From Chloroflexota bacterium (GTDB lineage Bacteria; Chloroflexota; Anaerolineae; Anaerolineales; Villigracilaceae), in assembly GCA_021414245.1 (NCBI GenBank), contig JAIOOU010000004.1:496001-560000 (forward strand): a stretch of DNA of 64,000 nt, in the 5' to 3' direction. A model generated the notes under the pieces. It had not been told where the DNA came from. It searched no databases and saw nothing but the letters and a program-made list of their open reading frames with translations. A program made the position numbers and the translations under genes. Of this stretch, positions 1 to 64,000 are shown in pieces (within the stretch, counting starts at the first letter, position 1; each line of letters opens with the position of its first letter).

Positions 1-919
1 GCATATCATCTTTAATATACAGGAACATGTCGCGCGGCGAGCCTGCCGGGACCAGCATGTGACCCTTGCGATTCTTTTTCAGGAATTTTTGAACACCGGA
101 AAAATCAGGGTTTGTGTTCAGGTAGATCGTGGTCCCTGGATCGACCTCACACATGCCATGATCGGCTGTCATCAGAAACAGGACTTTCTTTTTTCCTTGA
201 AGGATTCTTTGGAAGTAATGTTCCATCATCAACAGGAAGGCTTCGATCTCCGCCTCGGTTTGCGGGGCAGCGGGACCATACTCATGGGCGAGCGCATCGA
301 TCTTGTCAAAATAAAGATGGATGTAAGCCGGTTTCGTGTGATTTTCCAGCAAATGGCCAATATTTACAAAGGCTTCAGGCAGGGTCTTATAGGGATGGAT
401 TTCCGAACCGGCCATGACAATTTTGGAATAGGTGGAAGGGGTGAAATCCCGCGGACCAAAATTGAATATATCCACACCCATTCGCTTTAATTCGGGATAG
501 AACACTCCGGCCGGGTAGATGGACGCCGGGTCCACGTTTTTCATATTTAAAGTGTCACGTTCCTTTGTGCCGGCGAACGAGAACAACAGCGGGGCGATGA
601 TCCGGTCCACGCGCGGTTCGTAGTAATACCATTCATGCACGCCGCTCATCCCAACCGGCAGGCCGGTATGCATCGTGGTCACGTGCGCTGCGGTGGTGGA
701 TGGGAATTGCGAGGTCAGTTTTTCGATCCTGCCGCGCCTGGCAATGCGCTGGATGAAGGCGGCATCCTGAAAACGTTCGTAAAAACGCCATCCGAAGGCG
801 TCGATGAAAAACAAAACCACTGCATCATAGGATTTGGATGCAAATGCCTCCCGGATGCGGTTTGGTATTCCAGCAAAGCCGCCCGCGTCGTATTTGGGTT
901 TTACAAAGGTTTCATTCAT
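1..919 (-). CDS. Alkaline phosphatase superfamily protein (type I phosphodiesterase/nucleotide pyrophosphatase-like), partial
   Basis: Open frame starting with ATG at 919 and running off the left edge, so only about 306 N-terminal residues are visible. It shows the superfamily metal centre: VVLFFIDAFGW with D40, the nucleophile motif FPSTTAAHVTTM around T75/T76, and further on a MTADHGM metal-binding motif. These enzymes hydrolyse phosphomonoesters or phosphodiesters with two bound metal ions; the substrate cannot be told from sequence. No signal peptide is apparent, so a cytoplasmic location is likely. It starts 9 bp after the DUF429 gene and is probably the last gene of a minus-strand operon beginning with the response regulator. 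No clear Shine-Dalgarno precedes the start. Confidence 0.85.
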   Translation of the reverse strand, partial: MNETFVKPKYDAGGFAGIPNRIREAFASKSYDAVVLFFIDAFGWRFYERFQDAAFIQRIARRGRIEKLTSQFPSTTAAHVTTMHTGLPVGMSGVHEWYYYEPRVDRIIAPLLFSFAGTKERDTLNMKNVDPASIYPAGVFYPELKRMGVDIFNFGPRDFTPSTYSKIVMAGSEIHPYKTLPEAFVNIGHLLENHTKPAYIHLYFDKIDALAHEYGPAAPQTEAEIEAFLLMMEHYFQRILQGKKKVLFLMTADHGMCEVDPGTTIYLNTNPDFSGVQKFLKKNRKGHMLVPAGSPRDMFLYIKDDM

Positions 920-928
920 GATGGATTC

Positions 929-1573
929 TTAACAGGCAAAATCATAAGGGTGGTGTGGAGGGGAAGCGGAAAATTTCCAGATCGAATTGCCCAGCTTCCA
1001 TTGCCAGGCGCCATAGGCGGCGGCGCAGGCCGCCACATAATGATCCCTGAGGGGGGCATGCCCTGAAATGCCCTTCATTCCCTTAAATTCCAGCCAGCGT
1101 AGTAATTGATGCCGCGCCGGCAATTCCTGCTTGAGAGCTTTTACTTCCTGTGCGTCGGCACCGTGCAAAAGCATGCAAGCTCCGGGATGGACCTCGATGA
1201 TATCAAATTGATATTGTGGTTTAAAGGATTCAAGCAGTCTGGTGATCGTTATCCTGCGCAATGTCAGATATACCATGCGGATCATTATCAGTGGCATGAT
1301 CCCGGCCCGGACGCCTTTTGCCCTGAGGGCACGTCGCAGATCCCTGTCCGAAGGCCGATCACCTCCCGTTCCGTTATAGGAAAGCGGCGCGTCGACCCCA
1401 ATGAGGATGGGCCCCTCTTTTCCCAGGCTTAAGAGCGCTTCCAGAATTTGTCCGTCGTCCGCGCCTTCAAGGATGTTTTGCAGATGGATATTCCCACCCT
1501 GTTCTTCGAAGCTTGCCAGACAGGTATCGGCGGAGTTTTTTGATCCCGACAGGTCAATGCCGACGACTTTCAT
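929..1573 (-). CDS. DUF429 family protein (RNase H-like fold predicted)
   Basis: Protein of 214 residues starting at the ATG that overlaps the upstream FAD gene's stop by 4 bp (ATGA), which decides the start. It begins with VGIDLSGSKNS, where D7 is the conserved acid, and carries a second conserved patch GVDAPLS near residue 65, both typical of DUF429. The family is predicted to be RNase H-like and possibly nucleolytic, but its activity is not established. A C-terminal HAPLRDHYVAACAAA segment matches the family's DAxxA-type helix. It is translationally coupled to the FAD oxidoreductase and followed 9 bp later by the phosphatase-superfamily gene, suggesting co-expression rather than a known shared pathway. 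Confidence 0.8.
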   Translation of the reverse strand: MKVVGIDLSGSKNSADTCLASFEEQGGNIHLQNILEGADDGQILEALLSLGKEGPILIGVDAPLSYNGTGGDRPSDRDLRRALRAKGVRAGIMPLIMIRMVYLTLRRITITRLLESFKPQYQFDIIEVHPGACMLLHGADAQEVKALKQELPARHQLLRWLEFKGMKGISGHAPLRDHYVAACAAAYGAWQWKLGNSIWKFSASPPHHPYDFAC

Positions 1574-2850
1574 TTCTCCAGCATCAGCCTCGCGGCTTTT
1601 CTGCCGATCTCGACTGCGAAGTTTGTGCCGCGATCCCAGGGATATACCTGACTCATCGAGGCAAAATACAATCCGCTGATCGGGGTTTGAATGGAGGGGA
1701 TATTCTTTGAGTGATTGACCAAAGGCACGGGCTGGGCGTAATTCGTTTTGGATACCCAGATCTTCTTTACCCAATCGCGCGAAAATTCAGGGTTGAATTT
1801 TTGAAAAGCCGGGATAAATCTTTCCAGGAGCTGCTCGTCGCTCATCGAAAAATATTCGTGACCCAATTCCAGATAATCACCGGCGTATACGATCCGGTCA
1901 CCGCCAAAATTTTCCTTCGGTACGAAATTCGTATGTTCCACCAGCGCCAAAAATGGATACCCCTCATCCTTGGGCACGTTGAACCAGTAATAGCCTTCCT
2001 TCGACAGCGGTTGTGTCAACGCGAGGGTCATCACCACCGCGCCCATGGATTTAAGATCGAGCAGCCCTTTTAAATAATTCCCAGGCAGATCAGGGCACAA
2101 CTTTGCCATCAGATTGGGTGACGAAGTGACCAGGACCTTGTCGAAGGTCTGACCGTCCACGCTCAAACCACCCGAAGCCTGTTCCTGCTTAATCGTTTTG
2201 ATCTGCGCTTTGAGCTTGATCTCCACGTCCATCCTGCGCAGTTTCTCAGCGAACAGATCCGCGAATTTTTGAAAACCGCCCTCAAAGGTGCCGAGCCGTG
2301 TGGTGCGGGCCTTGATGCGAGCCCACATCCAGGCCATGTTGACATCCTTGTAGTAGGGGCCAAATTTTCCGATCAGAAGCGGCTTCCACATTTGCTCATA
2401 GACCTGTTTGCCCGCATACTTCATCATCCACTCGTCGGCGGTGACTTTTTCCAGTGCACGCCAGTTGTTTGTCAGGCGCAGAAATAATCCGACAAACCCG
2501 AACCTGATTTTGTTCAGCCCAAATCCAAGTCCAGGAAAGAGAAGCGCTTTAAGAATTGAGTCAAAGGGATACCATTTATTTTTATACAACATCACGGTCA
2601 ACGGACGGGGAAAGCGAACCTTGTCTTCCAATCCCAACTCGCGGATCAGGCCTAGCATCTCCGCATCGCTTTGAAACCAGTGATGATAGAACTTCTCCAC
2701 TGACCAATCCCAGTGTGGTTCCTTGAAACCGCTTGCCAGTCCGCCCACGAACTCCGCGGATTCAAAAATGGTTACTTCGTGCCCGGCCTTCTTTAAATCA
2801 TAAGCGGCCGCCATGCCGCCGTACCCAGCTCCAATAATCGCAATCTTCAT
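1570..2850 (-). CDS. NAD(P)/FAD-dependent oxidoreductase (amine oxidase / protoporphyrinogen oxidase-like)
   Basis: Protein of 426 residues beginning MKIAIIGAGYGG, the dinucleotide-binding GxGxxG loop at residues 7-12, followed by an acidic residue (IFES) ending the second strand and a GGLASGF motif. This fits the flavin amine oxidase/UDP-galactopyranose mutase-like group, which oxidise or rearrange substrates with FAD. The C-terminal GLYFASMSQVYPWDRGTN region resembles the conserved FAD-contacting end of these enzymes. The start at 2850 is preceded by GGAG at good spacing; a longer frame upstream only covers the response regulator gene. It lies 11 bp after the response regulator and overlaps DUF429 by 4 bp. 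Members are often tied to glycan or lipid metabolism; the substrate is unknown here. Confidence 0.85.
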   Translation of the reverse strand: MKIAIIGAGYGGMAAAYDLKKAGHEVTIFESAEFVGGLASGFKEPHWDWSVEKFYHHWFQSDAEMLGLIRELGLEDKVRFPRPLTVMLYKNKWYPFDSILKALLFPGLGFGLNKIRFGFVGLFLRLTNNWRALEKVTADEWMMKYAGKQVYEQMWKPLLIGKFGPYYKDVNMAWMWARIKARTTRLGTFEGGFQKFADLFAEKLRRMDVEIKLKAQIKTIKQEQASGGLSVDGQTFDKVLVTSSPNLMAKLCPDLPGNYLKGLLDLKSMGAVVMTLALTQPLSKEGYYWFNVPKDEGYPFLALVEHTNFVPKENFGGDRIVYAGDYLELGHEYFSMSDEQLLERFIPAFQKFNPEFSRDWVKKIWVSKTNYAQPVPLVNHSKNIPSIQTPISGLYFASMSQVYPWDRGTNFAVEIGRKAARLMLEK

Positions 2851-2861
2851 TCCTTCTCCAG

Positions 2862-3515
2862 TTATTTGTTTGATAATTGCTCGAGCCGTGCTGCCGTCAT
2901 TTTGAGCCTGCCCCAGTCCTGCCGGATCACATAGATCATGACCAGCGCCTTCAGCCAGCGCGGGGAACAATCCAGGTGGTCTGCCAGCTGTTCGTAAACA
3001 TGCAGAGCCTCGTCATCCGTGCGCTTGGCTTTCATATGTTCAGCCGCCTGTTGCTCCAGCGAGGCAATGGCTTTCTTCCGGGTCTCTTCGGTCTGGTCGT
3101 ATTTCCGGCGCGCTTCTTTTATGTACACACTTACCCGGTCAACAGCGGATTCCAATTCCTGAATGATGAAGGGCTTGATCAAATATTCCTGCACGCCGAT
3201 GGATTTTGCCATCTGCAGGGTGGCCTTGTCGTTTTCCGCGGAAATAATGATGCAGCCCATGTACGGATAGATCCGCACGATATTCCTGAATGCAGTCAGG
3301 CCGTCCATCTCGGGCATGTTGACATCCAATATGACGATGTCCGGATGATGCTCGCGGGTCATTTCAACCGCCTGCAGACCGTTGGACGCGATCGCAACCA
3401 CTTCCACGTGATCCAGGGTGGCGATCATCAGGCGCGTGTTGCGCCGCGTTTCCTGAACGTCATCGGCAATGAGCACCCGTAATTTTTCTCTTGTGGATGG
3501 ACCGGTTTGGGCCAT
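2862..3515 (-). CDS. Single-domain response regulator with C-terminal helical tail
   Basis: Protein of 217 residues with an N-terminal receiver domain (about 12-125): acidic pair D18/D19, phosphoacceptor D64 in VILDVNMPEMDG, switch S92 and lysine K114 in LIKPF. No DNA-binding domain follows. Instead residues 130-217 form a charged helical tail (coiled-coil then TPR-like helices), suggesting output through protein contacts. No histidine kinase is adjacent, so it is an orphan regulator. It is the first gene of the minus-strand group leading to the FAD oxidoreductase, and a TATACT box at 3561-3566 (minus) could be its promoter. Confidence 0.88.
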   Translation of the reverse strand: MAQTGPSTREKLRVLIADDVQETRRNTRLMIATLDHVEVVAIASNGLQAVEMTREHHPDIVILDVNMPEMDGLTAFRNIVRIYPYMGCIIISAENDKATLQMAKSIGVQEYLIKPFIIQELESAVDRVSVYIKEARRKYDQTEETRKKAIASLEQQAAEHMKAKRTDDEALHVYEQLADHLDCSPRWLKALVMIYVIRQDWGRLKMTAARLEQLSNK

Positions 3516-3560
3516 ATGATTCTGCCTGCTCGTTTGTGTTGTCAGCTTGGCAACATTTTA

Positions 3561-3566
3561 AGTATA
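3561..3566 (-). promoter_or_regulatory. Possible -10 box for the response regulator operon
   Basis: Reads TATACT on the minus strand about 45 bp before the response regulator ATG. No convincing -35 hexamer was found, so this is a weak call. Confidence 0.3.
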
Positions 3567-3583
3567 ACTCACACGGGTTTTTC

Positions 3584-4588
3584 TCATTCTTTGGTTTCCG
3601 CCCTCAGGGAATCGCTCCATTTGAGTCCTTCCCGCGCCATATAGTATGCGCCGAGCAGGGTGATAGGGAGCCACAGGGCGACGTGCAGGGTAAGGGTATA
3701 TCCCGCAGCGGTGGCCTGATCCACTCCGTAGGCGGTCAGGACTGCGATGCCTGGAGCATCGAAGGTGCCGATGTAGCCCGGTGCGGATGGAATGGTGGTG
3801 GCCAGGTTGACGATGCCGTTCATCAACATGAGCGCGAAGAAGGAAACGTTGAAATTGAAGGCGTGCATCACGAACCAGTATTTGCCCGTCTCCAACAGCC
3901 AGATGATGACCGAGGTAAAGAAGACCATCAACACATTAAAGGGGGAGCGCAGCGAAGCGAGTCCCTCCAGAAATTTATTCATGATGCCGCTCAGGTTTTC
4001 ATGCAGGCGCTTTGGCGTCAGGCGTTCGATCCCCCAGGATCCCATCCTGGCGGTGACCTGCGGGAACATGGCCGCCAGCAGGAACACGCCCAGTGCGCCA
4101 AGGAATACCGCGGTGCCGATCACCGCCACCTGCTGAATATTACCGACAAAGCCGGAAGCGCCCGTAAGTTTTGCCAGTTCCGACAGGTTGACGAACACAA
4201 AGGCCAGCATGACCACGCCATCGAAGATGCGTTCCACAATGATGGTGGCGAGCGAGGCGGAAACGGGCACGCCCTCCTTGCGTTTCAGGATCACGGCCCG
4301 CAGAACTTCGCCCGCACGGGCAGGATAAATATTGTTGCCCATATATCCGATCGTGGTGATCGGAAACATGGTCTTTGTCGGGATCTTTTTGATGGGTCCC
4401 AAAAGATAATGCCATCTCCAGGCCCGCACCCATACCCCCACAAAATATACGGTGATCCCCGGGATGAGCCAGATGTAATTTGCTTTTTGGACGGTGCTCC
4501 AGAAATCATTCAGACGCAGACCGCGCAGGGAAAGCCAGATAAAGACGATGCTGATCAGCACCCCAAGCCAAAATTGCCATTTTTTCAT
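3584..4588 (-). CDS. Lysylphosphatidylglycerol synthase TM-region/flippase-like membrane protein (UPF0104)
   Basis: Polytopic membrane protein of about 334 residues with eight or so hydrophobic segments, starting MKKWQFWLGVLIS. The pattern GEVLRAVILKRKEGVPVSAS, with a conserved Arg/Glu stretch after the third helix, and PSAPGYIGTFDAPG near residue 250 are hallmarks of the lysylphosphatidylglycerol synthase transmembrane (YbhN/AglD-like) family. Such proteins are proposed to flip lipids or act beside glycosyltransferases; the exact role is unknown. An in-frame ATG at 4606 could add six residues; neither start has a strong ribosome site. It is divergent from the YitT gene. Confidence 0.82.
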   Translation of the reverse strand: MKKWQFWLGVLISIVFIWLSLRGLRLNDFWSTVQKANYIWLIPGITVYFVGVWVRAWRWHYLLGPIKKIPTKTMFPITTIGYMGNNIYPARAGEVLRAVILKRKEGVPVSASLATIIVERIFDGVVMLAFVFVNLSELAKLTGASGFVGNIQQVAVIGTAVFLGALGVFLLAAMFPQVTARMGSWGIERLTPKRLHENLSGIMNKFLEGLASLRSPFNVLMVFFTSVIIWLLETGKYWFVMHAFNFNVSFFALMLMNGIVNLATTIPSAPGYIGTFDAPGIAVLTAYGVDQATAAGYTLTLHVALWLPITLLGAYYMAREGLKWSDSLRAETKE

Positions 4589-4651
4589 AGACTGTGATTT
4601 TACCATTTCCAATTATTTAAACCTTCCAGGCACCTGTCAAAATCTATCGGC

Positions 4652-4657
4652 TATAAT
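4652..4657 (+). promoter_or_regulatory. -10 box upstream of the YitT-family gene
   Basis: TATAAT 35 bp before the ATG at 4692, in the divergent intergenic region; transcription would start near 4664 and include the AAAGGGAA ribosome site. No clear -35. Confidence 0.4.
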
Positions 4658-4691
4658 GATTTGACCTTGCAGGTTTGGAAAGGGAATTCGC

Positions 4692-5582
4692 ATGAAAAAA
4701 TACTGGCCGAACATCCGTGATTATCTCTTGATCGCCTTCGCTTCATTGATCCAGGCGGTGAGTTTGCGTATTTTCTTCGTCCCCGCGGATCTGGCCTCGG
4801 GCGGGGTGAGCGGGATTGCCCAGTTGATCAACCACTTTACCAGCTGGCCGATCGGGTTAATGGTCCTGATCGGGAATGTGCCGCTCTTTCTATTGGGCAT
4901 GCGTTTCCTGGGCGGGCGGCGCTTTGCCTTGCGGACGGCGCTTGCCATTGTCCTATATTCCATATTGACGGATCTGTTGTTGAAACTGCCCGCCTTTGGA
5001 TCCAACGGCGCCGCAACTTCTTTAATTAATGAATTAAAAGGTGACATCTTTTTAAATTCCCTGTATGGCGCCATTGTGAGCGGTGTGGGCTATGGACTGG
5101 TTTATCGCGCACGCGGAACAAGCGGCGGCTCGGATATCCTGGCGCGTATTCTGAACAAGTGGCGCGGGGTCTCAATGACCCAGAGCTATCTGGTTGTGGA
5201 TACGGCTGTCATTCTCTCGGCTGGATTTGTCTTTGGCTGGAAGCAGGCTCTGTACGCCATGATCACCCTGTATGTCAGCGGACTGGTCTCGGAGACCGTA
5301 CTGGAAGGCGGCGGGACGGTCCGCACGGCCATGATCGTGACGAACAAGCCCGAGGACGTGTCTGCACGGGTGATCGAAGACCTGGAGCGCGGCGTCACCT
5401 ATCTGGAAGGGCGGGGCGGGTATACAGGAAATTCACGCCCGGTTCTTTACTGCGTGGTTTCGCGCGCCGAGGTGGTCACCCTGAAAACGATCGTACATGA
5501 AATCGACCCCGAAGCCTTTATGGTCATCGGGGTCGCGCATGAAGCATTGGGAGAGGGCTTCGCGCCGTTGAAGGGCAGATAG
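4692..5582 (+). CDS. YitT family membrane protein (DUF161 + DUF2179)
   Basis: Protein of 296 residues with an N-terminal half of five to six membrane helices containing the family signature FFVPADLASGGVSGIAQL and a GGSDILARIL motif, then a soluble C-terminal DUF2179 domain (about 215-290) with TYLEGRGGYTG. YitT proteins are widespread integral membrane proteins of unsettled function, possibly transporters with a regulatory C-terminal domain. The ATG is preceded by AAAGGGAA at proper spacing. It is convergent with era: the stop codons are one base apart, with no room for a separate terminator. Confidence 0.88.
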   Translation: MKKYWPNIRDYLLIAFASLIQAVSLRIFFVPADLASGGVSGIAQLINHFTSWPIGLMVLIGNVPLFLLGMRFLGGRRFALRTALAIVLYSILTDLLLKLPAFGSNGAATSLINELKGDIFLNSLYGAIVSGVGYGLVYRARGTSGGSDILARILNKWRGVSMTQSYLVVDTAVILSAGFVFGWKQALYAMITLYVSGLVSETVLEGGGTVRTAMIVTNKPEDVSARVIEDLERGVTYLEGRGGYTGNSRPVLYCVVSRAEVVTLKTIVHEIDPEAFMVIGVAHEALGEGFAPLKGR

Positions 5583-5583
5583 A

Positions 5584-6486
5584 TTATTTTCTCTTTATAT
5601 ACCCAAGCTGATTCAACATATTTTGATTGTCACGCCAGTCTTTCGAGACCTTCACCCGCACTTCCAGAAAAATCTTTCTTCCACCCATCTCTTCAATTTC
5701 CTTGCGCGCAGCGCTGCCAATGGACTTGAGCATTTTTCCGCCCTCGCCAATGACGATCCCCTTTTGTGATTCGCGTTCCACGAAAATGGTCGCTGCGATA
5801 TAAGCCATGCCGTTCTCGCGTTCCGTGAATTCATCGATGCGCACGGCCAGACTGTGCGGCACCTCGTCGCGCAGGATCTTCAAACAGGATTCACGGATGA
5901 GGTCGGCGGCGATGTCGCGCTCGTAGGAGTCGGTCACCTGTTCCTCCGGATATTCGGCGGGTCTCTCCGGAAGCATGCTGACCAGTTTCTCAAGCAGTTT
6001 GTCCAGTCCCAGTTTTTTCGCGGCGGACACTTTCATCACCTCGGCATGATTCAATAGATTGGAAAATGTATAGGCCCGGGCGGACTCTTCTTCGGGGCTG
6101 AGGGTGTCTATTTTGTTCAGGACCAGCAGTCGTTGAGCGCGAAGCGGGAGCTTGTTGAGCAGTTCAGCGATGCGGATGTCGTCCTCGGTTGGTTCGGACG
6201 AGGAATCCACCAGCCAGATGATCACATCCACGCCGTCCGCAGCCTCCTCGGCTTCATAGTTCAGGAATTCCCCGAGTTTGTGGCGGGCCTGATGAATGCC
6301 GGGCGTGTCCACGAAAACAAGCTGGGCATATTCATTGGTGAGAATTCCCAGTTGACGGCGGCGGGTGGTCTGTGGACGCGGTGAAACCGCGGCGACCTTT
6401 TGTCCAAGGAGCGCATTCAGCAGGGTGGACTTGCCCACATTGGGGCGTCCGATAATGGCGATAAAGCCGGAGCGGTGTTCGGTCAT
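5584..6486 (-). CDS. era: GTPase Era
   Basis: Protein of 300 residues with a TrmE-Era GTPase domain: G1 GRPNVGKST at 13-21, switch region PQTTRRRQLGI, G3 DTPG and G4 NKID. It ends in a KH RNA-binding domain with GIVIGEGGKMLKSIG. Era binds the 3' end of 16S rRNA and helps mature the 30S subunit. Length matches the family. The start at 6486 is chosen because MTEHRSGFIAIIGRPN is the standard N-terminus and the ATG overlaps the EamA gene's stop by 4 bp, giving translational coupling. A longer upstream frame is only a shadow of the EamA gene. Confidence 0.96.
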   Translation of the reverse strand: MTEHRSGFIAIIGRPNVGKSTLLNALLGQKVAAVSPRPQTTRRRQLGILTNEYAQLVFVDTPGIHQARHKLGEFLNYEAEEAADGVDVIIWLVDSSSEPTEDDIRIAELLNKLPLRAQRLLVLNKIDTLSPEEESARAYTFSNLLNHAEVMKVSAAKKLGLDKLLEKLVSMLPERPAEYPEEQVTDSYERDIAADLIRESCLKILRDEVPHSLAVRIDEFTERENGMAYIAATIFVERESQKGIVIGEGGKMLKSIGSAARKEIEEMGGRKIFLEVRVKVSKDWRDNQNMLNQLGYIKRK

Positions 6487-7361
6487 GCTTGCCTTCTTTT
6501 CCAGTTGACCACAACGAGGCTGGCAATGATCAAGGCGGCACCTGCAAATAACTGCCACGAAAGATGTTCGTTGAGGAAGATCACTCCAAGGATGACGCCG
6601 CCAGGTGGAAAGATATACGTGACAAGGGTTGTGCGGGTGGGGCCGATCTCATGGAGCAAATAATAATTCAGGATCATGGCAATGCCCGAACCCAGGCAGC
6701 CTAGCCAAAGGGCTGCGACCCAGGTGATGGGCAGGGCGGGAATTTTGAAAGGGACTTCCACGAATGGGCCGATCAGCCACATAAAGAGGGTGGCCGTCAG
6801 CAGGGGAGCGGCCCCCCGTACCGCGCCCGGGACATGTTGGGTCACTTTACGCGCCCAGACGGCACTGCCTGCATAAAACAATGAAGCGAGAATCACAGCA
6901 GCCTGACCGATCACGGAGTTATGCGCGCTGGCCAGCAGGTCCTCGCTCAGCAAAATGAGAATGCCTGCAAAACCGACCAGCAAACCGATCACTTTTTGGG
7001 GAGTCATCCGGTCATCGTGCAAATAGAAATGGGCGATGATCAGTGTAAAAAGCGGAACGGTGGCGTTGAGAATGGCAGCCACCGCGGAATCGATGCTTTG
7101 CTCGCCCCACGAGATCAAAAAGATGGGGATCGCCAGACTGGTGGGACCCAGAATGGCATACACGCCCCAGGTCTTCCAATCGCGGGGCCAGGGCAGCTTT
7201 TGGTAAAAGACCACCGCTGAGGCGGTCAGCACGCCGAATAACATGCGAAAAGCCACCAGCGCCATGGGTCCAATTTCCTGCACGCCGATCTTGATCCACA
7301 GGAAGGATGAACTCCAAATAACTCCCAGGGCAATAAAGGCGATCCAGTGTTTTGTTTTCAA
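6483..7361 (-). CDS. EamA/DMT family transporter
   Basis: About 292 residues with ten predicted membrane helices in two EamA repeats; the first begins HWIAFIALGVIWSSSFLWIK and the second has FYAGSAVWARKV. DMT-family exporters move small metabolites; the substrate is unknown. I choose a TTG start at 7361, five bases after AGGAG. No ATG is nearby, and the only in-frame upstream ATG (7433) would add 24 hydrophilic residues without a ribosome site. Its stop overlaps the era start, so the two form an operon. It is divergent from the MFS gene at 7528. Confidence 0.85.
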   Translation of the reverse strand: MKTKHWIAFIALGVIWSSSFLWIKIGVQEIGPMALVAFRMLFGVLTASAVVFYQKLPWPRDWKTWGVYAILGPTSLAIPIFLISWGEQSIDSAVAAILNATVPLFTLIIAHFYLHDDRMTPQKVIGLLVGFAGILILLSEDLLASAHNSVIGQAAVILASLFYAGSAVWARKVTQHVPGAVRGAAPLLTATLFMWLIGPFVEVPFKIPALPITWVAALWLGCLGSGIAMILNYYLLHEIGPTRTTLVTYIFPPGGVILGVIFLNEHLSWQLFAGAALIIASLVVVNWKRRQA

Positions 7362-7527
7362 TTCAACTCCTGATATGATTTGTCCGCGGAACGGACCGTT
7401 TTTTCCGGAATGGGCATGGGCTGAGTTTATCATCTATTTTCAACGCACCGTATCCTCCTCAAGCAGGTTGTCCCGGTGGGAGAGTTGTAATAAGATGGTT
7501 CGAAACCATTTTAGAGTCAAGGTGACC

Positions 7528-8784
7528 ATGGAAAACTCAAACAAGAATTGGGCCGCACGCTTCTTTACCTTGTGGACAGGGCAAGCCCTGTCCCTGCTCG
7601 GCAGCCAGCTGGTGCAGTTTGCCATTATCTGGCATCTCACCAAAACGACGAATTCAGCCACAACACTGGCAATCGCCTCCATGATGGGGCTGCTGCCGCA
7701 GGTCCTGCTTTCACCGTTCATCGGCACCTGGGTGGACCGGGGCAAGCGTCGTTTGATCCTGATGCTCGCGGATGGGACGGTGGCTTTTGCCACCTTGATC
7801 TTGGCGATCCTGTTCGCACTTGGCTCGGTCGAGGTCTGGCATATCTATCTGGTGCTCCTGGTCCGCGCCGTGGCAGGCGGATTTCATCAGTCCGCTTTCG
7901 GCGCCTCGGTCGTGCTGCTGGTTCCAAAGGACCAGCTTGCACGGGTGCAGGGTTTCAATCAGGCTTTGTATGGCGGCATGAGCATTATCTCCGCTCCACT
8001 CGGCGCCTTTCTGCTGGCCGTTCTTCCGATGCAGGGCATTCTCGGAATCGACATTACCACGGCATTGATCGCCATCGGTATTGTCTTTTTCACACATATT
8101 CCGCAGCCTGAACGCGGCGAAAGCCACGACTTTACATTTTGGCAGGATTTTATGGCGGGGTACCGCTATATCATTACGTGGCGGGGGTTGGTGATCATCC
8201 TGACGCTGGCCATGGTGATTAATTTCTTTTACAGTGCGATCGAGCCCTTAACCCCCCTGCTGATCACCAATCATTTTAAGGGGGACGCAACACAACTTGG
8301 ATTATGGCTGTCTCTGTTTGCAGTTGGCACTTTCGTTGGGGGAATTATTCTGGGGGTCTGGGGCGGTTTTAAACGCAAGATGGTCACCGCCCTTGTGGGG
8401 TTGATCCTGATGGGTATGCTCACTGTCGGGATCGGTATTGTTCCAGCCAATTTATTTTTGGCAGGCCTGGTCCTTAATACCGCGATCGGATTGTGTCTCC
8501 CGATCATCAACGGCTCGATTGGCGCGACTTTGCAATCCAGCATTACGCCGGACATGCAGGGACGGGTCTTTGCGTTTATTCAAAGCGCGGCCATGCTGGT
8601 TTCCCCGATCGCATTGATCGTCGCAGGTCCCTTTGCGGACCGTTTTGGCATCCAACCCTGGTTTTTGATCGCGGGAACTTGTTGCGCGCTCATGGGAGTT
8701 GTTGGGTTCTTTTTTCCGGATGTGATGCAGATCGAAAGCAAGCCCAGGGAAAAGATTCTGAATGTGTCTGCAGAGCCATCCTGA
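7528..8784 (+). CDS. MFS exporter (MFS_3 / macrolide-efflux type)
   Basis: 418 residues with about 12 membrane helices. The N-terminus RFFTLWTGQALSLLGSQL and the loop FIGTWVDRGKRR between helices 2 and 3 are typical of the MFS_3/enterobactin or macrolide exporter group. These proton-driven carriers export drugs or siderophores; the substrate here is unknown. The ATG at 7528 lies 5 bp after AAGGTG; an in-frame ATG at 7495 would add 11 residues. The gene ends directly against the convergent elp3 stop with no intergenic base, so readthrough or antisense transcription is likely. Confidence 0.87.
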   Translation: MENSNKNWAARFFTLWTGQALSLLGSQLVQFAIIWHLTKTTNSATTLAIASMMGLLPQVLLSPFIGTWVDRGKRRLILMLADGTVAFATLILAILFALGSVEVWHIYLVLLVRAVAGGFHQSAFGASVVLLVPKDQLARVQGFNQALYGGMSIISAPLGAFLLAVLPMQGILGIDITTALIAIGIVFFTHIPQPERGESHDFTFWQDFMAGYRYIITWRGLVIILTLAMVINFFYSAIEPLTPLLITNHFKGDATQLGLWLSLFAVGTFVGGIILGVWGGFKRKMVTALVGLILMGMLTVGIGIVPANLFLAGLVLNTAIGLCLPIINGSIGATLQSSITPDMQGRVFAFIQSAAMLVSPIALIVAGPFADRFGIQPWFLIAGTCCALMGVVGFFFPDVMQIESKPREKILNVSAEPS

Positions 8785-10431
8785 TCACAGGGACTTAATG
8801 AGATAGTATTCCCCGCGCTCGAAACCGCGGTCCAGATAATAGTGCCGGGTTCCGATGGCCGAGATGACTGCCATGCGCGAGAAGCCGTGCAGGCGGGCCA
8901 CGGCTTCCGCCTGCTGAAGCAGGCGCGTGCCTAATCCCAAATGTTGAGCGGCGCCGCTTTGTTCCTCTCCAACCGCGAGGGATTGACCGTAGACATGCAC
9001 CTCCCGAATCAGGGCGGCATTGTCCAGGTCGGGCATGCCGGTCAGGACAGCATCCTTTGCGGGCAGGGATAAACGGATAAATCCAGCCAGACCATCTTCC
9101 GGAGTATTAAAGGAAATGAAATGTTCCGAGGCTGCGCCCGCCTGGTAGGTCAGGTCATTGAGGTGCAAGGTGCGCGAGTCCACGGTTTTCCCCCGTACTT
9201 CGCGGCAACGCACGCATTCACAATGCGTGCCGCGTTTTTGCATTTCACTTTGGATGTCCTGCCGCAGGCTTGTGCGCGTGTTTCCTTCCACGACATTATT
9301 GCCGGGGATGTCCCGGATGACCCTATTCACGCGGCAATAGCGCGGAATGGTTGGTTTAATGTCCGCGATGAGTTTTACCAATTCATCGGTCGTGTATGGC
9401 TGGAATTCACCGCGCTTCCAATATTCATATAATTCAGCATTCGCCAGCAGTTGATTCGGATAGATCTTGATCTCATCGGGGCAAAAATCCTGCCAGAGTT
9501 TTGCGAAATCCAGGCGGTCTGACTCGGGGGTTGCACCCAAAAGGTTTGGCATCCAGTGCAAAACGATCTTGAAGCCCGCTGCGCGAAGCAGGGCGGTGGC
9601 TTTGCGGGTGCATTCCACATCGTGTCCGCGTTTGTTGACCTCCAAAATATGATCATCAAAGCTTTGTGCACCCATTTGGACCTTGGTTACACCCAGGTGT
9701 CGCAGCCAGCGAAGTTCGTCCTGATTAATTTCATCGGGACGGGTCTCAATGACCAGACCGACATTGCGATGGGCGGCTGTCTCATTAATGGTTTGTGCCG
9801 TCGCAAGGTCCACTCCCGCGGTTTCGATCCTGTCTTTGTGGTCTCGAAGCACCCCTCTTTCAGACTCGTTCATGGCATCGAAACAACGTTTGATGAACCA
9901 TTCCTGGTAATCGCGCCTGTAGGACGACCAGGTTCCGCCCAGGATCAGCAATTCGATCTTGTCGGTGGGGTGGCCCAGGTTTTCCAATGCAAGGATTCGC
10001 GCGTAAACCTGTTCATACGGATCGAACTCATGTTGAAGCGCGCGCATGGCGCCAGGCTCATCCGGCAGATAGCTCTTGGGCATGCGCACATCTGTGGGGC
10101 AAAAGATGCATTTTCCGGGACAGGGATACGGTTTTGTTAAAACAGTAACAGTCGTCACACCCGAAAGAGTGCGCATGGGCTTCATGCGGATGCGTTCCAA
10201 CAGGACCCGGTCCGCTTCAAGAGCACCCGTTTCCACCATCTGGTTATAGGCGGCGACCAGGGCTGCCTTTGTCAGATAGCCTGCACCGCCCTCGAGCGGA
10301 TGGGTGCGCAGGGCGCGCATCACATCCGTCCCTTCGCGGATCTCCTCCAGCACATGATGTGCCAAAGTCAATTTTTCGGGCGTGAGCGTGTTGTTCTTTG
10401 TCCAGCGTTTTCGTTTATCGGAAATTTCCAT
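8785..10431 (-). CDS. elp3: Elp3-family tRNA uridine(34) carboxymethyl-forming enzyme
   Basis: 548 residues. After an N-terminal helical region comes a radical SAM domain whose CxxxCxxC cluster is C104-C108-C111 (PYPCPGKCIFCPTD), then a Cys-rich zinc site around RGTHCECVRC and a C-terminal GNAT acetyl-CoA domain (LGLGTRLLQQAE, ending YYLDRGFERGEYYLIKSL). Elp3 uses SAM and acetyl-CoA to make the cm5 group on wobble U34 of tRNA. Start is the ATG at 10431 preceded by GGAAAAG; a TTG 15 bp upstream is less likely. Followed by a gapless convergent MFS gene. cysH is upstream, and a Trm9-like methyltransferase is divergent just beyond it. Confidence 0.95.
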   Translation of the reverse strand: MEISDKRKRWTKNNTLTPEKLTLAHHVLEEIREGTDVMRALRTHPLEGGAGYLTKAALVAAYNQMVETGALEADRVLLERIRMKPMRTLSGVTTVTVLTKPYPCPGKCIFCPTDVRMPKSYLPDEPGAMRALQHEFDPYEQVYARILALENLGHPTDKIELLILGGTWSSYRRDYQEWFIKRCFDAMNESERGVLRDHKDRIETAGVDLATAQTINETAAHRNVGLVIETRPDEINQDELRWLRHLGVTKVQMGAQSFDDHILEVNKRGHDVECTRKATALLRAAGFKIVLHWMPNLLGATPESDRLDFAKLWQDFCPDEIKIYPNQLLANAELYEYWKRGEFQPYTTDELVKLIADIKPTIPRYCRVNRVIRDIPGNNVVEGNTRTSLRQDIQSEMQKRGTHCECVRCREVRGKTVDSRTLHLNDLTYQAGAASEHFISFNTPEDGLAGFIRLSLPAKDAVLTGMPDLDNAALIREVHVYGQSLAVGEEQSGAAQHLGLGTRLLQQAEAVARLHGFSRMAVISAIGTRHYYLDRGFERGEYYLIKSL

Positions 10432-10466
10432 AAATGACTTTTCCAAAGACTTTGGAAGTCTTGTGA

Positions 10467-11219
10467 TTATTTAACCTTGGTCACATCCAGATGAAATTCA
10501 CTCTTTGCCTCCGCAATATCCTTCTTGCGGAACATGTCGGTATGCAGGCCGCATTCCACTTTTCCGCGCCCGGCCCAGCGCCCGGCGCGTTCGTCGTCGT
10601 TGACGCCAATCGCGATCGTGCAGGGCGCGCAGCCCACACTGCGGTATCCCTTTTCGTAAAGCGGGTGCTTCGGAAGATCGTTTTCTTCCATGTATCTTTT
10701 GACATCCGCCTTCGTCCAATTCAAAAGCGGATTGATCTTGAGCAGGCCGTCCTCCTGCGCTTCCAGGATTTTTGCGTGTGCTCGCACCGAGGTCTGATCC
10801 CTGCGGATGCCGCTGATCCAGGCCTTGACATCCTTCAGGGCCTTTTGCATTGGCTGAACTTTGTGCAGATAGCAGCACAAATTCGGGTCTTCCAGCGGCA
10901 GTGTGCGGGTGTTCTGCCGGGCAAAAACATCCCAGCGGGTGTCGCGATAGAGGTCGATGACATTGATCTTCCAGTCCGACGCGAGTTGTTCGCGGAACAT
11001 CAGGGTTTCCCAGAAATGATAGCCCGTATCAATGAAGAAAACGGGCAGGCCGCGCTTGATGCGCGTCACCATGTGCAAAAGCGGCACGGATTGGGTCTGG
11101 AACGACGAACTCATGGCAACCTCGGGCCAGTACATCCCCACTGCCCATTCGATGATCTCCCGCGGGGTCCTCGTTTCAAATTCCTCTGATAGTCTCTCGA
11201 TTTCCTGCACCGATAACAT
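10467..11219 (-). CDS. cysH: Phosphoadenylyl/adenylyl-sulfate reductase
   Basis: 250 residues. PAPS reductase PP-loop fold with SSSFQTQSVPLLHM near the N-terminus, the FFIDTGYHFWETL substrate motif, and catalytic cysteine C223 in VECGLH. Cysteines C115-C116 and C197-C200 (CC...CAPC) match the 4Fe-4S-binding set of the APS-reducing subgroup, so adenylyl sulfate is the likelier substrate. It reduces activated sulfate to sulfite for cysteine synthesis, using thioredoxin. No other sulfate-assimilation gene is next to it. It lies 35 bp upstream of elp3 and is divergent from the methyltransferase gene. Confidence 0.94.
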   Translation of the reverse strand: MLSVQEIERLSEEFETRTPREIIEWAVGMYWPEVAMSSSFQTQSVPLLHMVTRIKRGLPVFFIDTGYHFWETLMFREQLASDWKINVIDLYRDTRWDVFARQNTRTLPLEDPNLCCYLHKVQPMQKALKDVKAWISGIRRDQTSVRAHAKILEAQEDGLLKINPLLNWTKADVKRYMEENDLPKHPLYEKGYRSVGCAPCTIAIGVNDDERAGRWAGRGKVECGLHTDMFRKKDIAEAKSEFHLDVTKVK

Positions 11220-11254
11220 GCCGGGATTATACCGTTACAGGCTGCCCGAATGGG

Positions 11255-11260
11255 TATAAT
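11255..11260 (+). promoter_or_regulatory. -10 box positioned for leaderless start of the Trm9-like gene
   Basis: Perfect TATAAT with six bases between it and the ATG at 11267, so transcription would begin at or next to the start codon. No Shine-Dalgarno is present. Confidence 0.55.
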
Positions 11261-11266
11261 GCCGTT

Positions 11267-11983
11267 ATGAATTTTGCCACTGCTGAACGCCTGCTTGCGA
11301 TCAACCGGGAATTTTATGATCGTTTTGGAGAGTCGTTCTCGACCACGCGCCGGCGATTGCAGCCCGGCGTGAAAAAGATTCTCGAATCAATGCGGACGGA
11401 TGTCTCCGTTTTGGATTTGGGATGCGGCAATGGACATTTTCTGCACGAGCTCGGCAGGCGTGGTCACCGGGCCGCGCTTCTCGGCGTGGACTTCAGCCTG
11501 CCTCTGCTTCGAGACGCAGAATCTGTGCCGGGAATGAAATTCCGTGAGATCGATCTGTCAAAGCTTCCGGCTTTCCGTGACGAGTTGTCAATGGCGGGCG
11601 GCTGGGATGTGATCACGATGTTTGCGGCCCTGCATCATATTCCATCGCATGAAATGCGCCTGGATATTTTAAGAACCGTGCGCAAACTATTAAAACCGGA
11701 TGGAAGGTTTTTTTTATCCAATTGGCAGTTCCTCAACAGCGAAAAACTCAAATCAAGAATCCAGCCGTGGGGAAAGGCTGGAATTAAAGACACGGAAGTT
11801 GATGAAGGGGATTACATGCTGGATTGGCGCAGCGGGGGCGATGGATTGCGATACGCACACCAATTTACAGCAGAGGAACTGCTCGCATTGGCCGGGCAGG
11901 CCGAAATGCGCGTGATCGATTCTTTTCTATCCGATGGGGAAAGTGGTACTCTGGGCCTGTATCAGGTCTGGTCCGGCACCTGA
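11267..11983 (+). CDS. Class I SAM methyltransferase, Trm9/ALKBH8-MT-like
   Basis: 238 residues with a Rossmann methyltransferase core: motif I VLDLGCGNGHFL at 48-59, acidic residue in LLGVDFS, and motif IV-like AALHHIP. N-terminal NREFYDRFGESFSTTRRRLQPG resembles Trm9 proteins (x-FSxTRxxPWP). The C-terminal block with a dispersed W, RYAHQFTAEEL and a final hydrophobic strand also follows the Trm9/ALKBH8 layout. Trm9 methylates cm5U34 to mcm5U34 in tRNA, so its proximity to elp3 is notable; this substrate is inferred, not shown. It appears leaderless. Its 3' end overlaps the convergent diguanylate cyclase gene by 22 bp. Confidence 0.8.
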   Translation: MNFATAERLLAINREFYDRFGESFSTTRRRLQPGVKKILESMRTDVSVLDLGCGNGHFLHELGRRGHRAALLGVDFSLPLLRDAESVPGMKFREIDLSKLPAFRDELSMAGGWDVITMFAALHHIPSHEMRLDILRTVRKLLKPDGRFFLSNWQFLNSEKLKSRIQPWGKAGIKDTEVDEGDYMLDWRSGGDGLRYAHQFTAEELLALAGQAEMRVIDSFLSDGESGTLGLYQVWSGT

Positions 11984-14900
11984 TGTGCATCGGTCGCCTT
12001 GACCTGATTGCGTCCCCCGCGTTTGGCTTCATAAAGGGCAATGTCGGCCCTTTCGATCAGGGTTTGCAGGGTGTCGTATTCATTTGATTCAGCCACACCG
12101 ATGCTGATCGTGATCTCCAGTGTGCCGGCGTCCGATTCAAACGGGTCTTTCATGATTTTTTGGCGCAATCGTTCGGCCACCGATCTTGCGGATTCAAGAT
12201 TCGTCTCAGGCAGCAGCACGATGAATTCCTCGCCGCCGTAACGGCAAACCAGGTCAACGGCACGCGAACCTGTCCGGCAGCGGTCAGCTAGTTCGCAAAG
12301 GACCTGATCTCCGATGGTGTGACCATGGCGGTCATTGACCTCCTTGAAGTGATCGATGTCAAAAAGAAGCGCTGAGAACGGCCGGTTAATGCGGCGCGCA
12401 CGCAGGAATTCGAATTCACCGATTTGAAACAATCCACGACGATTATATATGCCGGTCAGCGGGTCTGTGATCGCCTGGTCCTGGGTGGCTTTGAAAATAC
12501 GTGCGTTCTCCAGTGCCCCAGAGACCTGGTCTGCAAAAGCCATGGCAAGGCTGATGTTGTCCTGTGTAAACTGATTTGGGGTGGCGCTGTCAATCGTGAG
12601 CAGACCGATGATCCGGTCCTGGAAAATGAGCGGTACGCCCAGCCAGGAATGAATATGATCGTGCGGCTGGGCCTTGAATTCGGGATAGATATCGATGATT
12701 TCTGGCAGAAGGTAGGGTTTGCCTGTCTGGATCACGATCGTGTTGGGGTTGTTTCCCGGGATCGGGAAACGGATTCCGATCACCGCCTTTGGATCGGAAA
12801 ATCCGCTGCCGCCGATGATCTCGAGCTCGCCGTCATGAAGTAGTTGAACCGAGGCGCTGTTGTAGGGGATCACCTGCTGCAACTGTTCCAGGATGCGGGA
12901 TACGGTTTCGTCCGTTTCGAGGGTTTCGGTGACGGCCACTCCAGCCTTGCGCAGGGTTTCCGATGCAGTGGCACGCTGTTGGGCTTGTTCCAGAGCCTGG
13001 AATTTTTCAATGGCAAGCGCAACCAGGCCGGCGGCCTGTTCGCAAATGGAGATTTCCTCCGGTTGGAATCGATGGCAATCCATAAAGGACAAGATAATCG
13101 CCCCAAGTTTATTTTTTGCCGCAGTCATTGGCAGCACGATCAGGGATCGAACTGTGCATTTTTCGGCGGCAGCCTGTGTCACATAAGGGGAATTCAATAC
13201 ATCATCCACGATCAAGGTTTTACCAAGGTGCAAAGCCAGATCCGGGAATGTGTATCCATCCAGGACTGGTTGTGTGGAAAGGCGGGCATCCTTGTTCATG
13301 CCATAAGCGGCCAGCAGGGACGTTTGCATGTGATCTTCGTTCCACAAGGTAATGGAACAGTCATTCGAATTGATCAATCTCGCCAGACGGGACGCACTGT
13401 CCTCGGCCATATCCTTCAGTGTCTTCGCCTGCAGTGCCTCACTGACAATGTCCTGCAGAAGAGTTAAGGCCTGCTGACGGCGGATTAAACTGTGCTCGGT
13501 TTGTGCACGGGTCTCCGCTGAACCAAAAACACTGGCGGTGATATGCAGGGCCTCCAATTCCGTATTGGTCCAGTAACGCTCATATGTGCATTCGTCAAAT
13601 CCGATGAACCCCCACCATTGATTGTTTACGAAGATGGGGATGATCGCAATCGAAAGAATGTCCTGGTCCTGCAGGAAGATCCTTTCGGGATCCGGAAATT
13701 CTCGAGTAAGACCATAAACCGGACGGCCTGATGAAAGCCGTTCCTCCCAGCGGCCAAACCCGGACTCCTGTAAGTTCACCTGCTGTAATCCTGGATTGTC
13801 GATCTGTGGTTTTATTCCCGGGGCTGACCATTCATATCGCTGACTGGAATGAATGGCGCCATTTTCATCCGTGTAATTCATGAAGATATAAACCCGGCTG
13901 ATATCAATCGCCTGACCGATCTTTTCCAATATGCCGGGTATATTATGTTCCCATGTGGATTCTTTCAGGAACTGTTCTGCGGCAAGGCTGATGGCCGACA
14001 TCATCGTTTCGCGCCTGCTCAACGCATTTTCGGCTTTTTTTCTCTCCGTGATATCGTGCAGTACGATCATCCGGTCCGGACCATCCTGTTCCTTTAACAG
14101 GCCTTCCGGGGTCACCTGTGAGGTGTTAACTTCGAATATCCTGGCCAGGTCGCCGATTCCGATCGTAATCTCGGAACGATCCCTGGAGGATGCGAGCATG
14201 TCTCCATATGCCCTGGAAATGTAATTAAGCGGTTGCCCCAGTACATCCGTTTCGGAGCAGGCCAGTAATTCCTCGATCAGCGGGTTGACGTACAGAACGC
14301 GTTTGTTGTGATTAATGACGATCACCCCGTCCGTCATGTTTTTCAGAACCGTCAGATGCTCAAGAGGTAATATCTCCAACAAGCGATATCGTGAGATCGC
14401 CCACGAAAGTCCAAGGCCGGTGGGCAGGAAGAACAGGGGCGTGAAATCCAGGTCATGGACTGGATTGACCCTGGCGATAAATATGAGACTTCCGATCCAG
14501 GGGGCCAGGATTCCGATCACGATCAGGCTGACCTCAACGCGATATACACCCGGCCGCTGCACCATTTCAGCGATCAGAAGCAGGCTGGCCACAAGCACGA
14601 GCATGTAGGAGTAAATCACCTGGATCCAAAAGAAAACTCCATAGCGGATGTTCAGTAACACAAGTCCGCCCCCGCCGACCAGGGATTCCCCGCCCCACAT
14701 CAGGTGATGATACTGGTTCGTCCAGGTAAGGACCACGATCAGCAGAGGGGTGAGCCACAGGAACATCCGTCCGCGGGGGCCGAGCAGGTGATTTTTGCCA
14801 ATGAATTCCAGGGAGAAGATCAACAGCAATACCGGGATCGATACGATCCCGATGTATTCGATCTTTGTAAAGAAAAGTTTCAGCTCAAGGGTCGGGGCGA

Positions 14901-15111
14901 ATATTTCCAAACCGTAGATGAAGGACCAGATCGCCATTCCGAGCATGGTCCATGCGAATGGGGTCACGGCCACAGTCGGACGCTTGCGCCAGGCCAATAA
15001 TCCCAGCCATGCATAGGTCACTGCGGCCAGGAAGTAGATGAATGGAACGTATAGTTCAGGGTGGTTTTGCACGATGGCTATTAAGGATGATAAAACAGCG
15101 AAAACGTACAA
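11962..15111 (-). CDS. Multidomain diguanylate cyclase: 7TM-PAS-GAF-GAF-GAF-GGDEF
   Basis: About 1049 residues. Residues 1-247 form a seven-helix HisKA_7TM-type membrane input domain, 250-365 a PAS domain, three GAF-like domains follow (about 375-535, 545-705, 715-875), then a GGDEF domain. The active site is GGEEF at about 959-963, preceded by an inhibitory I-site RxxD (RAVD) five residues earlier, so it should make cyclic di-GMP under product inhibition. Signals may be small ligands or redox state; none can be named. The start codon is uncertain: TTG at 15111 follows an in-frame stop immediately, and no nearby ATG is in frame. Its 3' end overlaps the Trm9-like gene. Confidence 0.93.
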   Translation of the reverse strand: MYVFAVLSSLIAIVQNHPELYVPFIYFLAAVTYAWLGLLAWRKRPTVAVTPFAWTMLGMAIWSFIYGLEIFAPTLELKLFFTKIEYIGIVSIPVLLLIFSLEFIGKNHLLGPRGRMFLWLTPLLIVVLTWTNQYHHLMWGGESLVGGGGLVLLNIRYGVFFWIQVIYSYMLVLVASLLLIAEMVQRPGVYRVEVSLIVIGILAPWIGSLIFIARVNPVHDLDFTPLFFLPTGLGLSWAISRYRLLEILPLEHLTVLKNMTDGVIVINHNKRVLYVNPLIEELLACSETDVLGQPLNYISRAYGDMLASSRDRSEITIGIGDLARIFEVNTSQVTPEGLLKEQDGPDRMIVLHDITERKKAENALSRRETMMSAISLAAEQFLKESTWEHNIPGILEKIGQAIDISRVYIFMNYTDENGAIHSSQRYEWSAPGIKPQIDNPGLQQVNLQESGFGRWEERLSSGRPVYGLTREFPDPERIFLQDQDILSIAIIPIFVNNQWWGFIGFDECTYERYWTNTELEALHITASVFGSAETRAQTEHSLIRRQQALTLLQDIVSEALQAKTLKDMAEDSASRLARLINSNDCSITLWNEDHMQTSLLAAYGMNKDARLSTQPVLDGYTFPDLALHLGKTLIVDDVLNSPYVTQAAAEKCTVRSLIVLPMTAAKNKLGAIILSFMDCHRFQPEEISICEQAAGLVALAIEKFQALEQAQQRATASETLRKAGVAVTETLETDETVSRILEQLQQVIPYNSASVQLLHDGELEIIGGSGFSDPKAVIGIRFPIPGNNPNTIVIQTGKPYLLPEIIDIYPEFKAQPHDHIHSWLGVPLIFQDRIIGLLTIDSATPNQFTQDNISLAMAFADQVSGALENARIFKATQDQAITDPLTGIYNRRGLFQIGEFEFLRARRINRPFSALLFDIDHFKEVNDRHGHTIGDQVLCELADRCRTGSRAVDLVCRYGGEEFIVLLPETNLESARSVAERLRQKIMKDPFESDAGTLEITISIGVAESNEYDTLQTLIERADIALYEAKRGGRNQVKATDAHQVPDQT

Positions 15112-15213
15112 TCATTGTATTCATAATCCATTCATGATCACATTACAGATGAGTCATAATCGCCGGTTTTTGCATATTTGTTAATTTATCTCCCCGAAAA
15201 TTCAGCACGAATT

Positions 15214-15253
15214 AAAAAGACTTCGCGAAAACATGTTTTCGCGAAGTCTTTTT
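15214..15253. terminator. Perfect 40-bp palindrome, bidirectional terminator
   Basis: A perfect inverted repeat with no mismatches, with A5 and T5 ends and core ACATGT. It terminates the minus-strand gene ending at 15257; the other side faces the 5' end of the diguanylate cyclase gene. Confidence 0.88.
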
Positions 15254-15256
15254 GCC

Positions 15257-16246
15257 TTACAAAATTACAAGCTGCGGGTTGACCACGTATTGCCACCAGT
15301 TGTTGTGCACTCCATTCCGGCGGCCGGCCACGCCCGGAAAGTGGTTGAACCACCATTTATGATGTGCACGGATGTCGCCGCCGCCCCACTCCGTGGGTCC
15401 AACGACGCGGACGTCCCCTTTAAAGTTTGGAAAATTCAACTGCCAGTCATAACATTCACTGTTCACGCGAGCTGGATTGTTCCAGTCATATTCCTGCTGA
15501 CTGTTGGGCGCGTAATGGATGTCGCCGCAGGCCGCCCTGCCGGGGGCGATTTTTTCGTATCTAGTAAAACGTTCCCATAAATTTGCATCGCCTCTGGTTT
15601 TGCTGAATACCCTTTCCATGATCGATTCCGCCCGGTGACCGTATCCTTCGAGCATTTCCCCGACATGTCTCTCGTTGGAAAATCCCATCACTACAAAGCG
15701 GCGTTTGCTGGCGGAGGTATTGGCGAGGGGAGGGGCGTTGCACCAAAATGCGCCCGGCCCCCCCATGATCGATTCGTAAAAGCCCGCATGGGGAAAACCG
15801 AAGATCCACACTTCGTCGATCTCGTTGCCGGCCACACGCTGCAGAATATTATATTTGGCAAGTATGGCGTTGTAATTGACCTCTGCCGGGGCGTGCGGAG
15901 AGGTTTTATGGGACAACACATCCAGGTAGGATTTTGGATCATATCGAAACCCGTCGGTTTTGGCCGGGAAATCGTCCACATCAATGCGCTGGACGATTTG
16001 ATAACGGACCATGCCTGCACTGACCTGGGTCAGGTCGGCCATGAAACCGGTCATCAGATCCGCCGGGCGGAACCATTTTTGTTGCTGCGACAAGGTCTGG
16101 CCTGTGATCCTGTCCATAAGGGGGTCGTACACAATCACAAGGACCCTGCTGAGGGTGATCTGAGCCGGCTCGGTTTCACTGTCCTTTGGATAGCTCGACG
16201 AGCCGGAAAGGATCCGGTTTAAGAATGCGCTGAAAATATTGGACAT
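15257..16246 (-). CDS. Conserved protein of unknown function
   Basis: 329 residues. No recognised domain. The central block DEVWIFGFPHAGFYES with a following GGPGAFWCNAPP, and the tryptophan-rich C-terminus (HHKWWFNHFPG, NNWWQYVVNP), look highly conserved and suggest an enzyme or carbohydrate-binding fold; this is inference. No signal peptide: the N-terminus MSNIFSAFLNRILSG is only weakly amphipathic. It starts 36 bp after the PPM-like/propeller gene with a strong GAGGAGAAGAG ribosome site, so the two are an operon closed by the palindromic terminator. I have seen this motif only as a hypothetical family and do not assign a role. Confidence 0.75.
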   Translation of the reverse strand: MSNIFSAFLNRILSGSSSYPKDSETEPAQITLSRVLVIVYDPLMDRITGQTLSQQQKWFRPADLMTGFMADLTQVSAGMVRYQIVQRIDVDDFPAKTDGFRYDPKSYLDVLSHKTSPHAPAEVNYNAILAKYNILQRVAGNEIDEVWIFGFPHAGFYESIMGGPGAFWCNAPPLANTSASKRRFVVMGFSNERHVGEMLEGYGHRAESIMERVFSKTRGDANLWERFTRYEKIAPGRAACGDIHYAPNSQQEYDWNNPARVNSECYDWQLNFPNFKGDVRVVGPTEWGGGDIRAHHKWWFNHFPGVAGRRNGVHNNWWQYVVNPQLVIL

Positions 16247-16282
16247 CTCTTCTCCTCGTTGCGGGCCGCAGACGGCTTTTCT

Positions 16283-18739
16283 TTAAGGCATGTCAGTTGC
16301 AAAATAAACCTGCTCCTTTACCGAAAGGAACATGACGTGATTTGGGCTGACGGTAATTGCGCCAACCGGTCCGGACGGGATCGGGTTGGTCACTCCTGTG
16401 GTTGGGCGGAATTGATTCTGTAGTTCAAGCGAGCGTGGCGTGAAACGCAGAACACCCTGTGAGTCCGCATCCAACAGCAGGATGGATTGATCGGGTTGAG
16501 CGTTGAACAACATTTGGGTGAAGTGCGCGCTGGCAAACAGATTCACATCCTGATAGGCGGCAAAGGGATTTATAAGCGGAGTGGGGTCCTGACAGCGGGT
16601 TGGGACCGATTCGATGCGGCTGTAGGAACAGGTGGAAAGATGCCCATCGGAGTGGAGCATATACAGGTTGTCGCCGGCGATGGCCAGATCGATCACATCC
16701 TGTTTTTCAGGCGTTTGGCCGCCGAAGAAAAAATAAGGCTGGTCGATGAAGGTTCCATCTTTTCCGTTGTACACCCACACGGCGCGTGCGGGTGCGTCCA
16801 AAACGTATAGATTGCCGTTTTCCAGGGCGAAGGCTGTTACCCGTCCCCAATTCGTATCCGGTACGGGCAGGGGGATGGCCTGGGCGATCTGTCCCGGCGC
16901 GCAATACAAAAGATTGCCGCTTGCGTCAATTCCGAGCAGGGTGGCATTGACCGATTTCAGGCTTGGCAGGGCCAGGATATCCACGAGCGGCCCCACGGTG
17001 TAGTTGCCGTACACGCCGGGCTTGCAGTTGAAGGTCGTGTCCAGTTGATAACCGCCCCCGCTGGTCGCGGGCTGGGCGCGTAATGCTTCCCCGCTGGCGG
17101 CATTCAACAGGAAGAGATCGAATTCACTGGCCGCCATGCGGCTGACCTCAATGCCGAGATTACTGCTGAACGCCGGATTGAATTGCAGGCGGGTAATGCC
17201 AAGCAGTTTGTCGAGATTGGACTCTGCTTCGTGGCGCAGGGAGATCGTCTCGGATGTTTCACGATGTGATTCTGCAATATCCACATTTAACAGGACGTTT
17301 TCCCAGGCTTTGCGTTGTTCGACTGGATCGCTCAGGGTCAGGGCTTGAGCCTTCATCTCCTGGGCCTGGCCAAGATAGGTGTCATATTGCTGGCTGCGTC
17401 CATATCTCAAATAGACCACGCTTGCGATCGTGACCACCATGAGGGGCACCAGGACCGCCATGAACATCATCGTGGTCGTGGACGGTGCAGCAGGTTGATC
17501 CGATGTTTCCGCATTAGGCAGCAGACGGGGCAGGAAAATCCTGAACTTTTCGCCGATGGTTTCACTCCACCGGCGGGTGGATTGAATACCGGTGGCGATG
17601 GCTTTGGCAGTTTGGCGTGTCCGGGCGGAGGGCTCGCGGGGAGTTTGTGGTTGGGGAGTCCGCGGCGGTTCAGCTGTCTTTCCTGCTGCGGGAATTTCTC
17701 CGGCAGGCATGGATGAATCCGGGTTGGTCATTTCGCCGGCCGGCGCCTGCATGTTTGATCTTATTCTTGGAATGGATGCCGGAAAATCGCGCGGGGTGGT
17801 GTTGCGCGGCAGGCTGGCCAGCGGACTGGCCGTCGATTGAGCTTGTGAATGGGACTCGTCCCGTTGCGGCGGAATCGCATACGCGGAGGGTTGCAACGTA
17901 TGCGCGGATGAAACTGTTGCAGGGGCCGGTCTTTCGCTTTGGAGGGCCGCGGAAGGCCTGGGTGTGGAAGCCGCTTCTTCGCGGCGGGGCAGGCTGGAGA
18001 TTAAAGAAGGAGGCGGGTTATTTCCCTCCTTTTTAACTTCCTTCGTTTCGGGCATCCCGCTTAATAAGTTCACAGTTCCGGAGCCGTCGGTCGCCTGGAC
18101 CAGAACGGCATTTAGGTCTGCGCCGGTCAGAGTTGTCATGCGGCGGCGCATGGCATCCAGGGAGGAGGGGGTTGGGTCACTGAGCATGCTGTCCCAGGCG
18201 TTCGGCGCCCGTCCAAAGAACAGAAGCCGGTCACCTGCGCTTAGTGTGGTCTGGGCGTAGTGGATATTGGTGGTCTGGTTGGTTCCCAGTCCCTTGCCGG
18301 AGACAACCGGTTCGTGGATGTGCCGCGTTTCCTGTTGACCGAACCAGTATGCGTGCATGGGTCCGCTTAAAGACAGTGTGCATTGCGTATCCCGCAGAAC
18401 CGCCAGCGTGAGCCAGCCAACCGTATATTGACCGCGTGCACTGGTGGTGATGTTGCGCTCCAGCAGGGTCTTGTTGACGAGGTCCGCGGCGGAACGTAGG
18501 GCGCTGGTTAGCGGGCCGCTGGTCTGATAAAAAAACCTGCCCGCGTCCTGCGCCACCTGCAAATATTCCGAGGTGGAAAAAGTGGAATTGCCGGTCAGCA
18601 GCAAATACACGATCAGCCGATCCCTTTCGCGTCCGCGCGCTGCATTTTGCGGAGGCGTCAGGGCCAGCAAACCCGGCAAATTGGCGATTTCCTGGCCGTT
18701 AATTCGATAGAGTGGGGAGAGGGTGAGATCGAGAGTCAT
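16283..18739 (-). CDS. Degenerate PPM-phosphatase-like domain + TM helix + extracellular repeat domain protein
   Basis: 818 residues in three parts. Residues 1-230 resemble a PP2C/PPM phosphatase scaffold (AADLVNKTLLERN, a TLSLSGPMHAYWFG strand pair, AGDRLLFFGR) but the metal-binding aspartates of active PPM enzymes are not seen, so it is probably non-catalytic. Residues 235-420 are Pro/Ser/Thr-rich and disordered. One membrane helix (about 425-447) follows, then an outside region with repeated strands (VTAFALENGNLYVLDAPARA, DLAIAGDNLYMLHSDG) like a beta-propeller. The layout suggests a cell-surface sensor or scaffold. It is first in a two-gene operon and probably leaderless (TATATT 5 bp before the ATG). 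Confidence 0.78.
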   Translation of the reverse strand: MTLDLTLSPLYRINGQEIANLPGLLALTPPQNAARGRERDRLIVYLLLTGNSTFSTSEYLQVAQDAGRFFYQTSGPLTSALRSAADLVNKTLLERNITTSARGQYTVGWLTLAVLRDTQCTLSLSGPMHAYWFGQQETRHIHEPVVSGKGLGTNQTTNIHYAQTTLSAGDRLLFFGRAPNAWDSMLSDPTPSSLDAMRRRMTTLTGADLNAVLVQATDGSGTVNLLSGMPETKEVKKEGNNPPPSLISSLPRREEAASTPRPSAALQSERPAPATVSSAHTLQPSAYAIPPQRDESHSQAQSTASPLASLPRNTTPRDFPASIPRIRSNMQAPAGEMTNPDSSMPAGEIPAAGKTAEPPRTPQPQTPREPSARTRQTAKAIATGIQSTRRWSETIGEKFRIFLPRLLPNAETSDQPAAPSTTTMMFMAVLVPLMVVTIASVVYLRYGRSQQYDTYLGQAQEMKAQALTLSDPVEQRKAWENVLLNVDIAESHRETSETISLRHEAESNLDKLLGITRLQFNPAFSSNLGIEVSRMAASEFDLFLLNAASGEALRAQPATSGGGYQLDTTFNCKPGVYGNYTVGPLVDILALPSLKSVNATLLGIDASGNLLYCAPGQIAQAIPLPVPDTNWGRVTAFALENGNLYVLDAPARAVWVYNGKDGTFIDQPYFFFGGQTPEKQDVIDLAIAGDNLYMLHSDGHLSTCSYSRIESVPTRCQDPTPLINPFAAYQDVNLFASAHFTQMLFNAQPDQSILLLDADSQGVLRFTPRSLELQNQFRPTTGVTNPIPSGPVGAITVSPNHVMFLSVKEQVYFATDMP

Positions 18740-18744
18740 GTAAG

Positions 18745-18750
18745 AATATA
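18745..18750 (-). promoter_or_regulatory. -10 box for leaderless start of the PPM-like gene
   Basis: TATATT on the minus strand, five bases before the ATG at 18739, with no ribosome site between. Confidence 0.45.
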
Positions 18751-18767
18751 CCTTAAGCGCCTATCAT

Positions 18768-18773
18768 TATACT
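18768..18773 (+). promoter_or_regulatory. -10 box for the acyltransferase gene
   Basis: TATACT 16 bp before the ATG at 18790 in the 50-bp divergent spacer. The transcript leader would be about 10 nt and lacks a clear Shine-Dalgarno. Confidence 0.4.
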
Positions 18774-18789
18774 GGTAAAATTCGCGGCT

Positions 18790-19803
18790 ATGATTCTATA
18801 CACAAGACATCAGGATTTCCCGGAAATAAACGCCCAAGAGTGGAACGACCTTTTGAAGAAATCGGTCAGTGACACTCCTTTTTTACGTCATGAATATCAG
18901 AACACCTGGTGGGAACATCGCGGCGGCGGGGAATGGAAGGATGCTGAACTTGTTTTGGTTTCCGCACGCGAGGACGGAAAACTGGTTGGCATCGCTCCGC
19001 TTTTCGTTTCGCAACATGACGGCCAGACCGCTCTTCTATTAATTGGCAGTATTGAAATATCGGATTATCTGGATCTGATCGTCCCGATGGAAGACCACGC
19101 CCGTTTTGTGACCGGATTACTGGATTTCCTCGCTTCCTCCCTGACCGGGAGCTGGCACAGCCTCGATTGGTATAACCTGCCCGATTCATCCCCAACCCTC
19201 GCGGCGCTGAAAGCGGAATCCGCCCGGCGCGGCTGGACCCATCACGAGGAAATATATCGTCCCACGCCGCGCATTGCCCTGAATGGCGATTTCGACGAGT
19301 ATCTCGAACGTGTGGAAAAGAAACAGCGTCATGAGATCCGCCGAAAAATGCGCCGTGCCGGGGAAAGCGGGCGCGGCGTGCGCTGGTTCATCTCGGACAT
19401 GGCCGATGTGGAGACGGAGATCGATGCCTTTCTCGGTTTGATGGAACAGGATCAAGGCAAGGCGGGTTTTCTGCATGAACCCATGCGCAATCAGATGCGG
19501 GCTGTGATCCGTTCCGCGCATGCCAACGGCTGGTTGTGGCTGGCTTTTCTTGAAGCGGATGGTCAGCGCATTGCGGCCGCCCTCAATTTCGATTACAACA
19601 ATAAATTATGGGGTTATAACGCCGGTGTCAACCGCGACTTCATGGACCTTTCCCCCGGCTGGGTTTTGCTCGGTCATATCTTGCAATGGTGTTGTGACAA
19701 CAGACGCAGCGAGTTTGATTTCATGCGCGGCGACGAGGAATACAAGTATCGTTTCGGCGCTGTCAACCGGTATGTTATGCGTTCCAGGCTGACTCGCGCC
19801 TGA
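18790..19803 (+). CDS. BioF2/FemAB-like GNAT acyltransferase (CelD-like)
   Basis: 337 residues of the Acetyltransf_6 (BioF2-like, pfam13480-type) group. It has an N-terminal GNAT-like half (WWEHRGGGEW, VGIAPLFVS) and a C-terminal half carrying KKQRHEIRRKMRRA and YNAGVNRDFMDLSPGWVLLGHIL, ending in FDFMRGDEEYKYRFG, the family's most conserved stretch. Such proteins transfer acyl or aminoacyl groups in polysaccharide or cell-envelope assembly; the substrate is unknown. It is transcribed away from the PPM-like gene and followed by a stem-loop terminator at 19825-19866. Confidence 0.85.
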   Translation: MILYTRHQDFPEINAQEWNDLLKKSVSDTPFLRHEYQNTWWEHRGGGEWKDAELVLVSAREDGKLVGIAPLFVSQHDGQTALLLIGSIEISDYLDLIVPMEDHARFVTGLLDFLASSLTGSWHSLDWYNLPDSSPTLAALKAESARRGWTHHEEIYRPTPRIALNGDFDEYLERVEKKQRHEIRRKMRRAGESGRGVRWFISDMADVETEIDAFLGLMEQDQGKAGFLHEPMRNQMRAVIRSAHANGWLWLAFLEADGQRIAAALNFDYNNKLWGYNAGVNRDFMDLSPGWVLLGHILQWCCDNRRSEFDFMRGDEEYKYRFGAVNRYVMRSRLTRA

Positions 19804-19824
19804 CCCGGGAACTCTTATGCCTAA

Positions 19825-19866
19825 AAAGTGTCGGAAATCTTGCTTCAGCGGGATTTCCGACACTTT
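19825..19866 (+). terminator. Stem-loop terminator
   Basis: 15-bp perfect stem (AAAGTGTCGGAAATC and its complement) around a 12-nt loop, ending in TTT. The T-run after it is short, so efficiency is uncertain. Confidence 0.7.
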
Positions 19867-19935
19867 GCATATAATTATTAGGTGGTATTTTTATCTCATT
19901 GGGATTATGATTTATGAATATATTGGAGGCCCATT

Positions 19936-20808
19936 ATGCGTGACTTAACCAATGAAATCATGGAATTGATCCGCCGCACCTCATCCAGTTTGCCTCCGGA
20001 TGTCGAGAAGCGTCTGCGGGCATCCATTGAAAAGGAAGCCCCCGGTTCGCCCGCGCGCGGGGCGCTGGAAACCATACTCAAGAACATCGATCTTTCCCGC
20101 GCCAATTCCACGCCGATCTGCCAGGATACGGGCACGCCGATCTTTTATGTGCATTATCCGGTCGGCTGGTCCACGATAAAGCTCCGTGAGCAGATCCGGG
20201 CTGCGATGGCCGAGGCCACCAAACGGTCCTATATGCGACCGAACGCCGTCGATGCCATCTACGACAACAATACGGGCAATAATCTTGGCGGTGAGGATTT
20301 CCCCTATGTCCATTTTGAAGAGGTCGAGGGCGAGGATCTGACCATAGAGCTCATGCTTAAGGGCGGCGGCTGTGAGAATGTCGGCCGGCAATATTCGCTC
20401 CCGGATAATTCCGTCGGCGCCGGGCGTGACCTCGCCGGTGTGCGCAAGGTCGTGCTGGATGCCGTGCAGAAGGCGCAGGGTCAGGGATGCGCGCCCGGTA
20501 TTTTGGGTGTTGCCATCGGTGGAGACCGCGGTTCCTCCTATATCAAGTCAAAGGAGGTGCTCTTCAGTGAAATGGGCACGCGCAACGAAGACCCAAAGAT
20601 TGCCGAGTTGGAGGAGCGCCTGACCAGTGAGGCCAATGAAATGGGGATTGGCCCGATGGGGTTTGGCGGCAAGACGACTGTCCTGGATACCAAGATCGTG
20701 GGGCTGAGCCGCCTGCCGGCTTCCTATTTTGTGTCCGTGTCCTACATGTGTTGGGCGTATCGCCGCCGCAAGTTGACGGTCAGGGGCGAAGAGATCGTCT
20801 ACGATTAA
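19936..20808 (+). CDS. Fumarate hydratase class I, alpha subunit/N-terminal domain
   Basis: 290 residues of the iron-sulfur hydro-lyase alpha family (fumarase class I / tartrate dehydratase alpha). It has the cluster cysteine in PICQDTGTPIFYV, a second in GGGCENVGRQ, and a third in GQGCAPGILGVAIGGDRG, the three ligands of a 4Fe-4S cluster. With the next gene it should interconvert fumarate and malate; tartrate or another dicarboxylate cannot be excluded. The ATG has GGAGG 7 bp upstream. It is the first of a two-gene operon, with a possible -10 TATAAT at 19870-19875. Confidence 0.9.
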   Translation: MRDLTNEIMELIRRTSSSLPPDVEKRLRASIEKEAPGSPARGALETILKNIDLSRANSTPICQDTGTPIFYVHYPVGWSTIKLREQIRAAMAEATKRSYMRPNAVDAIYDNNTGNNLGGEDFPYVHFEEVEGEDLTIELMLKGGGCENVGRQYSLPDNSVGAGRDLAGVRKVVLDAVQKAQGQGCAPGILGVAIGGDRGSSYIKSKEVLFSEMGTRNEDPKIAELEERLTSEANEMGIGPMGFGGKTTVLDTKIVGLSRLPASYFVSVSYMCWAYRRRKLTVRGEEIVYD

Positions 20809-20820
20809 ACTGGAGACTTT

Positions 20821-21447
20821 ATGAAACAACTAACCACCCCGATCAGTGACGAAGCCATCCGTGACCTGAAAGTTGGCGACGCGGTTGAACTATCCGGCAT
20901 GATGGTTACCGGGCGCGATGCCGTGCACAAATGGATGATCGAAACCTTTATCAAAAAGACGCGTGCCCCTGAGGGAGATGATCTCAAGGTGTACGAAGAG
21001 CTGAAAAAACTTTTGTACGGTTCGATCATCTACCACTGTGGACCCGTAGTCGCTGGTCTCGAGACGAAGGAATACAGGATCATTGCCGCCGGTCCCACGA
21101 CCTCCATACGCGAGGAGCCCTATCAAGCCGATGTCATGAAACATTTTAATATCAAAGGTGTGATCGGCAAGGGCGGTATGGGACCGAAGACCTTGAAGGG
21201 ATGTGAGGAGACCCCCGCGGTGTATTTCCACGCCATTGGGGGGGCCGCCTCCTATATCGCGCAGACCGTAACCAGGGTCCACGGTGTCTTCAAACTGGAA
21301 TTTGGGGTACCGGAGGCGATCTGGGTGATCGAGGTCAGGAACTTCCCGGTGGTGGTCACAATGGATTCGCATGGGGGCAGCCAGCATGCTGTTATTGATA
21401 ATTCCTCGAAAAAGGTGCTTGAGGACCTCCTGGCAAGGCCGTTTTAA
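20821..21447 (+). CDS. Fumarate hydratase class I, beta subunit/C-terminal domain
   Basis: 208 residues of the fumarase beta family: LKVGDAVELSGMMVTGRDAVHKWM at the N-terminus (swivelling domain), YHCGPVV, AAGPTTSIREEPY and GKGGMGPKT motifs. It pairs with the alpha subunit 12 bp upstream to form the two-subunit class I enzyme common in anaerobes and thermophiles. A TGGAG ribosome site precedes the ATG. It is closed by a strong terminator at 21451-21477. Confidence 0.91.
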   Translation: MKQLTTPISDEAIRDLKVGDAVELSGMMVTGRDAVHKWMIETFIKKTRAPEGDDLKVYEELKKLLYGSIIYHCGPVVAGLETKEYRIIAAGPTTSIREEPYQADVMKHFNIKGVIGKGGMGPKTLKGCEETPAVYFHAIGGAASYIAQTVTRVHGVFKLEFGVPEAIWVIEVRNFPVVVTMDSHGGSQHAVIDNSSKKVLEDLLARPF

Positions 21448-21450
21448 TCC

Positions 21451-21477
21451 ACAGGGCGGGATAACATCCCGCCCTGT
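21451..21477 (+). terminator. Rho-independent terminator after the fumarase operon
   Basis: 12-bp perfect GC-rich stem with a 3-nt loop (AAC), followed by TTTTC, 3 bp after the fumarase beta stop codon. Confidence 0.9.
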
Positions 21478-21510
21478 TTTCATTACGCACTGATTTAGGA
21501 GGGACTGATA

Positions 21511-21516
21511 TATAAT
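21511..21516 (+). promoter_or_regulatory. -10 box near the histidine kinase start
   Basis: TATAAT overlaps the first possible ATG (21515) and lies seven bases before the second in-frame ATG (21524), which favours a leaderless transcript starting at 21524. Confidence 0.45.
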
Positions 21517-21523
21517 GGCTTTT

Positions 21524-24118
21524 ATGGCAGGCTGGTTGCGTCGAATATTTTCCCATCCGATCTTCGAAGACGAAGAAAAAACGCGTGTTGCACAGATTCT
21601 TAATAGTTTCCTTTGGAGTGCGATCAGCATTCTTCTGGTGATCGTTGTGGTGCGTTTGATTCTATGGGCGGAAAATGGTTATATTCCGCTCTTGATCTTA
21701 ACAGGTGTAATCCTGGTGTTGGGGGTGGTACAGGTGTTGATCCGGCTGGGTCATGTGCGCGGAGCCAGCATATTTTTGGTGGGGGCGTTATGGGTTGCCA
21801 TGACCTATCAGGCCTGGCAGGCGGACGGTGTTCGCGATATTGCAGCAATAGCATATCTGGTCATTATCCTGCTCGCCGGGCTATTGCTTGGTTGGCGGGA
21901 GGGGTTTATTGTGGGCCTGGTCAGCATTTCGACCCTGTGGTTTTTTGCCTTTCAGGAACAGCAGGGACTCCGTATGAAGCATATGGATGCCCCTTTGAAT
22001 ATTGCCCGTGATCTCACGGTCATCTTTATTCTGGCCGGGACGCTGATTTATCTTTTGATCAACAGCCTGAATCGTACCTTGTATGATGCGAGGCTGGAAC
22101 TCAAGGAACGATTGCGCACCGAGAAAAAACTTCAACGCCAGACGGATTATCTTACCGCCTTGAACGAGACCGCCCTGGGGTTGTTGAATCGCTCAGAGCT
22201 TGAGCCTTTGCTTGAATCCATTCTTACACGGGCATGTGATTTGCTCGATACCGGGCATGGCCTGATCGAACTCGTATTGCCCGATTTCTCCGCGCTTCAA
22301 CAGGTCGTAGGGCATGGAGTTCTATCCAAGTACAATGGGGTCCTCACTCCGAAAAATGAAGGGGTAACCGGGAGTGTTTGGGCAAGCGGACAACCTCTGG
22401 TGGTCCAGGATTATCGTTCGTGGGATAAGGGCCTGCCCGAATTTATTAATGCCGGCTTTAATGCGGTGATGGGAGTCCCCTTGAAGGTCGGACAGGAGGT
22501 GATCGGTGTGCTGGCGATCTCCCTGGTGGAGGAAGAACGGATCTTCACCCGCGAACAGGTTGATCTGATGGAGCGCTTCGCGGCACTTGCTTCGCTCGCG
22601 ATCGACAATGCCCGTCTGTATGAGTTGACCCAAAAGGAGATTCGCGAGCGGGGTGTGGTCGAGATCCAGTTGCGTGCCAGCGAGGAAAGATTTCGGAAGG
22701 TATTTCAGGCCAGCCCGGTGGCGATCATCATTTCATCCCTGCAGGACGGGCTTGTTATTGATGCCAACGATGCTTACTGGAAACTGACCGGGTTTGACCC
22801 TCAAAAAAGTGTCGGACACACAGTGGTTGAACTTGGCATCTGGGACAGCGAGGCCGAGCGGAGGAGTTTTGTCGAACGGCTGAATCGCGAGCGTTCCATC
22901 TATAACCCGGAATACCGTTTTGTCAATAAGGTGGGGGAGTCCATTTCCACACTTGCCTTCTATGAACTGGTGAAATTGAATGACAAGGACAGCGTTCTGT
23001 CCATGTTTCACGATATCACCGAACAAAAAAATGCGCGTGAATCCCTGCAAAACAGCGAGGCGCGCACCCGCGCCATCCTGGCCTCCATCCCGGATATGAT
23101 CTTTGAAATATCCAAGGATGGCACCTTCCTGGATTTCATGGCATCCGCGGAGATCACGCCGATCATGTCTCCATCCCAGTTCCTTGGCAGGAATATCAAG
23201 GAGTTGTTCCCGCCGGTGATCGCCGCCCAAACTTTTTTTGCGCTTGAGCGCGCACTGGCCACGGACCAGCTGCATGCCTTTGAATACGGACTGCCGCCCG
23301 GCGAAGAGACACAGTTCTTTGAGGCGCGCATTACCGCCATTACTTCCGAATCCGCGATCATCATGGTGCGTGATATCAGCCAGCGCAAGTATGTGCAGGG
23401 CGAACGTGAAAAACTTATTAAAGAACTCGAGGACAAGAACAGCGAATTGGAGCGTTTTACCTATACAGTTTCGCATGATCTGAAATCCCCATTGATCACC
23501 ATCAAGGGATTCCTGGGTTTTCTTGAGCAGGACGCGGCCAGCGGGAATACCACCAGGCTTAAAACGGATATCCAACGGATCGCGGATGCCACCGATAAAA
23601 TGCAGCTGTTGTTGAGCGAATTGCTCGAGCTGTCCCGCATCGGCCGCCTGACCAATCCCTATCAGCATATTAAGTTTGAGGAACTTGTCACCGAAATCAC
23701 CGAGCTGTTATACGGGCGTCTGCATGAAAAGAATATTCAGGTGCTTGTACAGCCGGATCTGCCCGTGATCTATGGCGACCGCAGGCGTCTGCTGGAAGTG
23801 CTTCAAAATCTGGTGGATAATGCCGCAAAATTCACAGGAAACCAGCCCAATCCACAGATCGAGATCGGTCAAAATGGATTCGAAGGGGAAATGCCCGTTT
23901 TGTATGTAAAAGACAATGGAGTGGGCATCGCTCCGATCCACCAGGAGCGCATCTTTGGCCTGTTTAACAAGCTGGATGCAACCTCCGACGGGACCGGGAT
24001 CGGACTCGCCCTGGTGAAAAGGATCATCGAGGTGCACGGAGGCAGGATCTGGGTCCAGAGCGAGGCGGGAAAAGGAGCCACTTTCTTCTTCACGCTTCCG
24101 GTCGGACCTGAATCCTGA
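21524..24118 (+). CDS. Membrane sensor histidine kinase (6TM-GAF-PAS-PAS-HisKA-HATPase)
   Basis: About 864 residues. Six N-terminal membrane helices (to about residue 190) are followed by a GAF domain (about 210-370, LDTGHGLIELV...), two PAS domains (about 380-500 and 510-620), and a kinase core. The phosphorylation site is in FTYTVSHDLKSPL; the N-box is LQNLVDNAAKF and the G-boxes are DNGVGI and GTGIGLALVKRI. It should autophosphorylate and pass the phosphate to a response regulator, but none is adjacent. I prefer the start at 21524 over 21515 because of the -10 box. The previous gene ends in a terminator, so it is its own transcription unit. Confidence 0.93.
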   Translation: MAGWLRRIFSHPIFEDEEKTRVAQILNSFLWSAISILLVIVVVRLILWAENGYIPLLILTGVILVLGVVQVLIRLGHVRGASIFLVGALWVAMTYQAWQADGVRDIAAIAYLVIILLAGLLLGWREGFIVGLVSISTLWFFAFQEQQGLRMKHMDAPLNIARDLTVIFILAGTLIYLLINSLNRTLYDARLELKERLRTEKKLQRQTDYLTALNETALGLLNRSELEPLLESILTRACDLLDTGHGLIELVLPDFSALQQVVGHGVLSKYNGVLTPKNEGVTGSVWASGQPLVVQDYRSWDKGLPEFINAGFNAVMGVPLKVGQEVIGVLAISLVEEERIFTREQVDLMERFAALASLAIDNARLYELTQKEIRERGVVEIQLRASEERFRKVFQASPVAIIISSLQDGLVIDANDAYWKLTGFDPQKSVGHTVVELGIWDSEAERRSFVERLNRERSIYNPEYRFVNKVGESISTLAFYELVKLNDKDSVLSMFHDITEQKNARESLQNSEARTRAILASIPDMIFEISKDGTFLDFMASAEITPIMSPSQFLGRNIKELFPPVIAAQTFFALERALATDQLHAFEYGLPPGEETQFFEARITAITSESAIIMVRDISQRKYVQGEREKLIKELEDKNSELERFTYTVSHDLKSPLITIKGFLGFLEQDAASGNTTRLKTDIQRIADATDKMQLLLSELLELSRIGRLTNPYQHIKFEELVTEITELLYGRLHEKNIQVLVQPDLPVIYGDRRRLLEVLQNLVDNAAKFTGNQPNPQIEIGQNGFEGEMPVLYVKDNGVGIAPIHQERIFGLFNKLDATSDGTGIGLALVKRIIEVHGGRIWVQSEAGKGATFFFTLPVGPES

Positions 24119-24195
24119 TCCCGTTTCGTTGTCATTCTCACCCGCCAGACTTGGGGGTATACTTTCGTCATCCCATTCCTACCAGGAGATGATAT

Positions 24196-25101
24196 ATGAA
24201 ACGAGCCGTAAGTATCAGCATTGGTTCCTCCAAACGCAACAAGGCGGTGGAAGTGACCCTGCTTGGTGAAAAGATCAGCATCGAACGCATAGGCACGGAT
24301 GGTGACATGGAAGCCGCCGCGTTAAAATACAAGGAACTTGACGGCACAGTGGATGCCTTCGGGGTGGGCGGAGCAGATTTGGGGGTCATGGCGGATGGAA
24401 AGTGGTATACCCTGCATTCCGTGACCCCCATGGTTCGTTATGTAAAGAAAACACCGCTGGTGGATGGCGGCGGGTTAAAGAACACACTCGAGAATAAGGC
24501 CCCTGCATTTTTGGACAAGAAGATCGGTGACTACATCAACTCGCACGGACGCAAAGTGCTTGTGACCGTGGGCGTCGATCGTTGGGGCCTCTCCCAGGCG
24601 TTTGCCGATGCCGGTTATGAAACCATTTTTGGCGACATGATGTTCGGCCTGGATATTCCCATGGCCATTCGCAAGATCAGCCAGCTTAAGACCGTGGCAG
24701 CCCTGATGATGCCGATCGCCGGCCGCCTGCCCTTTGCATGGATCTATCCCACCGGCGAAAAACAGGAAAAACGGACCCCCAAATGGGGAAAATATTATGC
24801 CTGGGCCACTGTGATCGCAGGCGACTGCCATTACATCAAACGCTTTATGCCGGACGACCTGACAGGCAAGGTGATCGTGACCAATACGACCACCCCTGAA
24901 GATGTGGCTCAATTCAAAAAGGCGGGAGTGAAATATCTCGTCACCACCACGCCCGTGCTGGACGGCCGCTCTTTTGGGACGAACATGATGGAGGCCGCGA
25001 TCGTGGCTGTTTCCGGAAAAGGACGTCCGCTGACCTGGCCCGAATTGACCGAGATGCTCGACAAACTTGGCTTTGAGCCGCAGCTGCAGGAGTTAAATTA
25101 A
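24196..25101 (+). CDS. Conserved protein of the group often labelled 'quinate 5-dehydrogenase'
   Basis: 301 residues. The N-terminus has AVSISIGSSKRNKAVEVTLLGE and RIGTDGDMEAA, then DAFGVGGADLG and VDGGGLKNTLE. It matches a protein family common in Chloroflexota and relatives that is usually labelled quinate 5-dehydrogenase. No classical NAD-binding GxGxxG loop is obvious, so I treat that label as unproven. It is followed 3 bp later by a MobA-like nucleotidyltransferase and then PAP2, a tight three-gene operon pointing to a shared small-molecule or lipid pathway. Ribosome site AGGAGATGAT before the ATG. Confidence 0.65.
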   Translation: MKRAVSISIGSSKRNKAVEVTLLGEKISIERIGTDGDMEAAALKYKELDGTVDAFGVGGADLGVMADGKWYTLHSVTPMVRYVKKTPLVDGGGLKNTLENKAPAFLDKKIGDYINSHGRKVLVTVGVDRWGLSQAFADAGYETIFGDMMFGLDIPMAIRKISQLKTVAALMMPIAGRLPFAWIYPTGEKQEKRTPKWGKYYAWATVIAGDCHYIKRFMPDDLTGKVIVTNTTTPEDVAQFKKAGVKYLVTTTPVLDGRSFGTNMMEAAIVAVSGKGRPLTWPELTEMLDKLGFEPQLQELN

Positions 25102-25104
25102 CCT

Positions 25105-25974
25105 ATGGATGCGATCGTAACTGCTGGCGGTATTCCGCAATCAGGAGACCCTCTCTATACGTATTCCAACGGCGATTCCAAAGCCCTGATCGATGTGGCC
25201 GGCAAGCCCATGGTCCAATGGATCCTGGATGCGCTGGGTAACTCCAAAAAAGTCGACCGGGTGATCGTGATCGGCCTGACGCCCAAGAGTGGCCTGACCT
25301 GCAAGAAGCCCCTGCATTACATCTCCAATCAGGGACGCATGCTTGCCAATATTGTGGCCGGCGTGAACAAGGCGCTCGAGTTGAACAGGAAGACCGAATA
25401 TGTGTTGTTGGTTTCATCCGATATCCCCGCCCTCAAGGGTGAAATGGTGGATTGGCTGGTGAATACCGCCATGAAAACCAAGGATGACCTGTATTATGGC
25501 GTTTGTCCGCGTGAAGTGATGGAGGCCCGTTATCCCACTTCCCACCGAACCTATACCCAATTAAAGGATATGGAAGTCTGCGGCGCGGATGTGAACATCA
25601 TTCACGTGAGCATGACCACGGATCATCTCGATACCTGGGAACAGTTGATCGGCAATCGCAAGAGTCCCCTGCGGCAGGCGGCTGTCATTGGCTGGGATAC
25701 CCTGTACCAATTGTTCACACGCCAATTCACTTTGCAGGGATTGGTGGAGCGTGCCTCTGAGAGGATCGGCATCAAAGGCCGCGCCATTATTTGGTCCCAT
25801 GCCGAGCCGTGCATGGATGTGGACAAGCCCCATCAACTGGAGATCATGCGCACAGACCTGGCAAGGCAGATCAAAAAAGAATCCGCGGCGGTGAAAAAAT
25901 CAGCGCCGGTGAAAAAAGCCGTTTCTTCCAAAAAGAAGGTTGCAAAACCCGGAACGAAGGCCAAGCGTAAATGA
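25105..25974 (+). CDS. MobA-like nucleotidyltransferase with lysine-rich tail
   Basis: 289 residues. Residues 1-240 are an NTP-transferase fold: DAIVTAGGIP (a variant of the LAGGxGxR loop), a conserved lysine in DSKALIDVAGKPM, and SSDIPALKG supplying the metal-binding aspartate. Such enzymes attach a nucleotide to a sugar- or alcohol-phosphate. The last 35 residues are an unusual Lys/Ala/Pro-rich tail (KKSAPVKKAVSSKKK) like histone H1 tails, probably disordered and acid-binding. It starts 3 bp after the preceding gene and overlaps the PAP2 gene by 4 bp (ATGA), so translation is coupled. No own ribosome site is clear. Confidence 0.8.
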   Translation: MDAIVTAGGIPQSGDPLYTYSNGDSKALIDVAGKPMVQWILDALGNSKKVDRVIVIGLTPKSGLTCKKPLHYISNQGRMLANIVAGVNKALELNRKTEYVLLVSSDIPALKGEMVDWLVNTAMKTKDDLYYGVCPREVMEARYPTSHRTYTQLKDMEVCGADVNIIHVSMTTDHLDTWEQLIGNRKSPLRQAAVIGWDTLYQLFTRQFTLQGLVERASERIGIKGRAIIWSHAEPCMDVDKPHQLEIMRTDLARQIKKESAAVKKSAPVKKAVSSKKKVAKPGTKAKRK

Positions 25975-26531
25975 GTTTTCGTTCCCTGCTTGAACTTGAT
26001 GCCCGACTCTCTGACCGGATGCGTGTCGCTGAGAAGCCGGGCATTTTGCGGAGTGTGGCTGTCTTCTTTGCGCATTCGGGAGACTCGTGGTTTTGGTTCG
26101 CCGCTCTGATCCTCGCCTGGTTTTTCAGCAGCACCGCCTGGAAACAATGGGAAGTGGTGGAGTTCTTCGGGATCGCCGGGCTGGCCGGGGTGGTGCTGGC
26201 GATCAAATTCCTGGTCCGCAGGGAGAGGCCCCAGGGGGAGTGGGGCGGCATCTATCGCAACACGGACCCGCATTCCTTCCCGTCCGGTCATGCCGCGCGC
26301 TCGTTTCTGATCGCAATCATCGCATCCGCATTTGGACCGGCCTGGCTGGCAGCGCTTCTTTGGGTGTGGGCGCCGCTGGTGGCTTTGGCCCGCGTGGCCA
26401 TGGGCGTGCATTATCTGTCCGATGTGGTGGCAGGCGCGGTGTTGGGAGTGATCGTGGCTTTGTTTGGCCTGCAGATCTACGCACCGTTGATCGCCTGGTT
26501 CACATCCGTTTCCGGATTTCCGCTCTGGTGA
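25971..26531 (+). CDS. PAP2-family membrane phosphatase
   Basis: 186 residues with about five membrane helices and the full acid-phosphatase signature: KFLVRRERP (motif 1), PSGHAARS (motif 2) and ARVAMGVHYLSDVVAG (motif 3 with the catalytic His and Asp). It should dephosphorylate a lipid phosphate or isoprenyl pyrophosphate at the membrane. Coupled by ATGA overlap to the nucleotidyltransferase gene, it may remove the phosphate from a lipid made in the same operon; this is inference. It is followed by an imperfect hairpin at about 26549-26593 that may terminate transcription. Confidence 0.87.
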   Translation: MSFRSLLELDARLSDRMRVAEKPGILRSVAVFFAHSGDSWFWFAALILAWFFSSTAWKQWEVVEFFGIAGLAGVVLAIKFLVRRERPQGEWGGIYRNTDPHSFPSGHAARSFLIAIIASAFGPAWLAALLWVWAPLVALARVAMGVHYLSDVVAGAVLGVIVALFGLQIYAPLIAWFTSVSGFPLW

Positions 26532-26548
26532 AATTTTTCTCTCCAAGT

Positions 26549-26593
26549 AAAAAAGGTATGAAAGGCGGATATTCTGCACTTCATGCCCTTTTT
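26549..26593 (+). terminator. Possible terminator hairpin
   Basis: Imperfect inverted repeat (AAAAAAGG.ATGAA against TTCATGCCCTTTTT) ending in five T, 18 bp after the PAP2 stop. Confidence 0.5.
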
Positions 26594-26622
26594 AATTCGC
26601 AACAGTATCAGGAGGTTTGAAC

Positions 26623-27039
26623 ATGCATGCGATGACTTTTCGATTGAAACCGGGGCTGGACCTTTTTGACTCGATTGAATCCTTTGTGGTTGAGAACGGG
26701 ATCCAGGCGGGTTGTGTTCTTTCCTGCGTTGGCAGTTTGACCCACGTCACTCTGCGTCTTGCTAACCGCGCATCCTACAACGATTATGACGGTCATTTTG
26801 AGATCGTCTCCATAACCGGAACGGTTTCCACCCATGGCTCCCACATCCACCTTGCGGTTTCAGACGGGGAGGGTATGACCCTGGGCGGACACCTTGTACC
26901 AGGCTGTAAAATCTACACCACCGCCGAGATCGTGCTGGCCGTGTTCGAGGATGTGATCTACAAGCGCGAATTATTGGAAAACGACTCAGGCTATGAGGAA
27001 TTGACTGTGCATGCTTCCATTTCCGATAAAAAACGGTGA
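26623..27039 (+). CDS. PCC/DUF296 domain protein (AT-hook-less)
   Basis: 138 residues consisting of one PPC/PCC (DUF296) domain: FRLKPGLDLFDSIESF, GIQAGCVLSCVGSLTHVTLR, and THGSHIHLAVSDGEG, where the spaced histidines may bind metal. The family occurs alone in bacteria and fused to AT-hooks in plants; bacterial function is unknown. GGAGG lies 7 bp before the ATG at 26623, which rules out the TTG six bases upstream. It stands alone between the PAP2 operon and the 7TM sensor. Confidence 0.87.
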   Translation: MHAMTFRLKPGLDLFDSIESFVVENGIQAGCVLSCVGSLTHVTLRLANRASYNDYDGHFEIVSITGTVSTHGSHIHLAVSDGEGMTLGGHLVPGCKIYTTAEIVLAVFEDVIYKRELLENDSGYEELTVHASISDKKR

Positions 27040-27128
27040 TTTTCAAAATTGTCGGTGCAAAAGCGCGCTCAATAACGATCTTTCAGTGTAAACTTACGAC
27101 TGCATAAATTAAAAGGTGGTGTAGATAC

Positions 27129-28523
27129 ATGCAGTGGCAGAATAATCCCTATTTCCTTCCCTTAATTATCTCCGGTTTGATCAGCCTGGTAAATGCGCTG
27201 GTCGTATCCCAGCGTAGAAGTGTGGCGGGCTCCCTGCCCCTGCTGGGAATGCTCCTGGCTTTGACCGGCTGGTCTTTTACCTACGCATTCGAACTCGCCA
27301 GCGGCAGCCTGTCCTGGCAGATCTTCTGGGCGAAGATCGAGTACGTGGGAATTGTGTCCATCCCAACGCTTTTTCTCCTGTTCACATTGGAGTATGCCCA
27401 GCACCGGCAGTTCTTCAAGCGCGGAATTATTTACCTGATCTGGCTGATTCCCATCATTACGCTTGTGTTGACCTGGACCAATGAAGCCCATGGCCTGATC
27501 TGGAGCGAAGTCGGACTTAAGGATGGAGGCGGCTTTTATTTGCTTTCCCTGGAGCATGGCGTCGTATTCTGGATCTGGACGGCTTTTTCCTATCTCTGTC
27601 TTGTGCTGGGTTCCTTTGTTTTGCTCCGCAGGGCGGTTTTCAGTCCGCCGGAACTCAAGCCGCAGTCGTATATTCTTGTCCTGGGCGCGGGTATCACATG
27701 GCTCGGAAACGTGATTTACCTGGCCAGGCTGAGCCCGGTCCCCGATCTGGATATCACTCCCATTTCCCTGATCCTGTCGATGCTCATTTACAGCATCGGT
27801 CTCTTCCGCTTTGGGATCCTGGATATCATGCCGATTGCCGGCGAGACCGTGCTGGAGAGCCTGGATAATGTTGTGATCGTCGTCAACGATGCGGACAGGA
27901 TCGCCTATATCAATCAGGCCTATGAATATTACAGCGGAGTCGATTCCAGGAACTTCACCGGCAAACCCGCCTCCAGCCTGCCCCTCTGGCCTTCCTTGAG
28001 CAAACTGGCCGGCTCGCACGCGACCGTGCGGGGTGAAGTTGTCATGACCTTCGAAGGACGGGATCCCGCGTATTTCAATGCGAGGGTTTCCACCGTCCGC
28101 TGGAAGAACCAGCCTTTGGGCCGCGCCTTTATTTTGGAGGATATTTCCGAGAGAAGGCGTGCCGAGAACAGTGCCTTTGGCGCCGGGGATGAAAGCCTTT
28201 TATCCCCGGACAACATTCCTTTGATTTGCGTTTTGCGGACACAGGATGAAAAGATCATCGAGGTGAACCGCTCGTTTATTCTGGAACTGGGCTTTGAACG
28301 CAAGGACGTGGTGGGTCAGTCGTTGCTGCAACTTGGAATTTGGGATGCCTATCAACGGGGGGAATTTCTGCACATCCTTCGCGGTGAAGGACATGTAACG
28401 GATCATTTCCTCTCGCTGGTAAATGTTAATCGAACGAAGCAATCCTATCTTGCCTCCGCCTACAGAATGGATATCCAGGAAAACAGTTATTTTGTCATTC
28501 TGGCTCATCCGGGCGGGAAATAA
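27129..28523 (+). CDS. 7TM-PAS-PAS sensor lacking an output domain
   Basis: 464 residues. Residues 1-230 form a HisKA_7TM-type seven-helix input domain closely similar to that of the diguanylate cyclase encoded at 11962-15111 (shared FWAKIEYVGIVSIPTLF-like segment and LVLTWTN). Two PAS domains follow (about 240-345 and 355-464). It ends inside or just after the second PAS: no kinase, GGDEF, EAL or HTH follows, and the stop codon is followed by a clean bidirectional terminator rather than a broken remainder. It may act through a partner protein or be an ancient truncation. Start ATG with AAGGTGGT upstream. Confidence 0.85.
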   Translation: MQWQNNPYFLPLIISGLISLVNALVVSQRRSVAGSLPLLGMLLALTGWSFTYAFELASGSLSWQIFWAKIEYVGIVSIPTLFLLFTLEYAQHRQFFKRGIIYLIWLIPIITLVLTWTNEAHGLIWSEVGLKDGGGFYLLSLEHGVVFWIWTAFSYLCLVLGSFVLLRRAVFSPPELKPQSYILVLGAGITWLGNVIYLARLSPVPDLDITPISLILSMLIYSIGLFRFGILDIMPIAGETVLESLDNVVIVVNDADRIAYINQAYEYYSGVDSRNFTGKPASSLPLWPSLSKLAGSHATVRGEVVMTFEGRDPAYFNARVSTVRWKNQPLGRAFILEDISERRRAENSAFGAGDESLLSPDNIPLICVLRTQDEKIIEVNRSFILELGFERKDVVGQSLLQLGIWDAYQRGEFLHILRGEGHVTDHFLSLVNVNRTKQSYLASAYRMDIQENSYFVILAHPGGK

Positions 28524-28537
28524 TCTTTCCTGATAAT

Positions 28538-28573
28538 AAAAAGAGGGACGGTCTCATGACCGTCCCTCTTTTT
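28538..28573. terminator. Bidirectional terminator between convergent genes
   Basis: 15-bp perfect stem (AAAAAGAGGGACGGT) around a 6-nt loop with A5 and T5 ends. It overlaps the ecfA stop by two bases and serves both the 7TM sensor and the ECF operon. Confidence 0.92.
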
Positions 28574-29381
28574 ATTTATTCCGGTGATTTTTGTAGATTT
28601 CCAAAAACTCCACTTGATTTCTGACCGTTTCCTTCAGGCCAAGTTTCTTTCCCAGCCGGGTTAATTGGGGCGGGTCAACATAGGTCTGTGCAAGGATATG
28701 TTCCTGGCCCAGGATCTCGCGCGCGGGGCCATCCAAAAGTATCCGTCCCTTCGACATGGCGATCACCCGCTCGAAATTTTCCGCGCAGAAGTCGATGTCA
28801 TGCGTAATGGTGATGACAGTCTTGCCCTCCCGGCGCAGCTCAGCGATGACGTGCGCAATACGCGCCACGTTGAGGGCGTCCTGCCCGGTGGTGGGTTCGT
28901 CGAAGATAACGATCGGAGTGTCCATGGCAATGACGGAGGCCAGCGCGACCATCTTGCGCCAGGTCGGGGACAGGTCGTAGGGATTGGTCTCAGTCTTGTC
29001 GCTTAACTCGGTCAGTGACAGCGCACGTTGAACCAGTTCATCGATCTTTTCCTTTGCATACCCCAGATTGCGCGGCCCAAACTTTACCTCGGTGCCGACA
29101 TCCTTTGAAAATAATTGTTCATCCGGATTTTGGAAGACGTACCCGACGCGTGAGGCCAGCTTTGCCACCGAATATTTTTTCGGATCCCATTCCCCGATCA
29201 AAACGGACCCGGCAGCTGCCTGCAACAGCCCGTTGAAGTGTCTCACGAGAGTGGTCTTGCCTGCGCCATTCTGCCCGACAATGGCCACCTGTTCGCCCGG
29301 TTCGACCACAAGCGAAACACCCTGCAGGGCTTCCAGTCCGGTTGGGTAGGTGAAGCGAAGGTCCCTTATCTCGATTTTCAT
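28572..29381 (-). CDS. ECF transporter ATPase (EcfA2-like) with degenerate ABC signature
   Basis: 269 residues. ABC ATPase with Walker A GQNGAGKTT (36-44), Q-loop FQNPDEQLF, Walker B IVIFDEPTTG with E162, and H-loop TITHD. The ABC signature, normally LSGGQ, reads LSPTWRK (about 137-143), which is unusual. It works with the upstream EcfA1 and EcfT as the energising module of an ECF vitamin/nucleoside importer. The start at ATG 29381 overlaps the EcfA1 stop by 4 bp; a longer frame upstream is a shadow. It is the last gene of the operon and ends at the terminator. Confidence 0.9.
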   Translation of the reverse strand: MKIEIRDLRFTYPTGLEALQGVSLVVEPGEQVAIVGQNGAGKTTLVRHFNGLLQAAAGSVLIGEWDPKKYSVAKLASRVGYVFQNPDEQLFSKDVGTEVKFGPRNLGYAKEKIDELVQRALSLTELSDKTETNPYDLSPTWRKMVALASVIAMDTPIVIFDEPTTGQDALNVARIAHVIAELRREGKTVITITHDIDFCAENFERVIAMSKGRILLDGPAREILGQEHILAQTYVDPPQLTRLGKKLGLKETVRNQVEFLEIYKNHRNK

Positions 29382-30217
29382 GGCTTGAATCCTTCTGCCG
29401 CCTCGTCCAAAGTGACCGGTAATTTTTCGCTCTTCCACAAACCTTGTTTTTTCGCCTCTCTGGCTGTGGACGTGTAGCGTGATATCCCGAACCCGTTTTC
29501 CGAAAGCAGATCCGAAGTCAGCAGCTCATTGGGTTTGCCTTCGAGCAGGATTTTGCCATCCTGCAGTGCAATGACCCGGTCTGCGAATTGTGCGATCCAC
29601 TCCATTTTGTGTTCGACCATCACGACCGTCATCCCGCCTTCCGCCATTTTACGGACCACGCCGAAGACTTCGCGCGTACCGATCGGGTCCATTTGCGAGG
29701 TTGGTTCGTCGAGGACGAGCAGTTTGGGACGCATGACCAGGATCGAGGTCAGAGCGACGCGCTGCTGTTGGCCGCCGGATAATGAATAGGGTGAACGGTC
29801 CGCCAGATCGCTGATGTCGGTCAGGCTCAAGGCTTCCTCCACCCGGGGTTTGATCTCTTCGCGCGGCACGCCGTTGTTTTCCAGCCCGAAGGCGATCTCT
29901 TCAAAGACGGTGTATTTCGCACCGGAGATCTGGTTGAAGGGATTTTGGAAGGCCAGACCAACGTTTCGCACCCACTCATCCAGCGTGGACTTGCTGGATT
30001 CCCGGCCGGCTACTTCCACACTGCCGCTGATCTCGCCCTTGAAAAAATGCGGCACAAACCCCGCGAGGGTGTAACACAAGGTGGACTTGCCGGCGCCGTT
30101 GGGGCCGACGACCGCAATGAACTCCCCCTCGTTGACCTGCAGATTGATATTCTGCAGGACGGGAGTCTTGGTCAGCGGATATTTATAAGTGACGTTTTGA
30201 AGGTTTATGAAAGCCAT
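29378..30217 (-). CDS. ECF transporter ATPase (EcfA1-like)
   Basis: 279 residues with canonical Walker A GPNGAGKST (38-46), Q-loop FQNPFNQI, signature YSLSGGQQQR (LSGGQ at 146-150), Walker B LLVLDEPTSQMD (D170, E171) and H-loop VEHKMEW. With its partner's weak signature, one of the two composite ATP sites would be complete and the other degenerate. It overlaps ecfT by 13 bp upstream and ecfA2 by 4 bp downstream, so the three are translated as a unit. Confidence 0.93.
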   Translation of the reverse strand: MAFINLQNVTYKYPLTKTPVLQNINLQVNEGEFIAVVGPNGAGKSTLCYTLAGFVPHFFKGEISGSVEVAGRESSKSTLDEWVRNVGLAFQNPFNQISGAKYTVFEEIAFGLENNGVPREEIKPRVEEALSLTDISDLADRSPYSLSGGQQQRVALTSILVMRPKLLVLDEPTSQMDPIGTREVFGVVRKMAEGGMTVVMVEHKMEWIAQFADRVIALQDGKILLEGKPNELLTSDLLSENGFGISRYTSTAREAKKQGLWKSEKLPVTLDEAAEGFKP

Positions 30218-30984
30218 ATTTTCAACGCGATGGAAAGAAGGACGAGCAGGATCAGCACCCAGCGGATGATTTTGTCGGAGAGGCTGTCGGGAATTTCATG
30301 CAGGGAGGTCTTTATGCTTTTGGATGTAAATCCGCGCGCTTCGATCGCAATGGCGCGTTCCTCCACTTCGACCAGGGAGCCAAAGACCAGGGGGCCGACA
30401 AGCGGAACGACCGAGCCCGCCCGTTTGAAAAAAGTGCTTTCGGTATCCAGTCCGCGCGAACGCTGGGCGGCAATAATGGTTTGGGCTTTGGCCTGCATCT
30501 GCGGCAGAATCTGCAGGGTGGAAATAATGACGTAGGCAAATTGAGGGGGCAGGCCGCGACGGGTCAGATCCGACATCAATTCGCTCGGATGGGTGGTCAG
30601 CAGAAAGAGTGTAAACGCGGAGATCATCACCGCAATTCTTGTGGAGATTCGAAATGCGAAGGATAGACTCTCCTGGGTGACATCCAGAAATAAATACTTG
30701 AAAATAACGGTGTTCCCGATCGGTTGAAAGAATGCCTGCATCAGAAAAATGAATCCGGCCGCAGGCAGGATAAGACGGATTGCGCTTGTAAAATATTCCC
30801 TGGAAACCCGCCCGGCAAAGGACAGGGGCACGATCACCAGGAGCAATAATATGTGGGCGGTCCAGTACCACGGGCTGACAATCGAAACAAGGACAATACT
30901 TAAAGCCAAAATGATCTTGGTTAAAGGATTGAGACGGTGGAGGGCGCTGTCGCGTTTGACGTAATAGGAAAGGCGTTCGTGCAT
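30205..30984 (-). CDS. ecfT: ECF transporter transmembrane protein EcfT
   Basis: 259 residues with five to six membrane helices, N-terminal RLNPLTKIILALSIVL, and paired charged motifs: RGLPPQFAYVI and, near the C-terminus, AQRSRGLDTE, the Ala-Arg-Gly coupling motifs of EcfT. It joins the two ATPases to an S component. The first gene after the terminator at 31050-31088, so its transcription depends on readthrough or its own promoter. It overlaps the ecfA1 start by 13 bp. Confidence 0.91.
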   Translation of the reverse strand: MHERLSYYVKRDSALHRLNPLTKIILALSIVLVSIVSPWYWTAHILLLLVIVPLSFAGRVSREYFTSAIRLILPAAGFIFLMQAFFQPIGNTVIFKYLFLDVTQESLSFAFRISTRIAVMISAFTLFLLTTHPSELMSDLTRRGLPPQFAYVIISTLQILPQMQAKAQTIIAAQRSRGLDTESTFFKRAGSVVPLVGPLVFGSLVEVEERAIAIEARGFTSKSIKTSLHEIPDSLSDKIIRWVLILLVLLSIALKIWLS

Positions 30985-31049
30985 AAATGTGGCCGTTTAT
31001 CCGTTTGAGGTAAAAGAGACGGGTCGTGTGGGTGGCTGGATTATAAGCC

Positions 31050-31088
31050 AAAAAAAATCAGGCTTCGCGAAGAAGCCTGATTTTTTTT
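31050..31088 (-). terminator. Terminator between the ECF S gene and ecfT
   Basis: 17-bp perfect stem, 5-nt loop, with an eight-base A/T run on each side, placed 18 bp after the S-component stop and 66 bp before ecfT. It would let the S component and upstream genes be made in excess of the energising module. Confidence 0.9.
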
Positions 31089-31105
31089 TATTCCAATGGA
31101 GTGGA

Positions 31106-31789
31106 TCAGCCGGCCAGCATATTGCGGACCAGGAAGCCCAGAGCGATCACAACAACAACCACCACCAGTGCGATGATCAGTTGAGTCCGGTTGGTGCCTT
31201 CCTCCACTTCGGCGTTCTCGGGCCGTGGGAAACGGGCAACGAGGCGCTTGGAAAGGCCCTGGACAATGGCAAAAGCAAGCATGGCTGTCGTGATCTTGTC
31301 AACAGGTTCAGTCAGGAAGCTGGTGCTGACCACTGCGGACCAGATGCCCTGGCCGGTCTGGAGCAGATAGGCCGTAATGAAGGAGGAACCGCTCGCGGTA
31401 ATCCCGCCGTACAAGTAAACCGAGATCGGGGTGGATACGATCGCGGCGGTGAGTGCGATCAGAAAGCCCGAGAGGATCACCTTCCACCAGTTCTTGAACA
31501 GCCCGGCATTGGCGCACAAGCCCGCCACGAGACCAATGAAAAATGCCACCGGCCACCAGGGGAGCGAGTCGGGGTTGAACAATCCCCAGATCGTGTTCGC
31601 CAGGGCGCCGGTCAGCGCGCCCGCCCAGGGACCGCAAATGATGCCCACCAGCACGGTGCCGATCGAGTCAAGAAAAACCGGCAATTTCAGAAGTACAACG
31701 ATCTGCCCGATCGCGATATTAATGGCGATCGCCACAGGGATGAGGACCCACGTCATGGTAGTGAAATCTTTTTTGATCTTGTCAAACAT
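31106..31789 (-). CDS. ECF transporter S component (substrate-binding membrane protein)
   Basis: 227 residues, six membrane helices. N-terminal helix WVLIPVAIAINIAIGQIVVLLKLP then VFLDSIGTVLVG and GPWAGALTGALAN, a Gly/Ala-rich S-component pattern; an extra C-terminal helix follows a charged linker. The start at 31789 has GGAGG five bases upstream; the ATG at 31801 would add four residues. Placement directly after two nucleoside hydrolases and ribokinase suggests the substrate is a nucleoside or a base-modified nucleoside; family-level substrate assignment is not possible from sequence. Confidence 0.85.
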   Translation of the reverse strand: MFDKIKKDFTTMTWVLIPVAIAINIAIGQIVVLLKLPVFLDSIGTVLVGIICGPWAGALTGALANTIWGLFNPDSLPWWPVAFFIGLVAGLCANAGLFKNWWKVILSGFLIALTAAIVSTPISVYLYGGITASGSSFITAYLLQTGQGIWSAVVSTSFLTEPVDKITTAMLAFAIVQGLSKRLVARFPRPENAEVEEGTNRTQLIIALVVVVVVIALGFLVRNMLAG

Positions 31790-31855
31790 TTTCGCCTCCA
31801 TTTTGAAATAAGGGATCAGAACTTCAAATAACTTAACACTGCCTGAACTGAAAAG

Positions 31856-32803
31856 TCACGAGAGGGATTTTGCCAGTTTTTCCATCCTTTCCAAAAACAG
31901 CTCCATGAACATGCGCGGCCTTACGCCAAGTGCAACTTTCATGTTGGGAGCCTTTTTTTCATAGTTATAGAAATCCGCAAAGGTATTCCCCAGGCCCACG
32001 CCCGTGGAAATATCCACATCCACATACAGCTCCCGGTAATCGCAGATCTCCGGCAGGAAGGTCAGGGCCAGCGTCATCGGGTCATTGATGACACAGCCTT
32101 CGATCTTTTGATACTCATCATGGAATTCCATGTAGAAACGGGTCGCATCTGCAATGAATTTCGTGACCGGCGAATCGATCTTCAGCAGCCGGCCCAGATC
32201 GTCCGGCGAAAAAATACATTCATAGGTCACATCCAGCGGTGTGAGCGTGATCGGCAGGCCGGAGTGATATACGATGTGCGCGGCATGCGGGTCCACATAA
32301 CTGTTGAATTCCGCCAGCGCGGTCGTGTTGCCTTCGTGACGGATCGCCCCGCCCATGATGAACACTTCCCTGACATTCCTGATGATGCGCGGTTCCTGAC
32401 GCACGGCCAGGGCGACATTTGTGAGCGGGCCGATGCACACCAGGGTGATTTCACCCGGGTTGGACATGATCTTCTCAATAAGAAAATCGCTTCCTTTTTG
32501 GACCTGGGGCCGGGTCTGCGGTGCCGGCAGTTTTGCATACCCGATGCCCTGATCCCCATGCGTTTCGGGTGCCAGCAGGGACGGCTGCACCAGCGGCAGT
32601 TCGCAGCCCTTGAAAACGGGGATTTGCCCGGCCTTTGCCAGCTCCAGCACCGACAGGGCATTGATCGTCCCCTGATTCGTGGACGAATTGCCGTGCACCA
32701 CGCTCAAGCCTTCAAGCGTCACTTCGGGAGATGCGAGGGCGAGCAGAATGGCCAGGGAATCGTCGATCCCGGGATCGGTGTCGAGGATGATGCGCTTGGT
32801 CAT
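31856..32803 (-). CDS. Nucleoside hydrolase (IunH/CU-NH family), second copy
   Basis: 315 residues. The N-terminal IILDTDPGIDD supplies the calcium-binding aspartates and GPLTNVALAV with IMGGAIRHEGN the conserved mid-region; DPHAAHIV and NDPMTLAL complete the metal and ribose site. These enzymes split the N-glycosidic bond of nucleosides to base plus ribose. It overlaps the preceding nucleoside hydrolase by 4 bp and lies 66 bp before the S component. The two copies are about half identical and may prefer different nucleosides. Confidence 0.92.
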   Translation of the reverse strand: MTKRIILDTDPGIDDSLAILLALASPEVTLEGLSVVHGNSSTNQGTINALSVLELAKAGQIPVFKGCELPLVQPSLLAPETHGDQGIGYAKLPAPQTRPQVQKGSDFLIEKIMSNPGEITLVCIGPLTNVALAVRQEPRIIRNVREVFIMGGAIRHEGNTTALAEFNSYVDPHAAHIVYHSGLPITLTPLDVTYECIFSPDDLGRLLKIDSPVTKFIADATRFYMEFHDEYQKIEGCVINDPMTLALTFLPEICDYRELYVDVDISTGVGLGNTFADFYNYEKKAPNMKVALGVRPRMFMELFLERMEKLAKSLS

Positions 32804-33759
32804 TTCGTTCGATCCTGAATGGAACGGCCCAGCGTTTCCATATGCGTGAGGAATAGTTCAACAAAATCGTCTCCGCGCACGTCCACGGCCACCTTCATAT
32901 TGACCGGTTTTTTGGAAACATTGGAAAAATCCGCAAATGTGTTTCCCATGGAAACACCGCCTGAGATGTCCACATCCACATAATATTCCCTCAGGGTCAG
33001 CAATTCCGGCGCGAGCAGGGCGGCCAGGGTCAGTGGATCGTGCAGGACGCAGCCCGCCTGGCCTATTTCCAGTGAAAACGCCATATAGTCGTGCATGGCG
33101 TCGGAAATGAATTTCGAGACGGGGGATTTGATTTTAAGCAGCCTGTCAATATGCTCCTGTTTCAGGATGCATTGATGGGTCACGTCCAGCGGAATTAATG
33201 TGATCGGGATGCCCGAATGAAAAACAATATGCGCCGCATGAGGGTCCACATAAATATTGAACTCGGCCAGTGGACTCATGTTGCCGCCCTCCCGGATCGC
33301 GCCGCCCATGATGACGAGCTCCTTTACCGCCGAAGCGAAACGGGGTTCCTTGCGGATCGCCATGGCGATGTTGGTCAACGGACCGATGGGGAAGATACTG
33401 ATCTGGCCGGGTTCGGCAAGGATTTTCTCGATCAGAAAGTCAACTGCATGCAGGCCAACAGGCCGGTTTTTCGGCTCGGGAAGATTGGCATTGCCCACCC
33501 CGCTTTCCCCGTGGACCAGAGCGGATGCGCGCAAAGGTTGAACGAGGGGAAGCATGTTTCCCCTCGCCACAGGGATATGTCCGGCGCCAGCCAATTCCAG
33601 GATTGCCAGGGCGTTGCGCGTGGCTTTGTCCACGGTGACATTGCCCTGTGTCGTGGTCAGGGCTTCAAGGGAGATTTTTGACGAAGAGAGCGCAAATAAA
33701 AAGGCAAGTGCGTCGTCCACGCCGGGGTCGGTATCGATGATGATGCGGGTTGGTTTCAT
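32800..33759 (-). CDS. Nucleoside hydrolase (IunH/CU-NH family), first copy
   Basis: 319 residues, same architecture as the next gene: IIIDTDPGVDD at the N-terminus, GPLTNIAMAI, IMGGAIREGGN, DPHAAHIV and HDPLTLAAL. Releases ribose from a nucleoside, feeding the ribokinase gene 30 bp upstream in the same operon. Tandem duplication followed by divergence is likely. The C-terminal NTFADFSNVSKKPVNMKVA stretch, repeated in both copies, is a family feature. Confidence 0.92.
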   Translation of the reverse strand: MKPTRIIIDTDPGVDDALAFLFALSSSKISLEALTTTQGNVTVDKATRNALAILELAGAGHIPVARGNMLPLVQPLRASALVHGESGVGNANLPEPKNRPVGLHAVDFLIEKILAEPGQISIFPIGPLTNIAMAIRKEPRFASAVKELVIMGGAIREGGNMSPLAEFNIYVDPHAAHIVFHSGIPITLIPLDVTHQCILKQEHIDRLLKIKSPVSKFISDAMHDYMAFSLEIGQAGCVLHDPLTLAALLAPELLTLREYYVDVDISGGVSMGNTFADFSNVSKKPVNMKVAVDVRGDDFVELFLTHMETLGRSIQDRTK

Positions 33760-33789
33760 GAGGTCCTGAAGGAAGGGATGATCCCATCC

Positions 33790-34749
33790 CTATGAAAGGA
33801 ATTTTTCAACTTCTTCTTTTGTGGGCAGCGACGGTTGTGCCCCGAACATTGTGGTCGCCAGTGCGCCGCAGGCATTGGCGTATTTCACCGCTTTGATCTG
33901 CAGTGCAGGAGCAAGCAGCAGCACGTCCGGCAGCTCGCTGTCGGACTTCAAAGCTTCAACTAAAAAGGAGGCAAACCCGCCTATGAAGGCGTCCCCTGCC
34001 GCAGTGGTATCGACAACCTCCACTGGATATGCATTCACTTGCGACACTTGTTTGTTTGATACAAACAGTGCGCCTTTGTTTCCGAGGGTGACGATCACAT
34101 TTTTTGCGCCACGATTTAATAGTGCTTTTGCAGCTTGTTCGGCAGACAAAACATCCCTTACAGGAAGGCCGGTCAGCAGGCTGAGTTCCGTTTCATTGGG
34201 GAGGATATAGTCCGCACTGAGCAGCAATTCGTCAGGCAGCTCGCGGGCCGGCGCCGGATTCAGGATGACGATCATGCCATTTTGCCGGCCCCACTTTGCG
34301 GCGTGGATCACGGTTTCCAGGGGGATTTCAAGTTGTAAAAGCAAAACCTTTGCTTTAATCTTCAACGCATCAATATCTTTGGATGTTACTTTGCCGTTTG
34401 CCCCTGCCGAAAGGACGATGCTGTTTTGTCCGCTTGAATCCACGACAATCATGGCCGTGCCCGTTGCAGATTCGTCGGTGGATATATTTGCAATATCCAC
34501 CGAGTCGGATTTCAAACTGTTCAACAGGAATGGACCAAAACCATCCTTTCCCACACGTCCAACCATGGCCACGCTGGCTCCCTGTCTCGCCGCAGCTACG
34601 GCTTGATTGGCCCCCTTGCCTCCGGGGATGATCTGCAGGTCATCTCCGCTGATGGTTTCGCCGGGCCGCGGAAAATGGACTGTGCGTACGACAAGGTCTG
34701 CATTGAGGGAGCCGATGACGAGGACATCGTACTTTAGTATGTCGGGCAT
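33790..34749 (-). CDS. rbsK: Ribokinase
   Basis: 319 residues of the PfkB family: GSLNADLVVRT near the N-terminus, the PfkB signature IIPGGKGANQAVAAARQGA, and the anion-hole/catalytic motif VVDTTAAGDAFIGG with the catalytic Asp. It phosphorylates D-ribose to ribose 5-phosphate. As first gene of rbsK-iunH-iunH-ecfS it would trap the ribose freed by the hydrolases. A ribose ABC importer gene is absent, which supports the nucleoside route. Starts MPDILKYDVLVIG. Confidence 0.93.
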   Translation of the reverse strand: MPDILKYDVLVIGSLNADLVVRTVHFPRPGETISGDDLQIIPGGKGANQAVAAARQGASVAMVGRVGKDGFGPFLLNSLKSDSVDIANISTDESATGTAMIVVDSSGQNSIVLSAGANGKVTSKDIDALKIKAKVLLLQLEIPLETVIHAAKWGRQNGMIVILNPAPARELPDELLLSADYILPNETELSLLTGLPVRDVLSAEQAAKALLNRGAKNVIVTLGNKGALFVSNKQVSQVNAYPVEVVDTTAAGDAFIGGFASFLVEALKSDSELPDVLLLAPALQIKAVKYANACGALATTMFGAQPSLPTKEEVEKFLS

Positions 34750-34831
34750 GGAGGTTATTTTACTTCAATAACTTTCTAAGCAATCCCCGCGATAACAGGG
34801 GGATTGCTTCGGCACCCTCGCACGGACATGA

Positions 34832-36037
34832 CTATCTTCTCGGCTGTACCACGCCGCCGCTCACATCCCAAATTTCCGCCTGTTTGACAAAGTCAGGTGT
34901 AAAGGCATGCGTATCCGTGGTCGTGAGCAGCACCTGCTCGGCCTTGCCGACATATTTCAGCAGGTCGGCGCGGCGGTGTACGTCCAGCTCGGCCATCACT
35001 TCATCCAGCAGAATGACCGGCCACTCGCCGGTGCGTTCCTTCATCCATTCCACCTCCGCAAGTTTGAGCGCAAGCAGGGTGGTGCGCAGTTGTCCGCGCG
35101 AACCGTAATCGCTGACATCCGCCTTGTTAATGATGAAGCGCAGATCGTCGCGGTGCGGGCCGATCGTGGTCACGCCGCGCGCGATCTCTTCGCTGCGAAT
35201 GCCTTTCAGCTGGGATAAAAATCCATTTTGGATCTCATCCAGTTCGATGGAGGAACGATCGATGACCGTATCCAGCTTTAATCCCAATTGCAACCCGGGC
35301 CTGGGAAGCGGATCGTAGGCCGGCTCATAGGCGAGACGCAGCACCTCGTTTCCGCGAGTCAGCTCGTGATGAATGCGCGATGCGAAGCGTTCGATCTCCT
35401 GGACCGCCTCGATGCGCCACAAAATGATCTGCGCGCCGAGCCGCACCAGCGCTTCATCCCAGACCTGAAGCTGGCCGCCGTCTCCTCCGCGTTCGTTCAG
35501 CGCCTTGAGCAGGGCGTTGCGCTGGGTCAGGGCCTGGTTGTACTCACTGAGGACGCGCGCGTAGGAGGGTACCGCCTGCGCCAGCGCGAGATTAAGATAG
35601 CGCCGCCGTTCGTCGGGACCGCCTTCGATGATCTGACTCATCTGTGGCACAAAGATGACTGCGTTGAAATGGCCCATGATGTCGCTGACATGCTTCTTCG
35701 CGCCGTCGAGCAAAACTTCCTTGCGCAGCCGCTGCCCGTTGATGCCGGTCGGCTCCAGGATCAGGCGCGCTTCCAGGCGATGTTTTATTTTGCCGCGCTG
35801 ATAATCCGCCACCAGACGCGTCACTGCCAGCGGATTTTTCGCCTCGTGAAAGTTGACGATCTGCCGGTCTACATGGGTTTGAAACGATGTGAAGGCCGCC
35901 AGGAAATAAATGGCTTCAAGCACGCTGGTTTTGCCCTGGGCGTTTTCACCCACCAGCAAAACAACCCGCCGTGGAAGTTCTGCGTCCAGGCGGGTCAGGC
36001 TGCGAAAATTGGTCAGGGAAAGATGTTTTAGATACAT
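34832..36037 (-). CDS. recF: DNA replication and repair protein RecF
   Basis: 401 residues. SMC-like ABC ATPase: N-terminal LKHLSLTNFRSL, Walker A GENAQGKTS (30-38), signature SRGQLRTTLLALKLAE, Walker B VILLDEVMAELD. RecF helps load RecA at single-strand gaps with RecO and RecR. Length is slightly above the usual 360-380. It is not next to dnaA/dnaN/gyrB as in many bacteria, but follows def and a GNAT gene on the same strand (52 bp gap). Confidence 0.95.
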   Translation of the reverse strand: MYLKHLSLTNFRSLTRLDAELPRRVVLLVGENAQGKTSVLEAIYFLAAFTSFQTHVDRQIVNFHEAKNPLAVTRLVADYQRGKIKHRLEARLILEPTGINGQRLRKEVLLDGAKKHVSDIMGHFNAVIFVPQMSQIIEGGPDERRRYLNLALAQAVPSYARVLSEYNQALTQRNALLKALNERGGDGGQLQVWDEALVRLGAQIILWRIEAVQEIERFASRIHHELTRGNEVLRLAYEPAYDPLPRPGLQLGLKLDTVIDRSSIELDEIQNGFLSQLKGIRSEEIARGVTTIGPHRDDLRFIINKADVSDYGSRGQLRTTLLALKLAEVEWMKERTGEWPVILLDEVMAELDVHRRADLLKYVGKAEQVLLTTTDTHAFTPDFVKQAEIWDVSGGVVQPRR

Positions 36038-36089
36038 GCTGTTTGTGTCACTCTGAAGGAGGCGGCGGTTGAAGAATCTCTTGTGTTGT

Positions 36090-36563
36090 TCAGGTCAAAA
36101 CGATTTCCAATTCAAGCTCATCGCGCAGCGGAATGTTATTCATTCCTGTCAACGGGATGGATGGCTTGCGCTTGCGCGATTCGTTCAGGGCGCCGCGGCG
36201 CAGGGCCGACAGTTCAAATCCGCGGTGTTGATAAAAGCCGAGCGCGTGCAGGTTGTCGTTTGTGGTGGTCAGATGCACGCGCCGGCACTTCCTGATCTGC
36301 GCCTCCTGAAGCACCGTTTCGATAAGCGCCGTGCCGATCCCACTGCCTTCCCGTAAACTATCCAGGGAAACGATCTCACATTCACGGTCCGTGATCTTGA
36401 AGGTGACCAGGCCGGTCCAGTCATCATGGATAAATCCCTCCACCTCATCATACCGGATGATTTCATGATGAACCATCATGAAATCGCTGCCCCATTGCTC
36501 GACCCAAAAATTCCGCAGGCGGGGCAGGTCCGTTGAAATGAGGCGGCGGATGGGTTCCTGCAA
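36090..36563 (-). CDS. GNAT family N-acetyltransferase
   Basis: 157 residues; the core has LDSLREGSGIGTALIETVL (the acetyl-CoA-binding V/I-x-x-x-x-R-G-x-G-x-G/A loop in modified form) and LGFYQHRGFEL. The substrate is unknown. The likely start is TTG at 36563, preceded by GGAG at 8 bp and directly after the def stop; the first in-frame ATG is 28 codons further in and would remove part of the fold. It sits between def and recF in one minus-strand run. Confidence 0.82.
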   Translation of the reverse strand: MQEPIRRLISTDLPRLRNFWVEQWGSDFMMVHHEIIRYDEVEGFIHDDWTGLVTFKITDRECEIVSLDSLREGSGIGTALIETVLQEAQIRKCRRVHLTTTNDNLHALGFYQHRGFELSALRRGALNESRKRKPSIPLTGMNNIPLRDELELEIVLT

Positions 36564-36568
36564 ACGAC

Positions 36569-37114
36569 CTACTCCAGCTCGATCGGTTCGTCTTCCCTGG
36601 GTTTCCAGACCCGGGTGGCGCGGTCCGTGAACAGGACGCCGTTCAGGTGGTCGATCTCATGCTGGAAGATGCGCGCCATCCAGCCTTCCACTTTGAGCTT
36701 TTGCGGTTTTCCAAAACGGTTCAACCCTTTGACCTGAATCTTCTCGTGCCGCTCCACTTCTCCCTGCAGCCCGGGAATGGATAAACAACCTTCGATTCCC
36801 ATCACTTTTTCCTCGGAGGCTTTCACGATCTCCGGATTGATCATCACATACAATTTCTTGGGTTTTTGGGGGGTGCCTTCGGCGTCTTCGTCCTCCAACT
36901 CCTCTTCCTCATCCTCGTGCTCCGCATATTCCACAACGATCAATTGCTCGCCGATGTTGACCTGCGGAGCGGCCAGACCCACGCCCGGCGCATCCCGCAT
37001 GGTCTCGATCATGTCATCGATCAGGCTTTGCAGGTCCCTGTCGAATTTGGTGACGGGCTTTGCCTTGCGCCGCAGGATGGGTTCGGGCAGGGTGACGATC
37101 TCTCGTAACGGCAT
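36569..37114 (-). CDS. def: Peptide deformylase
   Basis: 181 residues with all three motifs: GVGLAAPQV (45-52), EGCLSIPG with metal ligand C110, and QHEIDHLNG with H152, E153 and H156. It removes the formyl group from nascent N-termini. Between motifs 1 and 2 is an acidic insertion (about 66-82, nearly all Glu/Asp) rarely seen in PDFs. The ATG at 37114 follows AAAGGAAA; an upstream extension would add 20 residues with no ribosome site. It follows the CNB/PH gene by 46 bp. Confidence 0.94.
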   Translation of the reverse strand: MPLREIVTLPEPILRRKAKPVTKFDRDLQSLIDDMIETMRDAPGVGLAAPQVNIGEQLIVVEYAEHEDEEEELEDEDAEGTPQKPKKLYVMINPEIVKASEEKVMGIEGCLSIPGLQGEVERHEKIQVKGLNRFGKPQKLKVEGWMARIFQHEIDHLNGVLFTDRATRVWKPREDEPIELE

Positions 37115-37160
37115 ACTTTTAGTTTCCTTTATCCTTTTGAAATCAGTGTGCTTCAGCGGC

Positions 37161-38945
37161 CTAGGCTTCCCCATAATCGCCCGGCTGCGGATTGTTGTTA
37201 TCGTCGTCCAGTTCGGCGGCCTGGGCTGCGTTCGTCTGGTCGTCGTTGTGCGGCACGATCACGGGCGCATCGAACTCGCTGATGTTCTGGTGATAAGCCG
37301 CCAGCCAGACCGCCATGCGTTCGCGTTCCACGTTGGCGGTATCTTCGCTCTTCTTTGCCAGGCGCACCATGCGGCGGCGATTGATGTCCGCCTGTACACC
37401 GGCCGGGTCCAGCACGTCCTGGAATTCCAGTTTCGTTCCGCCCACGGTGATGTGCACCGTGCCGTAATTTAATAAATATCCGCGCAGGCCGACGCGTTTG
37501 TATTCTGTGCTCAGGATGCTTTCGATCTGCGCCGAACGGCGTTCCTCGGTGCCAAGCGGGGTCTTGTCGATGTCGAAGATCTCATCCGGCGTGACCATGA
37601 AGATGTCGTTCTTCCAGTCGATGTACTCCCAGACCATCCAGCCCAGGAAGGGCAGGGTCAGAAAGGCAAGCAGGACGACCAGTGTATCGGGCCGCAGGGT
37701 GCCGAGCGCATTTCGTTCGAGAAAGGCCCGGTCTGGGGACTGGGCAAGCGCCCACAAGCGAATGCCCATCAGGATCATCACACCGGTAAGAAAGGTCAAC
37801 GGACGCGCCGCCTGCTGCAGGAGCACGAACCAATGCTTGCGATAAATGACCGTGCCGCCGTCTTCCACACGCAGCTTGAACAAATTCGAAAGAACGATCC
37901 GGATCAGCGATTTTTTCTGGACTTCCTTGTCTTCATAGTGAATGGGGGGAAGTTCATCCCTGGGGGCCTTTTGCACCGCCAACCCAAGTTTCGAGCGGAT
38001 GGCGTTCTTCATCGCATCCTTTTGTGCCTGGGTGCCGCTGGTCTTCGTGCGCTCCCAATATTCGCGGATCATGTCGGCCGCCTGGTTGGGATGATCGACA
38101 TAATCGAACTGGATCTTTCCAACAAAGGTGCGCACGGCCACATTGCCGTAATCCAACGCGCGCCCGACCACGTCTGTTTCCACGTTAACCGAAAGGATGG
38201 TCGAGAGCGGCACTTCCTGGCGGCTGTCGTAGATGCCGATCACGCGCTCCACCCAGACCACGCGCTGGTTCGTCACAATATAATAATCGTTGCTCCAGTC
38301 GATGGCCTGCCAGACCCCCCAGAGCAGGATCATGATCAACAGGAGTCCGCCCACGGCCACGGGAGTGACCGCGCCGGACAAAAAGGCCCATCCGAAAAGT
38401 GCGATCGGGATCAGCAGGGAAAAGAAAGGACCCATCAAAGCTTGGTACAGGCGGATCTTGTGCCTGCGTGCCAGAAAATAAACGCTTTCCTTGGGTCCCA
38501 GCCATTTGAAACGGGTGGCACGTGCGAGCTTGCGGCTTTTGATGGCCACCAGAAAATTGGGTTTTAATTTTTCGTATTGCTTCAGCAGGTTTTCAAACCC
38601 TCTTCTTGAAAGGAAAAGAACGATCGAATCTTCCACGGTCCGGATGGTGGCTGAGCGGTTGCGATTTTCGAACAGGGCCTCCTCGCCGAAATAATCTCCG
38701 GCCTGCAGCCAGGCCAGAAAATCCTCGCCCTTTTCACCTTTTTCCCTTGGCCGGGTCACTTTCACCTTTCCCTTATAGATCAGGTAAAAACCATCCGCTT
38801 TGACGCCGCGCTCGAAGACCACGCTTTCCGCAGGCAGGGTGCGTTCCTCCAGCTCGACGGCAATGCCTGCGAGTTGATCCTCCTTCAGCCCCCCGAAGAG
38901 ATGGATTTTGTTCAGGAAGAAGACACGTTCTTTAATTTCGATCAC
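37161..38945 (-). CDS. Cyclic nucleotide-binding domain fused to duplicated bacterial PH-like membrane modules
   Basis: 594 residues. Residues 10-130 are a CNB domain (GVKADGFYLIYKGKVKV, AGDYFGEEALF, NRSATIRT, the phosphate-binding cassette region). Two modules of paired membrane helices plus a bacterial PH-like (bPH2/DUF304) domain follow: helices near 175-215 with NDYYIVTNQRVVWVERV, and again near 375-445 with NDIFMVTPDEIFDIDKTP. This suggests a cNMP- or ligand-gated membrane protein, not a transcription factor. Start is GTG at 38945, six bases after a TAGAAT box and without a ribosome site, so probably leaderless. It follows the redoxin gene by 12 bp. Confidence 0.85.
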   Translation of the reverse strand: MIEIKERVFFLNKIHLFGGLKEDQLAGIAVELEERTLPAESVVFERGVKADGFYLIYKGKVKVTRPREKGEKGEDFLAWLQAGDYFGEEALFENRNRSATIRTVEDSIVLFLSRRGFENLLKQYEKLKPNFLVAIKSRKLARATRFKWLGPKESVYFLARRHKIRLYQALMGPFFSLLIPIALFGWAFLSGAVTPVAVGGLLLIMILLWGVWQAIDWSNDYYIVTNQRVVWVERVIGIYDSRQEVPLSTILSVNVETDVVGRALDYGNVAVRTFVGKIQFDYVDHPNQAADMIREYWERTKTSGTQAQKDAMKNAIRSKLGLAVQKAPRDELPPIHYEDKEVQKKSLIRIVLSNLFKLRVEDGGTVIYRKHWFVLLQQAARPLTFLTGVMILMGIRLWALAQSPDRAFLERNALGTLRPDTLVVLLAFLTLPFLGWMVWEYIDWKNDIFMVTPDEIFDIDKTPLGTEERRSAQIESILSTEYKRVGLRGYLLNYGTVHITVGGTKLEFQDVLDPAGVQADINRRRMVRLAKKSEDTANVERERMAVWLAAYHQNISEFDAPVIVPHNDDQTNAAQAAELDDDNNNPQPGDYGEA

Positions 38946-38951
38946 GGTTTG

Positions 38952-38957
38952 ATTCTA
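38952..38957 (-). promoter_or_regulatory. -10 box for leaderless start of the CNB/PH gene
   Basis: TAGAAT on the minus strand, six bases before the GTG at 38945 and against the 3' end of the redoxin gene (its stop codon begins at 38958). Confidence 0.42.
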
Positions 38958-39461
38958 TCAAACTTCCCGCACAATGGTGCACCCATATGCCGGAGACTCT
39001 GAAACGGCCGGCAAGCGCCCCTCGAGCAGCGACTCAACCGCCTCGTTCAGAAAGAAGCGGGCCGCTGTCCGATTGCGGAAGGTTACATCGTCCACGGCCC
39101 CCCGATAGCGCAGGATGCCTGCCCGGTCGATCACGTATACGTGCGGAGTGGTCTGCGCTTCATACAGGTCCGCGACGAGACACTGCGCATCCATCAGGAC
39201 CGTTGGCAGGCGCCGCGTTTTAGCGGCAGTTCTAACCGCCTCGGGAGTCTCGTTTCGATTTGACGCGATCGACAGCATATTCACATTGTCCTGCCACTGC
39301 ACGAACATGGACAGGATGGCCTTGTCTGTGCGTTCCGAGTGCGGACATTCACAGGACCAAAAGTTGACGATCACGATTCTGCCGCGCTGATCCCTTAAAC
39401 GATGCAGCCTGCCCTCGAGATCGGGTAACTCAAAATCGGGTGCAGGTTGGTTGATTTCCAT
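38958..39461 (-). CDS. Redoxin/thioredoxin-fold protein with atypical cysteines
   Basis: 167 residues, AhpC/TSA-redoxin fold: APDFELPDLEG, then IVIVNFWSCECPHSE. The usual CxxC is replaced by C37-x-C39 followed by P-H-S42, so C39 would align with the nucleophile and the second position is serine. A further cysteine lies at the C-terminus (YGCTIVREV, about 161), as in redoxins that use a C-terminal resolving Cys. Function: probably thiol-based peroxide or disulfide reduction. Start at ATG 39461, not the longer frame. It lies 37 bp after the dehydrogenase gene. Confidence 0.84.
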   Translation of the reverse strand: MEINQPAPDFELPDLEGRLHRLRDQRGRIVIVNFWSCECPHSERTDKAILSMFVQWQDNVNMLSIASNRNETPEAVRTAAKTRRLPTVLMDAQCLVADLYEAQTTPHVYVIDRAGILRYRGAVDDVTFRNRTAARFFLNEAVESLLEGRLPAVSESPAYGCTIVREV

Positions 39462-39498
39462 GAGAAGCTGAAGCACGGCAATGCCGCGCCCGCATGCA

Positions 39499-40386
39499 TT
39501 AATCCAAAATTCCGATGCCGGCCAGTTTTTCGATCACGCCCACCACGGCGGAATTATCCAGCTCGCCCATGCCCATGTCGATCATTTGCTGGAAGAGCTT
39601 CGTGTTTTCAACGGTGCCTGAAATGGGAACGTCATATTCCTTTGCAGTATCGAGCACGATCTTCATGTCCTTCAACTGCATATACGATTTAAAGCCCGGG
39701 CTGCGGTTGCCGTCGAACAGGCGCGGAGGTTTAATGTCCAGCGCCCAGCACTGCGCGGCACCGGCCTTGATCGCATCCACCACCTTGCGCGGGTCCACAC
39801 CGGCCTTCTTCGAAAGGACCAGCAGTTCGCCCATGGCCACCATCTGTGCGGCCACCATGATCTGATTGGCGGCCTTGGCCACCTGGCCCGCGCCCGCATC
39901 GCCAACGTGTGTGATGGTCTTGCCCATGGCCTGCAGCACCGGCATCACTTTTTCAAGGGCCCGGGCTTCGCCGCCGATCATGATGGTCAGTGTGCCGTTC
40001 TTCGCGCCGATGTCCCCGCCGGAGACGGGCGCATCCAGGGAGTACACGCCCTTTTCCTTTAACTTCCCGGCGATCATGCGTGCGGAGGCCGGTTTGATGG
40101 TGGAGTTATCGATCACGATCAGGCCGGCGTGCGCACCTTCGATGATCCCATTATTGCCGAGCACGACTGTTTCCACATCGGGCGAGTCGGGCAGGTTGGT
40201 GAAGACCACATCCACCTGCGCGGCAACCTCTTTTGGCGAATTTGCAGCCATGGCCCCTTCCGCGACCAGTTCGTCCACGGCGGCACGTGAGCGGTTATGC
40301 ACCACCACCGGGAACCCCGCTTTGAGGATGTTGCGGGCAATCGACTTGCCCATTAATCCGAGACCGATGTAACCAACTCTTAACAT
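39499..40386 (-). CDS. NAD(P)-dependent 3-hydroxyisobutyrate dehydrogenase-family oxidoreductase
   Basis: 295 residues. Rossmann motif GYIGLGLMGKSIA (6-16), the substrate signature DAPVSGGDIGAKNGTL (motif 2) and the catalytic lysine in AKAANQIMVA (about 170). The family covers 3-hydroxyisobutyrate, 2-hydroxy-3-oxopropionate (tartronate semialdehyde) and glyoxylate reductases; the substrate cannot be fixed. Start ATG with AAGGAG upstream. First of a minus-strand run toward the redoxin and CNB genes. Confidence 0.9.
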   Translation of the reverse strand: MLRVGYIGLGLMGKSIARNILKAGFPVVVHNRSRAAVDELVAEGAMAANSPKEVAAQVDVVFTNLPDSPDVETVVLGNNGIIEGAHAGLIVIDNSTIKPASARMIAGKLKEKGVYSLDAPVSGGDIGAKNGTLTIMIGGEARALEKVMPVLQAMGKTITHVGDAGAGQVAKAANQIMVAAQMVAMGELLVLSKKAGVDPRKVVDAIKAGAAQCWALDIKPPRLFDGNRSPGFKSYMQLKDMKIVLDTAKEYDVPISGTVENTKLFQQMIDMGMGELDNSAVVGVIEKLAGIGILD

Positions 40387-40477
40387 GAAGAGACTCCTTG
40401 ACGGGAATGATTAATGAGGCGATTATAACCGCGCAGCGCCCCGGTCCGTGAACGCCGCTGGAGAAGCAAAACAAAAA

Positions 40478-40504
40478 GGCCTGCTCCTTGTTCAGGAGCA
40501 GGCC
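40478..40504 (-). terminator. Rho-independent terminator after the SIMPL gene
   Basis: 11-bp GC-rich perfect stem, 5-nt loop; on the minus strand it is followed by TTTTTGTTTT. Placed 19 bp after the SIMPL stop codon. Confidence 0.9.
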
Positions 40505-40523
40505 AGGGTTAAATCTGACGCGT

Positions 40524-41246
40524 TTATTTGATCGCGTAGGTCATGCTGACCGAGACGGAAATGGTCAACTGGCCGGGCTGGATCGGTACGGCCGCATCCG
40601 CAGCCATGACTCCGCCGCCGCCGCCCTTGCCTTCGGAAACGGGGTAGGGGCTGTTATCGTAGAAGCTGATGGCTTGAATGTCGCCGAGAGAGACACCGGC
40701 CGCATTGGCAAGTTCCTGGGCCTGGGTCTTGGCATCTTCCACGGCCTTGGCGCGCGCATCCTTGACGGCCTGGGCCTTGTCGGCCACGTCGAACTGGATA
40801 CTGTTGATGCTGTTGGCGCCGGCGCTGATGGTGTCATCCAGCAGGCTGCCGAGATTGTCGATGTTGCGCACGATCACGTACACGGTGTTATCGACCATGT
40901 AGACGGTGCCGGAGACGGTGCCATCCGGGGCATACTGCTGTGAGGGCCAGATGCTGAAGTTGGTGGTGCGGATATCCTTCTCGGCCACGCCCGCCTTCTT
41001 GAGGGCATCGATCACGGCTGTGGTCTGGGTCTTGTTCGAGTCGACCGCCTGGGAAGCCGCAGCGGCTTCACTGTGCACACCGATGTAAATATAGGCGATG
41101 TCGGGGGTCAGGTAGACCTGTCCCAGCCCGTTCACATTCAGCGAGCGGACGGCTTCGGGGCCGGCCTGATTGATCGTGGTCGGTCCGCAGGCGCTCAGCA
41201 CCAGGGTGAAAATTAATACTGCAAAGACTAAAAATTTGGTACGCAT
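40524..41246 (-). CDS. SIMPL domain (DUF541) lipoprotein
   Basis: 240 residues. A signal peptide with a lipobox ending LSAC (C20) predicts a membrane-anchored lipoprotein. The rest is a SIMPL/DUF541 domain (SLNVNGLGQVYLTPDIAYI, then the beta-rich VIVRNIDNLGSLLDD). A glycine-rich loop near the C-terminus (KGGGGGVMA) follows. DUF541 proteins are periplasmic/extracellular and often stress-linked, with unsettled function. AAAGGAGAAAC precedes the ATG at 41246. Upstream is an extracytoplasmic-function-sigma-like promoter, and a strong terminator follows. Confidence 0.89.
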   Translation of the reverse strand: MRTKFLVFAVLIFTLVLSACGPTTINQAGPEAVRSLNVNGLGQVYLTPDIAYIYIGVHSEAAAASQAVDSNKTQTTAVIDALKKAGVAEKDIRTTNFSIWPSQQYAPDGTVSGTVYMVDNTVYVIVRNIDNLGSLLDDTISAGANSINSIQFDVADKAQAVKDARAKAVEDAKTQAQELANAAGVSLGDIQAISFYDNSPYPVSEGKGGGGGVMAADAAVPIQPGQLTISVSVSMTYAIK

Positions 41247-41276
41247 TTGTTTCTCCTTTGTATATATTCTGCTCCA

Positions 41277-41303
41277 TAGACGAGCCCGTTCCGGAAAAGT
41301 TCC
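41277..41303 (-). promoter_or_regulatory. ECF-sigma-type promoter upstream of the SIMPL gene
   Basis: On the minus strand GGAACTT, then CGTCTA, with GGAAC-N16-CGTC spacing, the consensus layout of extracytoplasmic-function sigma promoters. Transcription would start about 25 bp before the SIMPL ATG and include its AGGAG site. Confidence 0.5.
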
Positions 41304-41384
41304 CGAAAATTTACAGGATTGGCCGCACTTGTATTTTAGTACATTTACGGCTAAAATTTTGCACAAATGTTCTAACGAGAAAAA

Positions 41385-42560
41385 ATGCCCATCAACTATC
41401 AGGAAACCTACCGGCAAGTAAAAGAGATCGGCAAAGGCGCGCAGGAAAGAAGAAGGAAGAAGGAGGCCGCGCAGGCTTCAGCGCTTGATTTGCTGAATTA
41501 TTTTGATTCCAAGCTGGAGGAGCTGCGCTCCAAGGTGGATTCTGCCAAACTTGCCGACTCCAATATCCGCTGTGCTTATCCGCGCGATGAATGTCTCGTT
41601 TCACACCACCCTGCGCCTGATTCTGTTATGGAAGCGACCCTTGTCGCCGCGGATGGATCCCAGATCGTTCCGGACCGACATGCGGCACTTCAATACTATT
41701 TAATCAACGTTGGGGCAATTGCCATGCAGGTGGGTTCAGGCAACACCCCGGAGGTGTTTACCGATACCGATCTGCACATGCTGGATGAATTCGAAGACAC
41801 TTTTTTTAGCGACAGCCAGGTTGCGCTGCAACGCGATGTCGCTGAGCGCAGGAAGCTGCTGGAAGTGTCCCGGAATTATTCGGGGACGGTCATTGCCCTG
41901 ACGGAAGGTCAGCTCGAACTTTGGGGCGCGGTTGACAGTGATAATTCCAGGGATTTTGAGAAGAGTCTGCAGGATTATCTGGACACCCTCAAGGAAATGG
42001 AAAAACAGCGGGTGATCACCTCGGGATATGTTGATAAACCGGGTGCGAACTGGGTGGTCAGGTTGTTGGAGATTGCCGCCCTTCCGCAGGACGAATTAAA
42101 CAACCTAAAAAAATACCATCCCCTGTCCGGAGTGACCGATTTATGGCTGTTTGGTCAAATCCTGGGAAAGCACGAAAGATCGGCCATCTTTGCGCTTCAG
42201 GCGAAGTCGGCTGACAAGTATAAGGATTCCATCTCGATTCATTTCTTCTATCTGAATGTGGGCGATGAAAAGAAACCCAAAATCGCGCGAATTGACGTGC
42301 CCTTATGGGTCGTTAATAAAAAAGATGCCCTGGATGGCCTGCATTCCGCCCTCATTGAGCAGGCGAAAATCATGGGTAATGAACCTTTCCCGTATTTGCT
42401 GCATCGGGCGCATGAGATTGCCGTTGTGTCCCATAAGGAAAAAGAGGAGATCGACCAGATGCTTGCGATCGAAATCAGAAATCACGGCGGCGAAGTGGGT
42501 GAGATTTCCGGAAAGCAATCCGCCAAAAACCTCCCGGCCAGAACCGGTTATAAAAAGTAA
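41385..42560 (+). CDS. nurA: NurA-family nuclease
   Basis: 391 residues with the NurA fold: VAADGSQIVPD, where D90 is a predicted catalytic/metal residue, followed downstream by IALTEGQLELWG (second acid), ARIDVPLWVV and a C-terminal LHRAHEIAVVSHKEKE. In archaea NurA forms a toroidal nuclease working with the HerA translocase on DNA ends. Its partner HerA is encoded 2.6 kb downstream, with three genes between. The start at 41385 has only a weak purine-rich site. Next gene starts 9 bp after its stop. Confidence 0.9.
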   Translation: MPINYQETYRQVKEIGKGAQERRRKKEAAQASALDLLNYFDSKLEELRSKVDSAKLADSNIRCAYPRDECLVSHHPAPDSVMEATLVAADGSQIVPDRHAALQYYLINVGAIAMQVGSGNTPEVFTDTDLHMLDEFEDTFFSDSQVALQRDVAERRKLLEVSRNYSGTVIALTEGQLELWGAVDSDNSRDFEKSLQDYLDTLKEMEKQRVITSGYVDKPGANWVVRLLEIAALPQDELNNLKKYHPLSGVTDLWLFGQILGKHERSAIFALQAKSADKYKDSISIHFFYLNVGDEKKPKIARIDVPLWVVNKKDALDGLHSALIEQAKIMGNEPFPYLLHRAHEIAVVSHKEKEEIDQMLAIEIRNHGGEVGEISGKQSAKNLPARTGYKK

Positions 42561-42569
42561 GGAGCCCAG

Positions 42570-43169
42570 ATGACAGATCCAATCGAGATCGGACGTTTGC
42601 TGCGCGCAGGCACCACGGGCTTTATTGCCGGCTGCCGCGTATCCCAGTTGACCGTGCCCGCCTTTGGCGCCCTGGTGCGCGCGCCTTTGGGCGATGGCTA
42701 TCAGGTGTATGGCCTGATCCATGATATTCATATTGACGATGACGGGCTGGTGCGCCAGCTCGTGACCGCGGACAATGTCAGCGCGGAGGTGATGAAGGAC
42801 AACCGCGAGCGGCGCATTGTGCCCGTGGAGATGTCCGTGCTGGCGGTGGGGTATGAGCAGGACGGCAAGGTGCACCATCTTCTGCCGCCGCGTCCGCCCT
42901 TGAGCCTGGATGTGATCTATGCCTGCGACGACAAGGAAGTGGTCCGCTTTACGTCTGCGGGCCGGTTCGGCTATTTCCGGCACGTTCTGGGCGCGAAGGA
43001 AATTCCGGTTGGCGAAGTGCTGGCGGCGCATTTACTGATGGCCGGCGCGGCGCATGGCCGGGGCGGCGATGCCTGGAAGGAAAAAGCCACCGCTGAATTG
43101 ATCTCCCTGCTGCGCGACGATTACCCGACGCTGATGAGCGTGCTGGGCGCGTTGGGCGAAGTGGTCTAG
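42570..43169 (+). CDS. Stand-alone HAS-barrel-like protein
   Basis: 199 residues with no recognised named domain, but its first 60 residues (GFIAGCRVSQLTVPAFGALVR, then YGLIHDIHIDDDG) have the same pattern as the N-terminal HAS barrel of the HerA encoded at 45117 (IGYIVGGGLK...FYGLVTDMQLG). The HAS barrel is the HerA-ATP-synthase beta-barrel domain; here it appears free, in the nurA operon (9 bp gap, AAGGAG ribosome site). A plausible job is a co-factor joining NurA and HerA. The C-terminal half is helical. This is inference from pattern and context. Confidence 0.7.
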   Translation: MTDPIEIGRLLRAGTTGFIAGCRVSQLTVPAFGALVRAPLGDGYQVYGLIHDIHIDDDGLVRQLVTADNVSAEVMKDNRERRIVPVEMSVLAVGYEQDGKVHHLLPPRPPLSLDVIYACDDKEVVRFTSAGRFGYFRHVLGAKEIPVGEVLAAHLLMAGAAHGRGGDAWKEKATAELISLLRDDYPTLMSVLGALGEVV

Positions 43170-43188
43170 GGCTTACGGAGAAATATTC

Positions 43189-44598
43189 TTGAAGAATAGA
43201 TATCCCGTTCTGCTGATCGCATTGGGCGCCGTGCTTGCCCTGCTTTCCATTTTCGCGGACTTCATCGGCCTGGGACAAAAAGGCGGAGTCCCGGCACTGC
43301 AGGTGATCTGGGCGGAGATCGGCGTTCTGATCGTGCTGCTCGGCGTGGGGCTGTTCATTCACCAGCGGAATGGAACCTCGCTTCCCTCCGGATTCTTGCG
43401 CGGACTTGTAGAACAGGTCCGTGACCAGCCGGCCTTCACCTGGGTGGTGCTTGGTTTTTTGCTGGCCTGCCTTGCCTTTTACATATTCCCGACCTTCCTG
43501 AATCCTGAACACCGGTTTCAATATGCCAGCGGCTACCTGCCGCCGCGCGAGAACATCGGTTTTGACACCCGCCTGACCCTCGACCACATCCGGGTCTGGT
43601 TTATGGGTGAACGCGAACCGAAATATATTTTCCCCGCTTTGAGCTCGGTTCTTTTCACACCCTTGCTGCTGTTACGTTATCCGGCCAATTTTTTCGTGGT
43701 GACAGGGTTTACCCTGGCGAGCTATTTGATCCTCAACCTGCTTCTGCCATTGTTGATCACGAAAAGGGAACACCGCGCGCTGGTCTTTTTTATCTTCGCG
43801 GCCTCCATCTTTTCGTATGGACTGCAGTTCGAGCTGGAGACCGGCCAGTTCTACACCATCGCCATGACCCTGACCGCCGCGGCCATCTATATTTTCCACA
43901 GGCATCCTTCGTATCGCATTTTTGCCTACATATTATTCAGCATCTCAATTCAGCTAAAGGTCTTCCCTGCGATCTTTGTTGTCATGTTCGTGGACGATTG
44001 GCGCGATTGGAAGGGCATCCTCAAACGCTTTATTGCCCTGGGACTGGCGAATTTCGCCCTGCTCTTCCTGCTGGGATATTCGTATTTTGCCGTGTTCCTG
44101 TCCCACCTGATCGACAGTGGGGCTGCCAACGAGCTTCCATACAATCATTCGATCTATGCCTTTGTGACCAGTCTCTCTTTGCCCGGCTGGTTGGAGGGGT
44201 TCTTGTATGCTTATTTTTTTCTGTGCTTTATTGTTATTCTGGTCCGGGCCTATGTGCGGAATGAAAAAGGCATTGATGCGGCTTTATGGATGGCTTGCCT
44301 GATTGGCGGATTGATGCTGCCCGCCATCAGCCACGATTACAACCTGCCTTTGCTGGCCGTGCCTTTTATATTGGTCATGTCTGCCTGGAATGTGCGGGAT
44401 GTGCGGGATGTGCCGTGGATGAAGGTCGTTTCGATGTTGTTGATCACCGCGGCTTCGTTCGCGTACTCGGCGACATTGTTCCCATCAACAGCGAGGCCGG
44501 CCTGGTTGGAAAATTCCTTTCTGTTTTTGTTTGTGTTGTTGACGGCGGTTGTGGTGTTGGGATTTGTGCAACAACCCATTAACCACGAAGGGCACTAA
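43189..44598 (+). CDS. GT87/DUF2029-type membrane glycosyltransferase
   Basis: 469 residues with 10-12 hydrophobic helices and a GT-C-like pattern: after two N-terminal helices a PPRENIGFDTRL loop, then SIQLKVFPAIFVV, the motif of DUF2029 mannosyltransferase-like proteins. It would use a polyprenyl-phosphate sugar to glycosylate lipids or glycans. Start TTG at 43189, 8 bp after GGAG; the next in-frame ATG is much later. The last codons (NHEGH) lie in a 29-bp repeat unit at 44582-44610, so its C-terminus may have been altered by the repeat's insertion. It separates nurA from herA. Confidence 0.82.
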   Translation: MKNRYPVLLIALGAVLALLSIFADFIGLGQKGGVPALQVIWAEIGVLIVLLGVGLFIHQRNGTSLPSGFLRGLVEQVRDQPAFTWVVLGFLLACLAFYIFPTFLNPEHRFQYASGYLPPRENIGFDTRLTLDHIRVWFMGEREPKYIFPALSSVLFTPLLLLRYPANFFVVTGFTLASYLILNLLLPLLITKREHRALVFFIFAASIFSYGLQFELETGQFYTIAMTLTAAAIYIFHRHPSYRIFAYILFSISIQLKVFPAIFVVMFVDDWRDWKGILKRFIALGLANFALLFLLGYSYFAVFLSHLIDSGAANELPYNHSIYAFVTSLSLPGWLEGFLYAYFFLCFIVILVRAYVRNEKGIDAALWMACLIGGLMLPAISHDYNLPLLAVPFILVMSAWNVRDVRDVPWMKVVSMLLITAASFAYSATLFPSTARPAWLENSFLFLFVLLTAVVVLGFVQQPINHEGH

Positions 44599-44610
44599 GG
44601 AGCACGAAGG
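44582..44610 (+). repeat. 29-bp CACnAAGG-type repeat unit 1 (direct)
   Basis: Unit beginning ACCACGAAGGGCAC with internal CACnAAGG periodicity. It overlaps the end of the glycosyltransferase gene and supplies an AAGGAG that can serve as the ribosome site of the following GxxExxY gene. Confidence 0.75.
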
Positions 44611-44612
44611 AA

Positions 44613-45014
44613 ATGCAAAAGAAGGTTTATTTGCCTGTTCCGCCGAATGTGGAACTAGTTGGAAAGGCTGTTTTGGATGCGGCGTTCAAAGTCCATACTG
44701 CTCTTGGGCCTGGATTGCTGGAATCAGTTTACGAGACTTGTACGGCTTTTGAGGTACGAGAAAGCGGATTGCAGGTGGCTACACAAGTGGCTTTACCAGT
44801 GACCTACAAAGATATCAAAATGGATGCGGGCTTGCGTTTGGATATGTTGGTTGAAGATTGTGTGATTGTGGAGTTCAAATCAGTCGAGACGATGAACCCA
44901 GTCTATGATGCTCAATTGATAACGTATTTGAAATTGACTGGACTACGACTCGGATTTCTCATTAACTTCAATGTGGTTCATTTGAAAGATGGGATTAAGA
45001 GGATTGTTTATTAA
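44613..45014 (+). CDS. GxxExxY protein (PD-(D/E)XK-type nuclease superfamily)
   Basis: 133 residues. Contains the family-naming GPGLLESVYE (G-x-x-E-x-x-Y) at about 32-41, a basic LDMLVEDCVIVEFKS with the DxK/ExK residues of a PD-(D/E)XK fold, and YLKLTGLRLGFLINF. Members are small, often flanked by CACnAAGG repeats and treated as mobile or orphan genes; function unproven. Here it lies between repeat units, and no other gene is coupled. Start ATG at 44613, 10 bp after AAGGAG. Codon use is more AT-rich than its neighbours. Confidence 0.87.
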   Translation: MQKKVYLPVPPNVELVGKAVLDAAFKVHTALGPGLLESVYETCTAFEVRESGLQVATQVALPVTYKDIKMDAGLRLDMLVEDCVIVEFKSVETMNPVYDAQLITYLKLTGLRLGFLINFNVVHLKDGIKRIVY

Positions 45015-45022
45015 AGGCATTA

Positions 45023-45051
45023 ACCACAAAGGGAACGAAGGAACACTAAGG
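45023..45051 (+). repeat. 29-bp CACnAAGG-type repeat unit 2 (direct)
   Basis: Same pattern and length as the unit at 44582, starting ACCACAAAGG, 8 bp after the GxxExxY stop codon. Confidence 0.75.
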
Positions 45052-45074
45052 AAAGCAAGAACAAAGCTCTTAAA

Positions 45075-45103
45075 CCTTTGTGCCCCTTTGTATCCTTCGT
45101 GGT
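45075..45103 (-). repeat. 29-bp CACnAAGG-type repeat unit 3 (inverted)
   Basis: Reverse-strand copy; with unit 2 it forms an imperfect inverted repeat spanning 45023-45103 that could fold into a hairpin, directly before the HerA ribosome site. Confidence 0.72.
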
Positions 45104-45116
45104 AAAAAGGAGACTC

Positions 45117-46808
45117 ATGGAAGATAAAATTATCGGCTATATCGTTGGTGGCGGACTGAAGGAGTCTTTCCGCGTGCGTCTCACCGTGGACCCGCTCACA
45201 GTGCAGGAGGGGGCGTTTGTGGTGATCGAGAGCGGGGACTATCATTTCTATGGTCTTGTGACCGATATGCAGCTCGGCGCGACGGATGACCGTTTTGCGG
45301 ATGAGAAGTCTGACCGATTGCCTGCGGCGTTGGCGAAGGCTTTGCATGGACAAACTCTGTATACCAATCTCGAGGTGCTGCCCGCGTTGATGCTTGAGCG
45401 CGGACCTGACCCCGCTTCGCCTGAGTATGATATTTGGGTGAAGAAGATCGGCGATTCAGTCCCGCATCCGATTCCTGTGAAGACGGTGCCGCCGCATCAT
45501 TCGCAGGTGCGGATGGCGAACGAGGGTGACATCGCTGAGATTTTCGGTGATCCGAATGTGGACGGCAAATTTATCATCGGCTATACCCGCGAGCAGGGAC
45601 ATCCCGTTTGCATTGACATGGAGAAGTTCGTGCAGAGGTCGTCGGGGGTGTTTGGGGCGACGGGCACGGGCAAGTCGTTTTTGACGCGGCTGGTGCTGGC
45701 GGGCTTGATGCACTACAACAAGGCGTCGGTGTTGGTGCTGGACATGCACAACGAGTACGGGTTTGACGATGTGGCGTCAGACACGAAAAAAGCCGTGACG
45801 GGACTCAAGACCAAGTTCAAGTCGAAGATAAGAGTCGTCGGCTTGGGAGCAGGAGCAACCATCAGAGGGCAAGTCCCCGACTTTAATTTGGAAATCTCAA
45901 CAGGCGACATTTCCACAGCCGATATCGAAACCTTGAGCCGTGAATTGAATCTGAAGGAGACCACGCCCACCACGTTGAACGCCTTGTTCGGGTCGTTCAA
46001 GAATGAGTGGTTCGCGCGCTTCAAGGCGATGAACCGCGAAGAGGTGGAAGTGGAGGACGACAAGGGAAAGATGAAGCGCGTGCCGCATCCCGATAGTGTG
46101 GCGGCGTGGGCGGACAGCAACGGCGTGAACGTGATGGCGGCGGAGGCTCTGCACGATAAACTGCGGCGCTTGTTCGGCAAGCCGTATATCGTCGAGAAGC
46201 CCGCCGCGGACAGCGTGAAGAATATCATCGACGCGCTGGAGAATGGTCAGCATGTGGTGCTTTCGTATGGCGAACATGAAAGCGACCTGGATTATCTGCT
46301 CGTGTCGAATTTGTTGACGCGCAAGATCCGCGCGGCGTGGGAGAAGAAGACCAATGAATTCAGGACGCACGGGAAGAGCGAGCCGCGTCCGCTGGTGATC
46401 GTGGTGGAGGAGGCGCATAAACTGCTCAACCGTGAGATGGCGGCGCAGACGACCTTCGCGACCATCGCTCGCGAACTCCGCAAATATTACGTGACCCTGC
46501 TGATCGTAGACCAGCGCCCGTCGCAAATTTATGACGAGGTGATGAGCCAGTTGGGGACGCGCATCAGCGGCTGGCTCGGCGATGACCTGGATATTCAAGC
46601 CGTGCTTTCGGGTCTTTCTGGACGGGACGCTCTGCGCGGTATGCTGGCGCGACTCCAACCGAAGGAGGAAGTTCTGCTGTTGGGCTGGGGCGTGCCGATG
46701 CCGCTGCCTGTCAAGTCTCGCAGGTATGATGATGTGTTTTGGAAGGAGCTGCTGGGTGGCAAGGAAAAACGCAGTAAAGAACAAAACTTGAAAGAATTAG
46801 GGTTCTAA
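45117..46808 (+). CDS. herA: HerA-type DNA translocase (HAS barrel + FtsK-like ATPase)
   Basis: 563 residues. An N-terminal HAS barrel (about 1-110) is followed by a RecA/FtsK-like ATPase: Walker A GATGTGKS at 180-187, LDMHNEYGF, a Walker B VIVVEEAHKLLN and an ARELRKYYVTLLIVDQRPSQI region. HerA forms hexamers that pump DNA and feed NurA during end resection. The residues 295-330 insertion is charged (EVEVEDDKGKMKR). Start at 45117, eight bases after AAGGAG. In bacteria HerA is also a component of several antiphage systems, so both repair and defence roles are possible. Confidence 0.92.
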   Translation: MEDKIIGYIVGGGLKESFRVRLTVDPLTVQEGAFVVIESGDYHFYGLVTDMQLGATDDRFADEKSDRLPAALAKALHGQTLYTNLEVLPALMLERGPDPASPEYDIWVKKIGDSVPHPIPVKTVPPHHSQVRMANEGDIAEIFGDPNVDGKFIIGYTREQGHPVCIDMEKFVQRSSGVFGATGTGKSFLTRLVLAGLMHYNKASVLVLDMHNEYGFDDVASDTKKAVTGLKTKFKSKIRVVGLGAGATIRGQVPDFNLEISTGDISTADIETLSRELNLKETTPTTLNALFGSFKNEWFARFKAMNREEVEVEDDKGKMKRVPHPDSVAAWADSNGVNVMAAEALHDKLRRLFGKPYIVEKPAADSVKNIIDALENGQHVVLSYGEHESDLDYLLVSNLLTRKIRAAWEKKTNEFRTHGKSEPRPLVIVVEEAHKLLNREMAAQTTFATIARELRKYYVTLLIVDQRPSQIYDEVMSQLGTRISGWLGDDLDIQAVLSGLSGRDALRGMLARLQPKEEVLLLGWGVPMPLPVKSRRYDDVFWKELLGGKEKRSKEQNLKELGF

Positions 46809-46876
46809 GAGCAGAATTTGCCTCTCCCGCCAAAGGCGGGGAAGGAGTTGGGATTTTAATATTTTGAGAGGTTGCA

Positions 46877-48610
46877 ATGAGTCAAGACAATAGAGTCCCC
46901 AAAATTATTCAAGATTTTGTTGGTCAGCCCGCTGTTCAATCTGTTTTGTCGTTTTTAGCTTTTGAGGATTGGCTTAAAAAGAGAGAAAATGATGCTACTG
47001 ATTGGGTGGTAGTTGCTCGGTCTTGGCGTGATGACACCACTGATTTTTTTACTTTCAGTGTCTTAGTGTCTGTTCAAGAAGATACACTAAAAAAGATTTT
47101 ATCGACCAATTCTTGGGATATTGATACGCATATTGGACACCCTATGTTCAATAAACATGGGGAAAAAGGCTTTGTATATTACAGTTCAAATGACCCTGAA
47201 AATTTTAATGGTCTTCAGTTTTTGCCGTTTACAATTCACCGAGAATTTCATGGATATATTCCAAATACGTTTGAGCTTACTCAGGATTTCATCTTATATC
47301 ATGAAGCTTTTTATGTTCCTGAAAAGAATGAGTATCACCGCATTACTGATGATGGCGATATTCAGCCAATAATTCGTATCAATCGCGATAAAGAGAATCG
47401 GACGATCTTAATAGAAACACATCACCTTAGAGACTACCTTGCTGCTAAGAAATGTTATCTTGTCCGTTACCATGATCATCGAAGGTTAGCTACTGATAAT
47501 ATTAGCAGCTATATAAATGGAGAGTTTACAAGTTATCAAGGGGGTGATGAAAGATCAAAGTTTGAATTCTGGCTGCGAACTGATATACCGATTGAAAAAT
47601 ATCAAAGTTCATCTAGACTTCTTGGAAAAGATGTAGTTGATCCATATTCTGAACCAGATAAACAACATACAAATCCATTTTCAAAAGACCGATATGGTAC
47701 CTTTATTATAGGGAGAGATGATCAAGGTAATGAGCTTGAAGCAACGTGCAATGAAGATGAATTATCCAACTATTTCACTGATAGAGGAACTCCTCACTTT
47801 TTAACTGCTGTATATTTCAGCCGCGAAGTTTTAGGGAAATATTATCAAGAACCTCGACGATATAGTCTTAGCCAATCCTATCTGAAATGTTTGAGTTTAT
47901 GGAGCATACCCTTCGATACAACCAGTGAAGGGTTGATTCAGGTATGGCTAGGGGATTTAGGACGAATCCCGTATAGAGAGCAACTACATTGGCGACAGTT
48001 CAATGTCACACCCAAAGGAACTATAACCAAGCATAGATGGATGCGAGATTTTATGGCTGAATTTGCAGACCCAGAATTAGATGAAGATCCAATTTATTAT
48101 TTTCAAACAGCATTCGATCAGTTGCAGGAAGCAAGTAAAAAACGATATAACGAAGAATTTCTTAATTGGCTTTCTGATGAAGACAGCCATGCATACGAGA
48201 CATTACATTTGCCTCTTACAGATGAATGGAAGGAATTTGATGAACAAGTTCAGGCTCTTGCGAAAATAGTAGTTGATTCTTTGAATGTAGAACTGCTTTC
48301 TAGAGAAAGTGAAGTAAAGATTGATGGAAAAACAATAAAAGGATCTATTGACTTATTGGGGATGTTTTTAGATCATTCTAAGGTTGAAGAGGATTTGAAG
48401 CTGCAAATATTATCAGCCTTTCAAGCAATACAAGCAATAAGGTCAACTGGATCAGCACATAGAAAAGGCTCAAAATTCGAAAAAGCTCTCGAAAAGTATG
48501 GATTGTTTAATCTTTCAAATTTTGAGAAATTCAAGAAGCTGACGCTAGATATTATTAATGCTATATCTGCAATTACAGAAATAATTCATCAGAAAGGCGA
48601 TGATAAGTAG
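46877..48610 (+). CDS. Large AT-rich protein of unknown function downstream of herA
   Basis: 577 residues with no motif I recognise. It is strikingly AT-rich compared with its neighbours (codons favour A/T at third positions), a sign of recent horizontal acquisition. The sequence is soluble, rich in aromatic and acidic residues, with a helical C-terminal section containing a conserved-looking IRSTGSAHRKGSKFEKALEKYG (about 520-541), like the helical ends of abortive-infection and defence-associated proteins; this likeness is weak inference. It lies 68 bp after herA with a purine-rich GAGAGG site, so co-transcription with herA is possible. A substrate or partner role to HerA is not shown. Confidence 0.7.
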   Translation: MSQDNRVPKIIQDFVGQPAVQSVLSFLAFEDWLKKRENDATDWVVVARSWRDDTTDFFTFSVLVSVQEDTLKKILSTNSWDIDTHIGHPMFNKHGEKGFVYYSSNDPENFNGLQFLPFTIHREFHGYIPNTFELTQDFILYHEAFYVPEKNEYHRITDDGDIQPIIRINRDKENRTILIETHHLRDYLAAKKCYLVRYHDHRRLATDNISSYINGEFTSYQGGDERSKFEFWLRTDIPIEKYQSSSRLLGKDVVDPYSEPDKQHTNPFSKDRYGTFIIGRDDQGNELEATCNEDELSNYFTDRGTPHFLTAVYFSREVLGKYYQEPRRYSLSQSYLKCLSLWSIPFDTTSEGLIQVWLGDLGRIPYREQLHWRQFNVTPKGTITKHRWMRDFMAEFADPELDEDPIYYFQTAFDQLQEASKKRYNEEFLNWLSDEDSHAYETLHLPLTDEWKEFDEQVQALAKIVVDSLNVELLSRESEVKIDGKTIKGSIDLLGMFLDHSKVEEDLKLQILSAFQAIQAIRSTGSAHRKGSKFEKALEKYGLFNLSNFEKFKKLTLDIINAISAITEIIHQKGDDK

Positions 48611-48651
48611 AAATCGACTAGTCTGAGCTTTTCCCAATCTTGGGTATGCAT

Positions 48652-48686
48652 GGGGCTGATTGATGGTGAGACATGTCCGCGTGAGG
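48652..48686 (+). repeat. Dispersed repeat with core CATGTCCGCGTGAGG, copy 1
   Basis: Begins GGGGCTGATTGATG and ends at CATGTCCGCGTGAGG; nearly identical to copy 4 at 51480. Lies just left of the REP-like unit. Confidence 0.8.
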
Positions 48687-48692
48687 GGGGAG

Positions 48693-48787
48693 GTAGGGGC
48701 GACCCGTCAGGGTCAACATAGGTTATGGTCACGCAAAGAATCGCCGCGAACCATTACGTCTGCACGGCATGGACGGGTCGCCCCTAC
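48693..48787 (+). repeat. REP-like palindromic unit A
   Basis: About 95 bp with 13-bp perfect inverted ends (GTAGGGGCGACCC at 48693-48705, complement at 48775-48787). The interior shares CAGGGTCAA and ATTACG segments with unit B. Confidence 0.85.
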
Positions 48788-48830
48788 GCCGTGATTACGA
48801 TGAACATGGGGAATTTTATCTTGCATAATT

Positions 48831-48836
48831 TATAAT
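48831..48836 (+). promoter_or_regulatory. -10 box for leaderless start of the RAYT gene
   Basis: TATAAT six bases before the ATG at 48843; no ribosome site precedes the ATG. Confidence 0.5.
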
Positions 48837-48842
48837 TTGCAC

Positions 48843-49442
48843 ATGGTCAAATTCGACCCGAAGATTCATCATCGCCGATCCATCCGCTTGCAGGGATATG
48901 ACTATTCACAGGCAGGTGGCTATTATGTCACCATTGTGGCGTGGCATAGGGAATTTTTGTTTGGGGATATTGTGAATCAAGAAATACGGTTGAACAAAGT
49001 TGGAAAAATCGTGGAATGGGAGTGGTTGGAATTACCAAAACGATTATCTTATATTGAATTGGTCACACATGTTGTCATGCCCAATCATTTCCATGGGATT
49101 TTATATATTCATGAGAATGTAGGGGCGACCCGCCAGGGTCAAGCAATATCCCAGCCAAACACAGTACCTTCGCAAATCATTACGCCCGAAAGTATGGACG
49201 GGTCGCCCCTACCCCGTGGACCCAAACCTGCGTCTCTCGGTGCGATCATTGCACAATTTAAATCGCGTGTCACCAAACGAATATGGAAATTCCCTGAATT
49301 CAAAAGCACGCCCATTTGGCAGCGCAATTATTACGAGCACATTATCCGCAACGAAAAGGATTTGCAAAATAAAACGGATTACATCGAAGCCAACCCATCA
49401 TTATGGGATGAGGATGACGAGAATCCAGTTAACGTAATCTGA
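48843..49442 (+). CDS. REP-associated tyrosine transposase (RAYT, IS200-like HUH fold)
   Basis: 199 residues of the Y1 transposase-like RAYT family. The HUH motif is H82-F-H84 in VVMPNHFHGIL, and the catalytic tyrosine is in WQRNYYEHIIRNE (Y163/Y164). RAYTs cut and move REP palindromes as single strands and are usually single-copy residents. Residues 93-124 are encoded by a second REP-like unit (49119-49212), a reading-frame-preserving insertion between the HUH core and the C-terminal helix. AT-rich codon use marks it as foreign to the region. A TTG six bases upstream is an inferior start. Confidence 0.9.
   Translation: MVKFDPKIHHRRSIRLQGYDYSQAGGYYVTIVAWHREFLFGDIVNQEIRLNKVGKIVEWEWLELPKRLSYIELVTHVVMPNHFHGILYIHENVGATRQGQAISQPNTVPSQIITPESMDGSPLPRGPKPASLGAIIAQFKSRVTKRIWKFPEFKSTPIWQRNYYEHIIRNEKDLQNKTDYIEANPSLWDEDDENPVNVI
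49119..49212 (+). repeat. REP-like palindromic unit B, inside the RAYT coding sequence
   Basis: 94 bp with the same 13-bp inverted ends as unit A (49119-49131 and 49200-49212). Homologous to A throughout, and kept in frame so that it encodes residues 93-124 of the transposase. Confidence 0.85.
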
Positions 49443-49452
49443 ATAATAATGA

Positions 49453-49470
49453 ACCATGTCCGCGTGGGGA
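49453..49470 (+). repeat. Dispersed repeat core, copy 2 (partial)
   Basis: Contains CATGTCCGCGTGGGG, 11 bp after the RAYT stop codon, in the same orientation as copy 1. Confidence 0.6.
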
Positions 49471-49586
49471 GTGCCGATTTTCCAGGTCAACGTTTTGTGT
49501 TGATAAATAATTCAGGATACAATAGCGGGAATCATTTCTGACGCACATTCCGTCGAATCGACTTCCTATCCATTACAGGTGAATGT

Positions 49587-50741
49587 ATGGCTCAAACGGG
49601 TCTTCTTCTTATTACCGATATCACCGGCTATTCAAAATACGTCCACCAAACCGAGCTTGAACATGCCCAGAGCAGCCTGACGGATCTGCTCCATTTGTTG
49701 ATCGACTACACCCGTTCACCGCTGGTCCTGTCCAAGCTGGAGGGCGATGCGGTATTTGCCTACGCACCTTCCGAAGGCTTTTTGCTGGGACAGACTCTGG
49801 TCGAAATGGTCGAGTCCACTTATCTCGCCTTTCGCAAGGCGCTGGAGTTGATGATTCGCAACACGACCTGCACGTGCGCCGCCTGCCGCAGCTTGAAGGA
49901 CCTCGACCTGAAATTCTTCGTCCACTATGGTTCCTTCACCATCCAAAAACTGAACGAGTATCGCGAGCTGTTGGGCAATGACGTCAACATGGTCCATCGC
50001 CTGGCGAAGAATCACATCAGGGAACAAACCGGTTTTGGGGCATACGCAGCCTACACCCGGGCGGTCATCGAAAAAATGGGATTGAGCGGGATCGCCGGGA
50101 GCATGATTTCCCATCGTGAGACCTTCGCAGATGTCGGCGAAGTGCAGCTGTGCGTTCAAAATATGCACGATGTTTGGGAAAGACGCGGCAATGAAGTACG
50201 AATCACGGCAGAGAAAAACCACCTGATGGGCAAGCTTGAATTTAACTTTCCGTATCCGCCTGAAGTCATGTGGCAATATATCACTGCCCCCGAATTTCGC
50301 TCGGTGATTAATGGCTCTGATGCTCAGGAGTTCAAAGATCTGTCCGCAGGGCGCGCCGGTATTGGTTCGTTGTATGTATGTGCGCACGGAAAGATGCAGG
50401 TCCTGCAGCCCATCATGGATTGGGAGCCCTTTGAAGGCTATACAACATGTGATCTGATTATGGGCGCGCGGCTACTTCATACGATTCAAGTAATCCCTGC
50501 CGGAGACGGCACGAACCTGAGGTATTCGGTGGGGGTATTGGAAATATCGCCTGTCAAATTCATGGCCTTAAGGTTGATGGTTCGTGGGTTGTTTATATAC
50601 AAGAAATCCATGTTTGCGAAACTGCGTCAACGGATCGATCAGGATGTAATCGAGCGCGGAGCTTTCATTGCGACTGAAAACCGCATCAGCGCACAGACGG
50701 TCACTGATACGGTGGCGAACCATTTTTCAGCTGGCGAATAG
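49587..50741 (+). CDS. DUF2652 class III nucleotide cyclase-like domain + SRPBCC domain protein
   Basis: 384 residues. The N-terminal part (about 1-215) resembles class III adenylate cyclases/DUF2652: ITDITGYSKYVH (metal aspartates), KLEGDAVFAY, GNDVNMVHRL (transition-state Asn/Arg). A Cys-rich insertion (CTCAACRS) follows the second strand. Residues 225-370 look like an SRPBCC/START-type ligand-binding fold (FPYPPEVMWQYITAPEF). Either cyclase activity regulated by a bound ligand or a non-catalytic homologue is possible. Stand-alone gene; GGTGAATGT precedes the ATG. Confidence 0.75.
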   Translation: MAQTGLLLITDITGYSKYVHQTELEHAQSSLTDLLHLLIDYTRSPLVLSKLEGDAVFAYAPSEGFLLGQTLVEMVESTYLAFRKALELMIRNTTCTCAACRSLKDLDLKFFVHYGSFTIQKLNEYRELLGNDVNMVHRLAKNHIREQTGFGAYAAYTRAVIEKMGLSGIAGSMISHRETFADVGEVQLCVQNMHDVWERRGNEVRITAEKNHLMGKLEFNFPYPPEVMWQYITAPEFRSVINGSDAQEFKDLSAGRAGIGSLYVCAHGKMQVLQPIMDWEPFEGYTTCDLIMGARLLHTIQVIPAGDGTNLRYSVGVLEISPVKFMALRLMVRGLFIYKKSMFAKLRQRIDQDVIERGAFIATENRISAQTVTDTVANHFSAGE

Positions 50742-50790
50742 CGCTGTAAGGGCTTTTGTTGCGCGCTGAAACGACCAGCTCTGCAAGAGA

Positions 50791-50823
50791 GCTGCTTGGT
50801 GATGAGCCGTGTCTGTGTGAGGG
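50791..50823 (+). repeat. Dispersed repeat, copy 3 (diverged)
   Basis: GATGAGCCGTGTCTGTGTGAGG matches copies 1 and 4 with several C-to-T/A-to-G changes. 49 bp after the cyclase-like gene. Confidence 0.5.
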
Positions 50824-50914
50824 TGGATTGTTTGTCCATGAATTTGCGGGGTGGGTTCGTAAATCCGTGCTGCAGAGGGATTGAGTTAGAATTGTGGCCT
50901 GAAGAAAAAAACAC

Positions 50915-51409
50915 ATGATGAACAATAAAAAAATATTCCCCATGATTTCCCTCATCCTGCTCTCTGCGGCCGCGATTCCATTTGCCTTCATTGTTTTATG
51001 GCAGTTGGATGTGGATTCAAAGACCATCGCCGAACAGCTTGGTTCCACGACCCGCCTGGCGATCCCATCGGTCATCACGCTGGTTGTTCTCATTTGGTTT
51101 GGTGCCGGGTTGGATTACGCGCTCTCTTTCATCTCAAAGAAGAATCTCCGCCTTCTGGCTTCCGTTCTGGTTTATCTCTTCATTCCCTCCATCTGCTGCG
51201 TTGGGATGCCCGCTCTGATCATTATGGCGTTCTCAGGCGTCTTTCAACAAGGCTGGTCTGGTGATTCAGGCTTTGAGGCAGCATTATTCATGAGCCTGGC
51301 GTTTATTCCAGCAGCAGTTGGTTTTCTATTCATTTATTTGGGCGCGGGCGTTAGTTTCATATCCCGTTGGCTGGCGGGACGGTTCTGGCGCGAAGCGGAA
51401 ACAGGATAA
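50915..51409 (+). CDS. Small membrane protein of unknown function
   Basis: 164 residues with four hydrophobic helices (about 8-29, 48-70, 80-106, 120-150) and no identifiable motif; ends with a basic tail RWLAGRFWREAE. Two ATG codons at 50915 and 50918 are possible; no strong ribosome site. Followed by a terminator at 51440-51465. No partner gene. Confidence 0.65.
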   Translation: MMNNKKIFPMISLILLSAAAIPFAFIVLWQLDVDSKTIAEQLGSTTRLAIPSVITLVVLIWFGAGLDYALSFISKKNLRLLASVLVYLFIPSICCVGMPALIIMAFSGVFQQGWSGDSGFEAALFMSLAFIPAAVGFLFIYLGAGVSFISRWLAGRFWREAETG

Positions 51410-51439
51410 AATTCATAACGAACGATGCGAAGAAAAACA

Positions 51440-51465
51440 AAACACTGGGCTAAAGTCCAGTGTTT
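51440..51465 (+). terminator. Rho-independent terminator
   Basis: 9-bp stem AAACACTGG, 8-nt loop, complement ending GTTT then CTTATT, 30 bp after the membrane-protein stop. Confidence 0.75.
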
Positions 51466-51479
51466 CTTATTGGGTACAA

Positions 51480-51515
51480 GGGGCTGATTGATGATGGGTC
51501 ATGTCCGCGTGAGGA
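51480..51515 (+). repeat. Dispersed repeat with core CATGTCCGCGTGAGG, copy 4
   Basis: Same 35-bp block as copy 1 (GGGGCTGATTGATG ... CATGTCCGCGTGAGG) with few differences, directly after a terminator. Confidence 0.8.
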
Positions 51516-51614
51516 ATGAGAATCCACTGGGAAGGCCCCCCGGTGTCTTTTGTCACGGGAAATGATATAAGTTGGAAATTATTCAACCCGCGGTTGGCAA
51601 GGCAAAGGAGAGTT

Positions 51615-51968
51615 ATGCAAACATTTACAAATATCACCGATGGCGTCAAACGAATTTGGGAGATCGAGCGATTGTGGAAAATTGCGGGCAGCCTGCCTGT
51701 TAAGGATGTGATGCTGGCCGATATCTCCAACCTGGATGAGGTTTCATGGTTTGGCGATGCGCCCGACGAAAGCCCGACCTGCCGTCGTGTTGCCGATCAT
51801 GCCAAGCGCATCTATGTAGCTGAATTCGATCACCCGGTCATTTTGTCCGCCGAAGGGTGGGTGATGGATGGGATGCACCGGGTTTGCAAAGCGTATCTTT
51901 TAGGATGGCAGACGGTCAAAGCTGTACAGTTTGCACAGAATCCTGAACCCGATCAGGTCATTGCTTGA
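51615..51968 (+). CDS. Small ParB-like domain protein
   Basis: 117 residues starting MQTFTNITDGVKRIWEIER at 51615 after AAAGGAGAG. The C-terminal HPVILSAEGWVMDGMHRVCKAYLLG with a GMHR motif resembles the ParB/Srx-like fold (GERRWRAA-like loop), but it is too short for a partition protein. Homologues are widespread and unassigned. An in-frame upstream stretch to 51516 lacks a ribosome site. Tail-to-tail overlap of 11 bp with the zinc-ribbon gene on the other strand. Confidence 0.72.
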   Translation: MQTFTNITDGVKRIWEIERLWKIAGSLPVKDVMLADISNLDEVSWFGDAPDESPTCRRVADHAKRIYVAEFDHPVILSAEGWVMDGMHRVCKAYLLGWQTVKAVQFAQNPEPDQVIA

Positions 51969-52377
51969 AATTGATGGGCAGGTTTGAATTGCAGTACGGG
52001 CAGGCCGCGGATTGTCTCCCGGTCCATTTGACCTCATAGGAGCGGATCGGTCCGCCGCATTGCGGGCAGGTCAACGGGAGCAGGTCCGCGGGGTGGAGCG
52101 GCTCAAAGGAAGCCGGAGCAGTGATCGGCGCGGGAGGAGGCGTCACCGGGGTGGAGGGCTGGAATGGGGCCGGATTGTACGGTTCTCGGGGATCCTGCTC
52201 CCGGAACAGCGATCCGAAAAGCGTGCTCAAGCCGATCAGCACCAAAATCCCGGGCCAGATGCCATGTCCTGAAGAAAACAGGATGGCCAGCCCGATCAGC
52301 CAAAAGAGACCGCCGCCGAAATGCCTGTGCGGACGAAAGAACGGGGGCCCGTATCGAAATCTTTTATGTCTGTGCAT
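51958..52377 (-). CDS. Membrane protein with C-terminal zinc ribbon
   Basis: 139 residues. The N-terminus is basic with HRHKRFRYGPPFF, followed by one or two hydrophobic helices (GGGLFWLIGLAILF, GIWPGILVLIGLSTLFG), a proline/threonine linker and a C-terminal zinc ribbon (CPQCGG...CPYCN). No known role; possibly a membrane-tethered zinc module. Starts ATG at 52377. Confidence 0.7.
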   Translation of the reverse strand: MHRHKRFRYGPPFFRPHRHFGGGLFWLIGLAILFSSGHGIWPGILVLIGLSTLFGSLFREQDPREPYNPAPFQPSTPVTPPPAPITAPASFEPLHPADLLPLTCPQCGGPIRSYEVKWTGRQSAACPYCNSNLPINFKQ

Positions 52378-52498
52378 GGTACGCTTCCTTTTACGAATAA
52401 AGAGAATCAGTCTCCGTAATATACGTCCCGTTTCTGCGGAAGTTGCGTATCGGGCGGGGAGTTAAGGCGATGGTTTCGGTCGAAAGGCAATCTCATGA

Positions 52499-52504
52499 TA
52501 CGAT
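52499..52504 (+). promoter_or_regulatory. -10 box for leaderless start of the lysoplasmalogenase gene
   Basis: TACGAT seven bases before the ATG at 52512, no ribosome site. Confidence 0.35.
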
Positions 52505-52511
52505 ATGAATT

Positions 52512-53180
52512 ATGAACACCTTTTTGATAGCCGCGTTGGGTTTTGCCGCGCTGGAAGCGCTGGCGTTGTGGGAAAACTGGCTGCGATTGGAGTACATTGC
52601 CAAACCTGCCGTCATGATCCTCCTGTTTCTCTGGTTATTGACATCGGCTGGCTTGCATGGCGCCCTGCTTTGGTTCGGGCTGGGAATCCTGTTCTCGCTT
52701 GCAGGGGATGTGCTTTTGATCTTCTCCCTGGATCGGATGTTTCTGGCGGGGCTGGTTGCCTTTCTTCTGGCGCACGCAGCCTATGTGATCGGATTCAACA
52801 GCCCGCTGCCGGCCTTTTCGATTTGGGGGATGGCTTTTGCCGTGATGGTCAGCCTCGGGGGCGCGCGGGTCATTCGCCGCATTCTGGCTGCTCTTGCTTC
52901 CAAAGGGCAGTCGGCCATGCGGACGCCGATCATAGTCTACAGCATGGTCATCTCGCTCATGCTTCTGTCTGCCATGCTGAAGTTGAGCGACCTGACGTGG
53001 GACGCGAATGCGGCGGCCCTGGTCAGCGGGGGGGCCTTCCTGTTTTATATTTCCGATATTATCCTTGCCTGGCATAAATTCGTCTCCCCGATCCGGCATG
53101 GGCGCATCTATAATATTGGCGCGTATCACCTGGGCCAAATCGCCTTGATCGCGGGCGTGATCGCCCAATTTGGCGGGTGA
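52512..53180 (+). CDS. Lysoplasmalogenase (YhhN family)
   Basis: 222 residues with eight hydrophobic helices. Motifs FSLAGDVLLIF and YISDIILAW carry the acidic residues conserved in YhhN/TMEM86 proteins, which hydrolyse the vinyl-ether bond of lysoplasmalogens. The bacterial substrate is not certain. Likely a single gene, divergent from the zinc-ribbon protein. Confidence 0.84.
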   Translation: MNTFLIAALGFAALEALALWENWLRLEYIAKPAVMILLFLWLLTSAGLHGALLWFGLGILFSLAGDVLLIFSLDRMFLAGLVAFLLAHAAYVIGFNSPLPAFSIWGMAFAVMVSLGGARVIRRILAALASKGQSAMRTPIIVYSMVISLMLLSAMLKLSDLTWDANAAALVSGGAFLFYISDIILAWHKFVSPIRHGRIYNIGAYHLGQIALIAGVIAQFGG

Positions 53181-53246
53181 ACAACTTTCAGCTTATACGC
53201 CTGAATAGATTGTGGTTGAATTTTTATCGGTGGAAGGGAGAGTGCA

Positions 53247-54053
53247 ATGGAAAACTATATTTGCGTCACCTGTGGAGTGCAGTATCAGGAAACCGATTCG
53301 CCCCCGGAACACTGTCTCATCTGCGAAGATGACCGGCAGTATATCGGTCATAAGGGACAACAATGGACGACCATCGCGCAGATGCGAAAGGATCATCACA
53401 ACCGGATCGAGGAGATTGAACCGAATCTGACGGGGATCGGCTCTGTTCCAGCATTCGCCATCGGTCAGCGCGCCTTGCTGGTCCAAACCCCGAACGGAAA
53501 TGTATTATGGGATTGTCCCAGCCTGCTGGATGATGCCACCCTGCAGGCCGTTCGTGCGCGCGGAGGCATCAGCGCCATTGCCGTCTCGCATCCGCACCTG
53601 GTGGGCTCTGTCGTGGATTGGAGTCGTGCTTTTGAGGACGCGCCGATCTACTGGCATGCGGATAATCGTGACTGGGTGATGCGGTCCGATCGTGCCTATC
53701 GTTTTTGGGAGGGGGAGACCCTGCAGCTGCTTGACGGCTTGACCCTTGTCCGCTGCGGAGGGCATTTTCCCGGTTCGGATGTTTTGCACTGGGCACAGGG
53801 CGCTGATGGGCGCGGCGCCTTGTTATCCGGAGACACCCTGCAGCTTGCCCAGGATCGGCGCTATGTCAGTTTTATGTACAGTTATCCCAATATGATTCCC
53901 CTGAATGCGCGTGCAGTTGAACGCATTGCGCAGGCGGTCGAGCCTTTTCAATTTGACCGTTTATACGGCGGCTGGTGGGATTATGTGATGCCGGCGGATG
54001 CCAAAGCTGCGGTCAGGCGCTCTGCCGACAGATACATCCGGGCCATAAAATAA
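53247..54053 (+). CDS. Rubredoxin-like domain fused to metallo-beta-lactamase-fold hydrolase
   Basis: 268 residues. Residues 1-40 form a rubredoxin/zinc-ribbon-like module (YICVTCGVQY then HCLICEDD). The rest resembles the MBL fold: FAIGQRALLVQTPNGNVLWDCP, SHPHLVGSV in the HxHxDH position (only partly conserved), GGHFPGSDVL (second histidine) and LLSGDTLQLA. Loss of the canonical HxHxDH means the metal site may be changed. The rubredoxin-like part could pass electrons to or stabilise the enzyme. Ends at the bidirectional terminator. Confidence 0.82.
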   Translation: MENYICVTCGVQYQETDSPPEHCLICEDDRQYIGHKGQQWTTIAQMRKDHHNRIEEIEPNLTGIGSVPAFAIGQRALLVQTPNGNVLWDCPSLLDDATLQAVRARGGISAIAVSHPHLVGSVVDWSRAFEDAPIYWHADNRDWVMRSDRAYRFWEGETLQLLDGLTLVRCGGHFPGSDVLHWAQGADGRGALLSGDTLQLAQDRRYVSFMYSYPNMIPLNARAVERIAQAVEPFQFDRLYGGWWDYVMPADAKAAVRRSADRYIRAIK

Positions 54054-54088
54054 AAAGAGACCGGCGATTCAGGACCGCCGATTCAAAC

Positions 54089-54128
54089 AAGAACAGTGCC
54101 CTGCAGTCATCTGCAGGGCACTGTTCTT
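54089..54128. terminator. Bidirectional terminator between convergent genes
   Basis: 18-bp perfect stem (AAGAACAGTGCCCTGCAG) around the 4-nt loop TCAT. Confidence 0.9.
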
Positions 54129-54148
54129 TATGTGATTGGTGAAAATGA

Positions 54149-54568
54149 TTAACGATTGGCGACTATGGTCAAACGGGGCAGCAGGGTTACGGTAATGGCC
54201 CAGGCCACGATGTGCATGATCATTAATGCAATCGCGGCCGGCCAGTTCGCCCCCGGCATGGAGGAGCGCGCAAATCCGACGTCCGGCAGGAAGGAGATCA
54301 ATAAAAAGACAAAGGCGATGACATGATACGTACGGAGCGGGTTCTTCGCAAAATGCGCCACCACGGTAAAGACCAGTACACCGCCGGTCACCAGCACGAG
54401 GGTAAACATGCTTGGAAAAATCCATCCCAAACTCGGCGGCGGGTTGACAGGTCGCAGGATCAATACGGACAGGATACGCACGACGAGAACTCCGGCAATG
54501 GAGGCGCGCACGGTTAACGGACCGGCCCAGAACAGGCGTTTTAGTTGAATGACGGGTGGATTGGACAT
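54149..54568 (-). CDS. DUF6069-like four-helix membrane protein
   Basis: 139 residues with four membrane helices and the family's conserved IQLKRLFWAGPLTVRASIAGVL beginning. Function unknown. AAAGGAGAAAT precedes the ATG at 54568. Shares a palindromic terminator with the convergent MBL gene and is divergent from the MFS gene. Confidence 0.75.
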   Translation of the reverse strand: MSNPPVIQLKRLFWAGPLTVRASIAGVLVVRILSVLILRPVNPPPSLGWIFPSMFTLVLVTGGVLVFTVVAHFAKNPLRTYHVIAFVFLLISFLPDVGFARSSMPGANWPAAIALMIMHIVAWAITVTLLPRLTIVANR

Positions 54569-54723
54569 GATTTCTCCTTTCTATCTCGAACAACCCGGTT
54601 CGATATTCCTTACGCTGCCTTTTCCCGGAATGATGGGGAAATTGTGTGGAACCTCCGGCATGCGTATTCCCAGGGCGAGGTGGTATCATATCGCTTCCAT
54701 CTTTACTTTACCGAGGAATTTAA

Positions 54724-55980
54724 ATGAGCTTGCAGCCGGAACAACCGACAACGATTCGTCACGACCCGTACGCCGCTTTGCGCATCCTGGATTTCCGGCT
54801 GCTGCTGGCCGGGCGTTTCATCACCACCTTTGGCACGGAGATGGTCTCCTTTGCCGTGGCCTGGGAGTTGTGGCTGCGCACCCACAGCGCCTTTGCGCTG
54901 GGCCTGGTCGGCCTGGTGCAGGTCATCCCGGTGATTCTGTTGTCCCTGCCGGCCGGCCACGTTGCAGATCAATATAACCGCCGGCGCATTTTGTTGTTCT
55001 CTCAATTATCTCTTATCTTTTTTGCATTGGCATTGACCTATCTTTCTTATTCCAGAGGTGCATTGGTCTTTGTATATTTGTGCCTGTTTGGAATTGGGGT
55101 GACCCGTTCCTTTAACGACCCGGCTTCCTCCACCCTGGTGCCGGAAACCGTGCCCTCCGAACTTTTTGCGAGCGCCGCCACCTGGAACAGCGGCACCTGG
55201 CAGGCGGCTTCCATCCTGGGTCCGGCCGCCGCCGGGCTGTTGATTGCCTTCTCCGGCAGTGCCACTTATCTTTATGCTTTTGATGCCTTCGGCACAGCCG
55301 TCTTTGCGATTCTGCTGATACTGATCAAAGGGAAGAAACTGCCCCTCGCGCGCAAGTCCGCCACCTGGTCCTCGCTGATCGAAGGATTTAAGTTCATGCG
55401 TGATACGAAGGTCATTCTGGCCGCGATCACCCTCGACATGTTTGCGGTCCTCTTTGGCGGGGCCGTAGCCCTGCTGCCCATTTATGCGACCGATATTCTC
55501 AAGGTCGGTCCCCAGGGATTGGGGATCATGCGCGCCGCGCCATCCATCGGTGCCCTTCTGATGGCCTTTGCCATTGCGCATCTACCGCCCATGAAACACG
55601 CCGGGCGGACTCTCCTCCTGGCAGTGGCCGGGTTTGGTTTGTGCACGATCGTGTTCGGACTTTCGAGCTGGTTCTGGCTTTCGGTCTTGATGCTGGCCCT
55701 GCTCGGCGGGCTCGATTTCATCAGTGTCGTCATCCGCGGTACTTTGCTGCTCACCCAATCTCCAGATGAGATGCGCGGACGCATCTCCGGTGTGAACAGC
55801 ATCTTCATCGGCATTTCCAATCAGCTCGGCAGTTTTGAATCAGGCCTGGTTGCCGCCTTGTTTGGTCCTGTCATCGCTGTGGTGGGCGGGGGCATTGGGA
55901 CAATTCTGGTGGTGCTGGCGGTGGCAAAATACTGGCCCGAAATGCGCGATTTGAAAACCCTGGATGTTCCGGGATCCTAA
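54724..55980 (+). CDS. MFS transporter (MFS_3/EntS-like)
   Basis: 418 residues, 12 helices. Signature loop GHVADQYNRRRI between helices 2 and 3 and MRGRISGVNSIFIGISNQLG in the second half fit the enterobactin-exporter-type MFS_3 group also represented at 7528. Substrate unknown. GAGGAATTTAA lies before the ATG. The DMT gene starts 12 bp after its stop, so the two are co-transcribed. Confidence 0.87.
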   Translation: MSLQPEQPTTIRHDPYAALRILDFRLLLAGRFITTFGTEMVSFAVAWELWLRTHSAFALGLVGLVQVIPVILLSLPAGHVADQYNRRRILLFSQLSLIFFALALTYLSYSRGALVFVYLCLFGIGVTRSFNDPASSTLVPETVPSELFASAATWNSGTWQAASILGPAAAGLLIAFSGSATYLYAFDAFGTAVFAILLILIKGKKLPLARKSATWSSLIEGFKFMRDTKVILAAITLDMFAVLFGGAVALLPIYATDILKVGPQGLGIMRAAPSIGALLMAFAIAHLPPMKHAGRTLLLAVAGFGLCTIVFGLSSWFWLSVLMLALLGGLDFISVVIRGTLLLTQSPDEMRGRISGVNSIFIGISNQLGSFESGLVAALFGPVIAVVGGGIGTILVVLAVAKYWPEMRDLKTLDVPGS

Positions 55981-55992
55981 AAGGAAGAACCT

Positions 55993-56430
55993 ATGCAAAC
56001 GGTCATTGTCATTATTCTTATCGGCCTGATGGGCGGGGTGGCGGTCGGCGTCCAGGCTCCTCTCTCCAGCATGATCAGTCAACGTCTGGGCATGTTGGAA
56101 TCCGTCTTCATCGTGCATGTGGGCGGTGCGCTGGCCGCCTTGATCCCGCTTGTCTATTACAGCGGCGGAAAGCTGGGCCAGTGGCGGACTGTCCCCTGGT
56201 ATGCCCTGTGCGCCGGCCTGTTCGGACTGGTGGTCATCTTTTCGATGAGTTATATGATCCCGCGCATTGGCGTGGCAACTGCGCTTATCATTTTACTGGC
56301 CGGGCAGTTGATCATTGGGACCGTGCTCGATCATTTCGGCTGGCTGGGTGCTGTGCAGAGACCGCTGGATATTACCCGCGTGTTCGGTCTTTCCGTGGTT
56401 CTGCTTGGGGTCTGGCTCTCGGTGAAATAA
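55993..56430 (+). CDS. DMT-family transporter (DUF606/YdcZ)
   Basis: 145 residues with five helices: GLMGGVAVGVQAPLSS and the closing GWLGAVQRPLDITRVFG are typical of the short DUF606 DMT family, which probably works as dimers. Substrate unknown. It is the second gene of the MFS operon (12 bp gap, AAGGAAG ribosome site). Confidence 0.87.
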   Translation: MQTVIVIILIGLMGGVAVGVQAPLSSMISQRLGMLESVFIVHVGGALAALIPLVYYSGGKLGQWRTVPWYALCAGLFGLVVIFSMSYMIPRIGVATALIILLAGQLIIGTVLDHFGWLGAVQRPLDITRVFGLSVVLLGVWLSVK

Positions 56431-56472
56431 GCCCCTGACCTTTGGACTATTTCTTACATTCTGCATGCTCTG

Positions 56473-56478
56473 TATAAT
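56473..56478 (+). promoter_or_regulatory. -10 box for the LURP-one-like gene
   Basis: TATAAT 29 bp before the ATG at 56508; transcription would start near 56485 and include GGAGG. Confidence 0.45.
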
Positions 56479-56507
56479 CCTGAAAAATTATCTTGGAGGA
56501 GTTGTGC

Positions 56508-57272
56508 ATGTATAGTTATCCACTCAAGTTTGAGTTTCCAATGATCAGCCTGGGCCGCCAGGTGGATGTAAAAAACGGGGATGGCGGTTTTATCATGCGC
56601 GTTACCGATCCCTTCATTTCCTTCAAGGATTCAATGACCGCCATCAACGGCAAGGGGACGGCGGTTTATCAGATCAACGGGGATTCCAGTTTTCGTTTCC
56701 TGTTCCAGTTCGCGAGCATGTCCACCGATTGGACCATTCAAACCATGGACGGCAAACCGCTCGCCTTTATTCGCAATTATTTCGCCCGCATGGAGGAATT
56801 TGAATCCATTGGGGTCAAGAAACCCTCCTCGATCAATCCGGACGGCACACCCTCCCTGGGCGGGATCGCCGGCCAGTTCGCCGCGAACATGATCAACCAG
56901 ACCGTCAGCCGCAATGTGCCTGGCAGGCTCGTGTACCAGATCCTCGACAAGGAAGGCGGTAATGTGCTTGGCTGGATCGTTCCCTCACGTGGCACAGGTT
57001 GGTTTGACTTCCTGCCTTACTCCACACGCATCAAGATTTTGAACATTCCCTTTGCTGCGCGGGCTTATGCCCCATCCTATGAATTTAAACTCGGCAATCT
57101 TTACGGACCCACCGCGCTCAAACTGCAAAAGCAGCGTGATCTGTTTGTGGACCGTTATTCGCTTGAGAAGACCGCCGAATTAAGCGATGTCGATGAACGC
57201 TGGGCCGTTCCCGCCCTGACCCTGGTGACCATGTTCGAACGACAGCGAGTGAAGGAAATGGCGGATTGGTAA
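56508..57272 (+). CDS. LURP-one/scramblase-like beta-barrel protein
   Basis: 254 residues. Starts MYSYPLKFEF at 56508, nine bases after GGAGG. The all-beta region (VYQINGDSSFRFLFQF, WTIQTMDGKPLAF, VYQILDKEGGNVLGWIV) resembles the Tubby/LURP-one/phospholipid scramblase fold. Function in bacteria is unknown; membrane or lipid binding is an inference. It ends in a perfect palindromic terminator that also serves the opposite-strand GHKL gene. Confidence 0.68.
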   Translation: MYSYPLKFEFPMISLGRQVDVKNGDGGFIMRVTDPFISFKDSMTAINGKGTAVYQINGDSSFRFLFQFASMSTDWTIQTMDGKPLAFIRNYFARMEEFESIGVKKPSSINPDGTPSLGGIAGQFAANMINQTVSRNVPGRLVYQILDKEGGNVLGWIVPSRGTGWFDFLPYSTRIKILNIPFAARAYAPSYEFKLGNLYGPTALKLQKQRDLFVDRYSLEKTAELSDVDERWAVPALTLVTMFERQRVKEMADW

Positions 57273-57284
57273 GATGCCTGCGAC

Positions 57285-57318
57285 AAAAAGAGGCCGTCCA
57301 ATTGGACGGCCTCTTTTT
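57285..57318. terminator. Perfect 34-bp palindrome, bidirectional terminator
   Basis: No-mismatch inverted repeat AAAAAGAGGCCGTCCAA plus its complement, no loop, flanked by A5/T5. Confidence 0.92.
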
Positions 57319-57320
57319 GT

Positions 57321-59216
57321 TTATTCCAGGGTCACGATGTATTCGTGGATGAGATGGGCATAGCGGTTCTGCAAACGAATGAAATGGTTATGGATCGCGT
57401 CCGCTTCCGCGCCATCCGGGGCCAGAAATCTGCCGCGCTCCACGCCGCTGCGGGCGATCTCACGACATACGGCTTCTGTGATCAGTTCGGCCAACAACAC
57501 CTGTCCCTGGACTGTCGTATCCAACCGGTTTTGTTCATCGAGGTAGATCTTCACAGACGGGGCGGCTGTGGCGATCACAATGCTGGAATTTACCCGGTCA
57601 AAATAGACCCGCTGTCTGGGATCGGTCCTGTCGTCAAAGTGGATGTCGGTGAACAGGGCATTGCTGCTTCTGGAGGGAGCCGCGCTCATGGTCTCTTTTT
57701 TTGAGCGTACCTGCACCGAGGCCTGTGCCCTGTATTTGCCAATGTAAGCTGTCACGATCCCCTCGCCGCCCACCTGTCTGCCTTCGACTTTGATGCGGGC
57801 CAGCCCGATCCTGGGGTCTGTCTTATGGACTTGAAGCACTGCCTGCTGATTCAGGATGATGATCTCGGGGCTGTTTGAGATCACACTCACGGTGGCGCCC
57901 ACCCGCACTTTGTCCTTCAACTCCACCAACAGGGTCAGGGTGATCGTTTGCGCTGTTTGTACATAGGCGCGTTCCGGCAGAAATGCAATTCCCGAAGGCG
58001 GCAGGTCGATTTGTTTTTGATGCTCTTCGTCCCTTTTGTCGCTCAGCTCGGTCAACGCGATCGTGTTCAGTTCATGCAGGGCATGGTCGATCTTCTGGCG
58101 CAGTTTCTTGTCGAGGTGGGTTTGTTCTTCATGAATGGCATGTTTGCGTTCCGCTTCGATCAGCGGTTCAAGTTTGCCTTCCACCGCCAGTTTCAAGGCC
58201 TTCGCAAATGGGTGGGTCCAATTGATTCCGTCGCGGGTCGCCGTCAGGACCGGTTCATCGTTCTTCAACAGGTCATGCAGATAATCGCACTGGATCGATC
58301 CGTAGAAATAACCCGCGTAGGGGTCGTTCTCGAACTTGAGCATGGTTAGCGAAATGACCGTTGCCTTGCTGATCACCAGCAGGCCGCCGTCCGCATAGTC
58401 GCCCTCCTCGCCGCGGGTCGATAACTGGATTCCCGACCGGTAGACTTCCAGCTTGGCCGTGGCGGGATACCCGGCGATCTTGAACCTCTCGTTAAGGACC
58501 TTCTCGCCTCGCGGTGACTTGTAGCTGAGTACGTGTTCATGACGGATCTTCCCCGCTGTGGGAATGTCCCTCAACAGGATCCTGCGCTTTGGGTTGCTCA
58601 TGATCGGACGCAGCTCAAAATGCCTTTGCAGGTAGTTGCGGAAGTTGTCGAACTGGGGCACTTTCACATCCTCACGCGAGACGATGATTTCGATGATGGT
58701 ACCGTTGCCTTCGGGTATCTCGTATTTTTCCCGCAGCGCGGCGGTGGCGCGCGCAGGCTCTTCCAGCTCAAAGGTGGGGATCCCGTTTTTCAAAAGCAGG
58801 GAGCACGAATAAAAATGGGTCCCTTTGAAGGAACGCACATATCCGTATCCCAGACCGAAAATCGAATCCTTCAGCCCGCGGCCCCACATTCCGCGTACAT
58901 GTTTGTCCTCCTTCAATCCGCTGGTGGCTTCGCCATAGGTGCCGACCACCTTGTCCATGCGAATGTCGGTCATGCCTTCGGCATGGTCACGGACACGGAT
59001 CAGGGAATTCTTATGCTTTCGTTGAATGTCGATCACGATCTCGCCCCTGGCCCGTTGACCGGCCTGTTCGAGGCGTGAATAACTGTCGTTGCAGTTGGTG
59101 ATGATCTCCACCAGCGCGCGCAGCACGTCCTTGCGAATGGCCTGGTCCGCCTGTTGGAGCGCGACGCGGTCAGCGTACTGCAATTTGCGGCTGCTCACCA
59201 TGGATTTGCTTTTCAT
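57321..59216 (-). CDS. GHKL (Hsp90/MutL-like) ATPase with C-terminal beta and helical domains
   Basis: 631 residues. A GHKL ATPase fold at the N-terminus: N-box ALVEIITNCNDS (E37, N41), G1-like RVRDHAEGM (D77, G81) and G2-like MWGRGLKD (110-117), the signatures of ATP binding in MutL, Hsp90 and MORC. Downstream are a transducer-like region, a long helical arm rich in Glu/Lys (about 355-415), an immunoglobulin-like beta segment (about 440-510) and a helical C-terminal domain (SIVIATAAPSVKIYL). No nuclease motif. Its start overlaps the partner gene's stop by 4 bp (ATGA). Likely an ATP-driven clamp; DNA repair, chromatin-like or defence roles are all open. Confidence 0.82.
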   Translation of the reverse strand: MKSKSMVSSRKLQYADRVALQQADQAIRKDVLRALVEIITNCNDSYSRLEQAGQRARGEIVIDIQRKHKNSLIRVRDHAEGMTDIRMDKVVGTYGEATSGLKEDKHVRGMWGRGLKDSIFGLGYGYVRSFKGTHFYSCSLLLKNGIPTFELEEPARATAALREKYEIPEGNGTIIEIIVSREDVKVPQFDNFRNYLQRHFELRPIMSNPKRRILLRDIPTAGKIRHEHVLSYKSPRGEKVLNERFKIAGYPATAKLEVYRSGIQLSTRGEEGDYADGGLLVISKATVISLTMLKFENDPYAGYFYGSIQCDYLHDLLKNDEPVLTATRDGINWTHPFAKALKLAVEGKLEPLIEAERKHAIHEEQTHLDKKLRQKIDHALHELNTIALTELSDKRDEEHQKQIDLPPSGIAFLPERAYVQTAQTITLTLLVELKDKVRVGATVSVISNSPEIIILNQQAVLQVHKTDPRIGLARIKVEGRQVGGEGIVTAYIGKYRAQASVQVRSKKETMSAAPSRSSNALFTDIHFDDRTDPRQRVYFDRVNSSIVIATAAPSVKIYLDEQNRLDTTVQGQVLLAELITEAVCREIARSGVERGRFLAPDGAEADAIHNHFIRLQNRYAHLIHEYIVTLE

Positions 59217-60154
59217 TCTTTTTCCAGTTTCCGGGCCGGTTTCTTTAATCGCTTTTGTTGCGGCACCAGTAAATATGAAAATCTGTATTCACAATGATTT
59301 AAGAACATTAACAGGTCCTGACGGCTGTGGATATCTGCATATCCCTTGAATAAGGCCAGGTTTTTTAGGAGCGTTTCGCGGGATGACTCCATCGTGCACA
59401 GCAACAGGCTTCTGAAATCGAACTCGCCGATCTTCGAGTTCCTTCCATTCTTTTTGTAGTGCAGGTAGGCATCCGACCTTTCCATGGCCTTGACGAACTT
59501 TCCCGCGCGGACCTTTTCCTCCTTTGTCGTCATTGCGGGAGCGGTGCGGACAGGTTCCGCCGGTTTTTGTTGTACTTTATTTGCCTGAACCGGGAGCCGT
59601 ACCCTCCGCGTTTTAATGGGACCGGCCTTGGGTGGGTGCGTCTTTATTACCGGAAGGAGAGCGGGCGTTGTTCTGCCTGCCTGTGGAGTGGGCGCCTTTT
59701 TTGCGCGTTTCGCGGATGGATGTTTTTCCACCATTAAGACGGGGTCCCTGTGGGTCTGAACCGGGCGCCTTTGAATTTTCTTTTTGTGTACGGGCGGTTT
59801 TTTGATTTCGGTGGACCTGGGTTTTTCCACACCCAATTTCTTCGCCACTCTTTCGGCAAATCTTGCGCCCCTGGCGGTTAATTTGAATCCTTCGCTGGCA
59901 TTGCCCGACAGATAGCCTTTGCTGCGGCATTCGGTCCAGCGCCTGCTGACCACAGCCGAATCGGGCCAGTGCGGATAATTCCGCATGGAGAAGCGTCTCG
60001 GAAATAAAAGGAAACAGGCCGAGATGACATCCTCGGAAGTGATCTCCCTTCCGTCCTGTTGGAAATGGTGGATGGAATAAACGACCAGATCGTTCAAGGC
60101 GATCTTTTGATACAACTCGGGATTGAATTTTGGCAGGCCCCGCTTATGCAGCAT
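59213..60154 (-). CDS. Winged-helix partner protein of the GHKL ATPase
   Basis: 313 residues. The N-terminal part (about 1-95) reads like a winged-helix fold (KIALNDLVVYSIHHFQQ, ITSEDVISACFLLFPRRF, WPDSAVVSRRWTECRSKGYL, SEGFKLTARG). A long Pro/Lys-rich disordered linker follows (about 100-200), then a helical C-terminus. It probably binds DNA or the ATPase. I choose ATG 60154, preceded by GGAG six bases upstream, over the ATG at 60166, which lacks a ribosome site. ATGA overlap with the ATPase implies a fixed stoichiometry. No similar gene is present elsewhere in the window. Confidence 0.75.
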   Translation of the reverse strand: MLHKRGLPKFNPELYQKIALNDLVVYSIHHFQQDGREITSEDVISACFLLFPRRFSMRNYPHWPDSAVVSRRWTECRSKGYLSGNASEGFKLTARGARFAERVAKKLGVEKPRSTEIKKPPVHKKKIQRRPVQTHRDPVLMVEKHPSAKRAKKAPTPQAGRTTPALLPVIKTHPPKAGPIKTRRVRLPVQANKVQQKPAEPVRTAPAMTTKEEKVRAGKFVKAMERSDAYLHYKKNGRNSKIGEFDFRSLLLCTMESSRETLLKNLALFKGYADIHSRQDLLMFLNHCEYRFSYLLVPQQKRLKKPARKLEKE

Positions 60155-60278
60155 CCCTGTCTCCATTGTATATATTTATCCCGGTGGTATTTTTGATAAA
60201 GCCTGATATTCCATCAAGGCTGGAGGAGTTGATCGGCATGATGCGGTGACTCACCTGATTGAATGATTTTTTATTCTG

Positions 60279-61808
60279 TTAATGGCCGGCATATTCGTAT
60301 ACCGTGACATTATATTCGGAGTTGCTGTACACCGGCGTAAATTGATCCGGATTCGACCTTAGGAAGGGCAGCAGTTTTGATTCGCTGAACCCGTCCAGAG
60401 CGGTCGTGCGGGGAGACTGCAGCATGGGCGAAATCACGATATAGTCGATTCCCTGGTTGTCCAGATATTTTTCGATATCCTGTCCTTTATCGGGATAAGA
60501 TACGGTCTTTCTGCGTGTGTACAAATAAGCCGGGACCGGTTCGTTGACCATGATGATCGTATCGGGGGGTGCGTTACGGGAAATCCACTCTGTTCCAATG
60601 GACAGGTCCGTCATCTGCTCCCGAACCGGATTGCGCCAATCCAGCAGGTTGCGTGCCAGGCAGAGCAGCAGAATGATCCCGGCGGTCGTCCCAAGCAGCC
60701 GGAGTGTGGGTACGGGATTGTTGCCCGTCAGTTTTTGAAGGACCCATTTCGATCCCAAAATCAAATAAAGGTATAGAAAAGGCAGGATCGGAATCAGGAA
60801 GCGTGCCTTTACACTCCCGACCCGCGGATTCCAGAACGCCAGAATGGCCAGAAGATAAAAAATGCAGTACACATCCAGCAGCTCCGGCTTTTTTAGGGAG
60901 AGCGCCAGGCCTGTCAGTACCAGAAGAATGATGACAATATTCAGAAAAAGTGGAATTAATGGGCCGGCAAGACCAGTCAGCTTTTCGCCAAACACGGGCA
61001 CCAGGGCTCCAGCCAGGACTTCATTGAAATACCCAAGGGTATTGGACCCCATCTGGCCGATCTTTTCCATAATCGAACCATTGAACACCTGTGATTCATA
61101 GCCTGCCGAAACCAGTGAGCCGCCATTGCGAAGGTTCAACCAGGCTTGAAGGAAGGCACCGATCATAAAGACAGCAAAAGCAATGCCCGCTTCGCGAAGA
61201 CGGCGGGTGAACAGGAGGTAAAGGAGCAGGGCTGCGAAGAGGGCGATACCGACGGTTCGAATCAACTGTGCATACAAGACGGCCGCTGCCATCAAAAGAA
61301 TAAGACCGGTATTTGTTCCTTCCATTTTCGAACGCCACGAATCGAAAAGGACAAGCGCGATCAGGGAAAAAAATAAATAGGCTGATTCGGCCATGACCGT
61401 AACGGATGTCCCAACCAATAATGGATTAACCGCCGCCAGCCCGACCAGGATTTCCAGAGCGGGCGATTCGACCCGTTTTGAAAACAGCCTGTGCATCAGG
61501 GGAATGGATCCCAGCCACAAGATGAGGCTCAATAATTTTAGAACAGTATAGTTGCCGGGAAACAGGAAGGTTAACGGGGCCAGCAGGATCGGCCAGCCGG
61601 GGGGAAAGGCGCGTTCGATCTGGGGACGCGGAAAGTTGATTAACTGATAGCCCTGTCCGCTTGAAAGGCTTTCGGCCAGGATGATGTAATGGGCGTCGTC
61701 ATATGAGCTCCCCGTTTGCGGCAGATTAAAGTGCATTGCCCCCAGCAGGGCGCTGGTCACAAGGATGACGGGCAGGATATATTTTGATAAAACACGGGAT
61801 TGGAGCAT
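60279..61808 (-). CDS. GT-C family membrane glycosyltransferase (PMT/ArnT-like)
   Basis: About 509 residues with 10-12 helices. SSYDDAHYIILAE near residue 37 holds the acidic Asp-Asp pair of GT39/GT83-type catalytic loops, and the first luminal loop has PRPQIERAFPPGWPI. It should transfer a sugar from a polyprenyl-phosphate donor to a lipid or protein. The C-terminus (from about 430) is soluble. An ATG at 61808 and a GTG at 61814 are both possible; a TATGAT box lies just upstream of them. Confidence 0.83.
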   Translation of the reverse strand: MLQSRVLSKYILPVILVTSALLGAMHFNLPQTGSSYDDAHYIILAESLSSGQGYQLINFPRPQIERAFPPGWPILLAPLTFLFPGNYTVLKLLSLILWLGSIPLMHRLFSKRVESPALEILVGLAAVNPLLVGTSVTVMAESAYLFFSLIALVLFDSWRSKMEGTNTGLILLMAAAVLYAQLIRTVGIALFAALLLYLLFTRRLREAGIAFAVFMIGAFLQAWLNLRNGGSLVSAGYESQVFNGSIMEKIGQMGSNTLGYFNEVLAGALVPVFGEKLTGLAGPLIPLFLNIVIILLVLTGLALSLKKPELLDVYCIFYLLAILAFWNPRVGSVKARFLIPILPFLYLYLILGSKWVLQKLTGNNPVPTLRLLGTTAGIILLLCLARNLLDWRNPVREQMTDLSIGTEWISRNAPPDTIIMVNEPVPAYLYTRRKTVSYPDKGQDIEKYLDNQGIDYIVISPMLQSPRTTALDGFSESKLLPFLRSNPDQFTPVYSNSEYNVTVYEYAGH

Positions 61809-61870
61809 GGTCACTTAATCATATCAGGTTTGATGACTGTTGCCGTAAAGCAGGCTGCTGTTTACAGTTA

Positions 61871-62404
61871 TTATTTGTTATAGGATGCGGCGGAATAGAA
61901 TTCCCTCAGGAATCTCGATGGGATTGTCGCCAGCAGGCGCGGTTCTGTAAAATCTGCTTGTACGGCGAGCTTGAAGTAGGTTCCGTAGGAGAGTGGATAT
62001 GGCACCCATGAATTCCCGGAATCGACATTGTATTCGACCACCAACAGCATGCCGCCCGGTTTGAGGAACGAACGGACATGTTCCAAGACCTTCACTGGGT
62101 TCCTGAAAAAATGCAGGGAGTTGGCCATCAGGATCCCGTCCAGAACGGGCAATTTCAATTCCTTTGAGAAATCACCAACGGTGACGTGTAAATTGGCGGT
62201 GGTGCCAAAACGTGAGCCATACTCCCGTTCCAATTCGTTCAGGCTGAGACTGTCTTTGTCCACGGCATATATGTTTGCAGTCGGACCGGCCAGCTCGCGT
62301 AGGGCGAATGTAAAGGCGCCCGAACCTGCTCCGAGGTCCGCCCACGAACCGCCGGGTTTCATTTCAGCCGGCCTTAAAAGATTCACATGATCGGCATGTT
62401 CCAT
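61871..62404 (-). CDS. Class I SAM-dependent methyltransferase
   Basis: 177 residues: motif I WADLGAGSGAFTFAL, acidic AVDKDSLSL, motif II-like VGDFSKEL, motif IV ANSLHFF, and FLKPGGMLLVVEY. Small and without extra domains; substrate unknown. Divergent from polX with 48 bp between start codons. The N-terminus MEHADHVNLLRP is short, so it starts close to the fold. Stop at 61871. Confidence 0.84.
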   Translation of the reverse strand: MEHADHVNLLRPAEMKPGGSWADLGAGSGAFTFALRELAGPTANIYAVDKDSLSLNELEREYGSRFGTTANLHVTVGDFSKELKLPVLDGILMANSLHFFRNPVKVLEHVRSFLKPGGMLLVVEYNVDSGNSWVPYPLSYGTYFKLAVQADFTEPRLLATIPSRFLREFYSAASYNK

Positions 62405-62452
62405 AGTCTAAATGGTATCATATGGATTGACCCGTGAAAGGATAACTTTATT

Positions 62453-64000
62453 ATGATGAACAACCGCCAGCTTGCAGACACTTTTACCCTGATCGCTAAT
62501 TTATGTGAGATCAAAGGCGAGGTCATTTATGTCATCCTTGCCTATCGCAAGGCTTCCGAAAATTTAATGACCCTCGGCCGTGAAGCCAGTGAATATTGGA
62601 AGGAGGGCAAACTGCGCGAGATCCCCGGCGTGGGCAAGGCCATCGCGGAAAAAATCGATGAGCTGCTGACGACCGGAAAACTTGAGTTTTTGGAAAAATT
62701 AAAAGCGGAGATTCCCGCCAGTCTTGCGGATTGGCTGCAAGTGCCCGGACTTGGACCCAAGAAGATCGCCCTGATCTGGAAGACGTTGGAGATCACGGCT
62801 CTTGCGGACCTGGAAGCTGCCGCGAAAAACGGAAAGTTGCGCGACCTGCCTGGCATGGGTGCGAAATCGGAAACCGCCATCCTGGAGGGGATCGCCTCGC
62901 TTGCCAGGCGGTCGGGTAGAATCCCGTTGGGACGTGCGTATCCGCTCGCGCAGGAGATCTGCAGGACCCTCAAAAAGGTGAAGGGAGTCGTCGATGCGCA
63001 GCCCGCTGGAAGTTTAAGAAGAATGCGGCCGACGGTTGGCGATCTGGATATTCTAGTTGCAGCAAAAGATTCAGCGGCCGTGATGGAAGCTTTTGTGAAT
63101 CTGCCCGGCGTTTCGCGCGTTTTGGGAAAAGGCGAGACCAAGTCCAGCCTTGAATTTACAGACGGGGTCCGCGCGCAGGTCTGGGTGCATCCACCGGAGA
63201 AATTCGGGACCGCCCTGCAGTACGCAACCGGCTCGAAGGATCATAATGTGCAATTGCGCCAGATTGCGCTCGCAAAAGGGCTTTCACTTTCAGAACATTC
63301 ACTGACAAAAACAAAAGGGAAAGGCGAGATATTGTGTTCCACCGAGGAGGAGGTTTATAAAACCCTCGGTTTGCCCTGGATTCCCCCTGAATTGCGCGAA
63401 GATCGCGGCGAGGTGCAGGCTGCCAGGGCGGACAAACTTCCCAAGTTAATTGAAGTGAAGGATATCAGGGCCGACCTGCAAACACATTCCACCTGGAGCG
63501 ACGGAAAACTATCCATGCTGGAGATGGCACAAGCCGCGGCGAAGCGGGGCATCAAGGTGATCGCCTTTACCGATCATTCCGCCAGTCTGGGTGTGACCGG
63601 CGGTTTGAAAATGGAAGACCATAAGAAACAAGCTGCCGAAATAAGGAAGATCCAAAAACAACTTGGGGACAGCATTTTGGTTCTGCATGCCAGCGAAGTG
63701 GAGATCAAAGCCGACGGCACACTGGATTATCCCGATGAATTCCTGGCCACTCTTGACCTGGTGCTTGCGTCCATGCATACCAGCCTGCGGCAGCCTCGTG
63801 ACAAGGTCACACAGCGCATGATCAACGCCATCCGCAATCCGCATGTGGATATCATCGGCCACCCGACGGGACGCCTGATCCCGGAACGCGAGGGAGCGGA
63901 CCTGGATATGGAAGCCGTGCTGCAGGCTGCTGCGGAAAGCGGAGTGGCGATGGAAATCAATGCCAGCCCCTACCGGCTTGACCTCGAGGATATTTACGCG
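62453..64000 (+). CDS. polX: DNA polymerase/3'-5' exonuclease PolX, partial
   Basis: 516 codons visible; the right end is cut by the window. Family X layout: an 8-kDa-like helix-hairpin-helix region (GVGKAIAEKIDEL, GLGPKKIALI, GMGAKSETAIL), the palm motif AGSLRRMRPTVGDLDILV with catalytic D197 and D199, then a thumb, and a PHP nuclease domain beginning ADLQTHSTWSDGK near residue 338, with HASEVEIKADG and DIIGHPTGR. PolX fills gaps in base-excision and end repair and has intrinsic 3'-5' exonuclease activity. The start at 62453 has a distant AAAGGA; an ATG three bases later is equally possible. Confidence 0.93.
   Translation, partial: MMNNRQLADTFTLIANLCEIKGEVIYVILAYRKASENLMTLGREASEYWKEGKLREIPGVGKAIAEKIDELLTTGKLEFLEKLKAEIPASLADWLQVPGLGPKKIALIWKTLEITALADLEAAAKNGKLRDLPGMGAKSETAILEGIASLARRSGRIPLGRAYPLAQEICRTLKKVKGVVDAQPAGSLRRMRPTVGDLDILVAAKDSAAVMEAFVNLPGVSRVLGKGETKSSLEFTDGVRAQVWVHPPEKFGTALQYATGSKDHNVQLRQIALAKGLSLSEHSLTKTKGKGEILCSTEEEVYKTLGLPWIPPELREDRGEVQAARADKLPKLIEVKDIRADLQTHSTWSDGKLSMLEMAQAAAKRGIKVIAFTDHSASLGVTGGLKMEDHKKQAAEIRKIQKQLGDSILVLHASEVEIKADGTLDYPDEFLATLDLVLASMHTSLRQPRDKVTQRMINAIRNPHVDIIGHPTGRLIPEREGADLDMEAVLQAAAESGVAMEINASPYRLDLEDIYA

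Follow-up and report, generated by a model that had tools for sequence, protein, structure and literature searches.

An adjacent gene pair for a MORC-like GHKL ATPase and a winged-helix protein in Chloroflexota: a possible ATP-gated DNA clamp

The gene pair and its flanks

The window (the whole 64,000-nucleotide stretch of a Chloroflexota contig that was analysed) holds two adjoining minus-strand genes, read directly as ORFs, for an ATPase and a winged-helix (wHTH) partner (Table 1). The first-pass annotation had placed a two-gene module at 57321-60154, joined by an ATGA overlap. The module and its four-base overlap are real and its ATPase end is correct, but the partner starts at 60166, 60154 being the next in-frame ATG. 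Partner and ATPase also overlap by four bases at loci L045 and L046; in most group A relatives a short intergenic gap takes the place of the overlap.

The module had also been described as bracketed by terminators. Directly 3' of the ATPase stop lies a strong hairpin, common to the convergent gene, with folding energies of -30.9 kcal/mol (z -8.7) on the minus strand and -32.1 kcal/mol (z -9.4) on the other, whereas the 112-nt gap ahead of the partner shows no notable fold (z 0.02); the module is therefore bracketed on one side only. A consensus terminator scan listed none at either module edge, this hairpin included.

Table 1. Features of the gene pair, in window coordinates
Feature	Position	Strand	Description	Basis
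Partner gene	59213..60166	-	317 aa: wHTH, basic linker, helical C-terminal domain	ORF, homologues beside ATPase, model
Winged-helix domain	59825..60121	-	partner residues 16-114	AlphaFold2 model, pLDDT mostly above 90; PDB winged helices
Disordered basic K/P/A-rich linker	59525..59824	-	partner residues 115-214	pLDDT mostly 50-66; length, composition
Conserved helical domain, proposed docking domain	59267..59524	-	partner residues 215-300	model pLDDT above 90; alignments
ATGA overlap, partner stop / ATPase start	59213..59216	-	four bases	sequence
GHKL ATPase gene	57321..59216	-	631 aa	ORF; HATPase_c_3 below cut-off; model
GHKL (Bergerat) ATP-binding domain	58677..59180	-	about residues 13-180	motif conservation, fold matches
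S5-type transducer	58146..58676	-	about residues 181-357, invariant R328	fold matches over 13-357
Long helix	58044..58211	-	residues 336-391	model
Beta domain, Ig-like by inference	57705..57989	-	residues 410-504	model
C-terminal alpha/beta domain	57336..57659	-	residues 520-627, invariant A576-E577	model, conservation
Terminator-like hairpin	57283..57320	both (.)	common to two convergent transcripts	fold energies, z

Architecture of the two proteins

The conservation of the ATPase was assessed in alignment A5, which comprises 40 sequences (the window included) from groups A and B and outliers, with groups C and D left out. E37, N41, D44, D77, G81, R108, G109, R113, G114 and K116 are kept in all 40, and G112, G172 and T173 in 39. 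The N, G1, G2 and G3 motifs with the general-base glutamate are thus found in 40/40 or 39/40 sequences, which together with the fold identifies a GHKL ATPase, and the ATP-lid motifs noted at first pass are invariant or near-invariant. The Pfam model HATPase_c_3 scores 19.7 bits against the window ATPase, below its cut-off of 25.

The predicted structure of the full-length ATPase, modelled as a single chain, has a pLDDT of 82.5. In a comparison of full-chain models with the PDB, which barely covered the ATPase C-terminal domain and the partner helical domain, ATPase residues 13-357 matched MORC3 (Z 20.2), MORC2 with DNA (Z 20.2), Hsp90 (about 20) and TopoVI-B (18.2-18.6). This fold at Z 18-20, plus the basic R328 in 40/40 sequences of A5, places the protein among ATPases with a GHKL + S5 core; G330 is likewise kept in 40/40. 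TopoVI-B is also the top Foldseek match of the ATPase model, and whole-chain superposition on it is poor (TM about 0.37). The C-terminus had been called unlike that of MutL, Hsp90 or histidine kinases. This holds after about residue 390 but not for residues 13-357, which match an Hsp90-type core, and the model accordingly places the unusual part of the ATPase only beyond about residue 390. The C-terminal domain could be catalytic. Group B ATPases carry an insert after the beta domain in the alignment, which may be read as a second Ig-like beta domain.

The model bears out the earlier division of the partner into an N-terminal wHTH (16-114), a linker (about 118-214) and a helical end (215-300). 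The modelled wHTH matches solved winged helices in the PDB at Z about 8-10. Linker length in relatives ranges from 11 to 378 aa, and linkers of at least 40 aa (n = 29) contain on average 28% K+R, 6% D+E, 14% P and 30% A+V+T. Pfam gave no match for the partner, and a Toprim domain was not recognised. The ATPase is under purifying selection, with dN of 0.07-0.23 against a near-saturated dS of 1.5-3.0 in the seven of nine comparisons that yielded dS, and the partner evolves faster (dN 0.32-0.60 within group A).

Distribution, setting and deeper relatives

Among 152 genomes of one Chloroflexota family, the ATPase was found in 50 and the partner in 54, no genome had the ATPase without the partner, and the two were adjacent in 48 of the 50 ATPase-bearing genomes. 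In a class sample of 298 genomes, a GHKL gene lay beside 11 of 12 partner loci, the twelfth being cut by a contig end. The samples reach as far as the phylum Chloroflexota; partner searches used profile A7, which held two group C partners. Matches in one contig scan were all of Chloroflexota type. The fixed GHKL-wHTH pairing proposed at first pass, which is unnamed in the family libraries, is therefore borne out by near-constant adjacency. The same annotation had named an ATPase of a well-characterised family, for example a MutL paralogue, with a never-adjacent partner as the outcome that would speak against it; no MutL match was found and the partner is nearly always adjacent.

In the window subgroup the pair is mostly single-copy and its chromosomal setting largely conserved. 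In three relatives without the pair the two flanking genes abut, so its genes are either both there or both missing. Four neighbours of the window pair are identifiable, all ordinary chromosomal genes and none of them defence genes. Plasmid collections yielded no relative for group A, its outlier or group B. Phage records, queried with ATPases of groups A, B and C, gave none either, and four viral-contig scans, each with two short peptide patterns, no confirmed relative. Plasmid searches with group C and D ATPases returned one distant record each, one of them a divergent pair on a plasmid of the alphaproteobacterium Ensifer, whose proteins as queries matched no other plasmid. Movement as a unit, as had been suggested, is half borne out: certain genomes lack the pair as a unit, yet those that carry it mostly have it in the same chromosomal setting. 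A mobile cassette was rejected, given this conserved setting and the lack of relatives in the plasmid (groups A and B), phage (groups A to C) and viral-contig searches, and in the window lineage the pair looks like a resident but dispensable chromosomal locus.

Deeper relatives mostly retain the pair, often with an additional gene encoding HARE-HTH, sigma-4 or RNA-polymerase alpha-CTD domains. We read this extra protein as an added DNA or promoter reader, for which the basic tail of the window partner may substitute. Partner profile A4, limited to groups A and B plus outliers, matched group C partners at 99.2% and group D partners at 98.9% in profile comparison. Group D and group A ATPases were not joined (profile comparison probability 7%), and group D ATPases are tied to the family through the partner only.

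Some ATPases have no detected partner. L110, a group A-like ATPase in genome G842, has none adjoining it, and the sole partner match in that genome adjoins a second, group B ATPase. No neighbouring partner was detected for the group C-like GHKL proteins L116 and L126 or for the distant GHKL protein L098. L115 (genome G263) was dropped as unrelated, being HtpG/Hsp90 by sequence, and L093 (an ATPase fragment only) and L097 (a partner beside a short ATPase frame) were set aside.

Known systems and possible function

Neither window protein reaches any cut-off in the curated family libraries searched. NCBIfam gave no MutL match up to E 10 for the ATPase, PADLOC-DB returned no family up to E 10 for either protein, and PHROGs matches were at chance level. 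A MutL paralogue, a histidine kinase and a known defence system were rejected, as no model matched the pair above cut-off. The pair is not named in the literature searched, which consisted mainly of freely readable papers and no bioRxiv preprints.

The ATPase shares the GHKL + S5 core and motif order of MORC ATPases. The available part of the source defines MORCs by a GhXhhpXXRhl motif in the S5 domain and finds prokaryotic MORCs mostly in restriction/modification (RM) operons (PMC2292703). The motif arginine occurs in 0/40 sequences of A5: its position, residue 286 when counted by eye from the invariant G278, is occupied by T, A, M, G, I or V, and the ATPase is therefore paraMORC-like and not a MORC. 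The pair further differs from MORC in its wHTH partner gene and its beta plus alpha/beta C-terminus.

With paraMORC1-5, as far as the source describes them, the pair has in common an N-terminal GHKL + S5 core, a family-specific C-terminal extension, patchy spread and some RM neighbours. The paraMORC associations described in the part of the source available do not include a wHTH partner (PMC2292703). The same source gives as the paraMORC2 hallmark an ExxxH motif conserved towards the C-terminal end of S5; no conserved ExxxH is seen here, and the window's E363-H367 falls within the long helix and has a non-conserved His. None of the named C-terminal domains of paraMORC3-4 was recognised by Pfam in the window ATPase. 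The PD-(D/E)XK nuclease (DUF4263) of paraMORC3/Shedu type I-D had no Pfam match up to E 10 in a full-length search, and the paraMORC4 TIR domain none in the pair or in five scanned neighbours of it in the window. VcSduA, the Shedu type I-D protein formerly called paraMORC3, resembles the pair in its GHKL ATPase and clamp-like middle domain but, in the portion of the paper available, is a single protein with a DUF4263 nuclease (PMC12137116), for which the window pair has no match.

TopoVI-B has the same succession of GHKL, transducer and long helix. In contrast to topoisomerase VI, the ATPase model has no clear H2TH insert and the partner no recognised Toprim; its model is a wHTH, linker and helices, not a Toprim A subunit.

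Our preferred reading, to which we give a little less than an even chance, is that the two proteins work as a single unit, in which an ATP-gated DNA clamp built like MORC, Hsp90 and TopoVI-B is joined by a DNA-reading subunit. The ATPase would dimerise on ATP and close around DNA, and the helical end of the partner may dock on the ATPase. The wHTH and basic tail would hold DNA, the winged-helix partner thereby bringing the clamp to it, and ATP turnover would reshape or compact the bound DNA or block access to it. No nuclease is recognised in either protein, which makes cutting less likely than silencing or compaction. Against this clamp, the fold match would fit a MORC-like clamp and an Hsp90-like or regulatory use alike, the whole-chain superposition on TopoVI-B is poor, ATPases without a detected partner exist, the partner evolves faster than the ATPase, and the C-terminal domain could be catalytic. 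Nearby RM genes in some relatives, together with the MZA likeness of groups C and D, point towards defence.

A stand-alone anti-phage or anti-plasmid system, in which the wHTH partner would detect foreign or modified DNA, with the GHKL ATPase as effector or switch, is rather unlikely. GHKL + S5 ATPases of the paraMORC kind are tied to restriction systems in the available part of one source (PMC2292703), and VcSduA, a GHKL-nuclease protein, is anti-phage according to that of another (PMC12137116). L091, L092, L125 and L127 have RM or methylase genes close by, Pfam identified PIN genes next to two group D members, and the empty sites show the pair to be dispensable. However, the tested proteins of the window and group B pairs had no PADLOC match, and the matches of groups C and D were weak and partial. 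The first-pass suggestion of a conflict system finds no support in the window pair, in view of this absence, the lack of plasmid, phage or viral relatives of the window subgroup and its ordinary neighbours; proximity to defence genes is seen for some deeper relatives but not among the identifiable neighbours in the window. The subgroup, moreover, evolves slowly, keeps its synteny for the most part and mostly occurs in single copy.

Quite unlikely is a regulator, with the wHTH protein as a transcription factor that the ATPase would switch, on the pattern of CapK/CapS or MZA-type sigma-linked operons. The wHTH partner and the sigma-4 and alpha-CTD third genes of relatives would suit it, and CapK/CapS is a published adjacent GHKL + wHTH pair. 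In the available part of that report, CapK is an HTH-STAS-GHKL, anti-sigma-kinase-like protein and CapS a STAS-wHTH repressor (PMC13373217), whereas the ATPase here has a GHKL + S5 core and neither window protein matched STAS in Pfam up to E 10. No constant adjacent operon to control is seen in the window lineage. Groups C and D resemble the anti-phage system MZA (MzaA-E, with MzaA sigma-like and MzaB an ATPase) in having a sigma-4 protein and a GHKL ATPase in an operon-like run; their NCBIfam and PADLOC matches are partial and below cut-off (MzaB 20.4 of 850 bits, MzaA 41.5 of 800), and the window pair has none in either. MZA is not known to include a wHTH partner.

An RM accessory subunit in the deeper groups, left as a relic in the window lineage, is very unlikely: of the 16 loci that do not belong to group A, 4 have RM or methylase genes nearby (a raw count) and the group C ATPase has a weak match to BbrUII/HgiDII restriction enzymes (66.9 bits, cut-off 550), but no RM gene was recognised among the neighbours scanned at the other 12, and strong purifying selection speaks against a relic.

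MORC proteins compact DNA in human cells. An extension of the clamp reading that we regard as unlikely is that the pair is a bacterial counterpart of chromatin compaction, a MORC-like clamp loaded by a winged-helix subunit with a histone H1-like tail, silencing or compacting DNA without cutting it. It would be the minimal resident form of an unnamed sigma-4/alpha-CTD/HARE + wHTH + GHKL family in Chloroflexota, with a divergent alphaproteobacterial pair.

Bacterial MORC relatives were predicted in 2008, and as late as 2021 their biochemistry and molecular workings were described as poorly understood (PMC8011034). The pair is a compact two-protein MORC-like member in which neither a nuclease nor a helicase is recognised; it is strongly selected and is present or absent as a unit. 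It links MORC-like ATPases with sigma-4/HARE DNA readers, its partner suggests how such a clamp gets aimed at DNA, and it offers a small expressible system for testing DNA entrapment and compaction by prokaryotic MORC-like ATPases.

The gene pair and its products

The gene for the winged-helix (wHTH) partner lies upstream of the ATPase gene on the same strand and overlaps it by four bases (see table). Pfam matched the ATPase only below threshold, to the two GHKL models HATPase_c_3 (19.7 bits, cut-off 25) and HATPase_c (14.4 bits, cut-off 26.4), and gave no match to the partner. Neither window protein was matched in PADLOC or NCBIfam, and PHROGs matches to the pair were at chance level. The first-pass annotation placed the module between terminators; a strong hairpin, shared with the convergent gene, lies directly 3' of the ATPase stop, but none was detected before the partner gene. 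Homologues of the 259-aa ORF next to the pair were found in only four of the 38 group A loci (close relatives of the window pair), at varying positions, and this ORF is therefore not part of the module.

Coordinates of the pair and of genes in or near related loci (L); positions without a locus refer to the window
Feature	Coordinates	Strand	Remark
Partner gene	60166..59213	minus	317-aa ORF
ATPase gene	59216..57321	minus	631-aa ORF
259-aa ORF	56493-57272		between pair and YdcZ-type transporter gene; no Pfam match
Group A-like ATPase	L110:8363-10282		
Large protein	L112:5319-7364		after group B ATPase, four-base overlap; SEC-C motif (Pfam)
Large protein	L091:9165-11639		after group B ATPase; similar by eye to that of L112
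Alpha-CTD/sigma-type gene	L125:3738-7682		upstream of group C pair; broken by transposase-type frames
Methylase	L092:8909-9916		near Chloroflexota group B pair; best PADLOC model PDLC03323
Methylase	L127:629-1882		near Ensifer pair; best PADLOC model PDLC03323
PIN-domain gene	L121:8271-8973		confirmed by Pfam; AbrB/MazE-like gene alongside
PIN-domain gene	L122:7571-7969		confirmed by Pfam
PIN-domain gene	L123:8382-8792		
PIN-domain gene	L124:4495-5197		AbrB/MazE-like gene alongside

Residues 13-357 of the predicted ATPase model (mean pLDDT 82.5) match mouse MORC3, human MORC2 with DNA, Hsp90s, and topoisomerase VI-B (Z 18-20), with an rmsd of about 3.3-4.4 Å for matches near this core and larger values where they stretch over the whole chain. 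Beyond the core, the chain continues as a helix of 56 residues, followed by a beta and then an alpha/beta domain. Among 40 aligned ATPases (window, groups A and B, and outliers), the GHKL residues are present in 40 or 39 sequences, and R328 of the S5 part, which by likeness to Hsp90 we take to be the transducer's catalytic basic residue, is present in all. The arginine of MORC's own motif occurs in none of the 40, excluding a MORC identity.

The partner model is confident for a wHTH at residues 16-114 (best Z 10.2 against the PDB) and for a helical domain, with a stretch of low confidence between them. Linker boundaries could be set for 35 of 36 partners (the window and 35 of the 38 group A loci, L010, L032, and L039 being excluded as cut or broken), with a median of 175 aa and a range of 11-378. 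The 29 linkers of at least 40 aa average 28% K+R, 14% P, 30% A+V+T, and 6% D+E. Composition is conserved while length and sequence are not, a pattern shared by histone H1-like tails.

Co-occurrence and place in the chromosome

Scanning genome contigs with the ATPase gave the 38 group A loci (68-87% identity), all titled as Chloroflexi, Chloroflexota, or Anaerolineae-type or by the genera Herpetosiphon, Brevefilum, and Anaerolinea, which belong to the Chloroflexota. A tblastn search located the partner at 37 of these loci; in the remaining one, L032, the contig stops 58 bases before the ATPase. Within the window's family, the ATPase occurs in 50 of 152 genomes (40 of the 57 listed for the window's genus) and the partner in 54, and no genome has the ATPase without the partner. 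In 48 of the 50, the two genes share a strand and a contig and are no more than 400 nt apart, the exceptions being G432, where the pieces are on two contigs, and G434, slightly over the limit. The fixed pairing proposed in the first-pass annotation is borne out as a conserved pair under selection, neither member of which the libraries name. The four partner-only genomes hold a fragment at a contig edge (G427), a group C pair (G325), or group D pairs (G233 and G337). In the class sample of 298 genomes, a single-sequence search found the ATPase in eight and a profile search found the partner in 12, with a GHKL gene adjoining in 11 and the twelfth (G005) cut by its contig. Sixteen of 400 genomes were positive in a phylum profile search, three of them weak or fragmentary. 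In G390, the ATPase lies in several frames.

At least one gene of the window neighbourhood recurs in 30 of the 38 group A loci, several of the other eight being short. These genes are a YdcZ-type transporter (27 loci), an X-family DNA polymerase (19), and a methyltransferase (13), all named by Pfam, and a 511-aa membrane-type protein with no Pfam match (19). The polymerase was searched for in nine genus members lacking the ATPase and two controls having it and was found in six and two, respectively; loci were examined in five of the six and in one control. In L142, L143, and L146, which lack the pair, the 511-aa and transporter genes abut, their alignments ending 12-14 nt from each other; the window has the pair and one other ORF, 3.85 kb in all, at this point. 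Within the stretch examined, the 511-aa gene is missing from L144 and the transporter from L145. The control L147 has the pair, with the transporter on its opposite side. G427 carries the partner fragment and polymerase on one contig. Given the conserved neighbours and the three abutting flanks, the pair seems to be an ancestral unit that can be dispensed with and that has a fixed position, subject to some local rearrangement.

Deeper relatives and their neighbours

Close to group A stand L045/L046 (about 30% identity, a 200-aa partner without linker, four-base overlap) and a further outlier, L089. Group B ATPases (744-791 aa; L090, L091, L092, L094, L111, and L112) carry an extra insert, and all six loci have the partner. 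A HARE-HTH gene lies upstream in four; its score passes the Pfam cut-off in L111 and falls short of it (20.7-23.2 of 25.9 bits) in L090, L094, and L112. A search of the window's genome found none. The large protein of L112 and L091 is a possible fourth component. Group C ATPases (545-573 aa; L113, L124, L125, L139, and L140) also have the partner, and family models assign RNA-polymerase alpha-CTD and sigma-4 domains to the upstream gene in L113 and L124, its counterparts in L139 and L140 being placed by position and likeness. In L125, the pair and an adjoining BsuBI/PstI-like methylase-nuclease fusion keep open frames. Group D ATPases (597-626 aa; L120-L123) have the partner and a downstream gene, which bears sigma-4 and HARE domains in L121 and L123.

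A partner profile built solely from groups A and B matched C partners at 99.2% and D partners at 98.9%. By profile comparison, group C ATPases join the family (99.2%) and group D ATPases do not (7%). Counting against fixed pairing, no adjacent partner was detected for the group C-like ATPases of L116 and L126, the group A-like ATPase of L110, or the distant ATPase of L098. At another site (L111), the genome of L110 has a full group B triad that could supply its partner.

Outside the phylum, an 800-aa protein of an Ensifer adhaerens conjugative plasmid matches the group D ATPase profile (47.1 bits, E 5e-13, 6002 ORFs), and its gene overlaps by four bases that of a 229-aa protein. Partner profiles detect the latter weakly but distinctly (C/D, 24.7 bits, E 6e-6; A/B, 19.4 bits, E 2e-4, with 7.0 for its next non-family ORF). 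As HHalign gives 89% with C/D together and 2-51% with single groups, its homology to the partner is only probable.

Outside group A, four of the 16 loci (L091, L092, L125, and L127) have restriction/modification or methylase genes nearby, a raw count over some of the neighbours that includes any background rate. PIN-domain genes lie close to group C/D pairs in four loci.

Related systems and a possible mechanism

The window pair is a variant of the general kind represented by the paraMORC radiation, as outlined by Iyer et al. 2008 (PMC2292703), and is distinguished by its wHTH partner. CapK/CapS (PMC13373217) is an analogue and, judged by its domains, no relative. Defence can be a role of a GHKL protein of this wider kind, as VcSduA shows (PMC12137116), and the NCBIfam name of MzaB is anti-phage system ATPase. 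HARE-HTH is described in PMC10853773 as recognising modified bases, a property that would fit a third subunit that reads DNA.

The two genes form a real, conserved pair without a name in the libraries. In the simplest model they would encode an ATP-gated clamp: a GHKL dimer would shut on ATP, closure would pass through the S5 part and the long helix into the beta and C-terminal domains, and DNA would be delivered by the wHTH partner. The data establish the fold, the motifs, the pairing, and selection, whereas dimerisation, docking, DNA entrapment, and the cellular role are inferred. As no nuclease was recognised in the pair, it is likelier to compact or silence DNA or to control access to it than to cleave it.
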